NCBI RefSeq assembly: GCF_030848565.1
Contig: NZ_JAVDDV010000004.1
Location: 186,001 to 250,000 of the forward strand
DNA: 64,000 nucleotides
Source of the DNA: Natronolimnohabitans sp. A-GB9
Lineage (GTDB): Archaea > Halobacteriota > Halobacteria > Halobacteriales > Natrialbaceae
Reading direction: 5' to 3'
Notes under the pieces: generated by a model
Seen by the model: only the letters and a program-made list of their open reading frames with translations
Databases searched by the model: none
What the model was told of the DNA's origin: nothing
In this document: piece after piece, positions 1 through 64,000 of the stretch
How the letters are laid out: the number at the start of each line of letters is the position of its first letter
How positions within the stretch are numbered: position 1 is the first letter of the stretch
Program-made: the position numbers and the translations under genes

Positions 1-269
1 AGATGGCCCGAGGCCTCGAAGACGGGTTCGGGCATGATCGTCGGTGCGTCGATCTCCATGTTCCCCTCGGCGACGGCAAAGCGATCCCGCCAGGCGTCCT
101 CGACGTTGCCTTTCAGCGCCGCGCCCTGAGGACCGAACGTATAGAAGCCGCCGACGCCACCGTAGGCCCCCGAGGACTGGAAGAAGTAGCCCCGGCGCTT
201 TGCCAGTTCGACCAGTTTCTCGCTCGTTACGTCCGTGTCGTCCGTCGTTGCGTGCTGTTGTTCACTCAT
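1..269 (-). CDS. glyS: Glycyl-tRNA synthetase, N-terminal part (runs off the window)
   Basis: This is the first 89 codons of a class II glycyl-tRNA synthetase, the enzyme that charges tRNA-Gly in the cytoplasm. The visible protein has the family's N-terminal run: a KRRGYFFQSS segment, then GVGGFYTFGPQGAALK, and a motif-1 region ending PEPVFEASGH. The start ATG at 269 overlaps the end of the upstream CBS gene (that stop is at 262-264), so the two genes are translationally coupled on the minus strand. The catalytic core and anticodon-binding domain lie outside the window. The identity is secure from these motifs. Confidence 0.93.
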   Translation of the reverse strand, partial: MSEQQHATTDDTDVTSEKLVELAKRRGYFFQSSGAYGGVGGFYTFGPQGAALKGNVEDAWRDRFAVAEGNMEIDAPTIMPEPVFEASGH

Positions 270-1113
270 AGAGAGCCTCCAGTAGATCGACGTCGCGGAC
301 GATGCCCGCGAGTTGCTCGCCGGTCACCATCGGGATCTGTTCGACGTCGTTGCTGATCATCCGCTGTGCGGTGTCCTGGATCGACGCGCTGCCCGAGACC
401 GTCACGACGTCGTCGCTCATGAACTCCCGGACGGGCTCGGCCGGGATCTCGATGTCCCGCGTCGGGAGGTATCGACTCCCGACGGCCTTGATCCCTTCCC
501 AGGACCACTCCGAGTCCTGGTCGGGGAAGTTGTCGCCCGTCGACTCCTCGCCCTCGACGATCCGTGCGACGTCGATGATGTCGACCTCCGTGAGGACGCC
601 GCTCATCTCTCCGTCGTCGTCCAGTGCGATCGTGTAGGGGACGTTCGCGTAGTACAGTTCGCGCTCGGCGACTGGCAGCGGCGCGCCCTCGTAGGTCGTG
701 TTTACGTTCTCGCTTGCGTGTTCCTCGACGGTGCCGTCGGTCTCCTGGTCGCCCGTCGCGACCGCGTGAATCACGTCCGTCACCGTGACGATCCCCTCGA
801 ACTCGCCGTCGACGACTGGCACGCGGCGAGCGCCTTTCTCGACCATCGTCCGCGCGACGTCTTCGAGCGCGGTATCGGCCGTCGTCGTCGGCACGTCGTC
901 CATCAGCATGACGAGCTGGTCCTCGTCGGGCTGTTCGATCAGTGCGTCTCGAGAGACCAGTCCGCGGTACTCGAGGCCGTCGTCGCCGGGTTTGACGACG
1001 GGAACCGACGAGAACGACTGCTCCTGGAGGTACTCGAGGACGTCCGAGCGCGTGCCCGGCAGTTCGACCGTTACCACGTCTTCGCGGGGCGTCATGGCGT
1101 CGGCTACGTTCAT
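262..1113 (-). CDS. Four-CBS-domain protein upstream of glyS
   Basis: A 283-residue soluble protein made of two Bateman modules (four CBS motifs). The first CBS starts at the N-terminus (VADAMTPREDVVTV), the second near residue 75 (VPTTTADTALEDVARTMVEKG), the third in the middle, and the fourth at the C-terminus (VREFMSDDVVTVSGSASIQDTAQRM). CBS pairs usually bind adenine nucleotides or S-adenosylmethionine and act as sensors. No catalytic or membrane domain is fused, so the target is unknown. The gene overlaps glyS by a few bases. A TATA-like element at 1138-1145 lies 25-32 bases before the ATG, which fits a leaderless transcript. Confidence 0.85.
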   Translation of the reverse strand: MNVADAMTPREDVVTVELPGTRSDVLEYLQEQSFSSVPVVKPGDDGLEYRGLVSRDALIEQPDEDQLVMLMDDVPTTTADTALEDVARTMVEKGARRVPVVDGEFEGIVTVTDVIHAVATGDQETDGTVEEHASENVNTTYEGAPLPVAERELYYANVPYTIALDDDGEMSGVLTEVDIIDVARIVEGEESTGDNFPDQDSEWSWEGIKAVGSRYLPTRDIEIPAEPVREFMSDDVVTVSGSASIQDTAQRMISNDVEQIPMVTGEQLAGIVRDVDLLEALYE

Positions 1114-1137
1114 ATCCCACCGGTACGGCGAAAATGA

Positions 1138-1145
1138 GTATAAAC
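1138..1145 (-). promoter_or_regulatory. TATA box for the CBS-glyS operon
   Basis: Read on the minus strand this is GTTTATAC, 25-32 bases upstream of the ATG at 1113. That is the standard archaeal spacing for a leaderless mRNA. Confidence 0.5.
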
Positions 1146-1211
1146 CCAGTGTTTCGTGTGCCCGCGATGAAACCGGAAATGGACGATCATCGCCAGGTGA
1201 TCGATCGCAGA

Positions 1212-1265
1212 AACTGACAGTCAGTTCCGATTAATTTATATGTATGTGTATGATACTCACATACA
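1212..1265 (+). promoter_or_regulatory. TATA box flanked by two palindromes (candidate operators)
   Basis: A perfect 7+7 palindrome with a one-base centre (AACTGAC A GTCAGTT, 1212-1226) lies just before a TATA-like AATTTATAT (about 1233-1240). An 8+8 perfect inverted repeat (TGTATGTG, 9-base spacer, CACATACA, 1241-1265) lies just after it and runs into the ATG at 1265. With a leaderless start the second palindrome covers the expected initiation site, so a dimeric repressor there would block transcription. The first sits where an upstream regulator would bind. The palindromes are directly visible; their function is inference. Confidence 0.5.
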
Positions 1266-1426
1266 TGGAGACGCGCCCCCACGCCACGACGACCGACGAC
1301 ACCGTCGTCGGTTCGATCGACTCGACGGACTCGAGTACGGACTACGTTATCGCCGATATCTCGGCCGATGGGGCCTGGCTCTCGATGCAGGCCGAGGACG
1401 CGCCGACGCTTCCGGCGTGGCGATAG
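1265..1426 (+). CDS. Small conserved haloarchaeal protein (DUF7556-like)
   Basis: A 53-residue acidic protein beginning METRPHATTTDD and ending with ISADGAWLSMQAEDAPTLPAWR-like residues. From memory this pattern matches a short haloarchaeal family (DUF7556); the function is not known. The ATG at 1265 is preferred over an in-frame start 21 bases upstream because the TATA box then sits at leaderless spacing. No Cys, signal peptide or membrane segment is present. Two palindromes around the promoter suggest it is regulated. Confidence 0.6.
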   Translation: METRPHATTTDDTVVGSIDSTDSSTDYVIADISADGAWLSMQAEDAPTLPAWR

Positions 1427-1520
1427 GGGGATGGGGATCGAAGTCCAGCCGTCCGTACTGCGATCGCACGGTCTCGACCGAACACGACCGTTTTGTACCT
1501 GACCGTTGCAACTCCGCCCG

Positions 1521-2036
1521 ATGGTCGGCCCACAGCCCGGCGACGACACCGCTACCGATGCGAGCGACGAGTTCGGCTTTGAGACCGACGACTCGCGGTA
1601 CTCCCTCGTTACGTTTCTCTCGTCGCTCGTTCCCACGGCACTGGCTCGGCGGGCGATCGCCGTCTCCGTCGAGACCGACCGCGACGTCTACGCACGGGAC
1701 GATCCGGTCGACGTCACCGTCGACTTCAAAAACCGCCTCCCGATTCCCGTTTCGGTGCCGACGCCTCGCCAGCGCCGTTGGGGGTGGACGATCGATGGCG
1801 AACTCGAGGCCAGCGACGAGCGTCGGTACGTCCGGGAGCGTCCCTCGGCGTTTCGGTTCCGCGGCGGCGAGCGAAAACAACACCAGTTTACCTGGAACGG
1901 TCGCTTCGAACGGACGGCGGGTGATCGCCACGAGTCCGTCGTTCCCGACCCCGGCGAGTACGAGCTTCGGGTGTTCATCGCGACCCACGAGAATCGGTAC
2001 CGACCGAGCGATTCGACGACGATTCGCCTCGAGTAG
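1521..2036 (+). CDS. Haloarchaeal hypothetical protein with a predicted beta-sandwich domain
   Basis: A 171-residue protein of unknown function. After an acidic N-terminus and a short helical stretch (YSLVTFLSSLVPTALARRAIAV), residues from about 50 on look like one Ig-like beta-sandwich: ETDRDVYARDDPVDVTVDFKNRLP, a central WGWTIDG, and a final PGEYELRVFIATHENRY. This resembles domains that act as extracellular or protease-inhibitor-like folds, but I see no clear signal peptide. The ATG at 1521 is chosen over an in-frame TTG at 1506. It is followed by another orphan gene on the same strand. Confidence 0.6.
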   Translation: MVGPQPGDDTATDASDEFGFETDDSRYSLVTFLSSLVPTALARRAIAVSVETDRDVYARDDPVDVTVDFKNRLPIPVSVPTPRQRRWGWTIDGELEASDERRYVRERPSAFRFRGGERKQHQFTWNGRFERTAGDRHESVVPDPGEYELRVFIATHENRYRPSDSTTIRLE

Positions 2037-2108
2037 CGTCGCGTCTCCACGCCTCGATAGTCGAGTGACGGCAGTAACCGTTTAGGTTCGTGTGCCGTGG
2101 TATCATGC

Positions 2109-2615
2109 ATGTCCCTCGAGCAGTTGTTCGCCCAGTTACCGGATCCCCAGACACACACGTTTCCGGACTACTCGCTCCCCAAAGGCGACCCCGTCGTCCC
2201 GATCGCCGTCACTCGCGAGGAACTGACGACCGTCCTCGAACTCTACGAGACGTTCCAGGCCGTCGACCCGACCGGACTGGACGCGAACCCGTTTCTCGAG
2301 GCGGCGACGACGTACATGCAACAGTCGTTTGGCATTCCTCGATACCGTCCTGACGAACAGCTCCAGGACGACATCGCGGCGTTATTGAACGACTTCTCGG
2401 ACGATTTGGGTGGGGAACGGATGGGCGTCGTCGACGCGACGCCCGACCATCACCGCACGTTGTACTTCTTCCTGGTCAGCTGTCGTGGCTATCACAGTGC
2501 ACCGCATATTCGATTCGCTCCCGACGAAGCGGCCGTCGAGACGCTGTACGAACTCTACCAACGGGTGACCGACCAGGACGTCTACCTCAAACATCCGTCG
2601 TCGATACTCGATTGA
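2109..2615 (+). CDS. Haloarchaeal hypothetical protein
   Basis: A 168-residue soluble acidic protein that I do not recognise. Its composition and codon use are typical of the host. The middle holds a helical region (LTTVLELYETFQAVD) and a later segment YFFLVSCRGYHSAPHIRF with one Cys and two His. The ATG at 2109 is used; an in-frame GTG lies 12 bases upstream. Its TGA stop lies inside the TTGA that marks the right end of the adjacent IS element, so the last codons may have been altered by the insertion. Confidence 0.55.
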   Translation: MSLEQLFAQLPDPQTHTFPDYSLPKGDPVVPIAVTREELTTVLELYETFQAVDPTGLDANPFLEAATTYMQQSFGIPRYRPDEQLQDDIAALLNDFSDDLGGERMGVVDATPDHHRTLYFFLVSCRGYHSAPHIRFAPDEAAVETLYELYQRVTDQDVYLKHPSSILD

Positions 2616-4200
2616 CCTCCTCCCCGCGCTGAAGCGCGAGGATTCCTCCGTGGGTAATCCAGCCAGTTGATTACCCCGGCTGTGAACTTGCGGGTTTACT
2701 GACGCTGGGTTGGTCAAGCGAACGCGACTGTTCCCCAAAATCGGCAGGTATCCAGTCGTGTTCATTCCACTGCCAGTACGCCCCCTCACGAGGTGCGCCC
2801 CTGCCGCGTTCAGCAGACAGGGCAGCGGGCCGAGCCATCGACCCCACTTCTTGCTGCAAGATATTCCACGCGCCTGCCACGTCACTGTGGCCGTCTAATG
2901 CACAGTCGTGACACCGGAACAAATCGCCTCTCCGAGTCACATCGCAGCCCCCACACTCGGGACACTCACTGCTTGAGTCGGCTTCGCTCACTTCCACAAC
3001 AGCGATTCCAACATCACCTACGGTGAGTCGTATCCTGGTGAGGAGTTGCCGGTGTGACCAGAAATTGTGCGTCTTCTCGTTCACGTTAGCACTCCAATGC
3101 GTGTCCAACACATCGACCAAGTCGCCAACGTACACTGTGTCAACGTTGCGTTTAAGCAGCCATTCAGCAGCGTGTTTCACCGCCGCATCACGGCTGTGGT
3201 CACGACTCCGTGACCGCGCGTCGTACAGCCGCTTGATTCGATGGCTGGTGTACGCATCGTTTGGAAGCTCCGATTGGAGTGTAGCGATTCGCTCCGAATA
3301 GCTCTGGAACCGGTCGAACTCAGGGCGGGCGTGGTACACAGCAGTGTCACCGGACTCTGTGACGATAGCCAACGTGTTGTTTGCACCTACGTCGATTGCT
3401 GCTGATTGCGTCGTGTTCTCGGTGTCGAGTGTGTGAGTGAAGACATCCTGCCGCTGTTTTCTGCGTTTGTCTGGCTGAATGCGGACAGGGTGCTGGACAC
3501 GAAGCTGGTCAGCGTGTTCGTCGTAGATGAGTTCCAATCGGCTGTCGTCACCGTTCCACTGTGGGTTGCCGCGTACTTCGAGCGTGATGCGCTCTTGATA
3601 CTCGAAATTGTAGCGGTCTTCAAGCACGTTACCGACGCCAAATTCAAGCGTACTTTTGTCTTCGTCCCAGTCAAACGTGTAGAGGTCGTTACGGACGAGG
3701 CCGTGCAACTCGTAGCCATCGCTACGGTTGCCCCAGTAGCCCGGTGGTGAGGGGTTCTCGGTCACTGCTGGGGAAGACTCATCGTGGTACTGATCGAGCA
3801 ACTGAAAGTAACTGCGCCACGCTTCGCTATTCTTGCGAGCAATCTGCTGGCACGTCGCTTTCCCGACGATAGGTGCGTACTCGTCGTAGAGGTCGGTGTA
3901 CTCGGCGTCCCATACGTCACCATCATCACTGAAATACGCTTGTCGGCGTCGGTAGTTGATTTGATTCCAGAGTGACGGTTGGGCGGCCAGCCAATCGAAC
4001 AGACACTGCCGATACCTGTCGCTGGTTGCTTCGGCAGTATACGTATTCGTTCGTTGTGGCCGGTCGCTCACACTCACGTATATACAGTCAAATATCATAA
4101 ACTTTGGGATTACAGAGTACCTCAGTCACGTGGAAAGTGGTATATCATATCAGCTTCATTTCGCCCTAACGGGCGAGGCTTTCGCCTCGAATTTTCCGTA
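2612..4200 (-). mobile_element. IS200/IS605-group element of the tnpB-only (IS1341) type
   Basis: The element contains a single tnpB and no tnpA. The right end holds a GC hairpin (CGCGCT GA AGCGCG, 2625-2638) next to CCTCC and ends, read on the minus strand, in TCAA (2612-2615). TCAA is the right-end cleavage tetranucleotide known from IS608. On the other side, two small hairpins at 4162-4175 and 4174-4189 probably belong to the left end, so the left boundary near 4200 is approximate. The strand downstream of tnpB up to 2612 is where a right-end-derived guide RNA would be made; that is family knowledge, not shown here. Confidence 0.7.
2671..4098 (-). CDS. tnpB: TnpB-family RNA-guided nuclease with an altered RuvC-II site
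   Basis: A 475-residue TnpB, the family ancestral to Cas12. It has the RuvC-I Asp in AIDVGANN (D236), a four-Cys zinc finger (CPECGG at 379-384 and CHDC at 396-399), and a RuvC-III segment SDVAGAWNIL with Asp at 406. In the RuvC-II position, where TnpB proteins have E-D-L, this protein reads VYVGDL, with Gly325 in place of the catalytic Glu. The gene is otherwise full length with a normal basic middle region. It lies alone without tnpA. Whether it still cuts DNA is uncertain; an alternative Glu such as that in VNEKTH (about 341) cannot be excluded. Confidence 0.88.
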   Translation of the reverse strand: MIFDCIYVSVSDRPQRTNTYTAEATSDRYRQCLFDWLAAQPSLWNQINYRRRQAYFSDDGDVWDAEYTDLYDEYAPIVGKATCQQIARKNSEAWRSYFQLLDQYHDESSPAVTENPSPPGYWGNRSDGYELHGLVRNDLYTFDWDEDKSTLEFGVGNVLEDRYNFEYQERITLEVRGNPQWNGDDSRLELIYDEHADQLRVQHPVRIQPDKRRKQRQDVFTHTLDTENTTQSAAIDVGANNTLAIVTESGDTAVYHARPEFDRFQSYSERIATLQSELPNDAYTSHRIKRLYDARSRSRDHSRDAAVKHAAEWLLKRNVDTVYVGDLVDVLDTHWSANVNEKTHNFWSHRQLLTRIRLTVGDVGIAVVEVSEADSSSECPECGGCDVTRRGDLFRCHDCALDGHSDVAGAWNILQQEVGSMARPAALSAERGRGAPREGAYWQWNEHDWIPADFGEQSRSLDQPSVSKPASSQPG

Positions 4201-4480
4201 CGACGACGATCCTGTTCGAACTTGTTCTCGGTGACGTCTCAACATCGACCGATGCGTTTCGACGTCGATTCCCTCGTCTTCTCGCGCTGTTATTAGAAGG
4301 GTCTACAGGCCCTCTATTCCAACAGTTTTATCGATACCTTCGGATATTAGCCGTTAGAGCCGGTTTTGACTGTGATTTCAGGACATTATATACTCTCTTC
4401 AGACAATAATAAAAATACCTATATTAAAATAGGTCTCGATCATAACATTCTTGAATAGAAGAACATCTACTGATAACAGC
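4099..4480. other. Intergenic region holding the IS left end and an island promoter
   Basis: This AT-richer stretch of about 380 bases has no gene. It contains the two hairpins at 4162-4189 assigned to the IS left end and, close to the downstream gene, a TATA-like ATTATATA (about 4385-4392) followed by a palindrome at 4417-4434. Base composition differs clearly from the chromosome left of 2.6 kb. Confidence 0.5.
4385..4434 (+). promoter_or_regulatory. Promoter with palindrome ACCTAT-N6-ATAGGT
   Basis: A TATA-like ATTATATA lies at about 4385-4392. An inverted repeat of 6+6 (ACCTAT, 4417-4422; ATAGGT, 4429-4434) lies 25-40 bases downstream, on or just after the expected transcription start. 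The position suits a repressor. The TAGGT half-site recalls metal-dependent DtxR-family operators, but the arms face the opposite way, so no regulator is named. Confidence 0.35.
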
Positions 4481-7400
4481 ATGCCTCGCAAGACACATCC
4501 GACGGCTGAACAGGCACTCAAATTCGGTGTTATTCTAGTAGCTATACTGTTATTTGCGAGCACAGCTTTCGTCGCCGGAGTCGGCGCTGTTGGAGATGTT
4601 CCGCCCGAAGAGGCCGACGGCCCTGAACTGCTCATCGAAACAAATATCGATAACGACCATGCGTGCACACATGACGAAGCCGACAACAGGACAGCGCTCG
4701 ATGCGGGTGACTCGCCCGAAGACGCCCCTGTTGTAACGGACGATCACGTCATCTGGAACGTCACCACCGACGGTGGCGAGGGATACGTGCAGTTCGATAA
4801 CACTGAGCACGATATTTACCCTGGCCTCGACTCGTGGGTCTTCTACTACGCTGACGCTGACCTAGAGCCCACCGACGGCGAGGTTCTGGAGACTGGAGAC
4901 GTGCCTGAGTGCGACCTCGACAGCTACGCCGAGGTAGAGACGCCCGAAGATGGCGTGTTCAACCTCCAGCTCACGAGCGACGAACACGATGACGGCGACG
5001 ACGCTGCCGGCGAAATCAGCGTCCAGGACGACATCAACGCTGACGACGAGAGTGTCGACGTGACGACGTCGGACTACACGGAGCTCACTGACGGGGTCGT
5101 GCTCGTCGAGGACGACCAGGGTAACGAGGAAACCTACGACTCAGTCGGCGAAGGCGAGACCCTCACCGTCGACATTGGCGACGCTGGGCTCGACCTCAAC
5201 GCCGGAGAGGACGTTACCGTAACGCTGTACGAAAGCGATACTCTGGAGAACGAACTCGACACCGACAGCACGACCGTCGACGAGGCCGTCGGTGATGAAA
5301 TCGAGGAGTTCGAGATCGTTGACCGCAGCACGGACGAGGTAGCTGCCTACGTCCACGGCGATCACTGGCACGGCGAACTCCCGCATGTCGACGAAGGAGA
5401 GCACATCTCGCTCGGTGCGAACATCGAGACCGCCGACGGCGAGGAAATCGACCTGAGCGGCGATGAATACTCGCTCGGTGTCGAACTCGCCGACGGTGCC
5501 GAAGACGGAGTCGTCTCATTCGACGAGCACGGTGACCACGTGCACATAGCGGGTGAGGAAGAAGGTCACACCGATGTCGTCTTCCAACTCGTCCACGACG
5601 ACCACGTCGACTACGAAACGCCCGCGATGGACGTAGAAGTCGAACATCACGACCACGACGATGGTGAGATCGAAGAGTTCGAAATCGTTGACCGCAGCAC
5701 GGATGAGGTAGCTGCCTACGTCCACGGCGATCACTGGCACGGCGAACTCCCACATGTCGACGAAGGAGAGCACATCTCGCTCGGTGCGAACATCGAGACC
5801 GCCGACGGTGAGGAAATCGACCTGAGCGGCGAGGAATACTCGCTCGGTGTCGAGCTCGCCGACGGTGCCGAAGACGGAGTCCTCTCCGTTGACGAGCATG
5901 GGGACCACGTACACATTGAGGGCGAATCGGAAGGCCACACTGACGTCGTCTTCCAGCTCGTCCACGACGACCACGTCGACTACGAAACGCCCGCTATCGA
6001 AGTGGCCGTTAGCGAGGACGACCACGCTGGCACCGGCATCGGTACGTTCGAACTTATCGATGCGGACACCGACGATGTTGTCGCCGACGTTCACGACGAC
6101 CACTGGCACGGTGAGCTTCCCGAACTGTACGGCGGCGAGCCCGTCGAACTCGACGTGTCCGCCGAGGACGCCGACGGCAACGAAATCGATATCGGCGACG
6201 AGTACGAGCTCGACGTCGCACTGGCAGATGAGTCCGACGAGGAACTCGTGAGCATCAACGAACGCGGCGACAGCGTTCTTCTGAGCGGCGCAGGCGACGG
6301 TCACGCTGACCTCGTCTTCCAACTCCACCACGACGACCACCTCGAGTACGAGACGCCGGCGATCACTGCCCAGGTAGACGTTCCTGCGGGTGTGAAATTC
6401 CTTGGAGAGGCAGACGTCGATCACGACCACGCTTGCTTCCACGGGGACTTCGACGAACGGACGCCCCTCGATTCGGCCGAGGCCCCTGCTGACGCGCCCG
6501 TCGTAGACGATACACACGTCATCTGGAACGTGACGTATGCAGACAGCGCCGGATACGTGTCCTTCGACGCTGATGGACACTGGTACGACGGTCCGTTCGT
6601 CTTCTATACGGCCGACGGATCTGCCGACCCCGTCGAAGCCGACGTCCTCGAGCGCGGTACGGTCGACAACTGTGCTACGCTCGACGAGTATATGGTGGTC
6701 GAGACGCCCGACGACGGAACGATCGACTTCCAGATCAGTGCGGACACAACTGCAAACGAGACGACTGCAGGACACGACTTCGCCGGCATCGTTTCGGATG
6801 ACGAGCCGCTTCCGGTGACTGCCGATGGGCTGACTGACGCCGACGGCAACGAAATCACCGACGGGAGTGCAACGATCCAGCTTACCCGTAACGGATCCGT
6901 CCTCGCATCGACTACTGGAGTCACCATCGAAGACGGCGAAATTTCCGACGCGACGATCGACACCGAAGCGATCGCCGACGACGTCGAATCCGGACCGGCG
7001 ACGGTCGAGATTGCGGGAGTCGAGACCGAGACTGAGGCTCAGGTCGAACTCGTCCACGAAGTGCACACCCTCGAAAACGAATTCACCACTAAATCGCTCC
7101 CACAGCCGGCGGCCCTACACACTGAATCGATAGACACGATCGACCGGTGGGACACCGCCAACCAGAGTTACGTCAGTCTCGGAGCACAGTACGGCGACGG
7201 TGATATTATCGCTAACCCGGATGACCTGCACCGCGGATTGTACATCGGGGCAGCAGATGATGCGAGACTCGGGTACGAATTTGAGACTGATAGCAGACCA
7301 GCTCCGAGTGACGCCCAACTCTCCAACGGATGGCACCTCGCAAGTTCCAACTTCGCAGTCGGTGAGGACGATGGAACTCGAACCCTTGACGAGGACTTGG

Positions 7401-7600
7401 TAAACATCGATCCGGCTGCCGCCGGTGTCACGGTCTTCGACGACCAGCAGCGGACGCAGCTAGACCCATCGGCATCGATCGCTGGGTTTGACACGTACTG
7501 GGTGTACGTCGACGATCCCGAGCGAACCGACCGTGGGATAGTCGGACCGAACTACGATCCAGTCGAGCGCTCGGCTATTCTCGACGGAACAGACGAATAA
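4481..7600 (+). CDS. Large secreted His-rich protein with two DHAC domains and three HGDHWHG repeats
   Basis: A 1039-residue exported protein. Residues 1-40 form a signal peptide or anchor (hydrophobic FGVILVAILLFASTAFVAGVGA). Domain order: DHAC domain 1 (about 48-165; NDHACTH, HVIWNV, PGLDSWVFY); an acidic linker with a small beta domain (166-270); three repeats of about 115-120 residues carrying DHWHGELP, HGDHVHI and VFQLVHDDH motifs (about 274-390, 397-512, 522-633); DHAC domain 2 (about 637-753; HDHACFH, WYDGPFVFYTADG); an Ig-like linker; and a C-terminal domain (about 870-1039) with LHRGLYIG and LSNGWHL motifs as in haloarchaeal surface proteins. Clustered His and Asp suggest divalent-metal binding outside the cell. 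I recall similar HGDHWHG repeats in secreted zinc-transport-associated proteins. Function is inferred. An in-frame TTG lies 30 bases before the chosen ATG. Confidence 0.75.
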   Translation: MPRKTHPTAEQALKFGVILVAILLFASTAFVAGVGAVGDVPPEEADGPELLIETNIDNDHACTHDEADNRTALDAGDSPEDAPVVTDDHVIWNVTTDGGEGYVQFDNTEHDIYPGLDSWVFYYADADLEPTDGEVLETGDVPECDLDSYAEVETPEDGVFNLQLTSDEHDDGDDAAGEISVQDDINADDESVDVTTSDYTELTDGVVLVEDDQGNEETYDSVGEGETLTVDIGDAGLDLNAGEDVTVTLYESDTLENELDTDSTTVDEAVGDEIEEFEIVDRSTDEVAAYVHGDHWHGELPHVDEGEHISLGANIETADGEEIDLSGDEYSLGVELADGAEDGVVSFDEHGDHVHIAGEEEGHTDVVFQLVHDDHVDYETPAMDVEVEHHDHDDGEIEEFEIVDRSTDEVAAYVHGDHWHGELPHVDEGEHISLGANIETADGEEIDLSGEEYSLGVELADGAEDGVLSVDEHGDHVHIEGESEGHTDVVFQLVHDDHVDYETPAIEVAVSEDDHAGTGIGTFELIDADTDDVVADVHDDHWHGELPELYGGEPVELDVSAEDADGNEIDIGDEYELDVALADESDEELVSINERGDSVLLSGAGDGHADLVFQLHHDDHLEYETPAITAQVDVPAGVKFLGEADVDHDHACFHGDFDERTPLDSAEAPADAPVVDDTHVIWNVTYADSAGYVSFDADGHWYDGPFVFYTADGSADPVEADVLERGTVDNCATLDEYMVVETPDDGTIDFQISADTTANETTAGHDFAGIVSDDEPLPVTADGLTDADGNEITDGSATIQLTRNGSVLASTTGVTIEDGEISDATIDTEAIADDVESGPATVEIAGVETETEAQVELVHEVHTLENEFTTKSLPQPAALHTESIDTIDRWDTANQSYVSLGAQYGDGDIIANPDDLHRGLYIGAADDARLGYEFETDSRPAPSDAQLSNGWHLASSNFAVGEDDGTRTLDEDLVNIDPAAAGVTVFDDQQRTQLDPSASIAGFDTYWVYVDDPERTDRGIVGPNYDPVERSAILDGTDE
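5306..6033 (+). repeat. Recent 369-bp tandem duplication inside the His-rich gene
   Basis: The coding sequence starting at 5306 (EFEIVDRSTDEV) recurs at 5675 with almost identical bases, a period of 369 bp (123 codons). A third, diverged copy starts near 6049. The first two differ mainly at silent positions and near the copy ends, so the duplication is recent or kept alike by gene conversion. Confidence 0.85.
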
Positions 7601-7628
7601 GCTAACCAAAGTTCTCACTCACATTTTC

Positions 7629-9326
7629 ATGAAGTACTTCAGAATACTCATCATTGCAATCGTGGTCGTATCCGTAGCCACAGCTGGTGGTATGACTGTT
7701 GCAGTCGCACAGGACGATCCACCGGGCCCACCGGCAAGTTTCTACGGTGAAGCCGTCGATGAAGATGGGAATGCTGCAGACAGTGATACGACAATCGTCG
7801 CTGTCGTTGAGGGAGAGGTTGAGGGACAGATTGCTGTCGAAACCGCAGGTGAGTACGGTGGCCCTGATACCTTCGACGAAAAACTCAGTCTTGACAGTGC
7901 TGCAGGTGACGAGGTATCGTTCCACGTCGAAGATGCATCCGGTCCGGAAGCTCTCGAGAGTCCGGTCGATCTAGACCCCGGACTGAGTGAACAAGACCTC
8001 ACGTTCCCAGCCGAGACGTTCGGCGACAGCCCGGACGACCCGGACAACGGCCATGATGGAGGCGATAGTGACAACGGTGATGACGCAGATGTAGGCTCTG
8101 GGACCGTCGAGTTCCTCATTGAAACAGACATCGATAACGATCATGCATGCACTCATGGGGAACACGACGAGCGCACACCGCTCGAAGCGGGCAATTCACC
8201 TGACGATGCACCTGTGGTTGTAAAAGATCACGTCATCTGGGAGGTTACCTACGAGGGTGACGAGGGATACATCCGGTTCGATAACAATGAGCACTCTAGT
8301 TACCCTGGCCTCGACTCGTGGGTTTTCTACCAGGCCGGTGCCGACTTGTCGCCCGCCGACGGAACCATTCTCGAAAGCGGTGACGTGGATGAGTGTCCGT
8401 CGCTTGATGGGTACATAGAAGTCGAGACGCCATCCGACGGGGTCTTCGATATAGAAGTTACCGAAGACGGTGATATCACAGGACCGGCCAACGACCGAGA
8501 AGACTACCAAGAGGACGAACAAGAAGAGGAAGAAAACGAAACGGATGACGAGGTAACCACCATTGAAGATGTCGCTTCGACGGTCGACGAGGCTGAACCA
8601 GATGGTGAGACGGAAATCGAGATCGATGAAGATGCTGCCGAGGCTGCCGAAAATATCACTGTCGATAGCGGTAATGAAACCGAGGGTGTCGAAGAGATTG
8701 TACTCGAAGGTGACGTAGAGTCAGTGAGCATCGAGGAGTTCACCGAGAATGACGAGGTCATCGAAACCACAGCGGAGTCAATCAAACAGGACATCATCGA
8801 CGATCTCGAAGAGGATGTCGTTGATAATGGTACCACAGACACCGACACGCCTGAGGTAACTGTCAGCACCGTTGCCCGAATCACCATCGGGGACGATGAT
8901 GGGGAAGACACACCTGCAGCCGTCACCATGAGTGTCGCTGCTGACGATATTAACGAGTCCGAGCAAACGAGCATCTTCCACCAAGCTGATGACGGTTGGG
9001 AAGAGCTTTCAACTGAGGTTGAAGAAGAAACTGACGAGGAGGTTATTTTCAGCGGCAAAACCAGTGGCTTCTCACTGTTTGCCGTCGCCGAGATCGAGGA
9101 CGAACATCGAGCAGACACAGAATCGGACCCAGACACTGAATCGGACCCAGATTCTGAACGGGACTCCCAACCCGAGTCTGAGCCTGAACCCGAAGAGGAA
9201 GAAGACGTTGAATCTGTCGATGAATCGGATGACTCGATATCAGGATTTGGTATGATGACTGCAGTTGGTGCGCTCCTTGTAGCGATTATCGCCCGCCATG
9301 GCTGGCGTTCGGCAGATCTGGAGTAG
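7629..9326 (+). CDS. Secreted DHAC-domain protein with PGF-CTERM-like anchor
   Basis: A 565-residue exported protein 28 bases downstream of the His-rich gene, probably the same operon. Residues 1-28 are a signal peptide (IIAIVVVSVATAGGM...VAVA). Next comes a carboxypeptidase-regulatory-like beta domain (FYGEAVDEDGNAADSDT), a DHAC domain at about 160-280 (NDHACTH, HVIWEV, PGLDSWVFY, second Cys in DECPSLD), a very acidic stretch, and a PGF-pre-PGF-type domain ending KTSGFSLFAVAE. A Ser/Asp/Glu/Pro spacer leads to the C-terminal SGFGMMTAVGALLVAIIA and a basic end. That C-terminus fits archaeosortase (ArtA) processing, although the usual PGF is SGF here. It is likely a cell-surface protein; what the DHAC domain binds is unknown. 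Confidence 0.75.
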   Translation: MKYFRILIIAIVVVSVATAGGMTVAVAQDDPPGPPASFYGEAVDEDGNAADSDTTIVAVVEGEVEGQIAVETAGEYGGPDTFDEKLSLDSAAGDEVSFHVEDASGPEALESPVDLDPGLSEQDLTFPAETFGDSPDDPDNGHDGGDSDNGDDADVGSGTVEFLIETDIDNDHACTHGEHDERTPLEAGNSPDDAPVVVKDHVIWEVTYEGDEGYIRFDNNEHSSYPGLDSWVFYQAGADLSPADGTILESGDVDECPSLDGYIEVETPSDGVFDIEVTEDGDITGPANDREDYQEDEQEEEENETDDEVTTIEDVASTVDEAEPDGETEIEIDEDAAEAAENITVDSGNETEGVEEIVLEGDVESVSIEEFTENDEVIETTAESIKQDIIDDLEEDVVDNGTTDTDTPEVTVSTVARITIGDDDGEDTPAAVTMSVAADDINESEQTSIFHQADDGWEELSTEVEEETDEEVIFSGKTSGFSLFAVAEIEDEHRADTESDPDTESDPDSERDSQPESEPEPEEEEDVESVDESDDSISGFGMMTAVGALLVAIIARHGWRSADLE

Positions 9327-9944
9327 AAAAAATTCGATTACGAGTGGGTCGTCGACGGCGGCGAACTGACCGGCGAACGAGTCGACGTCGTCGTCGACGA
9401 CTCCGGGGAGATCGATGTCGAGCTAACCGTCGAGAACGAGGTTGGAGAGACGGAGACGACACGCGAGTCGATCACCGTCGTCGAACCCTCCGACGCGACG
9501 TTCGAGGTGACCGACCTCGACGTGCCGTCGGAAGCGTCCCCGGCGTCGTCTCTCGACGTGGCGGCAACGATCACGAACACCGGGACGGATGACGGAACGA
9601 CGACGGTCACGTACGAGTTTGCCGGTGAGGTCGAGGAGGAGACGATCGATCTCGATGCCGGTACATCTCGGACGATCGAGTTCGATACGTCCGTGCCCGA
9701 CGATGAAGGCGAGTACCAGCACACGGTTTCCACACCTGACGACAGTGAGTCAGTGACGATCACGGTCGACGAAGCCGACGCGGGAGACGAAACGGAGCGA
9801 AGCGATGACGAAGCCGACGCGGGAGCAGACTCGGACGATTCCATCCCTGGGTTCGGTGTCGTAGCGACACTCGGTGCTGTCGGCGTCATCGTCGGGGTGA
9901 CGTATCTCCGACGGCAGCACTCGCACACTATCCACATCGAGTAG
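9327..9944 (+). pseudogene. 5'-truncated surface-protein gene (PKD end, CARDB-like domain, PGF-CTERM)
   Basis: The reading frame of the preceding gene continues without a break after its TAG stop (9324-9326). It encodes the end of a PKD-like domain (FDYEWVVDGGELTGE), a CARDB-like domain (LDVAATITNTGTDDGTTTV) and a second, canonical C-terminal anchor (DSIPGFGVVATLGAVGVIVGV). No start codon with a signal peptide is present; the first in-frame candidate (9507) lies inside the domain. The DNA from about 9340 is GC-rich like the host chromosome, unlike the gene before it. I read it as the tail of an older surface protein whose 5' part was replaced by the incoming island. Confidence 0.7.
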
Positions 9945-10081
9945 CGAACCGTCGTACGGTGTGGAAACTGTCGAGTTCGGTCATCGCTGCTTGCGTCCGC
10001 GCTGCTGACCGATACCGCTTCGATTCTCACTTCGGTTCTGTGCGGCAATCTCCTGGCGACAGATGCTGTTCGTCGCCGAAG

Positions 10082-10621
10082 CTACGATTCGCCGACCTCG
10101 AGTGTAATCAGTCCATCCTCGGGTTCGACCTCGACGTACTCATCGAGCGGTTCACAGTCGTCACCGACGTCGTCTCGCTCGAGTTCGGAGCCATCGCTGA
10201 CGACTGCCGTGCCATCTGCCGTATAGAACACGAACGGGCCATCGTACCAGTGTTCGTCGGCGTCGAAGCGCACGTAGCCGTGGTCCCCTTCGTACGTCAC
10301 CTCCCAGATGACGTGGGTCTCCTCGACCGTCGGCGCCTCGTCGCTCGTCTCACCGGCGGTCAGTGGCTCCCGGTCGTCGAATTTCGCGTGGCCGCAGGCG
10401 TGTTCGTGGTCGATCTCCTCCTCGGCGAGTAACTCGAGGGTCGCCGTGTCCGATTCCGAGCCGTTTCCGTCGTCGTCGTCGCTCGACTCCGAGGTATCGG
10501 TTTCGTCTGTCTCCTCCGCCGGAGCGTCATCGTCTCCGGTACAGCCAGCGATAGTAGCCATTGCAATGGCGGTAGCACTCGCCTTGAGCGCTTTCCGTCG
10601 GGAGAGTCGCGTATCTGTCAT
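10082..10621 (-). CDS. Tat-exported lipoprotein with a single DHAC domain
   Basis: A 179-residue lipoprotein. The N-terminus SRRKALKASATAIAMATIAGC has a twin-arginine motif and a lipobox whose Cys is at residue 27. An acidic Asp/Glu/Ser linker follows. The rest (about 63-179) is one DHAC domain with HEHACGH, HVIWEVTYEG, WYDGPFVFYTADG and the second Cys in GDDCEPLDEY. It is closest to the second DHAC domain of the 1039-residue protein. It faces the other DHAC genes from the opposite strand. Exposure on the outer membrane face is inferred from the signal; the ligand is unknown. Confidence 0.75.
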   Translation of the reverse strand: MTDTRLSRRKALKASATAIAMATIAGCTGDDDAPAEETDETDTSESSDDDDGNGSESDTATLELLAEEEIDHEHACGHAKFDDREPLTAGETSDEAPTVEETHVIWEVTYEGDHGYVRFDADEHWYDGPFVFYTADGTAVVSDGSELERDDVGDDCEPLDEYVEVEPEDGLITLEVGES

Positions 10622-10778
10622 ACGACTACTACACTCCGACTTATTGTTTAAGAGTATTATGGTAAGGCGCAGTATTAATAACCGGGCGGGCCTGCTATCG
10701 CTACTACACGGAGTTTGGGTGACAGAATAGCTGAACGGAGAAGACGTCGCTGTTCACCGTCGTTCTCATCGGTCACTG

Positions 10779-10937
10779 TTATCCGGTGAGGAAGCCACCG
10801 GGTGGAATACGCGTCGCGGGACCGTCGTCTTCGTCGGTCGACTGATCGACACCGAACTCGGGGGAGTGTCGGATCGTTCGTCGGGCTTTCGCGAGTCGCT
10901 TCGTTCCTGCCGTGACGGTAGCGAGGATTTTACTCAT
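10779..10937 (-). CDS. Small basic protein, 52 residues
   Basis: A short frame beginning MSKILATVTAGTKRLAKARR and ending ATRIPPGGFLTG, with a middle EFGVDQSTDEDDG. Codon use is GC-rich at third positions as in host genes, and the start lies next to AT-rich upstream DNA. No domain is recognised. It stands alone between the DHAC lipoprotein and the ABC importer operon. It could be a spurious frame. Confidence 0.4.
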   Translation of the reverse strand: MSKILATVTAGTKRLAKARRTIRHSPEFGVDQSTDEDDGPATRIPPGGFLTG

Positions 10938-11215
10938 ACATGAGTAAGCAATATCCGAGTGTACATAAGTATTTTCGAGATGAAAGATTGTGTCGTTCAG
11001 CCGATGACGGATGCAGACCGCGGCAGCTGACGAATGCGTGCTTCAAACCATATAACGTCAGAAAACGGCTGATTATTCGATACAGTTCTACGGGTCTCGA
11101 GGCCGACTCACAAATATCTGAAATCGTATATTTGGTGGCTGGTTGCATCCGGAGCCGCCGCCACGAGTTGTTGCACTCGTCTCGGGAAGTATCGCCTTGT
11201 CTGGTGAGGAGACCC

Positions 11216-12562
11216 TCAACGGTGGAGGTGACACGCCGCGAAGTGTGTCTCCGAGCCGTACTCCGATTCGAGGTCGTAGGCCGGTCGTTTTCGGGCACAG
11301 ATGCTCCGTTCGGCGAAGGACTCGAGTAGCAGTTCGGCCGCGTCGTTCCAGTCGTCTTCGGTGACCGTCCCATCGCCCTCGCCGTCCCGATCACGATCGG
11401 TCGCGAGGAGATCGATCGCCTCGTCGACGATCTCACCCGCCTCTCCCCGCGGTAACTCGCCGTCGAAGAACTTCCGTCGGAGTTCGGCGGCCGACGTCGC
11501 CTCGAACGTTCGCCGTTTGACCGCTCGCATGAACGCACGGGTGTGGGCCCACTCCTCGTCGGAGACGTCGTACTCCTCGGGAGCGATCAGCCGCGGACAG
11601 CGTGTCCGGAATCGACAGCCAGAGGGTGGATCCTGCGGACTCGGCACTTCACCCTCGAGGACGCCGCGGGCACCCGACTCCCGCGGATCGGGGACAGGGA
11701 TCGACTCGAGCAGCGCCTTCGTGTAGGGATGTTGGGGGTTCTCGAACAGTTCCTCTTTCGCTGCGAGTTCGACGATATGGCCGAGATACATGACCGCGAC
11801 CCGATCCGAAATGTGGCGGATCACGGAGAGGTCGTGGGCGATAAAGAGGTAGGTGAGGCCGAACTCGTCCTGGAGTTCCTCCATCGTGTTCATCACCTGG
11901 GCCTGAATGGAGACGTCAAGTGCGGAGACAGGTTCGTCACAGACCACGAAGTCGGGGTCGACCGACAGCGCCCGTGCGAGGTTGATCCGCTGGCGCTGAC
12001 CACCGGAGAAGGCATGCGGATAGCGGTTGTAGTGACGCGGATCGAGTCCGACCTTCTCGAGTAACTCCTTGGCTCGCGCCTCCCGGCCCTCGTCGTCGAA
12101 CATGTCGTGTGCTTGCATCGGTTCCTCGATGATTCGGCCGACCTTCATCCGGGGGTCAAGCGACGACTGGGGGTCCTGGAAGATCATCTGGATCTCCGAG
12201 CGCTTCTGGCGGAGTTGTTCGCCGCTCAGTTCGGCCAGATCCTCGCCTTTGAACCGGATCGTGCCGTCGGTCGGATCGAGCAACCGGAGGATCGTCCGTC
12301 CGAGCGTGCTCTTGCCACAGCCCGACTCGCCGACCAGTCCCAGTGTCTCGCCTTTTTTGATCTCGAAGGAGACGTCGTCGACGGCCTCGACCTGATCGAT
12401 GCCGACGCTCACCGGCGGGAACTGATCGGGCTCGAAGTTGAGGCCCGCGAACAGTCCCGAGTCGGCCGCGAAGTACTTCGTCAGTCCCTCGATCTCGAGG
12501 AGGGTCTCACCGTGGGAACTGTCGCTTTCTCCGAAGCCGATGGGGTCGTCCGGCGTGCTCAT
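11216..12562 (-). CDS. dppF: Dpp/Opp-family ABC importer, ATPase subunit 2
   Basis: A 448-residue ATPase of the peptide/nickel uptake family; with DppD it powers the importer at the inner face of the membrane. Walker A is GESGCGKST (78-86), the signature is [14 protein letters not shown], and Walker B ends VVCDEP. The family's C-terminal oligopeptide-binding Cys region ([11 protein letters not shown]) follows. A haloarchaeal extension of about 120 residues ends in two further Cys (CARKRP, AACHLHR). The start overlaps the end of dppD by four bases (12559-12562), so the genes are co-translated. It is last of five genes on the minus strand. Confidence 0.9.
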
Positions 12563-13740
12563 CGCTCCGACTCACCTCCGTCGGTCGACGCCTGATCCTC
12601 CTCGAGGGGCGAGTCGGAATCGACGTTCGCTTCGGTACCCGTCTCACCGACGCCCGTCTCGGCCTCGTCGCCTGCCTCGAGCGGAACGCTCTCGTCGTAG
12701 CCGACGTCGAAGACGTCGTGTTTCACGCAGGCCGCCCGGTGAGGGTAGCCGTCTGCGCGGTCGACCTCGAGGGGTTCCGGATGGACGCGAGTACAGACTT
12801 CGCGTGCGTCCGGACACCGCGGGTGGAACCGGCAGCCGGAGGGTGGATTGATCGCTTCCGGCATCACCCCCTCGATGGGATCGAGTTCCTCGACGGTCCG
12901 GTCGGGGCGGGGCATCGAGTCGAGTAGGGCGTTCGTGTACGGATGGTTCGTCTCGTAGAACAGTTCATCGACCGGTGCCTGTTCGACGATCTCGCCGAGA
13001 TACATCACGTTCACGCGGTCACAGATCTCGGCGACGACGCCCATGTCGTGGGTGACCCAGATGAAACTCGTGTCGTACCGGTCCTGGAGGTCGTCGACGA
13101 GATCCAAGATCTGGCCCTCGACGGTGACGTCTAAGGCCGTCGTCGGCTCGTCGGCGATGATCAGGTTCGGCTCGCAGGCCAGCGCCATCGCGATGAGCAC
13201 CCGCTGGCGCATCCCGCCGGAGAACTGGTGGGGGTACTCCTCGTAGCGCTCTTTAGGGTCCGGAATGCCGACCTCCCGGAGCATGTCGATCGCTTGTGCT
13301 TTCGCCTCGTCGCTCGGGAGGTCACGGTTGAGTTCGATGAACTCCCGGAGCTGGCCGCCGACGGTGAACACGGGGTTGAGCGTCTCCATCGGATCCTGGA
13401 AGATCACGGCGATCTCCCGGCCGCGGATCCGCTCGCGCATCTCCGATTCCGAGAGCATCTCTTCGCGTTCTCGTAACTCGCCGTCGGGACCTTCCTCGAG
13501 GCCGAAGATCGTCTCACCCCTGTAGCTGATCTCGCCGCCGACGATCTCGCCGGGGTCGTCGACGAGTCGCAACAGGCTCATCGAGGCGACCGATTTGCCG
13601 GCGCCGGATTCACCGACGAGGCCGACGATCTCGCCCTCGTGGACGTCGAAGGAGATCCCGTCGACGGCGCGGACGGTGCCGCTTTCGGTGAAAAACTGTG
13701 TCTTCAGGTTCTCGACGCGGAGGAGTGGTTCGGAGCTCAT
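12559..13740 (-). CDS. dppD: Dpp/Opp-family ABC importer, ATPase subunit 1
   Basis: A 393-residue ATPase partner of the preceding subunit. Walker A is GESGAGKS (43-50), the signature is [16 protein letters not shown], Walker B is [14 protein letters not shown], and the H-loop is VTHDMG. The C-terminal [14 protein letters not shown] matches the oligopeptide/dipeptide ATPase C-terminal domain. A disordered acidic tail ends the protein. It follows dppC with only three bases between. Confidence 0.92.
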
Positions 13741-13743
13741 GTG

Positions 13744-14766
13744 TCAGTTTTTGATGCGTGGATCGAGCGCGTCCTGGAGCCCGTCGCCGAACAGGTTAAA
13801 GCCCATAATGGTCACGAGGATCGCCAGGCCAGGCCAGATAGACAGCCAGATGTTCGAGTGCATGTACCGTCCGTGGGCGATCCGGAGCATCTCGCCCCAG
13901 TCCGGCGTCGGCGGCTGGGCGCCGTAGCCGAGAAAGGAGAGGCCGGCGACGATCAGGATCGTCACGCCGATCTGTAGCGTTGCGTACACCAGCACGGGTG
14001 CGAAACTGTTCGGGATGACGTGTCTGCGGATGATGTTGCGGTCTTTCACGCCGGCGGCGCGGGCGGCCTCGATGTAGTCCATCTCCCGGACCGACAACAC
14101 CCGGCTGCGGATGATGCGGGCGAAGACGGGGATGAACGTGATCCCGACGCCGATGACGGCGTATCGGATGTCCGGGCTCCCATCGCTGACGAAGACGATG
14201 AAGACGATGATGAGCACGAGCGGGGGGATCGCGTACAGGGTCTCGACGGCCCGCATCAGGACGTCGTCGACCCAGCCGCCGTAGTAGCCGGAGATGGCGC
14301 CGACGATCGTCCCGCCGATCAGCCCGATCGCCGTCGCGACGAGGCCGACGCTAACCGACACCTGCGAGCCGTAGACGATCCGGGTGAAGTAGTCACGTCC
14401 CTGTGGATCGGTCCCGAGTGGATGGGAAAGCGTTCCGCCGTCGACGAACGCGGGTGGGACGTTTCGCTGGGCCTCACCCGACTCGGGGAGGGCCGTCGGA
14501 TGCTCGAAAAACGGCAGCGCCTGTGCGGCCCGATAATCCGACAGCGCGCCGAACGTGAGCCGTGAGAGGTTGCTGTCGACTGCCGCGAACGCCGCGATAA
14601 CGAGGACGATCGCGACGATGTAGAAGCCGATTCTGGCTGTCGCATCCCGCTTGACCTTTGCTAACGTGTACCGCCACCCGACGCGGGCCTCGACGTCCTC
14701 GTCGTCCGTCGTTGCCTCCGGCGCGCCCGGTTCCTGTTCCTCGAGTTGTGATTCGGTCGTCGCCAT
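13744..14766 (-). CDS. dppC: Dpp/Opp-family ABC importer, permease 2
   Basis: A 340-residue inner-membrane permease. An acidic N-terminal tail (about 40 residues) precedes the first helix (IGFYIVAIVLVIAAFAAV). The large outer loop contains HPLGTDPQGRDYFTRIVYGS, the hallmark of DppC/OppC. The coupling loop facing the ATPases is EAARAAGVKDRNIIRRHVIPN. Five or six helices are visible. It is co-transcribed with dppB and dppD. Confidence 0.92.
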   Translation of the reverse strand: MATTESQLEEQEPGAPEATTDDEDVEARVGWRYTLAKVKRDATARIGFYIVAIVLVIAAFAAVDSNLSRLTFGALSDYRAAQALPFFEHPTALPESGEAQRNVPPAFVDGGTLSHPLGTDPQGRDYFTRIVYGSQVSVSVGLVATAIGLIGGTIVGAISGYYGGWVDDVLMRAVETLYAIPPLVLIIVFIVFVSDGSPDIRYAVIGVGITFIPVFARIIRSRVLSVREMDYIEAARAAGVKDRNIIRRHVIPNSFAPVLVYATLQIGVTILIVAGLSFLGYGAQPPTPDWGEMLRIAHGRYMHSNIWLSIWPGLAILVTIMGFNLFGDGLQDALDPRIKN

Positions 14767-14789
14767 TCAGGGTTCACCTCCGAGCATCG

Positions 14790-15797
14790 TCACTCACGCT
14801 CCCCGTAGGTCACTCGTGGATCGATGTACGCGTAGGAGATGTCGGTGATGACGACGCCGATCACGAAGATGGCGCCGAGCACCATCGTAATCCCCATGAT
14901 CAGTTGGTAGTCGAGTTGCTGGATCGCCTCGATGAACAGCCGTCCCATCCCGTTGATGGCGAAGACAGTCTCGATCAGGACGGCACCGCCAAGCGCCGTC
15001 GACAGGTTGAGTCCGATGATCGTGATGATCGGCAGCTGTGCCGAGCGGAACGCGTGTTTTCGAAGGATCGTCCGCTCGGGAACGCCGTACGCGCGGGCGA
15101 GTTTGACGTACTCTTGCTGGAGCGAGTCGATCATCTGGGTCCGTTCGACCCGCATCAACGTCGCCATCTGGAGCGTTCCCAGCGCGATCATCGGCAACAG
15201 CAGGTGTTCGATCGTCGCTGCCCACAGCTGGAGGTGGTTGTCGTAACCCGCGGCTTCTGGGGGTTGCCAGGGGTAGACGAGTCCTGCCGAGGGAAGCCAC
15301 CCTAACTGGACCGCGAAGATGATGATGAGCATGATCCCGATCCAGAACGACGGCGTGCTGACGCCGACCAGCGCGACGATCCGCGAGACGTGGTCGGTCG
15401 GCTTGTTCCGTCGCTTCGCCGCGATAATCCCGAGCGGGATCGCGGTCACGATCGCGAAGACGTACGCCGACACGACGAGCAACAGCGTCGGCCCGGCTCG
15501 CTCCACCATGAGATCCGAGACCGGTCGATCGCGGTGGATACTGTAGCCGAGGTCGCCCTGGACGAGCCCGGTCATGTAGTTCCAGTATCTGACGTGCAAC
15601 GGCTGGTCGAGCCCGTAGCGTTGTTCGATCGCCCTGACGAGTTCCTCGTCGACCTGCTGGCCCTGTAACATCAGCCGAACCGGATCGCCCGGTGCCAGGT
15701 TCGCCAGCACGAACGTGATGATAGAGATCCCGATCAGGACGGGGATCGCTTGCAACAGCCGGTAGATCGTGTACTTGAGCAGTCCCATGTCGTTCAC
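14790..15797 (-). CDS. dppB: Dpp/Opp-family ABC importer, permease 1
   Basis: A 335-residue permease, partner of DppC. The first helix reads LLQAIPVLIGISIITFVLANLAPGDPV, as in DppB/OppB, and the coupling loop is LARAYGVPERTILRKHAFRSA. About six membrane helices are visible. The start could be the Met at residue 4 (MGLLKYTIYRLL), which matches relatives better. A gap of about 105 bases separates it from the substrate-binding protein gene upstream. Confidence 0.92.
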   Translation of the reverse strand: MNDMGLLKYTIYRLLQAIPVLIGISIITFVLANLAPGDPVRLMLQGQQVDEELVRAIEQRYGLDQPLHVRYWNYMTGLVQGDLGYSIHRDRPVSDLMVERAGPTLLLVVSAYVFAIVTAIPLGIIAAKRRNKPTDHVSRIVALVGVSTPSFWIGIMLIIIFAVQLGWLPSAGLVYPWQPPEAAGYDNHLQLWAATIEHLLLPMIALGTLQMATLMRVERTQMIDSLQQEYVKLARAYGVPERTILRKHAFRSAQLPIITIIGLNLSTALGGAVLIETVFAINGMGRLFIEAIQQLDYQLIMGITMVLGAIFVIGVVITDISYAYIDPRVTYGERE

Positions 15798-15902
15798 TTC
15801 GGTCGTGGTCGTTGCGTCGACTCGCGCACCCTCTGCGATCGGTTCGTCCCGCCTCGCCGTCGCTCGAGGTGCGACGGCGTCGCTCGAGGCGTGCCGTTAC
15901 CG

Positions 15903-17492
15903 TCACTCCTCGAGACTGACGTTGTTCGCCTCGGAGACGAGTTCGGGGTTGTACGACACGTTCGGGTGGGGCTGGACGTCCTGGACGTACTCCTGGGTCG
16001 CGATCGTGTTGTGCTCGGAGTAGGCCGGCATCACCGGCATCTCCTCGATGATCTCGTTGATGACTTCGGTGTAACGTTCGCGCCGATCGTCCTGATCGGC
16101 CGTCTCCCGTGCTTCGAGGATGTTGTCGTGGAAGTCGTCGCTCCCCTCGTAGAAGTGACCCTGCGTGACTCCGGCGTTTTCCTCGTGGAAGAGGTTGTAG
16201 AAGTACACGTCGGGGTCGGGACCGCCGGTCCAGCCGAGGATGTACATCTCGTAGTCGTCCGCATCTCCCGAGATGTAGGTGTCGGTCAGCGTTGCGAAGT
16301 CGAGACTCTGGACCTCGGCGTCGTAGCCGAGTTCGTCCAGCCGCGAGACGATCAGCTCGCCCAGCGCGATACGGACGTCGTCCGGCGGAACGATGATCGT
16401 GGGGTTCCAGTCGTCCGGATCGTCCAATCCGGACTCGAGCAGCGACTGGGCCTCGTCGGGGTCGTAGCCCGGTGGCTCCTCCTCGATCGAGAAGTCCCAG
16501 CCGAGATCGTCGACGATCGGCGGGATCGGCGTCTCCATCGGCGTCGCACTCTCGCCGAGGTTCGCATCGACGAACTCGGACATCGAGAACGCGTGTGCGA
16601 TCCCTCGACGGACGTCGGGATCTGTCGTCTCGCCTTCGTTGCAGTTGAACGCGACGTACTGGTAGGAAGGACTCTCGGTCCGGTGGACGTCGATCCCCTC
16701 CTCGCCTTCGAGTTGGTCCCAGTCCTCCGGCGGAACCGTCGCGATCGCGTCGGTGTCGCCCGCGAGGATCTGAGAGACCCGGCCCGCGTCGTCCTCGGCG
16801 GCCTCGAACCGGATCGACTCGAGTTCGGGCTGGGGATTGTCCCAGTAGTCGTCCCAGGCCTCGAGTTCGACGAACTCGTCGGAGGCCCAGTCCTCGAACG
16901 TGAAGGGGCCGGAGCCGACGGGATCCGTATTGTATGCGTCCGGATCGTCGGTTCGGACGTCCGCGTTGACGACGTACGTCGCCACCGTCAGCGTCGGGAA
17001 CGCGCCGTAGGGATGTTCGAGGTCGATCTGAACCGTGTGTTCGTCGACGGGCTCGGTGCCGTCGACGTCGATGAAGTCGTACTCCGGGCGGTTGTCGGTG
17101 TCCTCTTCGATGGGCGCGGTAAACGAGTGAACGACGTCCTCGGCGGTGACGGGATCGCCGTTGTGAAACTCCGCGTCCTCGACGAGTTCGATGATGTACC
17201 GTTCCCCGTCGCGTTCCTCCTCCGGTTCGCCGGCCGCGAGCTTGGGTTGTACCTCGAGGTCGTAGTCGTACTCGTAGAGGCCGTCGAACACCTGGTGGAT
17301 GACCTGTGCGCTGTAGGCGTCGTTGGAGATGACGGGGTCGAAGTCCCCTTCGGGATTTACCTCCTGGGTATACAGGAGTCCCTCACCCGTCCCTTCTTCC
17401 CCACCGATACAGCCGGCCACCACCGCTGTACTTACCGCTGCACCTGACGCGAGAAGCTGCCGCCGCGTGGCGGTGAGCTGATCATGTACCAT
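15903..17492 (-). CDS. Dpp/Opp-family substrate-binding lipoprotein (SBP family 5)
   Basis: A 529-residue extracellular binding protein tethered to the membrane. The ATG at 17492 gives a good Tat signal (TATRRQLLASGAAVSTAVVAGC) with a lipobox Cys. A start 48 bases upstream is less likely because a TATA-like AATATA lies about 25 bases before 17492. The mature part has family-5 hallmarks: DPVISNDAYSAQVIHQVFDGLYEYD, the signature-region FHNGDPVTAEDVVHSF, and a C-terminal YTEVINEIIEEMPVMPAYSEHNTIA. It is the first gene of the importer operon. The substrate (peptides or another small solute) cannot be read from the sequence. Confidence 0.9.
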   Translation of the reverse strand: MVHDQLTATRRQLLASGAAVSTAVVAGCIGGEEGTGEGLLYTQEVNPEGDFDPVISNDAYSAQVIHQVFDGLYEYDYDLEVQPKLAAGEPEEERDGERYIIELVEDAEFHNGDPVTAEDVVHSFTAPIEEDTDNRPEYDFIDVDGTEPVDEHTVQIDLEHPYGAFPTLTVATYVVNADVRTDDPDAYNTDPVGSGPFTFEDWASDEFVELEAWDDYWDNPQPELESIRFEAAEDDAGRVSQILAGDTDAIATVPPEDWDQLEGEEGIDVHRTESPSYQYVAFNCNEGETTDPDVRRGIAHAFSMSEFVDANLGESATPMETPIPPIVDDLGWDFSIEEEPPGYDPDEAQSLLESGLDDPDDWNPTIIVPPDDVRIALGELIVSRLDELGYDAEVQSLDFATLTDTYISGDADDYEMYILGWTGGPDPDVYFYNLFHEENAGVTQGHFYEGSDDFHDNILEARETADQDDRRERYTEVINEIIEEMPVMPAYSEHNTIATQEYVQDVQPHPNVSYNPELVSEANNVSLEE

Positions 17493-17635
17493 TCTACTAT
17501 ACAATGACTGTCGTGCTATATTAGTGTTATCACGGTACAATATGCCAAGAGTGGCTTACCGTGACCATAACTGGACGGTCGTTCCGTTCACTCTCTCGTT
17601 TCCACTTATAATATATGAAATAAAGAATGAGTGCG

Positions 17636-17687
17636 GTCGCACGATCGAGCTCGGCGACGGGAACCACTGCACGCTCGATCGTGCGAC
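17636..17687. repeat. Perfect 15-bp inverted repeat, 22-base loop
   Basis: GTCGCACGATCGAGC (17636-17650) pairs exactly with GCTCGATCGTGCGAC (17673-17687). It follows a TATA-like TTATAATATA (about 17606-17615) at the distance expected of the 5' end of a transcript toward the PPC-domain gene. It could be an RNA hairpin in a leader or a large operator. It does not fold as a tRNA. Confidence 0.6.
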
Positions 17688-17752
17688 GGCGCCGATCGCC
17701 GAGACGGCAGGAGACCGGTGGCATTTTTGGTGTGGCGACAGTGGTGGTGCGT

Positions 17753-18208
17753 ATGAACTATCGGGCGGTCGAGACCGAATCGGAGTACGTCGCCCGCCTC
17801 GAGACCGGCGCCGACTGGCGGGCCGAGATCGAGTCGCTTGCAAGCGAGGTCGAGGCGGACGCGGCCTGGTTTACCGCCCTCGGCGCGGTCCAGGACGCCG
17901 AACTCTGGTTTTACGATCAGACGGAGTGTGAGTACTATCCGATCGAGTTCGACGAGCCACTCGAGGTCGCCAGTTGCGTTGGCAACGTCTCGTGGCTCGA
18001 CGTCTCCGAGTCAGATACCGAGAACAGTGAGACTGAGTACGAACGGTTTGCACACACTCACGCAGTCCTCTCCGACGACGAGGGAACGACCTACGCCGGC
18101 CACTTGAACGAGGCGACGGTGTGGGCGGGCGAACTCTACATGCGCGTCTTCGAAGACGGGCTGGAGCGCGAGTACGACGACACCACCGAACTCGACCTCT
18201 GGCTCTGA
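17753..18208 (+). CDS. PPC-domain (DUF296, PD1-like) protein
   Basis: A 151-residue protein of the PPC/DUF296 family, a trimeric fold found in plant AT-hook proteins and many stand-alone prokaryotic proteins. Visible motifs are the start MNYRAVETESEYVARLETG, the central WFTALGAVQDAELWFYD, and FAHTHAVLSDDEGTTYAGHLNEATVWAGELYMRVF, whose His residues usually bind metal. The ATG at 17753 is chosen because the family begins there. The stop is one base before the polD2 start, so the two are coupled. The link to PolD is positional only. Confidence 0.85.
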   Translation: MNYRAVETESEYVARLETGADWRAEIESLASEVEADAAWFTALGAVQDAELWFYDQTECEYYPIEFDEPLEVASCVGNVSWLDVSESDTENSETEYERFAHTHAVLSDDEGTTYAGHLNEATVWAGELYMRVFEDGLEREYDDTTELDLWL

Positions 18209-18209
18209 C

Positions 18210-21200
18210 ATGCGCGAGGAAGACGAACACTATTTCCAGCGCCTCGAGTCCCAGTTAGACGAGGCCTTCGACGTCGCCGAACGGGCCAAAGAGCGCGGTG
18301 GTGACCCCGAACCCGAAGTCGAGATCCCGACCGCACGCGACATGGCCGACCGCGTCGAGAACATCCTCGGGATCGACGGCGTCGCCGAGCGCGTTCGCGA
18401 ACTCGAGGGCGAGATGAGCCGCGAAGAGGCCGCACTGGAACTCGCGGAGGATTTCGCGGAGGGACGGGTCGGCGACTACGAGACGAAAGCCGGCAAGGTC
18501 GAGGGCGCGGTCCGCACTGCGGTCGCCCTCCTGACCGAGGGGGTCGTCGCCGCACCGATCGAAGGGATCGACAAGGTCGAAATTCTCGAGAACGACGACG
18601 GCTCCGAGTTCGTCAACGTCTACTACGCGGGGCCGATCCGCTCTGCCGGTGGGACCGCACAGGCGCTGTCGGTGCTCGTCGCCGACTACACACGCGCACT
18701 GGTGGGCCTCGATCAGTACAGGGCCCGCGACGATGAGATCGAACGCTACGCCGAGGAGATCGACCTCTACGACAAGGAGACCGGTCTCCAGTATACGCCC
18801 AAGGGGAAGGAGACGAAGTTCATCGCCGAGCACATGCCGATCATGTTAGACGGCGAGGCCACCGGCGACGAGGAGGTCTCGGGCTTTCGTGACCTAGAGC
18901 GCGTCGACACCAACAGCGCCCGTGGTGGGATGTGTCTCGTCCTCGCAGAGGGGATCGCGCTCAAGGCTCCGAAGATCCAGCGCTACACCCGAAACTTAGA
19001 CGAGATCGACTGGCCGTGGCTGCAGGATCTCATCGACGGCAACTACGGCGACGGTGACGACGCGGGCGACGAGACGGAAGCCGAAGCTGACACCGACGCC
19101 GACGAAGACGAGGCCGAATCCGAAGCTGACCCCGATGATGCCGACGACGAAGACGAATCGGTCGGCCCGCCACGGGTCGACGAATCGACGAAGTTCCTCC
19201 GGGACCTGATCGCCGGCCGACCGGTCTTTTCCCATCCCTGTGCGAGAGGCGGGTTTCGACTCCGGTATGGCCGCGCTCGCAACCACGGCTTTGCGACTGC
19301 CGGCGTCCATCCCGCTGCGATGCACCTGGTCGACGACTTCCTCGCGACGGGAACCCAGATCAAGACCGAACGCCCCGGCAAGGCCGCCGGCGTCGTCCCC
19401 GTCGACTCCATCGAGGGCCCGACCGTCAAACTGGCAAACGGCGACGTCCGTCGGATCGACGACCCCGAGGAGGCCAAAGAGATCAGAAACGGCGTCGAGA
19501 AGATCCTCGATCTCGGCGAGTACCTGGTCAACTACGGCGAGTTCGTCGAGAACAACCACCCGCTTGCTCCTGCCTCCTACACCTACGAGTGGTGGATCCA
19601 GGACCTCGAGGCCGCCGGTGTAGACGTCCAGGCACTCGAAGACGATCCCCGGATCGACCTCGAGTTCCCCGATCCCGAGACGGCCCTCGAGTGGGCGACC
19701 GAATACGACGCGCCGCTTCACCCCGAGTACACCTACCTCTGGCACGACCTGTCGGTTGAGGCCTTCTGTGAGCTGGCCGATGCGGTCGCCGACGGCCGGA
19801 TCGAAGGCGCCGACGACAGCGCCGACGACGCTGACGACACACTCGTCCTCGAGTACGCCGACTCCGTCGGCGAAGCCCTCGAGACGATCGTCATCGAACA
19901 CCGACAGCGGCCCGACGAGAACCGGATCGAACTCGACGACTGGCGGCCGTTCGCCCGGACGGTCGGCTGTGAGCCACGACAGGCCGTCGCCGACGGCGCC
20001 ACACTCGAACCCGACGATCGAGCACGAGACCAGGACCAGGAGCCGGCGATCGAACTCGAGCGCACCTGGACCGACGACGACCTCTCGGAACGCGCCCGCA
20101 ACTGGGGCCACGAAGACGACGGCGACAACGCGATCGAGGCGGTCAACGAGGTCGCCCCCTTCGAGGTCCGCGAACGCGCTCCGACGCGAATCGGCAACCG
20201 GATGGGTCGGCCCGAAAAGTCGGAGCGGCGTGATCTGAGCCCGCCCGTCCACACGCTGTTCCCGATCGGCGAGGCCGGCGGCGCCCAGCGAAACGTCGCC
20301 GACGCGGCCAAACACGCCGAGACGATGCGGGATACCCCCGGTATCGTCGAACTCGAGGTCGGCCGCCAGCGGTGTCCAAGCTGTGACACGGAGACGTTCA
20401 AGAACCGCTGTCCCGACTGCAACACACGCACCGAACCCGACTACCGGTGTCCCGACTGTGACCAGGCGCTCGAGCCCGACGAGGCCGGTCGCGTCGAATG
20501 TGACCGCTGTGAGGTCGAAGGAAGCTGTGTCGAACACCGCGAGATCGACATCAACGAGGAGTACCGATCGGCGCTCGACTCGGTCGGCGAACGCGAAAAC
20601 GCCTTCGACATCCTGAAAGGCGTCAAGGGGCTGTCCTCGACGAACAAGATCCCCGAACCGATCGAGAAAGGCATTCTGCGGGCCAAACACGACGTCTCGG
20701 CGTTCAAAGACGGGACCGTCCGCTACGACATGACCGACCTCCCCGTCACGTCGGTCCGGGCCAGCGAACTCGACGTCGACGTCGGCCAACTACAGGCGCT
20801 TGGCTACGAGACTGACATCCACGGCGAGCCCCTGACCCACGAGGACCAGCTCGTGGAACTGAACGTGCAGGACATCGTCCTCTCCGACGGTGCGGCCGAG
20901 CACATGATGCAGACGGCCGCCTTCATCGACGACCTCCTCGAGCAATATTACGGCCTCGAGCCGTTTTACGAACTCGAGGATCGCCAGGATCTGGTCGGTG
21001 AACTGGTGTTCGGGATGGCGCCGCACACGTCTGCCGCAACTGTCGGAAGAGTGATTGGTTTTACGAGCGCGGCTGTCGGATACGCGCACCCGTACTTTCA
21101 CGCGGCAAAGCGGCGGAACTGCTTTCACCCGGAAACCACGATTCGGTACGTAGACGAGTCTGGAACTGAACGCGAAGCGTCCATCGAGACGTTCGTCGAG

Positions 21201-23963
21201 TCACGACTGGCGGATCCGCGTGAAGACGACTTCGGGACGTTGATTCAGGACCTCGACGGATCCGTCGCCGTTCCGTCGATCGACGACGACGGACGCCACG
21301 TAACCCGATCGGTCGAGGCCGTTTCGAAACATCCCGCACCCGACCATCTGATCCGCGTCGAAACCCGTGGCGGTCGGTCGCTGACAGTCACACCTGACCA
21401 CACGATGGTCGTCTGGAACGACGGTCTCGAGCGGGTCGCCGCAAGCGAACTCGAGGCCGGCGACGGGATTCCGACCCCAGCGGATGCTGACTCGACGAAC
21501 GGAGCGAACTCGAATGCACGAGCAGCGGGTATCACAGACGGTGGCCGTCCGGAGGTTGATATAGTAGAACGAGCCGAAATCGTCCCATCCGATGTCGAAT
21601 ACACGTACTGTCTCACGGTTTCGGACACGAACACGCTCGTCGCAAACGGACTACATACGGCGCAATGTGACGGGGACGAGGATTGCGTGATGTTGCTCAT
21701 GGACGGCCTCTTGAACTTCTCGCGGTCGTACCTCCCCGACAAGCGCGGTGGCAGCGTCGCCGAAGATTCCCGGCTGATCGCGTTCGATCCCGACGGGAAC
21801 CTTCGGTTCGTGACCTTCGACGAGTTCTGGGACGAACTCGAGGTCCCAATCGAGATCGACGGCAAGTTCCAGAAGAAGACCGCCGCGCTCGAGGGATGGA
21901 CGACGTATGCGTTCGACGACGACCACGAGGCGTCACCGAAGCCGATCGAGAAGGCGATCCGGTACGAGGCCGACGACGGCGAAGAGCTACTGCGAATCTC
22001 CACGCAGTTCGGTCGCGAACTCGAGATCACGACCGATCACAGCCTCTTCCGATACGACGACGGGATCGAGGAGGTTGCTGGGTCTGACCTCGAGGAAGGT
22101 GACCTCGTCGTTGCACCGCAAAACCTCGACGTTGAACCGGTCGAGACGACGATCGACGCGCTCGAGTGCGTCGAAGAGCCGTACGTGTTGCTCGACGACG
22201 AGCACGAGGAGTGGCTAACCGAAGTCTGGAACGAGGCAGAACGCGGCGGTGATACGCGCGTTGCTTTCGACGGTGGCCTCTCGTATCGACTCTCGAAGAA
22301 GAAGGTCCGTCGAGAAACACTCGACGAAATCGAAACCGAACAGGGTGACGTTGATCTCCCTGACGACTGTTCGATCGGCTGGAAAGGGTCCTCGGACTGT
22401 ATCGATCGACACATCGACGTCGACGAGGACTTCGCGTGGCTGATCGGGATGTTCGTCGCTGAAGGGACACTTTCGGGAACCCGACCGGCAATTCACAATG
22501 CCGACGAGGACCTCGTCGATCGCGTCGTCGAGACAACCGAGTCCGTACTCGGCTGTGAGCCGAGCGTTCGCTGGTCCAACAAGGCCTACGAGGTCGCGTT
22601 CCCGGCCGTCTTCTTCGACGTGTTGCACGAACTCGGTTTCGAGGACTGCGACTCGTACGACTCGAGCGAAAAGATCGTTCCCGACTGTATCCTCCGATCC
22701 GAGCGTGACGTCGTCCTCGCGTTCCTTCGCGGGTTCATCGCCGGCGACGGCTCCGAATCCAGCGACGACAATTACACGTCGATCGGATTCCACACGACGA
22801 GCGAAGACGTCAAAGACGGGATCGTGTTCTGCTGTCACCGACTCGGACTCGTCGCGAACGTCTCGCGTCGTGAGCGAGATCCGTCGCGGCAACCGATCTA
22901 TACGGTCTCCGTCTCCGGCGGTGCGTCCCGCAATCCGCTCAAGCAAATTCTCGACGGGGACGAACCGTACCTGCCGAAGAGTCTCGTCGTCTCCATTCCC
23001 GACGAACTGATGGAAATCCGTGAGATGGCGATCGAGGGAATCACGCAGCTAATCCCGAAGTATCTGAAGCGCCGCGACAACATCTCGCTCGAGAAACTCG
23101 AAGAGATCGTCGACGAACTCGAGGAGCGCGACCTGCCGGACGAAGCCGAGCCGAAACTCGAAGCGATCCGGCCACTGGTCGACGGCGACCTCTCGTATCT
23201 TCGGATCACAGACATTGAGCGGGTCGAGTACGACGGCTACCTCTATGACCTGCAAGTCGGCGGTGATCCGATCTTCACGGCGAACTGGCTTTACGCGCAC
23301 AACTCGATGGACGCACCCCTGGTCATGTCCTCGAGAATCGACCCCTCCGAGATCGACGACGAGGCCCACAACATGGACATCGTCCAGCAGTACCCTCGGG
23401 ACTTCTACCTCGCGACTCTCGAGCAGGCAGACCCCGAGGAGGTCGACATCCAGATCGGCGAGGATACGCTCGGCACCGACGGCGAGTACACCGGGTTCGA
23501 GCACACCCACGACACCACCGACATCGCGATGGGGCCCGACCTCTCGGCGTACAAGACGCTTGGCTCGATGATGGACAAGATGGACGCCCAACTGGAACTC
23601 TCGCGGAAACTCGAGGCCGTCGACGAGACCGACGTCGCCGAGCGGGTCATCGAGTATCACTTCCTGCCGGACCTGATCGGTAACCTGCGGGCCTTTTCTC
23701 GACAGGAGACGCGGTGTCTCGACTGCGGCGAGAAGTTCCGCCGGATGCCACTGACCGGAGACTGTCGGGAGTGTGGCGGCCGGGTCAATCTCACCGTCCA
23801 CAAGGGCTCGGTCAACAAGTACATGCAGACCGCGATCCAGGTCGCCGAGGAGTACGACTGTCGGGACTACACGAAACAGCGGTTAGAGGTACTCGAGAAG
23901 TCACTCGAGAGTATTTTCGAGAACGACAAAAACAAACAGAGTGGGATCGAGGATTTCATGTAG
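18210..23963 (+). CDS. polD2: DNA polymerase D large subunit (DP2) with two inteins
   Basis: A 1917-residue precursor of the catalytic subunit of the archaeal replicative polymerase PolD. The N-terminal region has VYYAGPIRSAGGTAQALSVLVADY. An acidic low-complexity insert lies near residues 285-330. Zinc-finger pairs are at about 722-765 (CPSCDTE, CPDCNTR, CPDCDQ, CDRC) and near the C-terminus (CLDCGEKF, CRECGG). Intein 1 interrupts the active-site block RRN/CDGDEDC; intein 2 interrupts DKRGG/SMDAPLVMSS. Removing 182 and 517 residues leaves a mature protein of about 1218, typical for haloarchaea. It begins one base after the PPC gene stop. The small subunit DP1 is not in the window. Confidence 0.96.
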   Translation: MREEDEHYFQRLESQLDEAFDVAERAKERGGDPEPEVEIPTARDMADRVENILGIDGVAERVRELEGEMSREEAALELAEDFAEGRVGDYETKAGKVEGAVRTAVALLTEGVVAAPIEGIDKVEILENDDGSEFVNVYYAGPIRSAGGTAQALSVLVADYTRALVGLDQYRARDDEIERYAEEIDLYDKETGLQYTPKGKETKFIAEHMPIMLDGEATGDEEVSGFRDLERVDTNSARGGMCLVLAEGIALKAPKIQRYTRNLDEIDWPWLQDLIDGNYGDGDDAGDETEAEADTDADEDEAESEADPDDADDEDESVGPPRVDESTKFLRDLIAGRPVFSHPCARGGFRLRYGRARNHGFATAGVHPAAMHLVDDFLATGTQIKTERPGKAAGVVPVDSIEGPTVKLANGDVRRIDDPEEAKEIRNGVEKILDLGEYLVNYGEFVENNHPLAPASYTYEWWIQDLEAAGVDVQALEDDPRIDLEFPDPETALEWATEYDAPLHPEYTYLWHDLSVEAFCELADAVADGRIEGADDSADDADDTLVLEYADSVGEALETIVIEHRQRPDENRIELDDWRPFARTVGCEPRQAVADGATLEPDDRARDQDQEPAIELERTWTDDDLSERARNWGHEDDGDNAIEAVNEVAPFEVRERAPTRIGNRMGRPEKSERRDLSPPVHTLFPIGEAGGAQRNVADAAKHAETMRDTPGIVELEVGRQRCPSCDTETFKNRCPDCNTRTEPDYRCPDCDQALEPDEAGRVECDRCEVEGSCVEHREIDINEEYRSALDSVGERENAFDILKGVKGLSSTNKIPEPIEKGILRAKHDVSAFKDGTVRYDMTDLPVTSVRASELDVDVGQLQALGYETDIHGEPLTHEDQLVELNVQDIVLSDGAAEHMMQTAAFIDDLLEQYYGLEPFYELEDRQDLVGELVFGMAPHTSAATVGRVIGFTSAAVGYAHPYFHAAKRRNCFHPETTIRYVDESGTEREASIETFVESRLADPREDDFGTLIQDLDGSVAVPSIDDDGRHVTRSVEAVSKHPAPDHLIRVETRGGRSLTVTPDHTMVVWNDGLERVAASELEAGDGIPTPADADSTNGANSNARAAGITDGGRPEVDIVERAEIVPSDVEYTYCLTVSDTNTLVANGLHTAQCDGDEDCVMLLMDGLLNFSRSYLPDKRGGSVAEDSRLIAFDPDGNLRFVTFDEFWDELEVPIEIDGKFQKKTAALEGWTTYAFDDDHEASPKPIEKAIRYEADDGEELLRISTQFGRELEITTDHSLFRYDDGIEEVAGSDLEEGDLVVAPQNLDVEPVETTIDALECVEEPYVLLDDEHEEWLTEVWNEAERGGDTRVAFDGGLSYRLSKKKVRRETLDEIETEQGDVDLPDDCSIGWKGSSDCIDRHIDVDEDFAWLIGMFVAEGTLSGTRPAIHNADEDLVDRVVETTESVLGCEPSVRWSNKAYEVAFPAVFFDVLHELGFEDCDSYDSSEKIVPDCILRSERDVVLAFLRGFIAGDGSESSDDNYTSIGFHTTSEDVKDGIVFCCHRLGLVANVSRRERDPSRQPIYTVSVSGGASRNPLKQILDGDEPYLPKSLVVSIPDELMEIREMAIEGITQLIPKYLKRRDNISLEKLEEIVDELEERDLPDEAEPKLEAIRPLVDGDLSYLRITDIERVEYDGYLYDLQVGGDPIFTANWLYAHNSMDAPLVMSSRIDPSEIDDEAHNMDIVQQYPRDFYLATLEQADPEEVDIQIGEDTLGTDGEYTGFEHTHDTTDIAMGPDLSAYKTLGSMMDKMDAQLELSRKLEAVDETDVAERVIEYHFLPDLIGNLRAFSRQETRCLDCGEKFRRMPLTGDCRECGGRVNLTVHKGSVNKYMQTAIQVAEEYDCRDYTKQRLEVLEKSLESIFENDKNKQSGIEDFM
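21120..21665 (+). other. Intein 1 of DP2 (mini-intein, C-terminal Gln)
   Basis: Residues 971-1152 of the precursor (182 residues). It starts CFHPETTIRY, has a block-B-like GRSLTVTPDHTMVVW and block F/G-like YTYCLTVSDTNTLVANGLHTAQ, and is followed by Cys (CDGDED). No LAGLIDADG endonuclease is present, so it is a mini-intein. The last residue is Gln rather than Asn; a C-terminal Gln is known for the Pyrococcus abyssi PolII intein at the same gene. Confidence 0.9.
21753..23303 (+). other. Intein 2 of DP2 (Ser1 intein with LAGLIDADG endonuclease)
   Basis: Residues 1182-1698 (517 residues). It begins with Ser (SVAEDSRLIAF), not Cys, has block B FGRELEITTDHSLFRY, two LAGLIDADG motifs (AWLIGMFVAEG near 1409 and LAFLRGFIAGDG near 1503), block F YLYDLQVGGDPIFTANWLYAHN with the terminal Asn, and a +1 Ser. 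Both endonuclease motifs keep their acidic residue (Glu and Asp), so homing activity is possible. Confidence 0.9.
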
Positions 23964-24191
23964 GCCCGTTTGCTCCGTGGGTGCGACGTGAGTGGTCTGC
24001 ATACGTTCTGTACGGTACCAGAACCAACTCGGACGCTCGTCGTTTGGGTGGGTAACGGTCTTTCTCGAGGGGTTCAGCTACTCCGCTAATCACCCCGGAG
24101 ACGGCCGCAGTCGTGCGACCACCCGATGAATCGTGCTGTCCGGCAGACCACACCTCTCTCGGCCGGATTCGCGATATTTGACGGCGTCCGA

Positions 24192-25100
24192 TCAGTAACT
24201 CGCTCGAGTCAGCCCTGGGATCTCGGCTTTCGGATACTGTGACGTCGGAACGCGTCGATCGTCCGGGAGCCACTCGAGGAGGATCTCGTTGAACCGTTCG
24301 GGTCGCTCTCGCGTCGCCCAGTGGCCGCAGTTTTCGATCCGTTCGAGTTCGGAACCCGGAATCCGACCTGCGGCCCGGATCGACCACTCGACGGGGACGA
24401 GCGGATCGTCCTCGCCGTGGACGAGCAGTGTCGGGACCGACAGCGACTCGAGGTCGTCGACGAAGTTCGTCGCGACGCGGCCGTTAAAGGAGAGTTCGTT
24501 CTGTTGGAACTGTTTGAACGCCTGGATCGAGCCCGGTTCCATAAGCTTCTCGCGGACGTCTTCGACGAACTGGTCGGGTAACTCGTCCGCGTCGGCGACC
24601 AGCGAATCGAGAACTCGTCGGACGGTGTTGTTCGTGGCGCCGGCAGCGATCTTCCCGAATTCGGTCATTCCGGGGACCTGTGCCCACAGTTTCCATGGAA
24701 GCGCGTTCGGCAGTCTCCCGCCGAGTCCGTAACTGTCGACGAGCGCCAGCTGGTCGAGTCGGTCGGGGTGCTCGAGGGCGTAGCCCAGTGCTGCGCCCCC
24801 GCCCATCGAGATGCCGGCCAGCGAGACGCGTTCGAAGGGGAGCGTCTCGAGGAAGCCGTCGAGGACGTCGACGTAGGTATCGATGGTGTGGGTGACGTCA
24901 CCCGTGCTGCGCCCGTACTCGGGCCAGTCGAGGCTGTAGACGCGGTAGTCCTCGGCCAGCACATCGATCGCGTGTCGCCACGAGACGGTTGCATCGTCGA
25001 TGCCGGCACCGTGAAGCAAGACGACGGGCGGTCCGCTCGACCCCGCCCGTCGGTAACCGATCCGACAGTCACCAACGGTCGTCACGCCGGTTCCCGTCAT
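24192..25100 (-). CDS. Alpha/beta-hydrolase
   Basis: A 302-residue soluble hydrolase. The oxyanion region is VVLLHGAGIDDATVSW, the nucleophile elbow is GISMGGG (Ser), the acid is in VHGEDDPLVPVEW, and the catalytic His is in ENCGHWATRERPERFNEILLEWL. A cap-domain insert lies between about residues 130 and 215. The substrate cannot be told; relatives include esterases, haloperoxidase-like enzymes and C-C bond hydrolases. It is monocistronic, with about 230 bases without features to polD2. Confidence 0.85.
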   Translation of the reverse strand: MTGTGVTTVGDCRIGYRRAGSSGPPVVLLHGAGIDDATVSWRHAIDVLAEDYRVYSLDWPEYGRSTGDVTHTIDTYVDVLDGFLETLPFERVSLAGISMGGGAALGYALEHPDRLDQLALVDSYGLGGRLPNALPWKLWAQVPGMTEFGKIAAGATNNTVRRVLDSLVADADELPDQFVEDVREKLMEPGSIQAFKQFQQNELSFNGRVATNFVDDLESLSVPTLLVHGEDDPLVPVEWSIRAAGRIPGSELERIENCGHWATRERPERFNEILLEWLPDDRRVPTSQYPKAEIPGLTRASY

Positions 25101-25628
25101 ACGGGGATCACACCCGTATTGGGGGATGGTGACAAATCAAAAACGGGCAAGCAGCTGACGGGTAGGCTCACTGACTGATACTGCTGGACAGAACTCACTG
25201 AAGGGAATTCGCTGTTCCAGTTCGGTGAATTCGCACGATAGTTCTGTTCGGCAGTATGAACCACTGTTTCCGGTCGCGTTGGCCGTTCGCCGACCGTCGT
25301 CCCGTCGATCGACGGCTCGAGCATTCGTTTCACCGGTCCGGATCCCGTTGATTCGGTCGGTGCCGCTCCGTCAATCGCCTCGGTAGGACGGCTACCTATC
25401 ATCCCCCGGGTGTCCGAACCTGGTGTGTATATTGTTTTCTATTACCGTATGATAAGATGTCGTGTTTTCAGGACGAACGGACCGCTAGTTTGCCGACCAG
25501 CAGTATTCTATATCGCGGTTATCCATTTATATCGTGTGATATCCCGATTCTGAGTGCTGCCCCGTCAGTCCGTGCTGCCCTCGTTGCCGACGACAATCGT
25601 TTTACTCGCGCTCACACAACGCTGTGGC
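25101..25628. other. Intergenic region of about 530 bases
   Basis: No gene is supported here. It contains an inverted-repeat element (25178-25257) and then an AT-rich stretch (about 25425-25555, with TATATTGTTTTCTATTACC) before the panE gene. Frames across it have no typical codon bias. Confidence 0.6.
25178..25257. repeat. Type A intergenic inverted repeat (80 bp)
   Basis: Arms are ATACTGCTGGACAGAACT (25178-25195) and AGTTCTGTTCGGCAGTAT (25240-25257), 16 of 18 paired. GGCTCACTGACTG just before the left arm also occurs inside the copy at 27131-27239. It belongs to the dispersed family described in the findings. Confidence 0.7.
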
Positions 25629-26540
25629 ATGCAGATCGTCGTTTTCGGGGCTGGCAGCCTCGGCAGCCTCGTCGGTGGTGTCCTCGCACGTGATCCGTCT
25701 CACGAGGTCACCCTCGTCGGTCGCGATCCACACGTAAGCGCCGTACGGAAGTCCGGTCTCGAACTGACCGGACGACTCGAAGTAACGAGTACACCGGTGG
25801 CAACGACCGACGGTCACGGTCTCGAGGCCGACCTCGCGATCGTTGCGGTGAAGTCGTTCGATACGGCCGCGGCCGCTGAAACGCTCGCGACGGGGAGCTA
25901 CGGGACCGTGCTCTCGCTTCAAAACGGCATGGGAAACGAGGAGACGCTCGCTTCGCGCCTCGACATCCCGGTCCTCGCGGGAACCGCTTCCTACGGCGCG
26001 GTCCTGCAGGAGCCGGGCCGCGTCGAGTGTACCGGTATCGGCGAGATCGTCCTTGGCCCTCGCGAGGGCGGCCGTTCGGCGTACGCCGACCGAGTCGGCG
26101 ATCGCTTTGCCGCGGCCGGTCTCGAGACGACTGTCGCCGACGACATGCCCCGCCGACTGTGGGAGAAACTGGCCGTCAACGCCGGAATCAACCCCGTGAC
26201 GGCCCTGTCCAGGACCGAAAACGGTGCCGTCCTCGAGGCCGACGGAAACGATCTTGCCCGGGGGGCAGCCCGCGAGACGGCGCGGGTCGCCCGCTCCTGT
26301 AATGTTTCCCTGACGGACCGGGAGGCGCTGGCTGCACTCGAGGCCGTCGCGAGCGATACGGCCACGAACACGTCCTCGATGCACCAGGATGTACTGGCCG
26401 AGCGACGGACCGAGATCGACGCCATCAACGGCTACGTGGTCGAGCGAGCGAGCAAGTGCGGCCTCGAGTCCGAGGTGGCGACGAACCGGCTGCTCACGTC
26501 GTTGGTACGGACGTGGGAACGCGGACGGGAACTTCGCTGA
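25629..26540 (+). CDS. panE: 2-dehydropantoate 2-reductase (ketopantoate reductase)
   Basis: A 303-residue NAD(P)H-dependent reductase of the pantoate step toward coenzyme A. The N-terminal Rossmann fold is MQIVVFGAGSLGSLVGG. The family motif VAVKSFDTAAAAE and LSLQNGMGNEE follow, and the C-terminal helical domain has RRLWEKLAVNAGINPVTALSR and the catalytic-region TSSMHQDVLAERRTEIDAINGYVV. The ATG at 25629 places the glycine-rich loop at residue 7, as usual. It stands alone. Confidence 0.92.
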   Translation: MQIVVFGAGSLGSLVGGVLARDPSHEVTLVGRDPHVSAVRKSGLELTGRLEVTSTPVATTDGHGLEADLAIVAVKSFDTAAAAETLATGSYGTVLSLQNGMGNEETLASRLDIPVLAGTASYGAVLQEPGRVECTGIGEIVLGPREGGRSAYADRVGDRFAAAGLETTVADDMPRRLWEKLAVNAGINPVTALSRTENGAVLEADGNDLARGAARETARVARSCNVSLTDREALAALEAVASDTATNTSSMHQDVLAERRTEIDAINGYVVERASKCGLESEVATNRLLTSLVRTWERGRELR

Positions 26541-26621
26541 GACGCCTCCTCGTTATCGAGCTCGTCGGTCCCGTCGCTGTTAGTCGAGTGAGAAAATGAA
26601 ACGAAAACGATCGCTCGAACG

Positions 26622-26993
26622 TTAGAACGGGGCTTCCGGTCCTTCGTCCGCTTCGCCGTCGTCGTCGACGGTCTCGCCGGGGAACGACGGACTCATGCCG
26701 CCGCCACCGCCGCCCATGTCGGGTTCGCCTTCCATTCCGGTGTGGGCGTTGACTTTCTCGATCTCGGGGATCTCTTTGACCATCCGGCTTTTGATCGCCT
26801 GGATCGTCATCGGCGAGATCCCACAGCCGCTGCAGGCACCGCCGAGTGCGATGGTGACTTCACCGTTCTCACGGTCGAGATCCTGAATCGCAGCGCTGCC
26901 GCCGTGCATCTGAATCTGCGGGAAGTTGCGCCGCAGGAAGTTTGCGACGCGGTCCTCGAGGTCGTCCCCGTCGTTCTGGGTCTCGGTGCTCAT
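26622..26993 (-). CDS. NifU-like C-terminal-domain iron-sulfur protein
   Basis: A 123-residue protein with a NifU C-terminal domain, used for iron-sulfur cluster delivery or storage. The core is VANFLRRNFPQIQMHGGSAAI, followed by VTIALGGACSGCGISPMTIQAIK with the cluster-binding CxxC. The tail is Gly/Met and acidic. The start at 26993 (MSTETQND) fits the family; longer in-frame versions do not. It transcribes toward panE. Confidence 0.88.
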   Translation of the reverse strand: MSTETQNDGDDLEDRVANFLRRNFPQIQMHGGSAAIQDLDRENGEVTIALGGACSGCGISPMTIQAIKSRMVKEIPEIEKVNAHTGMEGEPDMGGGGGGMSPSFPGETVDDDGEADEGPEAPF

Positions 26994-27130
26994 AGACCAC
27001 CCTTGGGTATGAGCCCCCCTAAACCTTCCGTCCTCCACGATCGGTCGCCGCTATCACTGTGGTATCGAAGCTCGTCCGCCTGCTGTAGCTCCAGCTGGCA
27101 CGACTGCCGTCTGTGGTTGTGCCGGGCGAT

Positions 27131-27239
27131 ATACTGTTGGACAGCACGAGTCGACGATCGGTCGCGCGACTGCGGCCGTCCCGACGGTGACGGCCGCGCG
27201 TTCGCGACCGACGGCTCACTGACTGCTGTCCGACGGTAT
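27131..27239. repeat. Type A intergenic inverted repeat (109 bp)
   Basis: Arms ATACTGTTGGACAGCA (27131-27146) and TGCTGTCCGACGGTAT (27224-27239). The right interior, ACCGACGGCTCACTGAC, is nearly the same as in the copy at 58165-58220. It lies ten bases beyond the stop of the DUF5783 gene. Confidence 0.8.
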
Positions 27240-27248
27240 GGGATCCAA

Positions 27249-27566
27249 TCAGGCGAAGCCAAACACCCGCTGTAGTTCGGTCTCGATCTCGTCGATGTGG
27301 CGCTCGAGGACCGTCTCGAATCGCTCCTCGTCGACGAGGACGCCGGTAAGTCGGTCGTAGGGATCGTCGGGGAGTTCGACGCGGAACTCGCCGTCGCCTT
27401 CGTAGAACGGTTCGCTCTCGTTTAGGATCTGCTGGTCGATCGCGTGGACGAGTTCCGAGTCGTACTGTTCGTTCATTCGGTTGAACGCGTTCTTGTACGC
27501 CTGCTGGAGTTCCGGGAAGTAGTTGGCGTACTTGTCTTCGAATTTCTCGGGATCGAAGTCGGCCAT
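27249..27566 (-). CDS. DUF5783 family haloarchaeal protein
   Basis: A 105-residue soluble protein beginning MADFDPEKFEDKYANYFPELQ and ending IETELQRVFGFA, which I recognise as the haloarchaea-wide DUF5783 family. It is mostly helical and acidic, with no Cys. Its function is unknown. The ATG at 27566 starts the family consensus; a long upstream extension in frame is not coding. Confidence 0.8.
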   Translation of the reverse strand: MADFDPEKFEDKYANYFPELQQAYKNAFNRMNEQYDSELVHAIDQQILNESEPFYEGDGEFRVELPDDPYDRLTGVLVDEERFETVLERHIDEIETELQRVFGFA

Positions 27567-27745
27567 ACTCGAGTCCAGGGCCAGCGGGGACAAAAGTCGG
27601 ACGATCGGCCGCGTACTGGTTTTCACCGCCGGTAATGTCGTATTACTATCGATGACAACCGATTGACTCGGTATCGGTATCCGATATACGGACGATGCGT
27701 ACGCAAGCGGAACCAACACCCCCACGACCCTCCTCAGGCAGCCAC

Positions 27746-28132
27746 ATGCCTCCCGATCAACCGCCCATCCCACGCGAAGCGTTACCACCGGGATGGGGCC
27801 CAATCGACTGCTGTGACGGCTGTATCGAGTACCGTCACGGGCAGCCACCGATCGAACTCATCGCTGATCGGACGAGCGCCGATTGCTCACATCCGGGACT
27901 CGGGCTCTGTCGCTACTGGGAACTTCGATACCGGTTCTCGCTTGGCGACCGGACGGTCTCCGAATCGATCGGCCGCGTCTCGACCCGACAGGCTGCCGTC
28001 GAGGGTTTACTCGAGTGTATGCACTCGATTCACGAAACGACCGACGAACTGCCAGATCCGATCGAGGTTCGAACCGCCCTCGAGCGGGTCCGATTCTCGG
28101 ATTCCGTTCCCGATAGCCCGGCGCCGAGGTAG
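27746..28132 (+). CDS. Haloarchaeal hypothetical protein with clustered Cys
   Basis: A 128-residue protein I cannot assign. The N-terminal third is Cys-rich (PIDCCDGCIEYRHG, then ADCSHPGLGLCRYWE), which could hold a metal or cluster. The rest is a helical region (RQAAVEGLLECMHSIHETTDEL). An in-frame ATG lies 51 bases upstream and cannot be excluded. The Cys spacing (CC-x2-C ... C-x8-C) does not match a common zinc ribbon. Confidence 0.55.
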   Translation: MPPDQPPIPREALPPGWGPIDCCDGCIEYRHGQPPIELIADRTSADCSHPGLGLCRYWELRYRFSLGDRTVSESIGRVSTRQAAVEGLLECMHSIHETTDELPDPIEVRTALERVRFSDSVPDSPAPR

Positions 28133-28162
28133 CTCCGACGGCGTCGTTGGCATGTACACACC

Positions 28163-28211
28163 GATCGCCAGTACGAGAGCGGCGATCGGCGGGACGTAAC
28201 GACAGGAGAGC
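28163..28211. repeat. Type B intergenic repeat, half copy
   Basis: GGCGATCGGCGGGACGTAAC (28181-28200) and the following GACAGGAG match the right half of the full element at 42608-42694. The left half is degraded to CCGATCGCC. Confidence 0.6.
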
Positions 28212-28410
28212 GTCTCCCCAGTGTCGTCTCCGCTCGCGACAGTTGCGCCCAATAAATCATATATAGCGATACAGAACCTTGTTCGATCGAGCCTGAGTCC
28301 GTAAATCGGTCCCTACAGCGGGTGCATCGAACCACTGAGGTATTTGTGATGGCTGTTCGAACACGGAATATGGACGTGTTCGCAACCGAGTGTCGGATGG
28401 TCGCCGATCG

Positions 28411-29988
28411 ATGAAGGGGTACTACCGTCGGTACGTACAGGTCCTCGTCCGGTTTCTCCCAGTCGCGATCGCATTGCTCCGGGATCAGCGTCGGTTCCTG
28501 TTGTTCGGTCCTCCCCGGCAGGTCTCGACGGAGACCCACCAGGAACGCGCTCAGCGTCTCACCGAAACGATGCTCGAGCTCGGACCGGCGTTTATCAAGG
28601 TCGGGCAGGTCCTCTCGACGCGTCCCGACCTCGTCCCGCCGACGTACGTCGAGGCGCTCTCGACGCTCCAGGACGAAGTCCCCGAGGACGTCGGCGGCGA
28701 TCCGCTGTCGGTCGTCGAGGCGGAACTCGGCGACGACCTCGATCTCGAGACGCTCGAGCCGGTCGCCGGCGGGTCGCTCGCGTTCGTCTACACCGCCGAG
28801 TACGAGGGTGAACGGATCGCGCTGAAGGTTCGACGGCCGGGCCTCGTTGAGCTGATCGAACGCGACCTGCGGGTGATCAGGGGCCTCGTACCGCTTTTGA
28901 CGATGGTCGCCAACGAGCGCCAGCGATACTCCCTCGAGAACGTCGCCGACGACTTCGAGGAGATCATCCTCGAGGAACTGGACTTCCAGCGCGAGGCGAC
29001 GATCATGGCCGAGATCGGGGATAACTTCGAGGACGACGAACGGATCGTCATCCCCGAGACCTATCCCGAACTGTGCTCGGAGCAAATCGTCGCCATGGAG
29101 TACGTCGAGGGCGAGAAGATTACGGACGACGGTGCACTCGAGACGGCCGGGACCACCCGCAACGAGATGGCGACGCTGATCGCCCGCACGTACCTGAAGA
29201 TGGGGCTCGTCGACGGTGTTTTCCACGCAGATCCCCACCCTGGGAATCTCGCCGTGAACGACGCGGGTCAGCTAATCATCTACGACTACGGGATGAGCCA
29301 GCGGCTCACCGAACAGGAACAGGACGACATCACGAGCCTCTACCGATCGCTCGTCCGCCGCGACGTCGACGACCTGTTGAACACGCTCATCGCCCTCGAG
29401 GTACTCGACCCCGCAGTCGACAGGGTCGCCGTCAGGCGGGTGCTCGAGATGGTGATCGAGAACCTCGAGGGCCGCCCGGAGATCACCTGGCGGGCGATTA
29501 TCACCGAGTTGCTCTCGATGCTCGAGGATTTCCCGTTTCGCATTCCGCCCAACGTGATGTTGCTCATGCGGGTCGGGACCGTCGGCGAGGGCGTCTGTCG
29601 GAGCCTCGATCCGGAGTTCGATTTCATCGCCGTTACCCGGTCGTTTCTCGTCGATTACGGCTTTATCGAGGGCGAACTCGAGGCGCTGTTTACGGACGTT
29701 CGCGACGATCTCCGCGAGTCGGCGCCCGTCCTGGCGCGGGCACCGGCGCGGTTCGACACCGTCTTCGGACAGCTCGAGCGCGGTGAACTCGTCGTCAGAA
29801 CCGATCCACTCGAGTCGCCAAGCGGTGGGGATCCGGGTGTCGGCTACGCCGTGATCGCGGGTGCGTTGGTCGTCGCGGCGGCGATCCTGTCGGGTACCGA
29901 GCCGATCTACGGCGTCGTAAGCGCCGTGGCCGCGCTGCTCGTTTTCGGGCAGTACGTTCGAACGCGGCTGCTCTCTCGTGGGACGTGA
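28411..29988 (+). CDS. AarF/ABC1/UbiB-type protein kinase-like protein
   Basis: A 525-residue atypical kinase-like protein of the UbiB family, associated in other organisms with isoprenoid quinone or lipid metabolism at the membrane. It has the diagnostic KxGQ motif (FIKVGQVLSTRPDLVP), an Ala-rich loop VAGGSLAFVY, the kinase Lys in IALKVRRPG, and the catalytic-loop FHADPHPGNLAV with metal-binding YDYGMS. Two C-terminal helices (VGYAVIAGALVVAAAILSG and IYGVVSAVAALLVFGQYV) anchor it. A GTG at 28390 could add seven residues. The exact substrate is unknown. Confidence 0.9.
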   Translation: MKGYYRRYVQVLVRFLPVAIALLRDQRRFLLFGPPRQVSTETHQERAQRLTETMLELGPAFIKVGQVLSTRPDLVPPTYVEALSTLQDEVPEDVGGDPLSVVEAELGDDLDLETLEPVAGGSLAFVYTAEYEGERIALKVRRPGLVELIERDLRVIRGLVPLLTMVANERQRYSLENVADDFEEIILEELDFQREATIMAEIGDNFEDDERIVIPETYPELCSEQIVAMEYVEGEKITDDGALETAGTTRNEMATLIARTYLKMGLVDGVFHADPHPGNLAVNDAGQLIIYDYGMSQRLTEQEQDDITSLYRSLVRRDVDDLLNTLIALEVLDPAVDRVAVRRVLEMVIENLEGRPEITWRAIITELLSMLEDFPFRIPPNVMLLMRVGTVGEGVCRSLDPEFDFIAVTRSFLVDYGFIEGELEALFTDVRDDLRESAPVLARAPARFDTVFGQLERGELVVRTDPLESPSGGDPGVGYAVIAGALVVAAAILSGTEPIYGVVSAVAALLVFGQYVRTRLLSRGT

Positions 29989-30103
29989 GACGCCATCGTG
30001 GTGTCTCGGAGCGTGATACGTGGACGCCTCTGAATTCGAACCGTGACGGAGCACTTATGCTCACATCGGAGCATAGCTAGTACGAACGCCACCCGCTGGT
30101 CAT

Positions 30104-30859
30104 ATGACATCTCTGATTCCCTTCGCTATCGATTTCCACGTTCATTCGGACGATTCGTACGACGGACACGAACCGATCGAGCTCATTCTGGAGCACGCAG
30201 CCGATATCGGTCTCGATGGAATCGTGATTACCGACCACGACGAGATCGGCGAGTCACTGCGCGCTGCCGAACTCGCGCCGGAGTACGGACTGCTCGGGAT
30301 TCCAGGCGTCGAGGTTTCGACCAGACACGGCCACCTACTGGCGATCGGTGTCGAACAGCGACCCGATCCCGGCCAGCCGTTCATGGAGACCGTCGAAACC
30401 GTCCGCGAACTCGGCGGCATCGCGATCGTACCCCACCCCTTCCAGCGCAGCCGCCACGGCGTCCGGAAACGCCATATCAAAGACGCCGACGCGATCGAGA
30501 CCTACAACTCGATGGTCTTTACCGGGTACCGAAACCGCCGTGCGCGCACCTTCGCCCGTCGGCGCGGCTATCCGGAGATCGGTGCCAGCGACGCCCACTA
30601 CCTTCCTAACGTCGGGAAGGCCTACACGGAGATCCTCGTCTCCCCCGACGCTGCAAACCCAACGAAGGCCGACATCGACGGCGACGACCTCGTCGAGGCC
30701 ATCCTCGAGGGCCGGACCCAGATCCGCGGGAAACGAACGCCGATCCACAAGAGCACGATCCAGTACGCGAAAGGTGCCGTCCGCAAGTCGACGTACATGT
30801 TGACGAAGCGGGCCCCACTGGTTCCGACGGTGCCGGCCTCCATGGACCGTTCCAGGTGA
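30104..30859 (+). CDS. PHP-domain phosphoesterase
   Basis: A 251-residue metal-dependent hydrolase of the PHP superfamily. Metal ligands are visible in DFHVHSDDSYDG (about 10-20), VITDHDEIGES, GVEVSTRHGHLLAIG, VPHPFQ and the C-terminal GASDAHY. It resembles stand-alone PHP proteins related to histidinol phosphatase and RNase AM (nucleoside 3',5'-bisphosphate phosphatase); the substrate is unassigned. It is convergent with the DHH gene across a repeat-bearing gap. Confidence 0.88.
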   Translation: MTSLIPFAIDFHVHSDDSYDGHEPIELILEHAADIGLDGIVITDHDEIGESLRAAELAPEYGLLGIPGVEVSTRHGHLLAIGVEQRPDPGQPFMETVETVRELGGIAIVPHPFQRSRHGVRKRHIKDADAIETYNSMVFTGYRNRRARTFARRRGYPEIGASDAHYLPNVGKAYTEILVSPDAANPTKADIDGDDLVEAILEGRTQIRGKRTPIHKSTIQYAKGAVRKSTYMLTKRAPLVPTVPASMDRSR

Positions 30860-30890
30860 GCCGACCGAAGTCCGTCGTGTGGTTCTCTGA

Positions 30891-30949
30891 TGTTGTCCGA
30901 CAGTATGACCCTGACAACACGTTCCAGCCGATCTCATACGGACTGCTGT
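30891..30949. repeat. Partial type A and type B intergenic repeats side by side
   Basis: TGTTGTCCGACAGTAT (30891-30906) matches a type A arm and CATACGGACTGCTGT (30935-30949), followed by CCCGCCGATCG, matches the type B end. They lie between two convergent genes. Confidence 0.6.
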
Positions 30950-30978
30950 CCCGCCGATCGACAGAACGACGGCCGGTA

Positions 30979-32460
30979 TCAGGAGAGTTGTTTGCCGACG
31001 ATCTCGTCGGCGCGTTCGACGAACGCCGTCTTTTCCTCCCGCGGTACCGTCGCGCCGGCGGCGACGTCGTGACCGCCACCGTCGCCGCCGACCGCCCTCG
31101 AGGCCTCGCCCATGACGGCCGAGAGATCGAGCCCGTTCCGAACGAGCGTGTGGGTTCCACGCGCCGATACTTTCAGTTCGTCCTCGTTTTTCTCCGCGAA
31201 GGCGACGATCGGTTTCGATCGGCTGATCCCCTCGTTGCCCATCGCCATCCCCGCGACGATGCCGACGATCGTCTCTCGAATCCGATCGCCCGCGTCGAAC
31301 CACTGGACGTGGTCCTCGTGGGTGACCCCTTCCCGGGTGACGAGGTCGATCCCCTCCGAGAGGTTTCGACGGTGGTTCCGGAGGAGCGCCCGCGCGCGCT
31401 CGAGTGCGCCTTCCCGGTCGCCGAGACAGACCCCGAGGCCGACGTCGGCCCGTTCGTAGCGGGCGGTCGCGTTTAGCAGCGTCGAGAACTCGCTTGCATC
31501 CCGGAGTTCAGTACCCACGGGCTCTTCGGGAAGGACGTAGGCGGTGCCGACGAGCCCGTCGATCTTCGCCGCCGGGACGCCACTCGAGACGGCTCGCTTG
31601 ACGAGCGCGCTGGCGACAGTTTGCTTTTCCTCGCTGGAGAGGTCCGACCAGCGTCGCCACTCCCCGTCGCGTTTCAACTCGAGGTCGAGCCCGTCGAGGA
31701 ACCGAAGCGCCCCCTGTTGGTCGTTCGAAATGCCGGGAATGTGGACGTCGGTGGCGTACTCGAGGAGTTTCGGCAGCGGGCGGGTCTGTTTGCCGTAGAG
31801 CGCGAGGTCTTTCCCGGTCTCGACGACGCCGGCCTCGACGCCCTCCGCGACGATCTCCTCGTTGGCGCCGTGGAGTTCACCGCCGGAGGCCTGCATGTCG
31901 CCAACGGCGCCGACGACGGCCAGCGCGGCCAGATCGCGATTGTCGGCTCGGTGCGTCGTCGCGTCGTCGGCGACGACACCACCGTCCGCCGCGATCGCCT
32001 CTTCGTTATCCTGTCCGGAAACGTCGGCGAGCGCCCGTGCAAGTACGTAGCTTGCGCCCGCCCCCGAGAGCTCCGAGGCGCCGTCGATCCCGAACAGAAG
32101 CGGATTGAGGTGGTACCTCGTCTCGCGGTCGGCGGGCTGGTGGTGGTCGGCGATGACGGGCGTGAACGCGCCCGCGTCCTCGTGTTCACCGATGCTGTCG
32201 AGTTGGCCGCTCCCGAAGTCCGTAAACAACACGGTGTCGTAGTCGGTCGCCGCGATGTCGGCGATCGCGTCTTCGTCGAGCTGTTTCTCGAAAACCGTCT
32301 CGAAAGGGATCTGTGCCCGCTCTAGGGCCTGTGTGGCGATCGCGGCGCTGGTCAGCCCGTCGGCGTCGATATGCGACGCCAGCAGGACACGATCGGCTTC
32401 CAGGAGGCGGTTTGCACACGCAGTCGCTCGATCCGCGAGTTCGGGAACCGGCCCGGTCAT
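30979..32460 (-). CDS. DHH/RecJ-like phosphoesterase
   Basis: A 493-residue protein of the archaeal DHH (RecJ-like) family. The DHH domain motifs are SHIDADGLTSAA (about 29-40), TDFGSG and VIADHHQP. The C-terminal DHHA1 domain has GGDGGGHDVAAGATVP. Related archaeal proteins are single-strand exonucleases, some bound to GINS at the replication fork; this gene is not next to replication genes. It starts ATG at 32460, within 80 bases of a type B repeat. Confidence 0.88.
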   Translation of the reverse strand: MTGPVPELADRATACANRLLEADRVLLASHIDADGLTSAAIATQALERAQIPFETVFEKQLDEDAIADIAATDYDTVLFTDFGSGQLDSIGEHEDAGAFTPVIADHHQPADRETRYHLNPLLFGIDGASELSGAGASYVLARALADVSGQDNEEAIAADGGVVADDATTHRADNRDLAALAVVGAVGDMQASGGELHGANEEIVAEGVEAGVVETGKDLALYGKQTRPLPKLLEYATDVHIPGISNDQQGALRFLDGLDLELKRDGEWRRWSDLSSEEKQTVASALVKRAVSSGVPAAKIDGLVGTAYVLPEEPVGTELRDASEFSTLLNATARYERADVGLGVCLGDREGALERARALLRNHRRNLSEGIDLVTREGVTHEDHVQWFDAGDRIRETIVGIVAGMAMGNEGISRSKPIVAFAEKNEDELKVSARGTHTLVRNGLDLSAVMGEASRAVGGDGGGHDVAAGATVPREEKTAFVERADEIVGKQLS

Positions 32461-32539
32461 CGGTGCATCGGTCGATGGTGGGTCGGCATCCGGTATAAAC
32501 CCCCGGTCGTGGAGCGAGGCGTCACCGTCCGCAACGCGT

Positions 32540-32623
32540 CATACGGACTGCTGTAACGATGTCCCGCGGATCGCCGACCCGGTCCTGGCGATCGGCGGTA
32601 ATTGACTACCGGAGACCGTATCA
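32540..32623. repeat. Type B intergenic repeat (84 bp), begins at a stop codon
   Basis: CATACGGACTGCTGTAACG (32540-32558) with GTCCCGC, then GGCGATCGGCGG, ending ACCGTATCA (32615-32623). The last three bases are the TGA stop of the membrane-protein gene on the minus strand. The ends are inverted repeats of each other and match the copy at 42608-42694. Confidence 0.8.
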
Positions 32624-32980
32624 CAGCCCGAGGAGACCCAGCAGCGGTTCGCGAAACACGAGTAAGAGGACGTTGTTCAGCGCGAAGACGGCGTACAAGA
32701 GCACCATCAGCGCTGCGAACCGAACGTCCATCGGATCCGAGAGAACGTGTCCGATCACGACGATGATTCCGGCATAACAGACGGCCGCGAGTACGACGCC
32801 GGGAAGTCCGAGCACCTGATAGAAGAGAACGGTGACCGGGTTGAGCTCGGTCGCGTAGGGGACGAGAAAGAACAGGGTCGCCGCGATCGCGTCGATCGCC
32901 CAGAACACGAAAAAGGCGACGCGGAGACCGATGGCGTCCGGTGGATCGAGCTTCCGTCCGAGTGACGTTCGTACTGCCAC
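32621..32980 (-). CDS. Small integral membrane protein (DUF5658-like)
   Basis: About 119 residues from a GTG start at 32980; a longer frame reaches a GTG at 33049. Four hydrophobic stretches are visible: LRVAFFVFWAIDAIAATLFFLV, VTVLFYQVLGLPGVVLAAV, AGIIVVIGHVL and FAALMVLLYAVFALNNVLLLVF. The DA motif in helix 1 and the LNPV after it recall the DUF5658 family, but I hold this loosely. Function is unknown. Confidence 0.6.
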   Translation of the reverse strand: MAVRTSLGRKLDPPDAIGLRVAFFVFWAIDAIAATLFFLVPYATELNPVTVLFYQVLGLPGVVLAAVCYAGIIVVIGHVLSDPMDVRFAALMVLLYAVFALNNVLLLVFREPLLGLLGL

Positions 32981-33082
32981 AGTAGCCGTGAGGAGGGGCC
33001 CAGCGCGAGTAGAGATTATCCCTGCGAACGCGCGTTGTGAGGCTCTCACACGCGTCGCAGGGGCGTTTTGCGTTCGTGATTC

Positions 33083-33838
33083 TTAGCGTTCGCTCCCGCC
33101 TCGAGCGGCCTCGAGTGTCTCCCGTGCCAGCGCGTCGAACGTCGCTTCCGACGGGACCACGTCGACGTCGAGTCCCAGCGACGCGGCGGTGTCGGCCGTC
33201 GGATCGCCGATGACGCCGACGGTCGCGTCGGCCAAACCCTCGAGTGTGTCCCCACGAACGCCTCGCTCGGCGGCGGCCTCGAGGAAGTGCTCGACGGTCA
33301 ACGACGAGGTAAAGCAGGCGGCGTCGAGCTCTCCGGCGGCGGCCCGGTCGACCGACTCGCCGCTTCCTTCGGGTCGAACCAGCCGGTAGAGGATCGTCTC
33401 GTGGACGTACGCCCCCGCCTCCGAGAGCCCCTCGAGTAACACCGGACTGCCGTGGTCGCTGCGGGCTACCTCGACGCGTGCGCCGTCGACCTCGTCGGCG
33501 AGCGTCTCGACGAGACCACTCGAGGTGAACTCCTCGGGGACGATATCGACCGTGTAGCCGTGGTCGCGGAGCACGTCGGCCGTCGCAGGGCCGATCGCAC
33601 AGACGGTTTCGTCGGTCGGCTCCCAGCCAGCCTCGGTGGCCAGTTCCACGCCGGTCTTGCTCGTCAGAACGGCGTAGTCGGCGTCGGTCCGTGGCGTCGA
33701 GTCGGTCGGCTCGACGGCCAGCATCGGGTCCGGGACGGGATCGGCTCCGAGTTCCTCGAGCAGGTCGAGAGCCTCGGTGAGACGTTCGTCGTCGGGACGG
33801 AAGACCGCGACCGTCGGCGTGTCGGGTGTTTCGGTCAT
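33083..33838 (-). CDS. hemD: Uroporphyrinogen-III synthase
   Basis: A 251-residue enzyme that cyclises hydroxymethylbilane to uroporphyrinogen III. The family is poorly conserved, but TVAVFRPDDERLTEALDLLEELG, DYAVLTSKTGVELATEAG, CAIGPATADVLRDHGYTVDIVPEEFTSSGL and CFTSSLTVEHFLEAA fit it. It lies six bases after cobA as the third gene of a hemC-cobA-hemD operon, which supports the call. Confidence 0.92.
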   Translation of the reverse strand: MTETPDTPTVAVFRPDDERLTEALDLLEELGADPVPDPMLAVEPTDSTPRTDADYAVLTSKTGVELATEAGWEPTDETVCAIGPATADVLRDHGYTVDIVPEEFTSSGLVETLADEVDGARVEVARSDHGSPVLLEGLSEAGAYVHETILYRLVRPEGSGESVDRAAAGELDAACFTSSLTVEHFLEAAAERGVRGDTLEGLADATVGVIGDPTADTAASLGLDVDVVPSEATFDALARETLEAARGGSER

Positions 33839-33844
33839 TCTTGG

Positions 33845-34642
33845 TCAGTAGGTCTCGACTCGCTTGCCGTAGTCGTTTCGTAGGAAGTCGGCGACCGACT
33901 CGCGGGTGCTCGCGACGTCACCGATCACGGTCACCGCGGGCGGTGAGATTCCAACCTCGTTCGATACGTCGACGATGGTCTCGAGCGTACCCACGGCTAC
34001 TTGCTGGCCGGGCCAGGTAGCTCGCTCGACGAGCGCGACCGGGGTCTCGGGATCCATGCCGGCTTCACACAGCGCGGCCGTGTAGTCGGGGAGTCGCTTG
34101 ACGCCCATCAGAACGACGATGGTGCCACCGCCGGCGGCGAGTGCCTCCCAGTCGACTGCCGACTCCGCCTTGGTCGGATCCTCGTGGCCCGTGACAAACG
34201 AGACGGCCGAGGCGTGGTCGCGGTGTGTAACGGGGATGCCGGCGACTGCGGGTGCGGCGACGGCCGACGTGACGGCGGGAACGACCTCGAAGGGGACGCC
34301 GTGGGCCGCGAGATACTCGGCTTCCTCGCCACCGCGCCCGAAGATAAACGAGTCGCCGCCTTTGAGCCGGACGACCGATTTGTTCTCCTGGGCGAGTTCG
34401 ACCAGCCGCTCGTTGATCTCTACCTGTGGCGTTCGTTCGCCGCCGGCGCGCTTGCCGACGTCCTCGCGTCGGCCCTCGGGGAGCGACTCGATGATCTCCG
34501 GCCCGGGAAGCTTGTCGTGGAGCACGACGTCGGCCGCCTCGAGCAGCCGCTTTGCCTTGACCGTCAAGAGATCCGGGTCGCCGGGACCGCTACCGACGAG
34601 ATAGACGGTTCCTGGCTCGGCCTCGATGGGACCTTCTGACAT
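33845..34642 (-). CDS. cobA: Uroporphyrinogen-III C-methyltransferase
   Basis: A 265-residue SAM-dependent enzyme (SUMT) making precorrin-2 for siroheme and cobalamin, and for the archaeal haem route through siroheme. Family signatures: VYLVGSGPGDPDLLTVKAKRLL at the N-terminus, VVRLKGGDSFIFGRGGEE, and GIPVTHRDHASAVSFVTGH. It is 14 bases downstream of hemC. Confidence 0.95.
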   Translation of the reverse strand: MSEGPIEAEPGTVYLVGSGPGDPDLLTVKAKRLLEAADVVLHDKLPGPEIIESLPEGRREDVGKRAGGERTPQVEINERLVELAQENKSVVRLKGGDSFIFGRGGEEAEYLAAHGVPFEVVPAVTSAVAAPAVAGIPVTHRDHASAVSFVTGHEDPTKAESAVDWEALAAGGGTIVVLMGVKRLPDYTAALCEAGMDPETPVALVERATWPGQQVAVGTLETIVDVSNEVGISPPAVTVIGDVASTRESVADFLRNDYGKRVETY

Positions 34643-34656
34643 TTCCGTAGGTCAAC

Positions 34657-35793
34657 TCATTTCCCCGCCGGTTTATCTTCCTCGGAGACGTCATCTGTTG
34701 CGTCGGCGTCCTTGCGAGCCTGTTCGATCAGCGCCGCGGCACCACGCTCCGCGAGGTCCCGTGCGAACTCGCGGGCGGCCTCGGCGTGGGTCTCGATCGG
34801 CAGGTCGCGGCTTCCGACCACGGACTCCTCGCCGTCGCGGTCGAAGACGCTGACGGTGGCGTTGACGTACTCGCCCTGGACGATCGCGTAGATCCCGACC
34901 GGAGCGATACAGCCGCCGCCGAGTTCGGCGAGGATCGTTCGCTCCACGGTCGTCTCGACGCGACTGCGCGGGTGATCGATCGCCGACTGGATCTCGCGGG
35001 CCGTCTCACCGTCTTTTGCCGTCACCGCCAGCGCGCCCTGGCCCGGCGCGGGGACGAACGTCGACGTCGGCAGCTCCTGGTAGTCGACGTAGTGTGCGAG
35101 ACCGCTGCGCTCGAGACCCGACTGTGCGAGCACGATGGCGTCGTAGTCGGTCTCGACCTCGCGGCCCAGCGCCTGCCGCTCGAGCTCCGAGAGGTCGTCG
35201 AACCACTCGTCGACGGTGCGGTCGTACTCGGGCTCGAAGTCCTCGTCGCCGGTATTCGCTTTCCGTTCCTTGTCGGCCTCCGACCGCTCCTGGTGTTGTG
35301 CCTGCAGCGCCGGCGCGAGCAGCTTCTCGAGGCGGGTATCGACGTTCCCGCGAAGCGGTGCGACCTCGAGGTCCGGCCGCTCCGAAAGCAGCTGTGCGCG
35401 ACGACGGAGACTCGAGGTGCCGACGGTCGCGCCGGTCGGCAACTCCTCGAGCGTCGATCCGTCCGGCGTGATGAGCAGGTCACCCGGTGGCCCCCGTTCG
35501 GGGACCGCGGCGGTCACTAGCTCCTCGGGCTGTTCGGTCGGCATGTCCTTCATCGAGTGGATCGCCCCGTCGAGGTCGCCCTCGAGGACGCGCTCGTCGA
35601 GTTCGCGGACGAACGCGCCCGTCTTCCCCAGTCGATGGATCAGTTCGTCTCGGATCTGGTCGCCCGTCGTCTCGACGGTGACGAGTTCGACCTCGTGCCG
35701 TCGGTCCTCGAGGGCCTCCTTGACCAGGCCGGCCTGTCGCCGGGCGAGTGTCGACCCCCGTGTCGCCAGTCGTAGCGTCCCGTGTGTTCGCAT
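34657..35793 (-). CDS. hemC: Hydroxymethylbilane synthase (porphobilinogen deaminase)
   Basis: A 378-residue enzyme polymerising four porphobilinogens. Motifs: LRLATRGSTLARRQA, GAFVRELDERVLEGDLDGAIHSMKDMP, and GTSSLRRRAQLL. The dipyrromethane-cofactor Cys is in LGGGCIAPVG. An acidic haloarchaeal insertion lies around residues 180-225. The frame stays open far upstream, but that part is antisense to the globin gene. The ATG at 35793 sits about 26 bases after a TATA-like element; an ATG two codons upstream (35799) is also possible. Confidence 0.94.
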   Translation of the reverse strand: MRTHGTLRLATRGSTLARRQAGLVKEALEDRRHEVELVTVETTGDQIRDELIHRLGKTGAFVRELDERVLEGDLDGAIHSMKDMPTEQPEELVTAAVPERGPPGDLLITPDGSTLEELPTGATVGTSSLRRRAQLLSERPDLEVAPLRGNVDTRLEKLLAPALQAQHQERSEADKERKANTGDEDFEPEYDRTVDEWFDDLSELERQALGREVETDYDAIVLAQSGLERSGLAHYVDYQELPTSTFVPAPGQGALAVTAKDGETAREIQSAIDHPRSRVETTVERTILAELGGGCIAPVGIYAIVQGEYVNATVSVFDRDGEESVVGSRDLPIETHAEAAREFARDLAERGAAALIEQARKDADATDDVSEEDKPAGK

Positions 35794-35861
35794 AGGCATG
35801 AGTCGTCGCCTGGGGTATGAAAAGCGCACGCTTGTCGGGCGCAGACTGGTTGCACGGCTTA

Positions 35862-35934
35862 TACTGTCGGACGAAAATCCTGGCAGGTTTTCGCCCGCCA
35901 GTATCGAACACGGTGTTTCATACGGACTGCTGTA
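35862..35934. repeat. Type A-like hairpin followed by a type B end
   Basis: ATACTGTCGGACGAAAATCC (35862-35881) pairs imperfectly with GGTTTTCGCCCGCCAGTAT (35886-35904) to form a near-continuous hairpin. CATACGGACTGCTGTA follows at 35919-35934. The pair lies between the divergent hemC and globin promoters. Confidence 0.65.
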
Positions 35935-36013
35935 GCTATCGTAGCCACTGAACGTCAGCGCTGTTTTGCGGACCATCGCCCTCGAGCGCTCCCAGGAAAA
36001 CATGTTCGGGCCG

Positions 36014-36024
36014 AGGATTATATA
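36014..36024 (+). promoter_or_regulatory. TATA box of the globin gene
   Basis: GGATTATATAT, preceded by purines (CCGA), is centred about 30 bases before the ATG at 36049, as for a leaderless or short-leader transcript. Confidence 0.5.
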
Positions 36025-36048
36025 TTCCTCTTTCGTAGGAATGGCCGG

Positions 36049-36414
36049 ATGAGTGACACACTTTACGACCGACTCGGTGGTCGAGACGCGATCAGTGCCG
36101 TCGTCGATCGGTTCTACGAACGCGTCGTCGACGACGACCAGGTCGCCCACTACTTCGACGACGTCGACATGCAGCAACAACGCGCCCATCAGACGCAGTT
36201 CATCAGCGCCGTCGCGGGCGGCCCCGTCGACTACTCGGGCGAGGATATGGAGGCTGCACACGACGATCTCGGCATCACCACAGCCGACTTCGACGTCATC
36301 GTCGGCCATCTCGAGGCGACCCTCGAGGAGTTCGACGTCCCCGAAGACGACCGCGAGGCCGTCCTCGAGGCGGTCGGCTCCTACGAGGACGACATCGTCA
36401 CGGTGCCGGCCTGA
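36049..36414 (+). CDS. Truncated haemoglobin (group I)
   Basis: A 121-residue single-domain 2-on-2 globin that binds haem and O2 or NO. TLYDRLGGRDAISAVVDRFYERVVDD is the family start, with the Phe-Tyr (B9-B10) pair. The proximal His is in MEAAHDDLGI and the GG turn is in AGGPVDYSGEDM. It lies divergent from the tetrapyrrole operon hemC-cobA-hemD, so cofactor supply and haem protein are neighbours; common control is not shown. An ATG eight bases upstream is closed by a stop after three codons. Confidence 0.93.
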   Translation: MSDTLYDRLGGRDAISAVVDRFYERVVDDDQVAHYFDDVDMQQQRAHQTQFISAVAGGPVDYSGEDMEAAHDDLGITTADFDVIVGHLEATLEEFDVPEDDREAVLEAVGSYEDDIVTVPA

Positions 36415-36490
36415 TCGCGCCATCACCACTGCGGTGTGTGTTCGCATCAGACCCGAGACCTTTTGACCCAGTCGCGGCTATCACCAATCG

Positions 36491-37309
36491 ATGGCTGCAG
36501 TTACGTTGGGCCCCGAAGGCACGTACTCACACCGGGCGACGACGGCGGTCGCAGACGAGGACGAGATCGACTTCCGGCAGTCGGTCACCGCGATCGTCGA
36601 CGCCGTCGCGGCCGGCGAGTACGAACGCGGCGTCATTCCGATCGAGAACAGTATCGAAGGTTCAGTGACGGAGAGTTTAGACGCCCTCGCGGAGTACGAC
36701 GTCGCCGTCGTCCGCGAGATCGTTACACCGATCCGTCACGCCCTGCTCGCCCAGGGGCCGGAGTTCGACACGATCGCCAGCCACTCCCAGGCGCTGGCCC
36801 AGTGTCGCTCGTATCTCGAGCGCGAGTACCCCGACGCGACCCTCGAGGCGGTCGCGAGCACGGCCCAGGGCGTCGAGTTCGCCCGTGACGATCCCTCGAT
36901 CGCGGGGATCGGACATCCAGCCAACGCAGAGAACGAACCGACCCTCGAGGTACTCGCCGAGGACATCCAGGATCAGGATTCGAACGCGACGCGCTTTTTC
37001 GCGCTGGCGCCCGCCGAGGAGCGCTCGACCGGCGGCGGCAAGACCACATTCGTCGTCTACCCCAACGCGAACTACCCCGGGCTCCTGTTGGAGCTGCTCG
37101 AGCCGTTCGCCGATCGGGACATCAACCTCACCCGCGTCGAGTCCCGTCCGAGCGGGCAGCGGCTGGGTGACTACGTCTTCCACATCGACGTCGAGGCAGG
37201 GCTCTACGAGGCTCGCACGAAGGAGGCGATCGAGGACCTAGAGGAGCTGGCCGAGAACGGCTGGGTCCGGCGGCTCGGATCGTACGATACGGAACACGTC
37301 GTCGGATAG
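36491..37309 (+). CDS. pheA: Prephenate dehydratase
   Basis: A 272-residue enzyme converting prephenate to phenylpyruvate in phenylalanine synthesis. The catalytic domain starts AAVTLGPEGTYSHRA and contains VIPIENSIEGSVTESLD and NATRFFALAP. The ACT regulatory domain (about 190-265) has the Phe-binding PGLLLELLEPFADRDINLTRVESRPSG. No chorismate mutase domain is fused. Confidence 0.95.
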   Translation: MAAVTLGPEGTYSHRATTAVADEDEIDFRQSVTAIVDAVAAGEYERGVIPIENSIEGSVTESLDALAEYDVAVVREIVTPIRHALLAQGPEFDTIASHSQALAQCRSYLEREYPDATLEAVASTAQGVEFARDDPSIAGIGHPANAENEPTLEVLAEDIQDQDSNATRFFALAPAEERSTGGGKTTFVVYPNANYPGLLLELLEPFADRDINLTRVESRPSGQRLGDYVFHIDVEAGLYEARTKEAIEDLEELAENGWVRRLGSYDTEHVVG

Positions 37310-37398
37310 CGATCGTCCGAATACGGGCCCTTGTCCGTCAGTTTCGGCACGACCGCGACCCGTCCCCGGTCGGCCGGGAAATCGGTCAGGGGGTCGTA

Positions 37399-37572
37399 TC
37401 AGCGCGCGGTCTCGGACGCCCCACCGATGGTTCGAAACGCTGTTGCTCCACACTGACAGCCGTTTTTCCGCCCAATCGGCTGTATCGTCCCGTCGCCCCA
37501 CCGCCTGGCTGCGTACGCCGAGCCACACTCGAGACACTCGACTACCGTTCGTTCGCTCTCTCCTCCAGGCAT
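37399..37572 (-). CDS. Small zinc-ribbon protein, 57 residues
   Basis: The frame reads MPGGESERTVVECLECGSAY, with a CxxC at residues 13-16, a basic middle (RRWGDGTIQPIGRKNG) and a CxC near residues 39-41, then ATAFRTIGG. Four Cys in two pairs imply one zinc ribbon. Small proteins of this kind are frequent in haloarchaea and mostly unstudied. It lies on the minus strand just downstream of the Bat-like regulator and may be co-transcribed with it. Codon bias is host-like. Confidence 0.65.
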   Translation of the reverse strand: MPGGESERTVVECLECGSAYAARRWGDGTIQPIGRKNGCQCGATAFRTIGGASETAR

Positions 37573-37640
37573 CGTCTCACCCTCTCGACGGCAGTCGTCC
37601 TTACTCTACCTTTTTATTGTACAAAACCCTTTTATGCAGT

Positions 37641-38300
37641 CTATCGGTTCGCCCCTTCGGTTTCGGGGAGCGTTCGGCCGAGGACGTCCCTGATCCCGCG
37701 GCGGAGTCGGGATGCGACGGCCTGCTGGGAGATGCCGAGTTCGTCGCCGAGCTCGGCCATCGTCACTTCGCGTGGGGTCTCGAAGTAGCCGCGATCGTAG
37801 GCAAGCACCAGCGCCTCCTGTTGGGCCTCGGTCAACGCTGCCTCGGTCTCCGTCTCGAGTGGCGTCAGCGCGTGCAGTTTCGTCACCGTGATCGGAATCT
37901 CTAGCTCCCGACAGCGCCGTTGAAAGGCCGCGATGTCGCTTCGTTCGTCGCCCCGAACGTCGAACGTCCACTGTTTTTTCGTGCCGACGGCTTCGACGAG
38001 CGCAAGCTCCGATTCGGAAAGCGTGCTCAGTACGCCGGCGTACTCGATCGCCCACGTGATTCGCAACAGATACTCGTCTTCGACGGAGTCGACGAGGCTG
38101 ACGTCTTTGACCCCGGGGTGGTCGGAAAACGCTCCCTCGATGTCGTCTACGGCGGCCCCACGAACCCAGACGTAGGGCACGACCACGTCCTGGGCCGGAA
38201 TGATCCGCTCCAGTGTGACCGTCACGTCCGGCAGCTGTTCGAATACGGTTCCTAAGGGGAACTGATCCGACGGAACCGTAACCGTCGCTTCGGTTGCCAT
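37641..38300 (-). CDS. Bat-type helix-turn-helix transcriptional regulator
   Basis: A 219-residue regulator of the bacterioopsin-activator (HTH_10) family. The N-terminal 150 residues are a ligand-sensing domain of the type seen in haloarchaeal Bat-like proteins. The C-terminal HTH is LTEAQQEALVLAYDRGYFETPREVTMAELGDELGISQQAVASRLRR with its recognition helix at the end. It is divergent from the peroxiredoxin gene across about 200 bases. The target genes and signal are unknown. Confidence 0.92.
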   Translation of the reverse strand: MATEATVTVPSDQFPLGTVFEQLPDVTVTLERIIPAQDVVVPYVWVRGAAVDDIEGAFSDHPGVKDVSLVDSVEDEYLLRITWAIEYAGVLSTLSESELALVEAVGTKKQWTFDVRGDERSDIAAFQRRCRELEIPITVTKLHALTPLETETEAALTEAQQEALVLAYDRGYFETPREVTMAELGDELGISQQAVASRLRRGIRDVLGRTLPETEGANR

Positions 38301-38498
38301 TGTGCGATCCGTTGGACGCTGCCGGTATTAGTGGTACTCTCTTGTAACACTGTTCTCATGTTCTGTTTCGAACGAACATCGACAGGAGTCGCCGACAGCG
38401 AACCACGTTCGTGTACCTCGTCGCGACGGTTTCCGCATCGTCCGTGCGCCAGCCACGTTCCACAAACGGTTTGCCCCCTCCCCGCGGTAGGTCCGCCC

Positions 38499-38957
38499 AT
38501 GCCACTGGAAGAAGGCGATGAGGCCCCGACAGTGACCGCACCGAACCAGGACGGCGAGGAAGTCGTCCTCGAGTTCGAACAACCGACCGTCCTCTACTTC
38601 TACCCCCGTGACGACACGCCGGGTTGTACGGTCGAGGCAAACCAGTTCCAGCGCGAACGCGAGAGCTACGACGACGCCGGCATGGCGGTCTACGGCGTCT
38701 CGATCGACGACGTCGACTCACACCGGGAGTTCTGCGACCAGGAAGGCCTCGAGTTCGACCTGCTCGCCGATCCCGATACCGAGATCGCGGACGCCTTCGG
38801 CGTCGAACTGCGGGACAGCGGCGTAACCACGCGGACGACGTTCGTCCTCGCCGACGGCGAGGTGCAGGCGGTCTACGAGAACGTCGATCCGGACGGCCAC
38901 GCCCGCGACGTCCTGCTCGATGCACTCGAGGACGGGCTGGTGACGCTCCCGGAGTAA
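38499..38957 (+). CDS. bcp: Bcp/PrxQ-type peroxiredoxin
   Basis: A 152-residue thiol peroxidase. The peroxidatic Cys is in YFYPRDDTPGCTVEANQF; a second Cys at EFCDQEG, further along than the usual CxxxxC resolving site, may resolve the disulfide. The fold ends with TTRTTFVLADGEVQAVYENV. The start MPLEEGDEAP is typical; upstream frame extension is not coding. Confidence 0.93.
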   Translation: MPLEEGDEAPTVTAPNQDGEEVVLEFEQPTVLYFYPRDDTPGCTVEANQFQRERESYDDAGMAVYGVSIDDVDSHREFCDQEGLEFDLLADPDTEIADAFGVELRDSGVTTRTTFVLADGEVQAVYENVDPDGHARDVLLDALEDGLVTLPE

Positions 38958-39107
38958 ACCGACGACGGCCCGCGTCGACCTTTTGCTCCTATCGGACGGT
39001 CGTCTCCAATGCCGTCGGCTGCGAATTCGAGGTCGACGCGATAGTGACTGCCGTATGATCTGGGAATGCGGGCAGAATTTATTTCATTCGACGTCGTAGC
39101 GGGACGT

Positions 39108-39527
39108 ATGCGACGAAATCCGTTCGACGACATCGAGGAGATGCTCGACCGTCTCAGCCGACAGGTCGAGGAAGGGATGACGAGTGGCGGCCTCCAGGTG
39201 CCCGGCTCCGTCCCGGTCGACGTCGTCGACACCGGCGAGGAGTATCTCGTCACGGCCGACCTGCCCGGCTACGAGACCGACGACATCGACCTGACGCTCT
39301 CGGAGGGGACGCTGCGCCTCGAGGCCAGTCGCGAGGACGAGACGGAGTACGCCGAGGGTCGGTATCTCCGGCGTGAACGGACTCGAACGTCGGCCAACCG
39401 CCGGATCCGGCTGCCCGAACCGGTCGATGAAGCGGAGGTCGCCGCGGGCTACGAGGACGGCGTGTTGACCGTCCGGCTCCCGAAGGTGGCCGGCGCCGAC
39501 GAGTCGAAACAGATCGACATCGAGTGA
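39108..39527 (+). CDS. Hsp20 small heat-shock protein
   Basis: A 139-residue holdase chaperone. A short N-terminal arm (RRNPFDDIEEMLDRLSRQ) precedes the alpha-crystallin domain from VPVDVVDTGEEYLVTADLPGYETDDIDLTL to EDGVLTVRLPK. The I-x-I-like tail is reduced to KQIDIE. A TATA-like AATTTATTT lies 26-34 bases before the ATG at 39108, supporting that start. Confidence 0.93.
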   Translation: MRRNPFDDIEEMLDRLSRQVEEGMTSGGLQVPGSVPVDVVDTGEEYLVTADLPGYETDDIDLTLSEGTLRLEASREDETEYAEGRYLRRERTRTSANRRIRLPEPVDEAEVAAGYEDGVLTVRLPKVAGADESKQIDIE

Positions 39528-39661
39528 AGAGCCGGCTGAACGGAGCGGCACAGCCAGTCTTCGGTACCCGCGGGAATCACCGATAGCTGATCCGTTCCTC
39601 GTCGACTGTTTTGGATAATAATGTGATGGTTCTTTTACTACAGGACGCCCAATGAGGGCGC

Positions 39662-42610
39662 ATGAGCTACGAGCCCCAGGAACTCGAGTCCGAGTGGCGA
39701 AGCCGCTGGGCCGAGTCGGGACGGTACGAGGCCGACCCCGACGGTCGAGACGACGAGGACGTGACGTTCGTGACAGTTCCCTACCCTTACCCGAGCGGCG
39801 GGATGCATATCGGGCACGCTCGAACGTACACCGTCCCGGACGTCTATGCACGGTATCGCCGCCAGCAGGGTGACAACGTCCTTTTCCCGATCGGCTGGCA
39901 CGTCACCGGAACGCCGATCATCGGCGCAGTCGAGCGGCTCAAGAAAGGGGAGGAAGATCAGCTGTCGGTCCTGCGGGATACCTACAACGTTTCCGAGGAC
40001 ACGCTCGAGGAACTCGAGACGCCGATGGGCTACGCTCGGCATTTCATCGAGGACCACTACAAGTCGGGGATGAAACAGCTGGGGCTCTCGATCGACTGGC
40101 GACGGGAGTTTACGACGAACGACGAGCGCTACTCGAAGTTCATCACCTGGCAGTACGAGACGCTGAAGGAACGGGGGCTGCTCGAGAAGGGCCTGCATCC
40201 GGTCAAATACTGTACCGAACAGGAGAATCCAGTCACCACCCACGACCTGCTCGAGGGCGAAGACGTCGAGTACCAGGAGTACACGCTGGTGAAATTCGAG
40301 TCCGGAAACACCGTCTTCCCGATGGCGACGCTTCGGCCGGAGACGGTCCGTGGCGTCACGAACGCCTACATCGACCCCGACGGCGAGTACGTCGAGGCCG
40401 ACGTCGATGGCGAACGGTGGGTCGTCTCCGCCGAGGCCGTCGAGAAACTCGAGTTACAGGCCCACGAGATCACGGTCGAACGCGAGACGACCGGCGAGGC
40501 GTACGTCGGCGAGCGCGTTACGAACCCGGTCACCGGTGACGAGGTACCGATCCTGCCGGCCGGCTTCGTCGATCCGGACAGCGGCTCCGGCGTCGTGATG
40601 TCGGTGCCGGCACACAGTCCCGACGACTACCTCGCCTTGCAGGAGGCCAAAGCCGACGCCGAGCGCCTGCGCGAGTACGGGATCGATCCGACCGAGGTCG
40701 AGGCGATCGAGCCGGTCCCGATCCTCTCGATCGAAGACTACGGCGAGATTCCGGCCAGAGACGCTGTCGAATCCGCGGGCATCGAGTCCTCGGCCGACCC
40801 CGACCTGGAAGCGGTTACCAAGGAGGTGTACAACCGCGAGTTCCACCAGGGCGTCCTGAACGAGGCCTACGGCGAGTTCGCCGGCGAGGTCGTCGAGGAC
40901 GTCCGCGAGGAGCTAAAAGCCCACTTCCAGGACCAGGGCGAGTTCGACGCGATGTATGACTTCCCCGAGCCCGTGATCTCGCGGGCGGGCGGGAAAGTCG
41001 TCGTCGCCGAACAGGAGACGTGGTTCCTGCGATACAACGACGAGGACTGGACCGAGACGACCCGCCGGGTCGTCGAGGACCTCGACGCGATCCCAGAGAA
41101 TACCCGCGAGGAGTATCTTCACACCATCGACTGGCTCGAGGAGTGGCCCTGCATTCGAAACTACGGGCTGGGAACGCCCCTGCCGTGGGACGACGAGTTC
41201 ATCATCGAGCCGCTGTCGGACTCGACGCTCTACATGGCCTACTACACGATCGCCCACCGGCTCGAGGACGTCCCCACCTCGGCGCTCACTCCCGAGTTCT
41301 TCGAGACGCTGTTTTCCGGGCCCGATGCCGTCGATGATCCCAACGAGCGCGCGCTGGAACTGCGCGAGGAGTGGGACTACTGGTACCCCGTCGACTACCG
41401 CTGCTCTGGTAACGACCTGATCACGAATCACCTCACGTTCTATCTGTATCACCACGCCGAGCTGTTCGCGGAACCCGATTGGCCCCAGGGGATCACTATC
41501 ATGGGAATGGGCTTACTCGAGGGCGAGAAGATGAGTTCCTCGAAGGGCCACGTCGTTCTTCCCGACGAGGCGATCTCCGAATACGGTGCCGACACCGTCC
41601 GCTTTTTCCTGCTCAACAGCTCCGAGCCCTGGCAGGACTACGACTGGCGCGCCGAGGAGGTCGGCTCGACCCGTGACCAACTCGAGCGGTTCTGGAACCG
41701 CGCCACCGAGGTTATCGACGCTCCCAACGGGGAGCGAGACCTGCAACGTGTCGATCGCTGGCTGCTCGCACACCTTCAGGAGACGGTCCGGGCGGTGACC
41801 GACGCGATGGAGCGCTTCGAGACCCGGACCGCCAGCCAGACCGCGTTCTACCGCTTCGAGGAACACCTCAAGTGGTATCGACGCCGTGCCGACCTCGAGC
41901 GACCCGGTGCACGCTGGACGCTCCGGACGGTACTCGAGACGCGGCTGCGCCTGCTCGCGCCCTTTATCCCGTTTATGGCGAACGAACTCCACGAACGACT
42001 CACCGGTGAGCCGGCTGAGGACGTGCCCTGGCCCGAACCCGTCCCCGAGTTCGAGGATGAAACCGTCCTCGAACGGGAGGGGCTTGTCGAAGACGTCCTC
42101 GAGGACGTTCGCGACATCGTCGAGGTAACCGACACCGATCCGGAGACGATCCGACTGTACGTCGCGGCTGACTGGAAGCGGCGGGTGTTCGAGACGGTCG
42201 TCGAGAGCGCGGTGCAACGCACCGCCGAAGACGCGAGTAGCGCGGAACGAAGTTCCGCGGACAGTCACGCGGCGAAGCCGCAAGACGACGGCGACGGCCG
42301 CGAGCACGGAGGCCCGAACCAGGGACAGGTGATGGGCGAAGTGATGCAAGACGAGCAACTGCGCGAAAGAGGTGACGCCGTCAATCAACTGGTCGGCGAC
42401 CTCATCGAGTTCGTCCGCGAACGCGACGGCGAGACGCTCGCGACTCTCGAAGAGATCGACGAGCAAGCGGTTTACGAGGAAGCTGCCGACTTCCTCGCCC
42501 GCGAGTTCGACGCGACAGTCGAGGTCTACGCCGAAGACGGCGATCCTGTCGATCCCGACGACAAGGCCAACCAGGCCCAGCCGTTCCGGCCGGCGCTTCA
42601 CCTCGAGTGA
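39662..42610 (+). CDS. leuS: Leucyl-tRNA synthetase, archaeal type
   Basis: A 982-residue class I synthetase of the archaeal/eukaryotic branch. The signature PYPYPSGGMHIGHARTYTV holds HIGH. FPIGWHVTGTPI is archaeal. The CP1 editing domain has ATLRPETVRGVTNAYIDP and SVPAHSPDDYLAL. The KMSKS loop is LEGEKMSSSKGHV. The C-terminal region carries a low-complexity Ser/Ala/Gly insert near residues 855-885 that relatives lack. A second, bacterial-type leuS follows after a repeat element; the TGA stop at 42608 is the first three bases of that repeat. Confidence 0.95.
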   Translation: MSYEPQELESEWRSRWAESGRYEADPDGRDDEDVTFVTVPYPYPSGGMHIGHARTYTVPDVYARYRRQQGDNVLFPIGWHVTGTPIIGAVERLKKGEEDQLSVLRDTYNVSEDTLEELETPMGYARHFIEDHYKSGMKQLGLSIDWRREFTTNDERYSKFITWQYETLKERGLLEKGLHPVKYCTEQENPVTTHDLLEGEDVEYQEYTLVKFESGNTVFPMATLRPETVRGVTNAYIDPDGEYVEADVDGERWVVSAEAVEKLELQAHEITVERETTGEAYVGERVTNPVTGDEVPILPAGFVDPDSGSGVVMSVPAHSPDDYLALQEAKADAERLREYGIDPTEVEAIEPVPILSIEDYGEIPARDAVESAGIESSADPDLEAVTKEVYNREFHQGVLNEAYGEFAGEVVEDVREELKAHFQDQGEFDAMYDFPEPVISRAGGKVVVAEQETWFLRYNDEDWTETTRRVVEDLDAIPENTREEYLHTIDWLEEWPCIRNYGLGTPLPWDDEFIIEPLSDSTLYMAYYTIAHRLEDVPTSALTPEFFETLFSGPDAVDDPNERALELREEWDYWYPVDYRCSGNDLITNHLTFYLYHHAELFAEPDWPQGITIMGMGLLEGEKMSSSKGHVVLPDEAISEYGADTVRFFLLNSSEPWQDYDWRAEEVGSTRDQLERFWNRATEVIDAPNGERDLQRVDRWLLAHLQETVRAVTDAMERFETRTASQTAFYRFEEHLKWYRRRADLERPGARWTLRTVLETRLRLLAPFIPFMANELHERLTGEPAEDVPWPEPVPEFEDETVLEREGLVEDVLEDVRDIVEVTDTDPETIRLYVAADWKRRVFETVVESAVQRTAEDASSAERSSADSHAAKPQDDGDGREHGGPNQGQVMGEVMQDEQLRERGDAVNQLVGDLIEFVRERDGETLATLEEIDEQAVYEEAADFLAREFDATVEVYAEDGDPVDPDDKANQAQPFRPALHLE

Positions 42611-42694
42611 GACGGACTGCTGTAACGATGTCCCGCCGGATCGCCAGGACGGGGTCGGCGATCGGCGGGACGTGACGACAGGAGGCCGTATGAG
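42608..42694. repeat. Type B intergenic repeat, most complete copy (87 bp)
   Basis: It starts at the leuS stop (TGAGACGGACTGCTGTAACG), continues GTCCCGCCGGATCGCC, and returns with GGCGATCGGCGGGACGTGAC and GACAGGAGGCCGTATGA. The two halves are imperfect inverted repeats, so the RNA would fold into one long hairpin. Confidence 0.85.
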
Positions 42695-42803
42695 ACGACT
42701 CGAGCCGTCAGTAGCATCGCCGAGTCAAACGGTCTGAACGAATCGACGCGGCGCGAGCGACGAATGCGAAGGTATAGGAAACCGCCACTGTGACGTTATA
42801 CTA

Positions 42804-45452
<2,649 letters not shown>

Positions 45453-45455
<3 letters not shown>

Positions 45456-45474
45456 TACGGTCTCCTGTCGTCAC
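45453..45474. repeat. Type B repeat end at the stop codon of the second leuS
   Basis: TGATACGGTCTCCTGTCGTC begins with the leuS TGA stop (45453-45455) and matches the inverted end of the copies at 32540-32623 and 42608-42694. The rest of the element is missing. Confidence 0.6.
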
Positions 45475-45632
45475 TGACGCGAACTGACCGATCGACGTCG
45501 GACTCGTTTTCGGTTCTGGTTTCGTTTCCATTTCGAATTCTATAACTCCCATCGGAGCTGACAGCCAACTGGCTGTTTTATGCAGGTGTTCGGTGTATCG
45601 GGGCCTACAGTCCACTGGACTGGCTTTCGAGG

Positions 45633-46448
45633 ATGACTGATCAGAACGAACGACGATCACGGCGCCGGTCACGATCGCGAACGGATCCCGTTCGCTGGAC
45701 GTTTACTGACGGCTCGTCGCCGGCGACACCCCACGTCGCATCGATGACGTGGCGCGACGGACTGTTCTGTCACTGGCCCGTCGATCCCGACGCGCTTCGT
45801 CCACACGTCCCCGACGAACTGACACTCGAGACTCGCGACGGCGACGCCTGGCTCAGCGTGCTTCCGTTCGTGTTGACGAACGTCGGATTTCGCGGCGCGC
45901 CGCCGGTCACCAGAACAGCCGTCGCCGAACTCAACGTCAGGACATACGTCCGGTATCGCGGCGATCCAGGCCTCTTTTTCTTCAGTATCGACGTGGGGAG
46001 CCCGTTGATCGCGGCGGTCGTCGGCCGAACGACTCGGTTGCCGGTCTACCACGCTCACATGCGGGTCAGTTCCGACGACGAGGAGGTCGCGTTCAGGAGC
46101 ACGCGAAGCCAGACGGCCACCGGCGTCCGCCCCCAGTTCGAGGCCGACGAGCCGATCGCGCGGTTCGATGCGACCTATCGCCCCGACGGTGACGTGTTCA
46201 GGCCCGAGCCCGACACGCTCGCCTACTGGCTCGTCGAACGTCGGCGCTTCTACGCGGCCGAGAGCAGGGGCGTTTTGACCGGTGAGATCGCTCACGACCC
46301 GTGGCCCCTGCAGCCCGCCGACGTAACGATCAACGAAAACACGATGTTCGAGGTAAACGACCTGCCGACACCGACGGACGAGCCGGTCGTCCACTACTGC
46401 GGTGAACTGCCGATGACCGGCTCGGTCCCGCGGCGCATTCGCGATTGA
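45633..46448 (+). CDS. DUF2071 (YqjF-like) protein
   Basis: A 271-residue protein of the DUF2071 family, a fold related to acetoacetate decarboxylase without known activity. Recognisable parts are WRDGLFCHWPVDPDALRPHVPDEL, the middle ELNVRTYVRYRGDPGLFFFSIDV, and LAYWLVERRRFYA. The N-terminal 15 residues are very basic. It stands alone. Confidence 0.85.
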   Translation: MTDQNERRSRRRSRSRTDPVRWTFTDGSSPATPHVASMTWRDGLFCHWPVDPDALRPHVPDELTLETRDGDAWLSVLPFVLTNVGFRGAPPVTRTAVAELNVRTYVRYRGDPGLFFFSIDVGSPLIAAVVGRTTRLPVYHAHMRVSSDDEEVAFRSTRSQTATGVRPQFEADEPIARFDATYRPDGDVFRPEPDTLAYWLVERRRFYAAESRGVLTGEIAHDPWPLQPADVTINENTMFEVNDLPTPTDEPVVHYCGELPMTGSVPRRIRD

Positions 46449-46496
46449 CGGTCGATTCCGCGCCGTTCGTCCCTCGAGTCTCGACGCGTCGCCTGT

Positions 46497-47504
46497 TCAC
46501 CTCGAGTCCGTATCGGTATCGGCACCGACGAGATCGAACGGATGTCCGTCGCTCGCGTCACTTGCTCGCTCGTAGACGACGCGTGCCGCGGCGACGTCCT
46601 GGATGGCCAGTCCGGTCGAGTCGAAGACGGTGACGCCGGTGTCTTCGGTCCGGCCCTCTTTCTCGCCGATGACGACCTCGCCGATCTCGGCGTGGATGTC
46701 GTCGTCGGTCAGCACGCCCTCGTGGTAGGGGACGTTGATCTCGCCGGAGTGGGCACACTGTTCGTGGTCGTCGATGACGATCCGGGCAGCCTGGAGCAAC
46801 TCGTCGTGCAGTTCGTGTTTCCCTTCGGCGTCGGCGCCGATGGCGTTGATGTGGGTGTGGTCGCCGACGTCCTCGAGACCGACGATGGGGTCCTCGACGG
46901 GCGTCACCGTCGTGAGGATATCACAGTGGCCCGCCTCGGAAATCGAGCCGGCGCGGACGTCGAACTCGTCCTCGAAGGTCTCGACGAACCGCTCGACGCG
47001 CTCGTCGTCGACGTCCGAGACGACGACCTCTTCGATCGGCCGGATCTCGCTGATCGCCTGTAGCTGGGTGTACGACTGGACGCCCGCGCCGACGATCCCC
47101 AGCGAGGTGGCGTCCTCGACGGCGAGGTAGTCGGTCGCGACCGCCGCGGCCGCGCCGGTGCGTTTCATCGTCAACGTCGTTCCGTCCAGAATCGCGAGTG
47201 GGAACGCGGTCTCGGGATCGGAGTAGATCATCGTCCCCAGGACGGTCGGCAAATCGTGGTCGGTGGGGTTGTCCGGGTGGACGTTGACCCACTTGATCCC
47301 GGCGGCGTCCCACTCGCCCGTATCGAGGTAGGCGGGCATCGACCGGAAGTCCCCGTTGTACTGTGGGAGATCGATGTAGGACTTCGCGGGCATCTGGGTG
47401 TCCCCGCGTTCGAAGGCCGCGAAGGCCCCCTCGACGGCGTCGATGACGTCCTCGAGGGCGGCGTGCTCGTCGACGTCGCCGCTATCCAGTAGAAGCGTGT
47501 GCAT
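46497..47504 (-). CDS. Ornithine cyclodeaminase / alanine dehydrogenase family enzyme
   Basis: A 335-residue NAD-dependent enzyme of the OCD/mu-crystallin family. MPAYLDTGEWDAAGIKWVNVHPDNP carries the substrate-binding Lys region, LAILDGTTLTMKRTGAAAAVATDYLA the ligand loop, and LGIVGAGVQSYTQLQAI the Rossmann GxGxQ. Archaeal members include the alanine dehydrogenase of Archaeoglobus, so alanine or another amino or imino acid is plausible; sequence alone does not decide. The ATG at 47504 (MHTLLLD) is the family start. Confidence 0.88.
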   Translation of the reverse strand: MHTLLLDSGDVDEHAALEDVIDAVEGAFAAFERGDTQMPAKSYIDLPQYNGDFRSMPAYLDTGEWDAAGIKWVNVHPDNPTDHDLPTVLGTMIYSDPETAFPLAILDGTTLTMKRTGAAAAVATDYLAVEDATSLGIVGAGVQSYTQLQAISEIRPIEEVVVSDVDDERVERFVETFEDEFDVRAGSISEAGHCDILTTVTPVEDPIVGLEDVGDHTHINAIGADAEGKHELHDELLQAARIVIDDHEQCAHSGEINVPYHEGVLTDDDIHAEIGEVVIGEKEGRTEDTGVTVFDSTGLAIQDVAAARVVYERASDASDGHPFDLVGADTDTDSR

Positions 47505-47642
47505 ACTGGCGAATATTGCGGGGCCCACTTAATACGCCCTGAAACGGGGTCCCGAAGCCGCCGATGTCGGACGGTACTCCCCCTCGTGATCGAATCGCGG
47601 CCCGTCCGCGGTTGTGCCGGACGCGAGTTTCCGCAGTCCGTA

Positions 47643-47819
47643 TCAGTCCTTCCAAAGGGACCGAAGCAGTACACCAGCACCGAGCAGTAACACCGCTGCA
47701 CCGACTACCGCGATACTGGGGGAGTGTTCGGTTCCAGCCAGGGAGACCGTTCCCTGGGAAAATGCGATCAAACTGCCGCCGATAACGATAAGTACCGATC
47801 CTCGTCTGTGCTGTTTCAT
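47643..47819 (-). CDS. 58-residue two-helix membrane protein next to the halocin-like gene
   Basis: The frame starts MKQHRRGSVLIVIGGSLIAF, has a short outer loop SQGTVSLAGTEHSPS, then a second helix IAVVGAAVLLLGAGVLL and ends RSLWKD. Positively charged ends and two hydrophobic segments suggest a hairpin in the membrane with both termini inside. It lies 86 bases downstream of the halocin-like gene on the same strand and in the same AT-richer DNA. An immunity or export-helper role is possible but only positional. Its stop coincides with a type B repeat end (TGATACGGACTGC). Confidence 0.6.
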   Translation of the reverse strand: MKQHRRGSVLIVIGGSLIAFSQGTVSLAGTEHSPSIAVVGAAVLLLGAGVLLRSLWKD

Positions 47820-47905
47820 CTGGACTCCGTAGTGGAGGGTGGAACGCAGGTGGTTGATCGTCGGTCGTATACCCTCAATTATGTACCTACCTATTTTAAA
47901 TTACC

Positions 47906-48751
47906 TTAGGTGCAGTCCGAGGGGTATGCGTAGTAGTTCGGAGTACAGTACCAGCACGGTTGATAGGCACAGATTGTTATCTCGTTTACATTACAATCAT
48001 CGACCATTTGATCGACGGCATCGATCACGGTACAGCTTCCGGAAAGAACACCGGCAATCGATACTGTCCCGATTGCGGTCGTACCTGGTTCTGGTATAAT
48101 GGTCAGAACGGCACCTGCAATGACAGTTAGGCCTGAGAGAAGTTGACAGGCTGCACTGTTATTCTCGAAGGTCCACGAACTACCGCAACTCGTTGCATTG
48201 GCAATACTAGGGCCGGAAGACTGCATTTCCTGATACCATTCGATGGCAGTCATTACCTCTTGGTTACTATCGGAACTGCCCGAAGAGGTGCCGATGTCTT
48301 GATTGTCGGACAGAAGCGACGGATTCGTTTTGTACGCTCGATCGTTTACAAGCGCCTCTGCAGTGACCGCGTCGTTTTGCAGTACACGGAGTTCGATGTA
48401 GTCCTGCAGTTCACCCCGACTGGATCGAAGTGGTGCTTTGAGACGAACGTGCTCCGGAATCTCTGATCCGGTAATCCGCATCCCGGTCATTTCCTTCGTG
48501 TTGATTAGACTGTTCCCCCGTCCGTTCACAGATTCCTGTTCATCCACGAGGAACGCTTCCATCGCTTCCCCGGCCGGAGATGATCGAGCCTGTGAATAGA
48601 GTCGACGCGTTTCACCGGTTTTCAGTTTTTCCGTACTGATCTCCAATTTCTCGAGATGGTCACCGTCTGTGGGTGCAGCAGTTGCCATTCCCGCGAATGC
48701 AGTCGCACCGATTCCGGTACCAACCGTTTTCAGTATGGATCTCCTATCCAT
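47906..48751 (-). CDS. Halocin C8-like preproprotein (candidate archaeocin)
   Basis: A 281-residue secreted precursor. The N-terminus is a Tat-type signal (MDRRSILKTVGTGIGATAFAGMATAA). Residues 28 to about 175 contain no Cys and form an N-terminal pro-region. The last 95 residues hold all eight Cys (189, 202, 240, 253, 261, 266, 269, 280) around a hydrophobic Gly-rich core (LLSGLTVIAGAVLTIIP). This is the plan of halocin C8, a 283-residue precursor whose N-terminal part is an immunity protein and whose Cys-rich C-terminus is the antimicrobial peptide. A CTVID segment followed by spaced Cys recalls C8 directly. The assignment rests on architecture and a short motif. Confidence 0.62.
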   Translation of the reverse strand: MDRRSILKTVGTGIGATAFAGMATAAPTDGDHLEKLEISTEKLKTGETRRLYSQARSSPAGEAMEAFLVDEQESVNGRGNSLINTKEMTGMRITGSEIPEHVRLKAPLRSSRGELQDYIELRVLQNDAVTAEALVNDRAYKTNPSLLSDNQDIGTSSGSSDSNQEVMTAIEWYQEMQSSGPSIANATSCGSSWTFENNSAACQLLSGLTVIAGAVLTIIPEPGTTAIGTVSIAGVLSGSCTVIDAVDQMVDDCNVNEITICAYQPCWYCTPNYYAYPSDCT

Positions 48752-49495
48752 GTTAGAAAGATAATATTTTATCGTATTATATCTTTGCCTAACTTCACAA
48801 AATGATATAGCTGGAGTACGTAATTATAATATCTCCCTATCTCACAAATTCGGCCGTGTGCAGTGTTACTCCGCCGTGATTACAGAGACTAGGTTCAGTA
48901 TCCACAGGACAACGAACAGGTGTCGATAAGCGCCCCCGGGTAGGGATCACCGGGGAAACCAGAACTGGAGCCGTCGTTGGTGCCGGAACAGCAGTTGTCA
49001 CGACACCAGTGTGGAAAGATACGGTATCGCCCAGTTTGGGGGGTAACCCGCACTATAGTGACAACTGATACAGAATGCCCTACCGACGTACCGGTGCGAC
49101 CGGGGATGGCTCGCGGTCGCGCCGGACCGACGACGGCTGTCCGTATCAGGGAGTCCATTGACGAAGTCGACCTCGAGGCCAGTCCTCGAGGACGGGCCGG
49201 AGACGACAATCCGAACGCGTCGATCGCGGAGAAGATGGGCCGACTCGAGGGTACGCCACGGCTCGAGCGGTAGTGGATGAGCCCCTCGTTTTCGCCCGGC
49301 GAACCGGTCCTCAGGTCCCTTGTCGGCGAGCGAACGGTTCGACGAACCTGAGCGATGCCGTTCACCGAGCGCGAAGCGCTCGGGCCGACAACTGATGTGA
49401 CGGCTGCGCTTGCGCAGCCGGAACGGAAGGCGGAGGCTTTAATCCTAAATTTTGCCGAGGGCCAACTTCGCTGGCCTGCAGAGCAAAGTTTAGGT
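48752..49495. other. Non-coding region of about 740 bases between halocin-like gene and thermosome
   Basis: The first 150 bases are AT-rich and contain the halocin-like gene's promoter area (TAATATTTTATCGTATTATATC near 48770). A Cys-rich frame tail lies at 48895-49068. From about 49080 the DNA is GC-rich again; a plus-strand frame ending at 49273 may be gene debris. Hairpins CCGAGCGC-GAA-GCGCTCGG (about 49364-49383) and CGGCTGCGC-TT-GCGCAGCCG (49401-49420) follow. Confidence 0.5.
48895..49068 (-). pseudogene. Cys-rich peptide tail, possible remnant of a second secreted peptide
   Basis: The minus-strand frame ending at 48895 reads RIFPHWCRDNCCSGTNDG, then PYPGALIDTCSLSCGY and stop: five Cys within 37 residues. 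No convincing start or signal peptide is in frame; upstream codons look like debris. It lies 143 bases before the halocin-like gene. It may be the 3' end of a lost secreted peptide gene, or chance. Confidence 0.25.
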
Positions 49496-49497
49496 TT
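49441..49497 (-). terminator. Hairpin at the 3' end of the thermosome gene
   Basis: On the minus strand, AAACCTAAACTTTGC (49483-49497), which starts inside the stop codon, pairs with GGCAAAATTTAGGATT (49441-49456). The stem is 13-14 bp with few mismatches. It probably stabilises or ends the thermosome mRNA. Confidence 0.5.
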
Positions 49498-51169
49498 ACA
49501 TCATGCCGCCCATTCCACCGCCCATACCGCCCATGCCGCCCATGCCGCCGGCACCGCCAGCGGGCATGTCGTCCTCGTCGTCGTCGTCGGCGACGGCGAG
49601 GTCACCGGCGGCGATGACGTCGTCGATGCGAAGCAGCATGACGGCAGCCTCGGTGGCGGACTCGATGGCCTGGGTCTTCACGCGCAGGGGCTCGTAGACG
49701 CCTTCCTCGGCCATGTCGATCGTGTCGCCGGTGTAGGCGTCGAGGCCCGAGGACGTGTCGCCACCGTCGTGGTCGGCACGCAGTTCGACCAGCGAGTCGA
49801 TGGGGTCCAGCCCGGCGTTTTCGGCCAGCGTGCGCGGGATGACCTCGAGGGCGTCGGCGAACGCTTCGACGGCGAGCTGTTCGCGGCCGCCGACGGAGTC
49901 GGCATAATCACGCAGTGCCAGTGAGAGCTCGATTTCGGGGGCGCCACCGCCGGCGACGACCTTGCCGTCCTCTAGGGTCGTGCGGACGACACCGAGGGAG
50001 TCCTCGATGGCGCGGTCGACCTCGTCGATGACGTGCTCGGTGCCACCGCGGAGGATGAGGGTGACGGCCTTGGCGTCGTCGACGTCCTCGACGAAGATGC
50101 GCTGGTCGCCGGCGATCTCCTTCTGGGCGACGCTGCCGGCGAAGCCGAGGTCGTCCTCGCTCAGGTCCTCGACGCTCGAGACGGGCGTGGCGCCGGTTGC
50201 GCGGGCCAGCTGGCTCTGGTCGCTGGATTTGACGCGGCGGACGGCGATGATGCCTTCCTGGGCGAGGTAGTGCTGGGCCATGTCGTCGATACCGCCGTCG
50301 ACGAAGACGACGTCGGCGCCGACGTCGGCGACCTGCTCGGCCATCTCGCGGAGCTGCTGTTCCTCCTGTTCGAGGAACTGCTCGAGCTGGTCGGGGTCGG
50401 TGACGTTGACCTCGGCGTCGATCTCGGTCTCTTTGATCTCTAAGTCGCCGTCGACGATCGCGACGTCGGCGTCCTCGGCGAAGTAGGGCATGTTCTCGGA
50501 GACACGCTCCTTGTCGACGATGACGCCCTCGACGAGCTCGGAGTTTTCGATCGAGCCGCCGACGACCTTCTCGACTTTGATGTTGTCCGTGTCGACGCTG
50601 TCGTCGTCGGCGACGGCCTGGACGGCATCGACGACGAGTTCGGCCAGCAGGTCACGGGAGCTTTCGGCACCCTTGCCGGTCATCGCCGTCGCGGCGATCT
50701 GGTGGAGGATCTCCTCGTCGTCCTCGTCGACGTCGATGGCGACCTCCTCGAGGGCCTCCGTAGCCTCTTCGGCAGCCTGGCGGTACCCCTGGGCGAGGGT
50801 CGTCGCGTGGATGTCCTGGTCTAAGAGCTCCTCGGCCTGGCTCAGCAGTTCACCGGCGATGACGACGGCGCTGGTGGTACCATCGCCGACCTCGTCTTCC
50901 TGCGTCTCGGCGACTTCGACGATCATGTCGGCCGCCGGGTGATCGATCTCCATCTCCGAGAGGAGGGTGACGCCGTCGTTCGTGACGATGACGTTGCCCG
51001 TCGAGTCGACGAGCATCTTGTCCATCCCCTTCGGGCCGAGTGTGGTCCGTACGGACTCGGCAACGGCCTTGCCGGCCTGTACGTTCATCGACTGCGCGTC
51101 TTTGCCGGAGGTCCGCTGGCTCTCCTCCGAAAGAACGATGAGTGGCTGGTTGCCCATCTGTTGTGCCAT
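49496..51169 (-). CDS. thsA: Thermosome (group II chaperonin) subunit
   Basis: A 557-residue CCT/thermosome subunit that folds proteins in a closed double ring. Family motifs: [27 protein letters not shown], the ATPase loop [11 protein letters not shown], the apical-domain segment, and the [17 protein letters not shown] region. The tail is Gly-Gly-Met repeats, as in haloarchaeal subunits. The ATG at 51169 is preferred to a TTG six bases upstream. The promoter at 51197-51211 and the 3' hairpin mark it as a single-gene unit. Confidence 0.96.
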
Positions 51170-51196
51170 AGTCAACCGAAGGATTGATTGTGATTC

Positions 51197-51211
51197 TATA
51201 TAAAGCTTTCG
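51197..51211 (-). promoter_or_regulatory. Thermosome promoter (BRE and TATA, heat-shock type)
   Basis: On the minus strand CGAAAGC is followed at once by TTTATATA, 28 bases before the ATG. A CGAAA element joined to the TATA box is the pattern known at haloarchaeal cct heat-shock promoters. Confidence 0.65.
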
Positions 51212-51399
51212 AGAACTGCTGAGTCTAATCCCCGTACGGGGGCGCTGTACGACGGTTTTTCGGCGACTTTGCTACTACTATTTATATCCTTCCTGTACCG
51301 GTACTGGATGAGAATCGATTCAGTTCGATGGTCGCGTGGACCGCGAGTGGTCGATGGTCGCGACTCGACTGCGAACGCGAGAGCGACTGCTGGCTGTGA

Positions 51400-51957
51400 T
51401 CAGGACTGGCCGCCGGGGAACCGGTGGTACTCCATGCCCTGGTGTTTCATCTCGTTGTGTTTCTCCTCTAAGAAGGAGTAGACGGCGCCGTGTGGCGCTC
51501 CATCTAGCAGCATCTCGGCGGCGCTGCGGACGGCGTCGACTTCCTGTGGCGCGCCGATGACCCCGAGCGTCGAGCCGTAGATGACGACCTCGGCTCCGGT
51601 GAGCTCCTCCATGAGCTCGCGGGTCCGACCGCCCTCACCGATGAGTCGGCCCTTCTTTCGTTTCATGTCGTTTTTGTTTCGCGCGGCGGCGTCGATGTCG
51701 ACGACGTCGAACATCATCATCTCGTCCTCGAGCAGTCGCAGCGCCGCCTCGGGCGCGAAGCCGCGACCGATCGCGCGGACGATGTCGGGGGCCTTGAGGC
51801 CGCGAACGGGGTCGCCGACGGTTTCGACGGCGACGGAGCCGTTCTCCGAATCGATGTCGAGTCGCACCTCGGCTTCCGCCTCGATCTCGCGCATCGTCTC
51901 GCCGCCCTCGCCGATGAGGACGCCGATGCGGTCCTGCGGAATCTTCACGTGTTGCAT
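51400..51957 (-). CDS. Dim2/Pno1-like KH-domain RNA-binding protein
   Basis: A 185-residue protein with two KH domains. The first is HVKIPQDRIGVLIGEGGETMREIE and the second carries KKGRLIGEGGRTRELMEELTGAEVVIYGSTLGVIG. In archaea this protein acts in small-subunit ribosome maturation and is usually encoded next to Rio1 and aIF1A. Here Rio1 is on the same strand but about 3 kb away, separated by a BCCT transporter and osmC. Confidence 0.92.
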   Translation of the reverse strand: MQHVKIPQDRIGVLIGEGGETMREIEAEAEVRLDIDSENGSVAVETVGDPVRGLKAPDIVRAIGRGFAPEAALRLLEDEMMMFDVVDIDAAARNKNDMKRKKGRLIGEGGRTRELMEELTGAEVVIYGSTLGVIGAPQEVDAVRSAAEMLLDGAPHGAVYSFLEEKHNEMKHQGMEYHRFPGGQS

Positions 51958-52008
51958 ACAGTACGATACTGGCTGGGTGAGTTTAAGACCTTGGTCCGTC
52001 GGGCGTCG

Positions 52009-52032
52009 ACTGTCGGACAGCGGTCAGTGAGA
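52009..52032. repeat. Type A repeat arm (degenerate)
   Basis: Read on the minus strand TCTCACTGACCGCTGTCCGA ... CAGT matches CTCACTGACTGCTGTCCGAC of the copy at 27131-27239. It lies between the BCCT and KH genes. Confidence 0.5.
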
Positions 52033-52090
52033 TGGACTACTGTACGTCGGTACCGGCGCAACCGCGACCCGGCTGGGATGTGTCCGGACA

Positions 52091-53686
52091 TCAGTCGTCG
52101 ACGGCCGACGACTGAACCGAACTGGTCTCCGACTGGCCGCTCTCGTCCGTGTCTCCGTCGAGGAGCGGATCGAGACGCTGGAACTCGAGGACCATACCGA
52201 CGATGGCGACGACGGCGATAATCGCGAACGGACCGCCGGTGATGATCGCGGCCGACTGGAGTGCGTTGATTCCGCCACCGACGATCAACAGCGACGCGAG
52301 GACGCCCATGAGTGCACCCCAGATGATGCGATTGACCGTCGACGGTCGTTCGGAACCGCCGGTAGTGAGCATACCGAGTGCGAGCGTCGAGGAGTCAGCC
52401 GAGGTCACGAAGAACGTGATGACCAGGATCATGAACAGAAACGCCAGCACCGAGCCAAGCGGCAACGCCTCGAAGAGCGGGAACCCGGATACCTCGACGC
52501 CGTACTCCGAGACCGTCGCGAGCATCGGCGCGCTGCCGGATTGCTCTAGGAAGATCGCGGTCCCGCCCATGGTGAGAAACCACGGGATCGTTGCGGCGGT
52601 CGCACCGATCAGTGCCGTCGCGGTCACCTGTCTGATCGTCCGACCACGTGAAATACGAGCGACGAAGAGACCGCCGAACGAGGCCCAGGAGAACACCCAC
52701 GCCCAGTAGAAGACGGTCCACTCACCGACCCACTCGCCGCCACCGCTGGGGTTCGTATAGAGGCTCATCTGGAAAAACTCGCTGATGTATCCGCCGATGG
52801 CCTGGGTACCGACGTTCATGATGTAGTTAGTCGGTCCCAGCAGGAATACAGCCAGACAGAGCAGGCCGAACAGCCCGAGGTTGAAGAGCGAAAGCCACCG
52901 AATCCCTTTCCGGACGCCGAGGACGACAGAGAGCGTAAACGCGATCGTCAGTCCGGAGATGACGAGTACCGTGCCGCCGTCGCCGAACGTCACACCGTAG
53001 TCGTACTCGAGTCCGGTGAGGAACTGACTGCCGACGAAGCCAAGCGTCGTCGCGATCCCGCCGGTCGTCGCGAACACCGCGAGAATGTCGATGGCTTTCG
53101 CCATTGGACCGTCGAGCCTGTCGACGCCGACGAACGGCGCAATCACCGTCGAGATGCGCATCGGTGCGTCACGCCGATATGCGTAGTACGCCACCGGGAT
53201 TCCGATTATCAGGTACGGCACCCAGTAGGAGATTCCCCAGTGAAAGAACGTGTACTGTAGCGCACCGACCGCAGCGTCGGTGCTCTGGGATTCCGCGCCG
53301 ACGAACGGCGGTACTGTTTCGTAGTGAGTCAACGCCTCCGCCGGTCCCCAGAAGACGATTCCCGCCGCGATACCGGCCGAGAACATCATTGCGAAGAACT
53401 CAGTGTTGCTAAACGCTGGCTCCTCGTCCGGGCCACCGAGTTTGATCGATCCCCAGGGGCCGACGAGTAGCCACAGTGAGAACACGACCATCAGAAACAT
53501 CGCGGCGATGTACACCCACATGAATTCGGTCCAGAGGAAGGTGTTGACCCGATCCATCGCTTCAGCCGAACTCGAGGGGTTGCGAAAGAACACACCGATA
53601 GCGAGTACCGAAACGACGAAGCCGATACCGAAGACGACCGGATCGAGTTCGTCGACGAACCGGTGCATCGTCGATTTCACTGCCAT
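52091..53686 (-). CDS. BCCT-family transporter (betaine/choline/carnitine type)
   Basis: A 531-residue secondary transporter with 12 hydrophobic segments, for import of glycine betaine or related solutes. Diagnostic parts: SAGIAAGIVFWGPAEALTHY, GGIATTLGFVGSQFLTGL, and the aromatic signature WTVFYWAWVFSWASFGGLFVARISRGRTIRQ. The C-terminal tail is short and acidic. Compatible-solute uptake suits a halophile. The substrate is by family only. Confidence 0.93.
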   Translation of the reverse strand: MAVKSTMHRFVDELDPVVFGIGFVVSVLAIGVFFRNPSSSAEAMDRVNTFLWTEFMWVYIAAMFLMVVFSLWLLVGPWGSIKLGGPDEEPAFSNTEFFAMMFSAGIAAGIVFWGPAEALTHYETVPPFVGAESQSTDAAVGALQYTFFHWGISYWVPYLIIGIPVAYYAYRRDAPMRISTVIAPFVGVDRLDGPMAKAIDILAVFATTGGIATTLGFVGSQFLTGLEYDYGVTFGDGGTVLVISGLTIAFTLSVVLGVRKGIRWLSLFNLGLFGLLCLAVFLLGPTNYIMNVGTQAIGGYISEFFQMSLYTNPSGGGEWVGEWTVFYWAWVFSWASFGGLFVARISRGRTIRQVTATALIGATAATIPWFLTMGGTAIFLEQSGSAPMLATVSEYGVEVSGFPLFEALPLGSVLAFLFMILVITFFVTSADSSTLALGMLTTGGSERPSTVNRIIWGALMGVLASLLIVGGGINALQSAAIITGGPFAIIAVVAIVGMVLEFQRLDPLLDGDTDESGQSETSSVQSSAVDD

Positions 53687-54177
53687 ACTATCCGCCTCCG
53701 TCCGAACGACGTGGATCGCGATATGTGTTTTCGCATATCACTGTCCGGAAGCCGACACCACACGTAAAAAATTGAGGTCCCGACAATCGTGACCGTCACC
53801 CCGGGGTGTTTATCCATCTATCCGCATCCGGTGGCCGTTTTCGACCCGGTTTCACCGGCCGTTCGACTCGATATATCTAGAAGGTGATTAGTTGTGTCGA
53901 ATCCCGATCGACCCGAAACAGAGATAGTTGATATACTTACATTTATAAGTTAGATACCAAGGTCGAAGCATGTCTCTCGACGATAATGAGGCGGGTGACG
54001 ACAGCGCTCGCGCTCGATTCAATCCCTCGAGGGGTCCGGGTCCGGACTCGTCACGAACTCGAGGAGTTCGTACTGGGTCGAGCGAGGGAACCCACCAATG
54101 CGTTCGGGACGACGGGTTCGACACCGTCCGCTTTCACTCGAGCGGGGTCGACCACCTTCTTGAAAAAACCGATAGCG
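53687..54177. other. Rearrangement scar between BCCT and osmC genes
   Basis: No intact gene. It holds a good leaderless promoter (TTTATAAG, about 53941-53948) driving a frame that begins at 53970 with MSLDDNEAGDDSARARF. After about 17 codons that frame runs into DNA that is the 3' end of a rio1 gene in antisense (54019-54069). It looks like a promoter and gene start joined to foreign 3' DNA. Confidence 0.45.
54019..54069 (-). pseudogene. Vestige of a second rio1 3' end
   Basis: On the minus strand the codons read ELLEFVTSPDPDPSRD and stop (TGA at 54019-54021). The intact rio1 ends ELLEFVTSPEPDPSRE. The DNA identity is about 90 percent over about 45 bases and then is lost on both sides. Confidence 0.6.
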
Positions 54178-54747
54178 TTACTCGAGGACGAGATGGGTCG
54201 CGATCGGCACCTCGTTCGTGATGACGTCCATCAGGGGCGACGTCGACTCGACGCGGTCGCGTAACGCCCGGAGTTGCGATTCGTCGGCGTCGGCGTCGAT
54301 CGCCACCGTACATTCGATCGACTCGTAACCGGGACGGACGTCGTCGTCGTCGTCGATGCCGAGGAACCCCCGGAGATCGACGTCACCCGCCATCTCGACG
54401 TGCAGCGACTCGAGATCGATCCCCATCGCGGCGGCGTGGGCCGCGTAGCCGACGGTCAGACACGAGCCGAGCGCGCCGAGCAGGGTCTCGACGGCGTTCG
54501 GCGCCGTGCGCTCGCCCAGGATCTGTTCGGGTTCGTCGCCCTCGAGTGTGAACTCGCGGGTTCGGATCGTCTCGCCCGCCTGGTCGAACTCGTCGATTAC
54601 GGTCTCGGCCTTGAGGGCGTCGGTCCACTCCGTCGCCGCCTTGAACGTAAACGAGCCGACGGCTGGATCGTCGTCGATCGCCTCGATGGCCTCCTCGAGC
54701 GCGGAGACGTCGACACCGTTTACCATACGTTTGTCAGTTGTTGCCAT
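54178..54747 (-). CDS. OsmC family protein
   Basis: A 189-residue protein of the OsmC/Ohr superfamily. The fold is recognisable from ERTAPNAVETLLGALGSCLTVGYAAHAAAMGIDLESLHVEMAGDVDLRGFLG with the conserved central Cys. The second Cys typical of peroxidase members is absent or replaced (YESIECTVAI holds the only other one). Activity as organic hydroperoxide reductase is therefore likely but not certain. The ATG at 54747 gives the best start; one at 54726 is possible. Confidence 0.88.
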   Translation of the reverse strand: MATTDKRMVNGVDVSALEEAIEAIDDDPAVGSFTFKAATEWTDALKAETVIDEFDQAGETIRTREFTLEGDEPEQILGERTAPNAVETLLGALGSCLTVGYAAHAAAMGIDLESLHVEMAGDVDLRGFLGIDDDDDVRPGYESIECTVAIDADADESQLRALRDRVESTSPLMDVITNEVPIATHLVLE

Positions 54748-54876
54748 GTCTCTAACACCGATACTCCACACTACAGCCAAGGCGATAAAACGTACGTGGG
54801 GTAAAATAGACTTTCAGTGGTCGGATCGTGTTCTGCAGGCAGCAGGCAGGAGAGCGGTCGGAACTCGGCCCCGGCG

Positions 54877-55743
54877 CTACTCTCGGGACGGGTCCGGCTC
54901 CGGACTCGTCACGAACTCGAGCAGTTCGTCGGCGTCGGTCTCCATTCCTTGTCGGGAGAAGAAACTCGCCACGTTCCGACAGTCCCGCTCGAGAAAGTCG
55001 CGGCTGTTGGGATGGTGAACCGTCACGGCCTGGCCGACGTCGATGATCACCAGCTGGCCGTCGTCGAAGACGACGTTGTACTCGCTTAGGTCGCCGTGGA
55101 TGATCCCCGCCGAGTAGAGCCGGCGCATGTACTCGCGCATGACTTCGTAGGCGGTCTCGGGGTTCTCGATGTGAACCTCGCCGAGCCGTCGCGCGCGACC
55201 TTCCTCGTTACCGATGTACTCCATGACGAGGACGTTACGTTCGGCGGCGATCGGCTCCGGGACCCTGACGCCGGCTTTCTTGGCACGTTTTAGGTTCGCG
55301 AGTTCCTTTTTCGTCCAGGCGAGGACGACGTCTTTCTTCTTGCCACCGAGGCCCTCGAAGCGCGGGTCGCCTTCGAGGTAGTCACGCATCTGCCGGAAGT
55401 TCGAGGCGTTGATCCGGTAGATTTTGACCGCGACTTCACGGTCGTCGCCCAGCGCATGGTAGACGTTGGCTTCCTTCCCCGTCGAGAGTGGCCCGCCGAA
55501 GGCCTCGACGTAGCCGTCCTGAACGAGCTTATAGAGCGCGGCGAAGGTCGCGTCGTCGAACACTGACTGCTCTACTTTGAACTGATCGGCGTCCTTGATC
55601 CGCTCTTGAAACTGGTTGAACTCCCGGTCGCGCTTGCGAGCGATGCGGTCGGCTTCGGTATCGGTGACGTCGATCTCCTCCCACTCGTCGCCTGGCGTCT
55701 CCGCTTCCTCGAGGTCGACCAGTCCGAATTCTCCCTCTCCCAT
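54877..55743 (-). CDS. rio1: Rio1-type serine/threonine kinase
   Basis: A 288-residue atypical kinase acting in small ribosomal subunit maturation. Motifs: the nucleotide loop GGPLSTGKEANVYHA, the Lys in VAVKIYRI, the catalytic loop IIHGDLSEYNVV, and metal-binding IIDVGQAVTVHHP. The C-terminal Asp/Glu/Pro end is short. Its usual partner, the KH protein, is displaced by inserted genes. Confidence 0.94.
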   Translation of the reverse strand: MGEGEFGLVDLEEAETPGDEWEEIDVTDTEADRIARKRDREFNQFQERIKDADQFKVEQSVFDDATFAALYKLVQDGYVEAFGGPLSTGKEANVYHALGDDREVAVKIYRINASNFRQMRDYLEGDPRFEGLGGKKKDVVLAWTKKELANLKRAKKAGVRVPEPIAAERNVLVMEYIGNEEGRARRLGEVHIENPETAYEVMREYMRRLYSAGIIHGDLSEYNVVFDDGQLVIIDVGQAVTVHHPNSRDFLERDCRNVASFFSRQGMETDADELLEFVTSPEPDPSRE

Positions 55744-55857
55744 CTACCGTTCCGTACTGGCTCTGGCGGGTAAAGTACTGGGTATCGTTCATCCCTCGTG
55801 TCATGGATTGCCACCGCTTCACACAGACTTATCAGTGTATCCATGGTCAGTACGACC

Positions 55858-57261
55858 ATGAGTAATGCTAACACAGGTTCTGGAATGGAGCCCGACCACG
55901 ACCACACCGACCACCACCACACCGGTCCGGGATACGCGACGCCGCAGGCGGCCGTCGAGGAAGGCAGCCGGGAGGAACTCGCCTACGTAATGTGTCTCTA
56001 TACCGGTACGGACATCGACGCACCCGATTTCGTCGGCGTCGTCGATCTCGACCCCGAATCCGATACCTACACAGAGATCGTCGATCGAGTCGAGATGCCC
56101 AACCGCGGTGACGAACTCCACCACTTCGGGTGGAACGCCTGCTCGTCGTCGTGTCACATGGACGGCCTCGAGCGTCGTCACTTGATCGTCCCCGGCCAGC
56201 GTTCCTCGCGGATCCACGTGATCGACACGAAAGACCGCCGGAACCCCGAACTGGTCGAGGTGATCGAACCGGAGGCGGTCTTCGAGTACGACCTCTCGGC
56301 GCCGCACACCGTTCACTGCGTCCCCGGTGGAGAGATCCTGATCAGTATGCTCGGCGACGCCGACGGCGACCTCCCGGGGGGATTCCTCCAGTTGAACGAC
56401 GACTTCGAGATCGAGGGTCGCTGGGAGCCACCGGGTGAAATCGAGATGAACTACGACTACTGGTACCAGCCCCGCCAGAACGTGATGGTCTCGACGGAGT
56501 GGGCCGCGCCGAAGACGTACTACCCCGGGTTCGACCTCGAGGACGTCGAGGAAGGAAAGTACGGCCGCCGACTCCACTTCTGGGATTGGGAGGACGGCAC
56601 CGTCGAGCAGACGATCGACCTCGGTGAGGAGGGCAAGATCCCACTCGAGATTCGCTTCCTCCACACCCCCGAATCGACCCACGGGTTCGTCGGAACGGCG
56701 CTCTCGTCGAACATCTTCCACTTCTGGCACGACGAGGACGCTGGCGAGTACCGCGCCGAGAAGGCGATCGACTTCGAGGCCCGCGAACACCCCGACTGGG
56801 ATATGCCCGTCCCGCCGTTGACGACCGACATCCTGATCTCGATGGACGACCGCTACCTGTTCGGCTCGAACTGGCTCCACGGAGAGCTCTGGATGTACGA
56901 TATCTCGGATCCTGCGAACCCACGGCGAGCCGACTCGCTTTCGGTCGGCGGCCACTTCGGCGACGTCCAGGAGATCCAGGGCCGAGAACTGTCGGCTGGC
57001 ACACAGATGCTCCAGCTGTCACTCGACGGCGAACGCCTCTACTGGACGACGTCGCTGTTCTCCACATGGGACGACCAGTTCTTCCCCGAGGAGGGCGAGC
57101 GCGGCTCGGTGATGCTCAAAGCCGACGTCGACCCACGAGACGGGACTCTCGAGTTAGACGAGGACTTCCTCGTCGACTTCGGTGAGTGTCCGGCGGGCCC
57201 GGCCCGTGCCCACGAGATCCGGTGGCCCGACGGCGACTGTACGAGCGACGTCTGGCAGTAA
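55858..57261 (+). CDS. Selenium-binding protein 56 family (methanethiol-oxidase-like)
   Basis: A 467-residue SBP56-family protein. A His-rich N-terminus (HDHTDHHHTGPGYATP) precedes the core. Motifs are HHFGWNACSSSCH, the copper-region His in APHTVHCVPGG, PEVxF-like IRFLHTPESTHGFVG, and DILISMDDRYLFGSNWLHGELWMYDISDP. Related proteins are copper-dependent methanethiol oxidases. The ATG at 55858 is chosen because the upstream frame lacks coding character. A [2Fe-2S] ferredoxin follows after eight bases and another soon after. Confidence 0.92.
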   Translation: MSNANTGSGMEPDHDHTDHHHTGPGYATPQAAVEEGSREELAYVMCLYTGTDIDAPDFVGVVDLDPESDTYTEIVDRVEMPNRGDELHHFGWNACSSSCHMDGLERRHLIVPGQRSSRIHVIDTKDRRNPELVEVIEPEAVFEYDLSAPHTVHCVPGGEILISMLGDADGDLPGGFLQLNDDFEIEGRWEPPGEIEMNYDYWYQPRQNVMVSTEWAAPKTYYPGFDLEDVEEGKYGRRLHFWDWEDGTVEQTIDLGEEGKIPLEIRFLHTPESTHGFVGTALSSNIFHFWHDEDAGEYRAEKAIDFEAREHPDWDMPVPPLTTDILISMDDRYLFGSNWLHGELWMYDISDPANPRRADSLSVGGHFGDVQEIQGRELSAGTQMLQLSLDGERLYWTTSLFSTWDDQFFPEEGERGSVMLKADVDPRDGTLELDEDFLVDFGECPAGPARAHEIRWPDGDCTSDVWQ

Positions 57262-57269
57262 CTCGATCG

Positions 57270-57629
57270 ATGGCTCGCTACCAGGTCACTCTCGACTGGG
57301 TCGACGGTCCGACGCGGACGATCGACGCCGAGGCGGACGAGACGGTGCTCGCTGCGGCCCGGCCCGACGCCGCGCTGCCGTTTGGCTGCCGTACCGGCGC
57401 CTGTGGTAGCTGTGTCGGGCGGCTACTCGAGGTCGACGGCGAGGTGAGCGACGAAACGGGGGTCGACGTCGCGGACGCGTTCGCGTACCGACGCACACCC
57501 CGAGCGCTGAAACCCCGACACCGAGACGACGGCTACGTTCTGCTCTGTATCGCTTCGCCGCGGGCGAACAGTCGGATCGCCGTCGGCTCGCAGGTCCAGT
57601 CCGAACTCGTCGATAACCCGTGGAAGTAG
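57270..57629 (+). CDS. [2Fe-2S] ferredoxin (plant/cyanobacterial type) 1
   Basis: A 119-residue electron carrier. The cluster ligands are in FGCRTGACGSCVGRL plus the distant LLCIASP Cys. It begins eight bases after the SBP56 gene stop, so both are probably one transcript; the partner enzyme is then likely SBP56 or another enzyme using the same electrons. Confidence 0.9.
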   Translation: MARYQVTLDWVDGPTRTIDAEADETVLAAARPDAALPFGCRTGACGSCVGRLLEVDGEVSDETGVDVADAFAYRRTPRALKPRHRDDGYVLLCIASPRANSRIAVGSQVQSELVDNPWK

Positions 57630-57775
57630 CGACGTCGCGTACAAACCGGACGGCGATCGGTTCCGGCACCCGGCCGCCGACCAGTTCGTCCGGCGGCACA
57701 GTCTTTTCTCGTCGTCCGCCGTAGGGGTGGTATGGTGAAACGGGACACACGACGGCGAGCGAGGTCCGAGAAGCG

Positions 57776-58165
57776 ATGACCCGACACGACGTCACACTCG
57801 AGTGGGCAGACGGTCGGAGCGAGACCGTCTCGGTCGATTCACGGGAGACGGTGCTCGAGGCGGCACTGCGAGCGGGAATTCGGTTGCCGTACGACTGCCG
57901 GAAGGGGACCTGTACGGCATGCGTGGGCCGCGTCCTCGCCGTCGACGGAGACGGATCCGAACGCGACGAGAGCGAGGCCGTCGACGAGCGCCGGTCGATC
58001 GACGCCGCCGCGGCGTTCGACTACCGACGCCAGCCCGAGGCACTGACGGAGCGCGAGCGAGCGGACGGCTACGTTTTGCTGTGTATCGCCACGGTGCGAT
58101 CGGAGTGTCGCGTCAGGGTCGGCCCGATGGTTCGTGCCGAAATCGGCGACAGCCCGTGGGGGTAA
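57776..58165 (+). CDS. [2Fe-2S] ferredoxin 2
   Basis: A 129-residue paralogue of the preceding ferredoxin. Cluster Cys: YDCRKGTCTACVGRV and VLLCIAT. Differences from the first copy include a longer acidic insert (DGDGSERDESEAVDERR). The TAA stop (58163-58165) overlaps the first base of an inverted repeat. Confidence 0.9.
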   Translation: MTRHDVTLEWADGRSETVSVDSRETVLEAALRAGIRLPYDCRKGTCTACVGRVLAVDGDGSERDESEAVDERRSIDAAAAFDYRRQPEALTERERADGYVLLCIATVRSECRVRVGPMVRAEIGDSPWG

Positions 58166-58220
58166 TACTGTCGGACAGCACGATTCGACCGACGGCTCAT
58201 TGACTGCTGTCCGACAGTAT
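58163..58220. repeat. Type A intergenic inverted repeat, perfect arms, begins at a stop codon
   Basis: Perfect 16-bp arms ATACTGTCGGACAGCA (58165-58180) and TGCTGTCCGACAGTAT (58205-58220). The loop holds CGACCGACGGCTCATTGAC, shared with the copy at 27131-27239. The TAA stop of the ferredoxin is its first part. Confidence 0.85.
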
Positions 58221-58271
58221 AAGTAGCCACTGCCCTCGACGCGGCGGCCGGACGAACTGCAGTAACGTTAA

Positions 58272-60441
<2,170 letters not shown>

Positions 60442-60552
60442 GGACGTAACAGAAGTCTTGTACGGCGGAGAGCGGTTCACGAATTGCGATCAATCCACGC
60501 ACAGAACTACTCGAAAACGTCCGGCCGCTCCTGTTCGACCCGCGTGTCCGGA

Positions 60553-60617
60553 ATACTGTACCGCTGTCCCGACGCGACCGACGGGTCACCGCCTGCGCCT
60601 GCTGTCCGAGAGTATCA
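60553..60617. repeat. Type A intergenic inverted repeat, imperfect
   Basis: Arms ATACTGTACCGCTGTC (60553-60568) and TGCTGTCCGAGAGTAT (60600-60615), with CGACCGACGGGTCA between as in other copies. Read on the minus strand it begins with the TGA stop of the small zinc-finger gene. Confidence 0.65.
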
Positions 60618-60746
60618 CTCCTCTCGCAGCCGGCCACACCGCTTGCATTCGAACGTCTTCATCTCGCCGTCGACTTCCCGCCAGAGAAGTTCGTAGTCGT
60701 GCGAACACGTTCGCTGTCGAACGCGGTCGAACATTTTTGCCATCAT
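60615..60746 (-). CDS. Small zinc-finger protein, 43 residues
   Basis: The frame is MMAKMFDRVRQRTCSHDYEL, then a short hairpin (LWREVDGEMKTFE) and CKRCGRLREE. One CxH and one CxxC provide four ligands for a minimal zinc ribbon. An AT-rich promoter-like region follows upstream (60748-60790). Such mini-proteins are common in haloarchaea. It may start at the second Met. Confidence 0.6.
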   Translation of the reverse strand: MMAKMFDRVRQRTCSHDYELLWREVDGEMKTFECKRCGRLREE

Positions 60747-60887
60747 TTGATGTATACTCCGTCTTGGAACCACTTATGTTTTCATTTAGTTCGGATAATA
60801 CCTCGCTTGATGGGCTAATAAGAGTAATAGTGAATGATCGATTTGGTATTCGATTAATGTACTAGTATCGAAACCGAGCCGTCGATC

Positions 60888-61895
60888 CTACGTTCCTTCC
60901 GGGAGTCGCCTCGAGATCGACCGCACCGCCTCGAGTCCCTGGACCTCGCCTTCGCGTTCGGGCAGTGTCGTGACCTCGAGATCGGGGAACGTCTCGTGGA
61001 TCTCCGCCACTCGCCGTTCGTGTCGGTCGTATCGGGACTGGCAGCGCGAACAGTCCTCATCGGGATCTTCGAGGACCTGATTGACGACGAGGCGATCGAC
61101 GCGGACGCCGGCCTCCTGGAGCGTTTCGACGAGCCGTTCGGACTCGGCGATGGCCATCCCCTCCGGGAGCAAGACGACCCGAAACTCCGTGCGCTCGGGA
61201 TCGGAGAGGAGGTCCCGTGCGCGCTCGAGACGCGCCTGGAACGCCTCGAGGCTCTCCTCGCCCTCGTCGTCGGGGCCGCCGAACATCGACATCGGTCCGA
61301 ACACCGCCGTCTTCGCGGCGTCGCCGATCCGTCGGGCCTGTCCGCGAAGCGACTCGAGCGTCTCGAGTGCGGGGCCCATCACGTCGGGCATGTCGAACAG
61401 CCGCAGGGTGTGTCCCGTCGGCGCGGTGTCGAAAACGACGACGTCCCACTCGCCGGAGTCGACGTACTCGACCAGAAGATCGAGTGCCACCAGCTCGTCG
61501 CTGCCCGCGGGGGCACCCGACGCGAAGATCCGTTCGACTTCTTCGTCGTCGAGCCGGATACCAGCACTCCGTAGATCCGCAGCCAGCGCCTGGGCCAGTC
61601 GCTCGTACCGTTCCCGCTGGCTCTCGACGTCGATCTCGACGGCCCAGAGGCTGCCGGGCTCGTCGAGTTCGAACTCGCCCTCGTCGCTGGTCGCGAGGCG
61701 CGGGTCGTCGACCCACTCGAGTTTCCGTGGCTCCGGGCCGAGATCGGTCTCGAGAGAGTCCGACAGCGAGTGTGCGGGATCGGTCGAGACGATCAGCGTC
61801 CGCTGGCCGGCCTCGGCGAGTGCGACACCTGTCGCCGCCGCACAGGTCGTCTTGCCGACGCCGCCTTTGCCGCCGTAGAAGACACAGTCTGTCAC
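60888..61895 (-). CDS. ArsA/Get3-family ATPase
   Basis: A 335-residue P-loop ATPase. The deviant Walker A is GGKGGVGKTTCAAATG, switch regions are DPAHSLSDSLETDLG and VVFDTAPTGHTLRLF, and a hydrophobic C-terminal motif is VVNQVLEDPDEDCSRCQSRYDRHERR with a CxxC that dimeric Get3 uses for zinc. Archaeal Get3 handles tail-anchored proteins; ArsA drives arsenite export, but no arsB is nearby, so Get3-like is more likely. Confidence 0.9.
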   Translation of the reverse strand: MTDCVFYGGKGGVGKTTCAAATGVALAEAGQRTLIVSTDPAHSLSDSLETDLGPEPRKLEWVDDPRLATSDEGEFELDEPGSLWAVEIDVESQRERYERLAQALAADLRSAGIRLDDEEVERIFASGAPAGSDELVALDLLVEYVDSGEWDVVVFDTAPTGHTLRLFDMPDVMGPALETLESLRGQARRIGDAAKTAVFGPMSMFGGPDDEGEESLEAFQARLERARDLLSDPERTEFRVVLLPEGMAIAESERLVETLQEAGVRVDRLVVNQVLEDPDEDCSRCQSRYDRHERRVAEIHETFPDLEVTTLPEREGEVQGLEAVRSISRRLPEGT

Positions 61896-62031
61896 GGACT
61901 CGCGTACGATCGCGGGACACCTGAAACTATGTTTCGGAGAACTGAGACTGTCTGTACCACGGACTGGATCGGTCGTGATCTGATCGAAGCGTGACGAGCC
62001 GGAATCGAACTCGAGGAAGTGAGAGTGTGGC

Positions 62032-63006
62032 TTACAGGTCGACGCGATCGAACCGCCAGAGTGCGACCGCGATCGGGACGACGATCCAGAACAGCAGGAT
62101 CAGGAACGAGAACCAGTCCTGGAGGAAGAAGGGCAGTTCGCCGCCGAACATCTGCTCGTTGAGTTGGACCTGGGCCTCGATCGCGTCGGTGTTAGTGACC
62201 AGCGACAGCCCCCTGTTGTAGGCCTCACCGGGATCTACGTTCAGGATGAAGTAGACCCAGTCCTGTAGGCGTTCGCTCTGTACCTCCTGGCCGTCGAGTT
62301 CGAAGGTGTAGGTGACGGTATCGAAAAAGAGGATCTCCCGCTGTGCGAGAAGCTCGAATGCCTGTTGGAGTGCGTTCCAGACGACGTAGAACAGGACGAA
62401 GACGCCGACCATCGCGGCGCCGGCGATCGTCGTCGATCTGGTCAGCGACGAGAGCGCAACGGCGATGCTCGTGTACGCGACGCCGTAGACGATCGACATC
62501 GCGAGCAGTCCGACGTAGTCGACGACGTCGAAGCCACCGAGCAAGGCGGCGACGACGACGGCGGCGAGCGCGAAGCCGACGACCAGCGAAACCGAGAGCA
62601 CTGCCGACCGGCCGAGTAACTTGCCGAGCAGGACGTCCTTGCGCGAGTGGGGCAGGGAGAGGAGAATCTTGATGCTTCCGGTCTCGCGTTCGCCGGCGAT
62701 CGCTTTCCAGCCCAACACCAGCGCGATCAGCGGGATGACGAGCCGCGTGATCTCGCTCGTGAACAACACGAGCATGTCCGTCGTCGCTCCCTCTGCCGCG
62801 ATGTCCTCACCGAAGTACGAGAGCGTACCCGTCACGCCGACCAGCAACACGAAGAAGAAGATACTCAGTCCCCAGAACACCCACGAGCGGACCGCGTCCT
62901 GGAAGTCCTTCTTCGCGATAGCGCGGACGCTCTCGACGTTGATCGAACTCGAGGGCGTGGTCGTCCCGCTTCCCGTGCCGGTGCCGGCCTCAGTATCGGT
63001 GCTCAT
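62032..63006 (-). CDS. ABC-2/NosY-type transporter permease
   Basis: A 324-residue membrane protein with six helices, including WVFWGLSIFFFVLLVGVTG, VSLVVGFALAAVVVAALLGG and IVYGVAYTSIAVALSSL. It has the family loop LGWKAIAGERETGSIKILLSLPHSRKDVLLGKLLG. A disordered Thr/Gly/Ser N-terminus precedes it. Its start overlaps the end of the ATPase gene by four bases, so they form one transporter. The exported substrate is unknown. Confidence 0.9.
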   Translation of the reverse strand: MSTDTEAGTGTGSGTTTPSSSINVESVRAIAKKDFQDAVRSWVFWGLSIFFFVLLVGVTGTLSYFGEDIAAEGATTDMLVLFTSEITRLVIPLIALVLGWKAIAGERETGSIKILLSLPHSRKDVLLGKLLGRSAVLSVSLVVGFALAAVVVAALLGGFDVVDYVGLLAMSIVYGVAYTSIAVALSSLTRSTTIAGAAMVGVFVLFYVVWNALQQAFELLAQREILFFDTVTYTFELDGQEVQSERLQDWVYFILNVDPGEAYNRGLSLVTNTDAIEAQVQLNEQMFGGELPFFLQDWFSFLILLFWIVVPIAVALWRFDRVDL

Positions 63007-63929
63007 CGCGCTTCCACCCCCGTCTCGGTGGTATATGACTGGAAGACGTCCTCGAGGGAGGCCTCCCGGGTCGAGAAGTCACGGACCTCGATCCCGCGGT
63101 CCTCGAGTTCGCCGAGCACGGCGGTCTTCGAGCCGTCGACCTGTGCCGTTATGACCGGCGGATCACCACCCTCGAGGCGGGCCTCGGTCACGTCGGGCAG
63201 CGAACGAACGGCCTCCATCGCCGCGTCGTCGATGCGGTCGACGGTGACCCGCAGCGTCGTCCCGTTCCCGACGGAGTCGCGCAGCCCGGAGACGGTGTCG
63301 ATGGCGACCATCTCGCCGTCCCGGAGGATGCCGACCCGATTACAGACGGCCTCGACCTGTTCCATGATGTGACTCGAGAAGAAGACGGTCGCGCCTCGTT
63401 CGCTCTCCTCGCGGACGATTTCGCGCATCTCGCGGGCGCCGTTGGGATCGAGACCCGTCGAAGGTTCGTCCAGAATCAGTAGCTCCGGCTCGCCGACGAG
63501 CGCCATCGCGAGCATGAGTCGCTGTTCCATCCCCTTCGAGTAGCCGCCGGCCTTCTTGTCGATGGCGTCGAGGAGGTCGACTCGCTCGAGCAGTGCTTCG
63601 GGGTCGTCGTCGGCGCCTTTCGAGTCGATGGCGAACTCGAGATGCTGGCGGGCGGTCAGGCGGTCGTAGGTCTCGACACCCTCCGGAAGGACGCCGGTCT
63701 GCGCGCGGATCTCGCGGCTATGAGTCTGGGCGTCCAGTCCGAGTACCTCGACCCGACCGCTCGTGGGCCGGATGAAGTCGAGGATGACGTTGATCGTCGT
63801 CGACTTGCCGGCACCGTTGGGACCGAGGAAGCCGAACACCTCGCCCTCTTCGACCGTAAAGGAGAGGTCCTCGAGTGCGAGGGTCTGACCGTACGATTTG
63901 GTCAGACTATCGACTGTGATAGCTGGCAT
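63003..63929 (-). CDS. ABC transporter ATP-binding protein (drug/Cu-processing type)
   Basis: A 308-residue ATPase. Walker A is GPNGAGKSTT, the Q-loop region is QTGVLPEGVETYDRLTARQHLEF, the signature is YSKGMEQRLMLAMAL, Walker B is LLILDEPSTGLDPNG, and the H-loop is FFSSHIMEQ. A C-terminal extension of about 85 residues ends EASLEDVFQSYT. The ATG at 63929 (MPAITVDSLTKSYG) is the family start. It pairs with the next permease. Confidence 0.92.
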   Translation of the reverse strand: MPAITVDSLTKSYGQTLALEDLSFTVEEGEVFGFLGPNGAGKSTTINVILDFIRPTSGRVEVLGLDAQTHSREIRAQTGVLPEGVETYDRLTARQHLEFAIDSKGADDDPEALLERVDLLDAIDKKAGGYSKGMEQRLMLAMALVGEPELLILDEPSTGLDPNGAREMREIVREESERGATVFFSSHIMEQVEAVCNRVGILRDGEMVAIDTVSGLRDSVGNGTTLRVTVDRIDDAAMEAVRSLPDVTEARLEGGDPPVITAQVDGSKTAVLGELEDRGIEVRDFSTREASLEDVFQSYTTETGVEAR

Positions 63930-64000
63930 AGCTGTGTGGACACGCCGTTCGCCGATAAGAGTTGGCACTTCGCCGTGTTGATATTCCAACCAGACGCGAG

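Follow-up and report, generated by a model that had tools for sequence, protein, structure and literature searches.

Known systems and the present locus

Bacteria are known to have extracellular proteins that recruit zinc and pass it to ZnuA-type receptors, and no archaeal counterpart is described in the literature that we searched. The streptococcal surface protein PhtD binds Zn(II) through the motif HxxHxH and hands it to the receptor AdcAII, while AdcA is a fusion of ZnuA with ZinT (PMC3842936, PMC7858048 for the latter). AztD is a periplasmic metallochaperone that supplies zinc to a receptor (PMC6689063). The bacterial zinc exoprotein ZepA contains an Ig-like domain and is reported to be absent from Archaea (PMC10957091). 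Regarding haloarchaea, YcdH and ZurAM have been described as manganese transporters, with Mn uptake under SirR (PMC3600143).

The locus that we describe here lies in a stretch of 64,000 nucleotides of Natronolimnohabitans sp. A-GB9 (the window), and by its anatomy it resembles Pht, AdcA and ZepA. As with Pht (PhtD/AdcAII, PF04270; PMC3842936), there is a surface protein with repeated HxxHxH, genes of this kind stand beside a ZnuA-like receptor, and co-regulation with zinc uptake may be shared too. Unlike Pht, the repeats (named HWHG here) are Ig-like domains of about 120 residues whose motif region is not matched by PF04270, the second domain (DHAC) has no counterpart there, and the system is archaeal. 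AdcA likewise bears an extra metal-recruiting domain on the receptor itself (PMC7858048, PMC3842936), but that domain is ZinT-like, whereas here it is DHAC or HWHG, inserted in the His-rich loop. The likeness to ZepA comprises a signal peptide with a C-terminal sorting tail, an Ig-like domain and a motif of three histidines (H-X2-9-H-[FY]-H in ZepA), and would extend to membership of a zinc regulon and support of zinc uptake; what sets ZepA apart is that no receptor insertion is described in the available part of that account (PMC10957091). The likeness to AztD would be one of role; neither DHAC nor HWHG gave a sequence match to any solved chain, and AztD was not among the fold matches listed. 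ZnuABC-type importers (cluster A-I; PF01297, PF00950) accompany DHAC genes and their receptor can contain DHAC; the standard ZnuA has neither of these two accessory modules, DHAC and HWHG.

Three exported proteins carry four copies of one domain

Three exported proteins of the window contain four copies of one domain of about 120 residues (Table 1). This had been claimed from the letters alone, and it holds: copies 2, 3 and 4 are 49, 69 and 50% identical to copy 1, 42 columns of the four-copy alignment are invariant, and in a whole-genome search with copy 3 the remaining copies scored E 2e-51 to 6e-30, far beyond chance. The same query picked up two more copies in another part of the genome, on contig C1. 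The proposed division into two subtypes was borne out as well, PGLDSWVFY being present in copies 1 and 3 and WYDGPFVFYTADG in copies 2 and 4. The motifs given earlier were right overall and need two amendments: the residue before HAC is not always D (EHAC in copy 4; HHAC, SHAC and AHAC in relatives), and D-[ED]-R should read D-[EDN]-R, as copy 1 has DNR. Many relatives have long Asp/His-rich inserts inside the domain.

Table 1. Features of the window cluster
Feature	Position	Strand	Description
Promoter element	4422-4456	+	24 nt before P0001 start codon; 3 mismatches
P0001 gene	4481-7600	+	large exported protein, 1039 aa; ORF and translation
DHAC copy 1	4622-4987	+	PGLDSWVFY subtype; HACTH at 4658-4672
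HWHG repeat 1	5288-5644	+	Ig-like; HxxHxH twice (HGDHWH, HGDHVH); model pLDDT 92.4
HWHG repeat 2	5657-6013	+	90% identical to repeat 1
HWHG repeat 3	6026-6382	+	first HxxHxH kept, second lost (RGDSVL)
DHAC copy 2	6392-6751	+	WYDGPFVFYTADG subtype; HACFH at 6428-6442
P0002 gene	7629-9326	+	565 aa; carries DHAC copy 3
DHAC copy 3	8106-8474	+	PGLDSWVFY subtype; HACTH at 8142-8156
P0003 gene	10082-10621	-	179 aa; lipoprotein with a Tat signal, carries DHAC copy 4
DHAC copy 4	10085-10438	-	WYDGPFVFYTADG subtype; numbering reference (H13, C15, H17, D21, H42, C95)
Promoter element	10646-10680	-	24 nt before P0003 start codon; 2 mismatches

The sequence-only reading had left the domain unrecognised, and so it stays: no Pfam or NCBIfam model matched over it at curated cut-offs, and its profile found no match among PDB sequences. 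Since no known family covers DHAC, no existing family with another function speaks against a metal-related role.

The three carriers had been taken for exported proteins, and each was found to have an export feature of its own. P0001, large and acidic, begins with a signal-like segment, followed by DHAC copy 1, the three HWHG repeats, DHAC copy 2 and a C-terminal region without a family; a Pfam profile search gave nothing above cut-off anywhere in this protein. P0002 has a signal-like segment and, besides DHAC copy 3, a PGF-pre-PGF domain (TIGR04213, scoring 28.5 bits where 28 is required) and a C-terminal anchor, its tail having the form SGFG-hydrophobic-R. P0003 has a Tat signal (TIGR01409) with a lipobox. 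As the P0002 gene starts only 28 nt past that of P0001 and has no promoter element of its own, it is probably the second gene of one operon.

HWHG repeats between DHAC copies 1 and 2

Between the first two DHAC copies (5288-6382) we found three HWHG repeats that the earlier note had overlooked. HGDHWH occurs in all three and HGDHVH in two, and the predicted model is Ig-like by Foldseek. In spite of these HxxHxH motifs, membership of PF04270 (Strep_his_triad) was rejected, as only one repeat gave a match, at E 0.81 over 13 residues with a score of 10 against a cut-off of 27 bits. HWHG repeats were found in 63 of 362 genomes, many of them in receptor-size ORFs, and in three genomes (G033, G129, G361) the match lies between two pieces of ZnuA, at the site where other receptors carry DHAC.

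A three-histidine site is predicted in DHAC

H13, H17 and H42 each occur in 51 of the 52 DHAC copies and D21 in 50, which makes the three histidines nearly invariant while the flanks vary. All three histidines are lost together, with both cysteines kept, in a protein fused to rhodanese (L051); H13, H17 and D21 are lost, again with both cysteines kept, in a Halorutilus copy (L008:8282-8695). Conversely, three copies lack both cysteines and keep every histidine; they form one clade and so represent one loss event, not three.

The predicted model of copy 4 (pLDDT 95.6, pTM 0.89) suggests a beta-rich fold with one helix at residues 11-20, and H42 leads into the strand 44-48. H13 and H17 are one helical turn apart on the same face, while C15 points away, about 160-200 degrees round the helix from both. 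On the basis of the secondary structure and the joint loss, we infer that H13, H17 and H42, possibly with D21, would form a metal site. Both cysteines disappeared jointly from a clade in which the histidines are retained, and for this reason C15 and C95 are probably not ligands and would rather form a stabilising disulphide. A single site made of both cysteines and the histidines was considered and rejected, given the independent loss of the two sets and the orientation of C15. The earlier label of a Cys/His domain is thus only half right: the histidines look like metal ligands, whereas the cysteines behave as a separate pair. Foldseek searches with the DHAC model gave nothing significant, neither in the PDB (best E 0.11, TM about 0.3) nor in BFVD.

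DHAC is likely restricted to haloarchaea

DHAC matches were found in 27 of the 392 genomes of the haloarchaeal class that were sampled (18 of 86 genera), and a phylum-wide search met the domain in no genome outside the same order. When 84,980 species were scanned with a strict pattern, three loci came up: one from Halorutilus, one from Halostagnicola and one from a MAG titled Euryarchaeota archaeon Ods04. None was found on plasmids by tblastn with a receptor-type DHAC, nor on viral contigs. Restriction to haloarchaea is therefore likely, bacteria being covered here by the strict pattern scan and the plasmids. Repeating the class-wide search with a divergent profile brought up five more genomes of one genus (E 9e-5 to 9e-4); we treat these as false hits because the one inspected is an HAD-type phosphatase by sequence.

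DHAC and HWHG occur inside and beside the receptor ZnuA

In four genomes (G096, G137, G247, G389) DHAC is found inside the ZnuA ORF itself, flanked by two PF01297 pieces whose junction is near position 100 of the profile. The best solved matches of such a receptor are YcdH (2o1e) and the zinc receptor AdcA (7jj8): the protein of locus L058 (G096) aligns with both on either side of the insert, and the insert replaces their His-rich loop.

A check of the neighbouring genes for metal ABC transporters, proposed together with the sequence-only reading, was positive: a ZnuA ORF contains, or is no more than 3 kb away from, 21 of the 34 DHAC clusters, which come from 21 of the 27 genomes. By chance about 0.8% would be expected per cluster, a comparison uncorrected for kinship between genomes. 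The other 13 have no adjoining receptor gene, and inspection of the neighbour genes revealed none next to the window cluster itself, which has an IS605-type transposase gene upstream. Elsewhere in the same genome (C1, 163.8 kb; L057), a DHAC gene is followed by znuA with an HWHG insert, znuC and znuB. Genome G032 has the whole set in one row, namely the lipoprotein, the large protein, the anchored protein, znuA and an ABC-3 permease, and its first DHAC copy is 92% identical to that of the window. There are cobW genes near two DHAC loci and a ZIP transporter near one.

A promoter element is shared by DHAC, HWHG and znuA genes

The upstream regions of DHAC, HWHG and znuA genes have in common the element TTATTAA-N11-ATAATAACAnTTTTAAACAA, which is readable as a palindrome, TTATTA-N13-TAATAA, abutting the TATA-like TTTTAAAC. 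The earlier note had missed that two DHAC genes of the window share it. In the window the element matches at two sites only, ahead of 4481 and ahead of 10621, and none would be expected in shuffled sequence. With up to 3 mismatches allowed over the 4.3-Mb genome, matches were limited to these two sites, a DHAC-rhodanese gene, znuA and one AAT-repeat tract, while the reversed pattern, run over the whole genome as a control, had no match.

We scored 311 upstream regions with a matrix that had been trained on those of eight znuA genes. Its scores are approximate, as two of the eight training rows (znuA of L042 and L043) are misaligned, and among the best 23 upstreams, which include the training genes, only one was unrelated, the rest belonging to DHAC, HWHG and znuA genes and one cobW; a second cobW upstream ranked 25. 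In the 26 other DHAC genomes, 19 of 26 element matches stood by position before DHAC or znuA genes, against four control matches. Further matches were ahead of an FAD-NAD(P)-binding gene, whose family is found beside cobW, and ahead of the gene of a P-loop protein ending in CNCRCHDGH. Class-wide, the motif was present in 11 of 24 DHAC genomes and in 5 of 338 others. We consider the element a candidate metal operator that may co-regulate DHAC genes and znuA.

A possible front end of zinc uptake

As the domain occurs in and beside ZnuA and the promoter signal is shared with znuA, it is probable that the window proteins collect zinc extracellularly and deliver it to the importer. We put the probability at about 0.68 that the cluster encodes the outermost, extracellular part of a zinc-type metal uptake system of haloarchaea, feeding ZnuABC; the near-invariant histidines and the Asp/His-rich inserts of many relatives also speak for this. 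In this scenario, differently exported DHAC and HWHG surface proteins would capture scarce metal, most likely Zn(II), with the HxxHxH sites of the HWHG repeats adding to those of DHAC, and the captured metal would pass to the receptor ZnuA. In some relatives the putative recruiting module, DHAC or HWHG, is built into ZnuA in place of the His-rich loop. The shared operator beside the TATA box would co-regulate DHAC genes, znuA and, in some genomes, cobW, presumably inducing them under metal starvation. The earlier guess, a system that handles metals or ligands outside the cell, gains support from the insertion in ZnuA, the linkage to znuABC and the common promoter element. Points against the zinc uptake reading are that a receptor gene is missing beside the window cluster and beside 13 of the 34 clusters overall, that some DHAC proteins are fused to rhodanese and lie near PQQ-type propellers, with no obvious link to metal, and that haloarchaeal YcdH/ZurAM are described as Mn transporters (PMC3600143).

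The metal itself may be another one, although we consider it unlikely that the same architecture serves Mn(II), Ni(II) or Co(II) instead of zinc. On one hand, CbiM genes of the cobalt/nickel uptake type lie beside the Halorutilus DHAC cluster, PDB matches of ZnuA-family receptors include Mn and Fe binders, and manganese is a possible cargo because ycdH and zurAM of haloarchaea have been described as genes for Mn uptake that SirR regulates (PMC3600143). On the other hand, the DHAC-carrying receptor, of the His-rich-loop type, has its best solved matches in YcdH and the zinc receptor AdcA, the predicted site consists of histidines only, the repeats carry HxxHxH, and both cobW and, once, a ZIP transporter are nearby. 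The many His sites, with several copies per protein and per genome, together with the metal-laden brines in which haloarchaea live, could also suit buffering or sequestration of a toxic metal at the surface. This seems rather improbable, as a promoter element shared with the receptor gene of an importer and a domain placed inside that receptor fit supply, not detoxification.

Two further explanations do without metal supply altogether. If DHAC and HWHG were structural surface modules, the histidines would be conserved only incidentally to an acidic haloarchaeal surface protein; the Ig-like repeats do resemble S-layer and adhesin domains in fold and P0001 is such a large acidic exported protein, yet near-invariance of three histidines over 52 copies with variable flanks, the receptor insertion and the common promoter make this very improbable. 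The least probable is a redox or thiol domain with an active Cys pair in an incidental metal setting. The pair is kept in nearly all copies, there are fusions to rhodanese (PF00581), and the one in L051 has both cysteines without the three histidines. Nevertheless, three copies dispense with both cysteines and keep all histidines, the cysteines are 80 residues apart with no CxxC, and rhodanese occurs in only four of the DHAC proteins examined.

Returning to zinc uptake, a broader claim, which in our view could equally well hold or fail, is that DHAC, with a new fold, and HWHG are two undescribed metal-recruiting domains forming a haloarchaea-specific zinc-scavenging layer with its own operator and a regulator, which arose without common origin with Pht, ZinT, AztD and ZepA and in some cases was incorporated into the receptor. 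The analysis offers two domains that had not been described, with their ligands explicitly predicted, a compact candidate for a haloarchaeal metal operator and a suggested function for secreted proteins that have no Pfam or NCBIfam model, and the ZnuA insertion makes the idea of recruitment and transfer testable within one polypeptide.

DHAC domains vary in their Cys residues and in Asp/His inserts. In one clade of DHAC copies, the second DHAC of the large protein at three loci (L039, L040 and L041), both Cys are absent together while every His is kept. Asp/His repeats of tens of residues lie inside or ahead of the domain at eight loci (L027, L028, L029, L031, L032, L033, L054 and L057), and their length differs from species to species.

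DHAC is also fused to rhodanese. Tat lipoproteins in which the two domains are joined occur at L048, L049, L050 and L051, and at the first three the gene adjoins that of a Tat-exported protein, which in L048 carries a PQQ-type beta-propeller, PKD and PGF-CTERM (Pfam). In one paralogue, L051, none of the three His predicted to be ligands remains.

Genes adjoining DHAC loci or the shared promoter element. Members of one FAD-NAD(P)-binding protein family are encoded repeatedly next to DHAC loci or cobW; the L102 member directly follows the shared promoter element. This element also precedes P-loop protein genes; the L107 product ends in CNCRCHDGH, possibly a metal-binding tail. In the window, the OrfB gene lies immediately upstream of the DHAC cluster, and the CARDB-domain remnant seems to lack its N-terminus.

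Coordinates of features in the window and at other loci (L) of this genome or its relatives
Feature	Location	Strand	Remark
Shared promoter element before P-loop protein genes	L107 and L115, 1500-1533		
DHAC-rhodanese Tat lipoprotein	L048:8119-9138		contig C1 of the window's genome (G000), about 94.5 kb
FAD-NAD(P)-binding family members	L102; L039:4408-5676; L046:1742-2980; L058:10870-12117		
IS605-type OrfB (TnpB-like) gene	window 2671-4098	minus	
CARDB-domain protein remnant	window 9339-9944		PGF-type tail; PF07705 over 9507-9941
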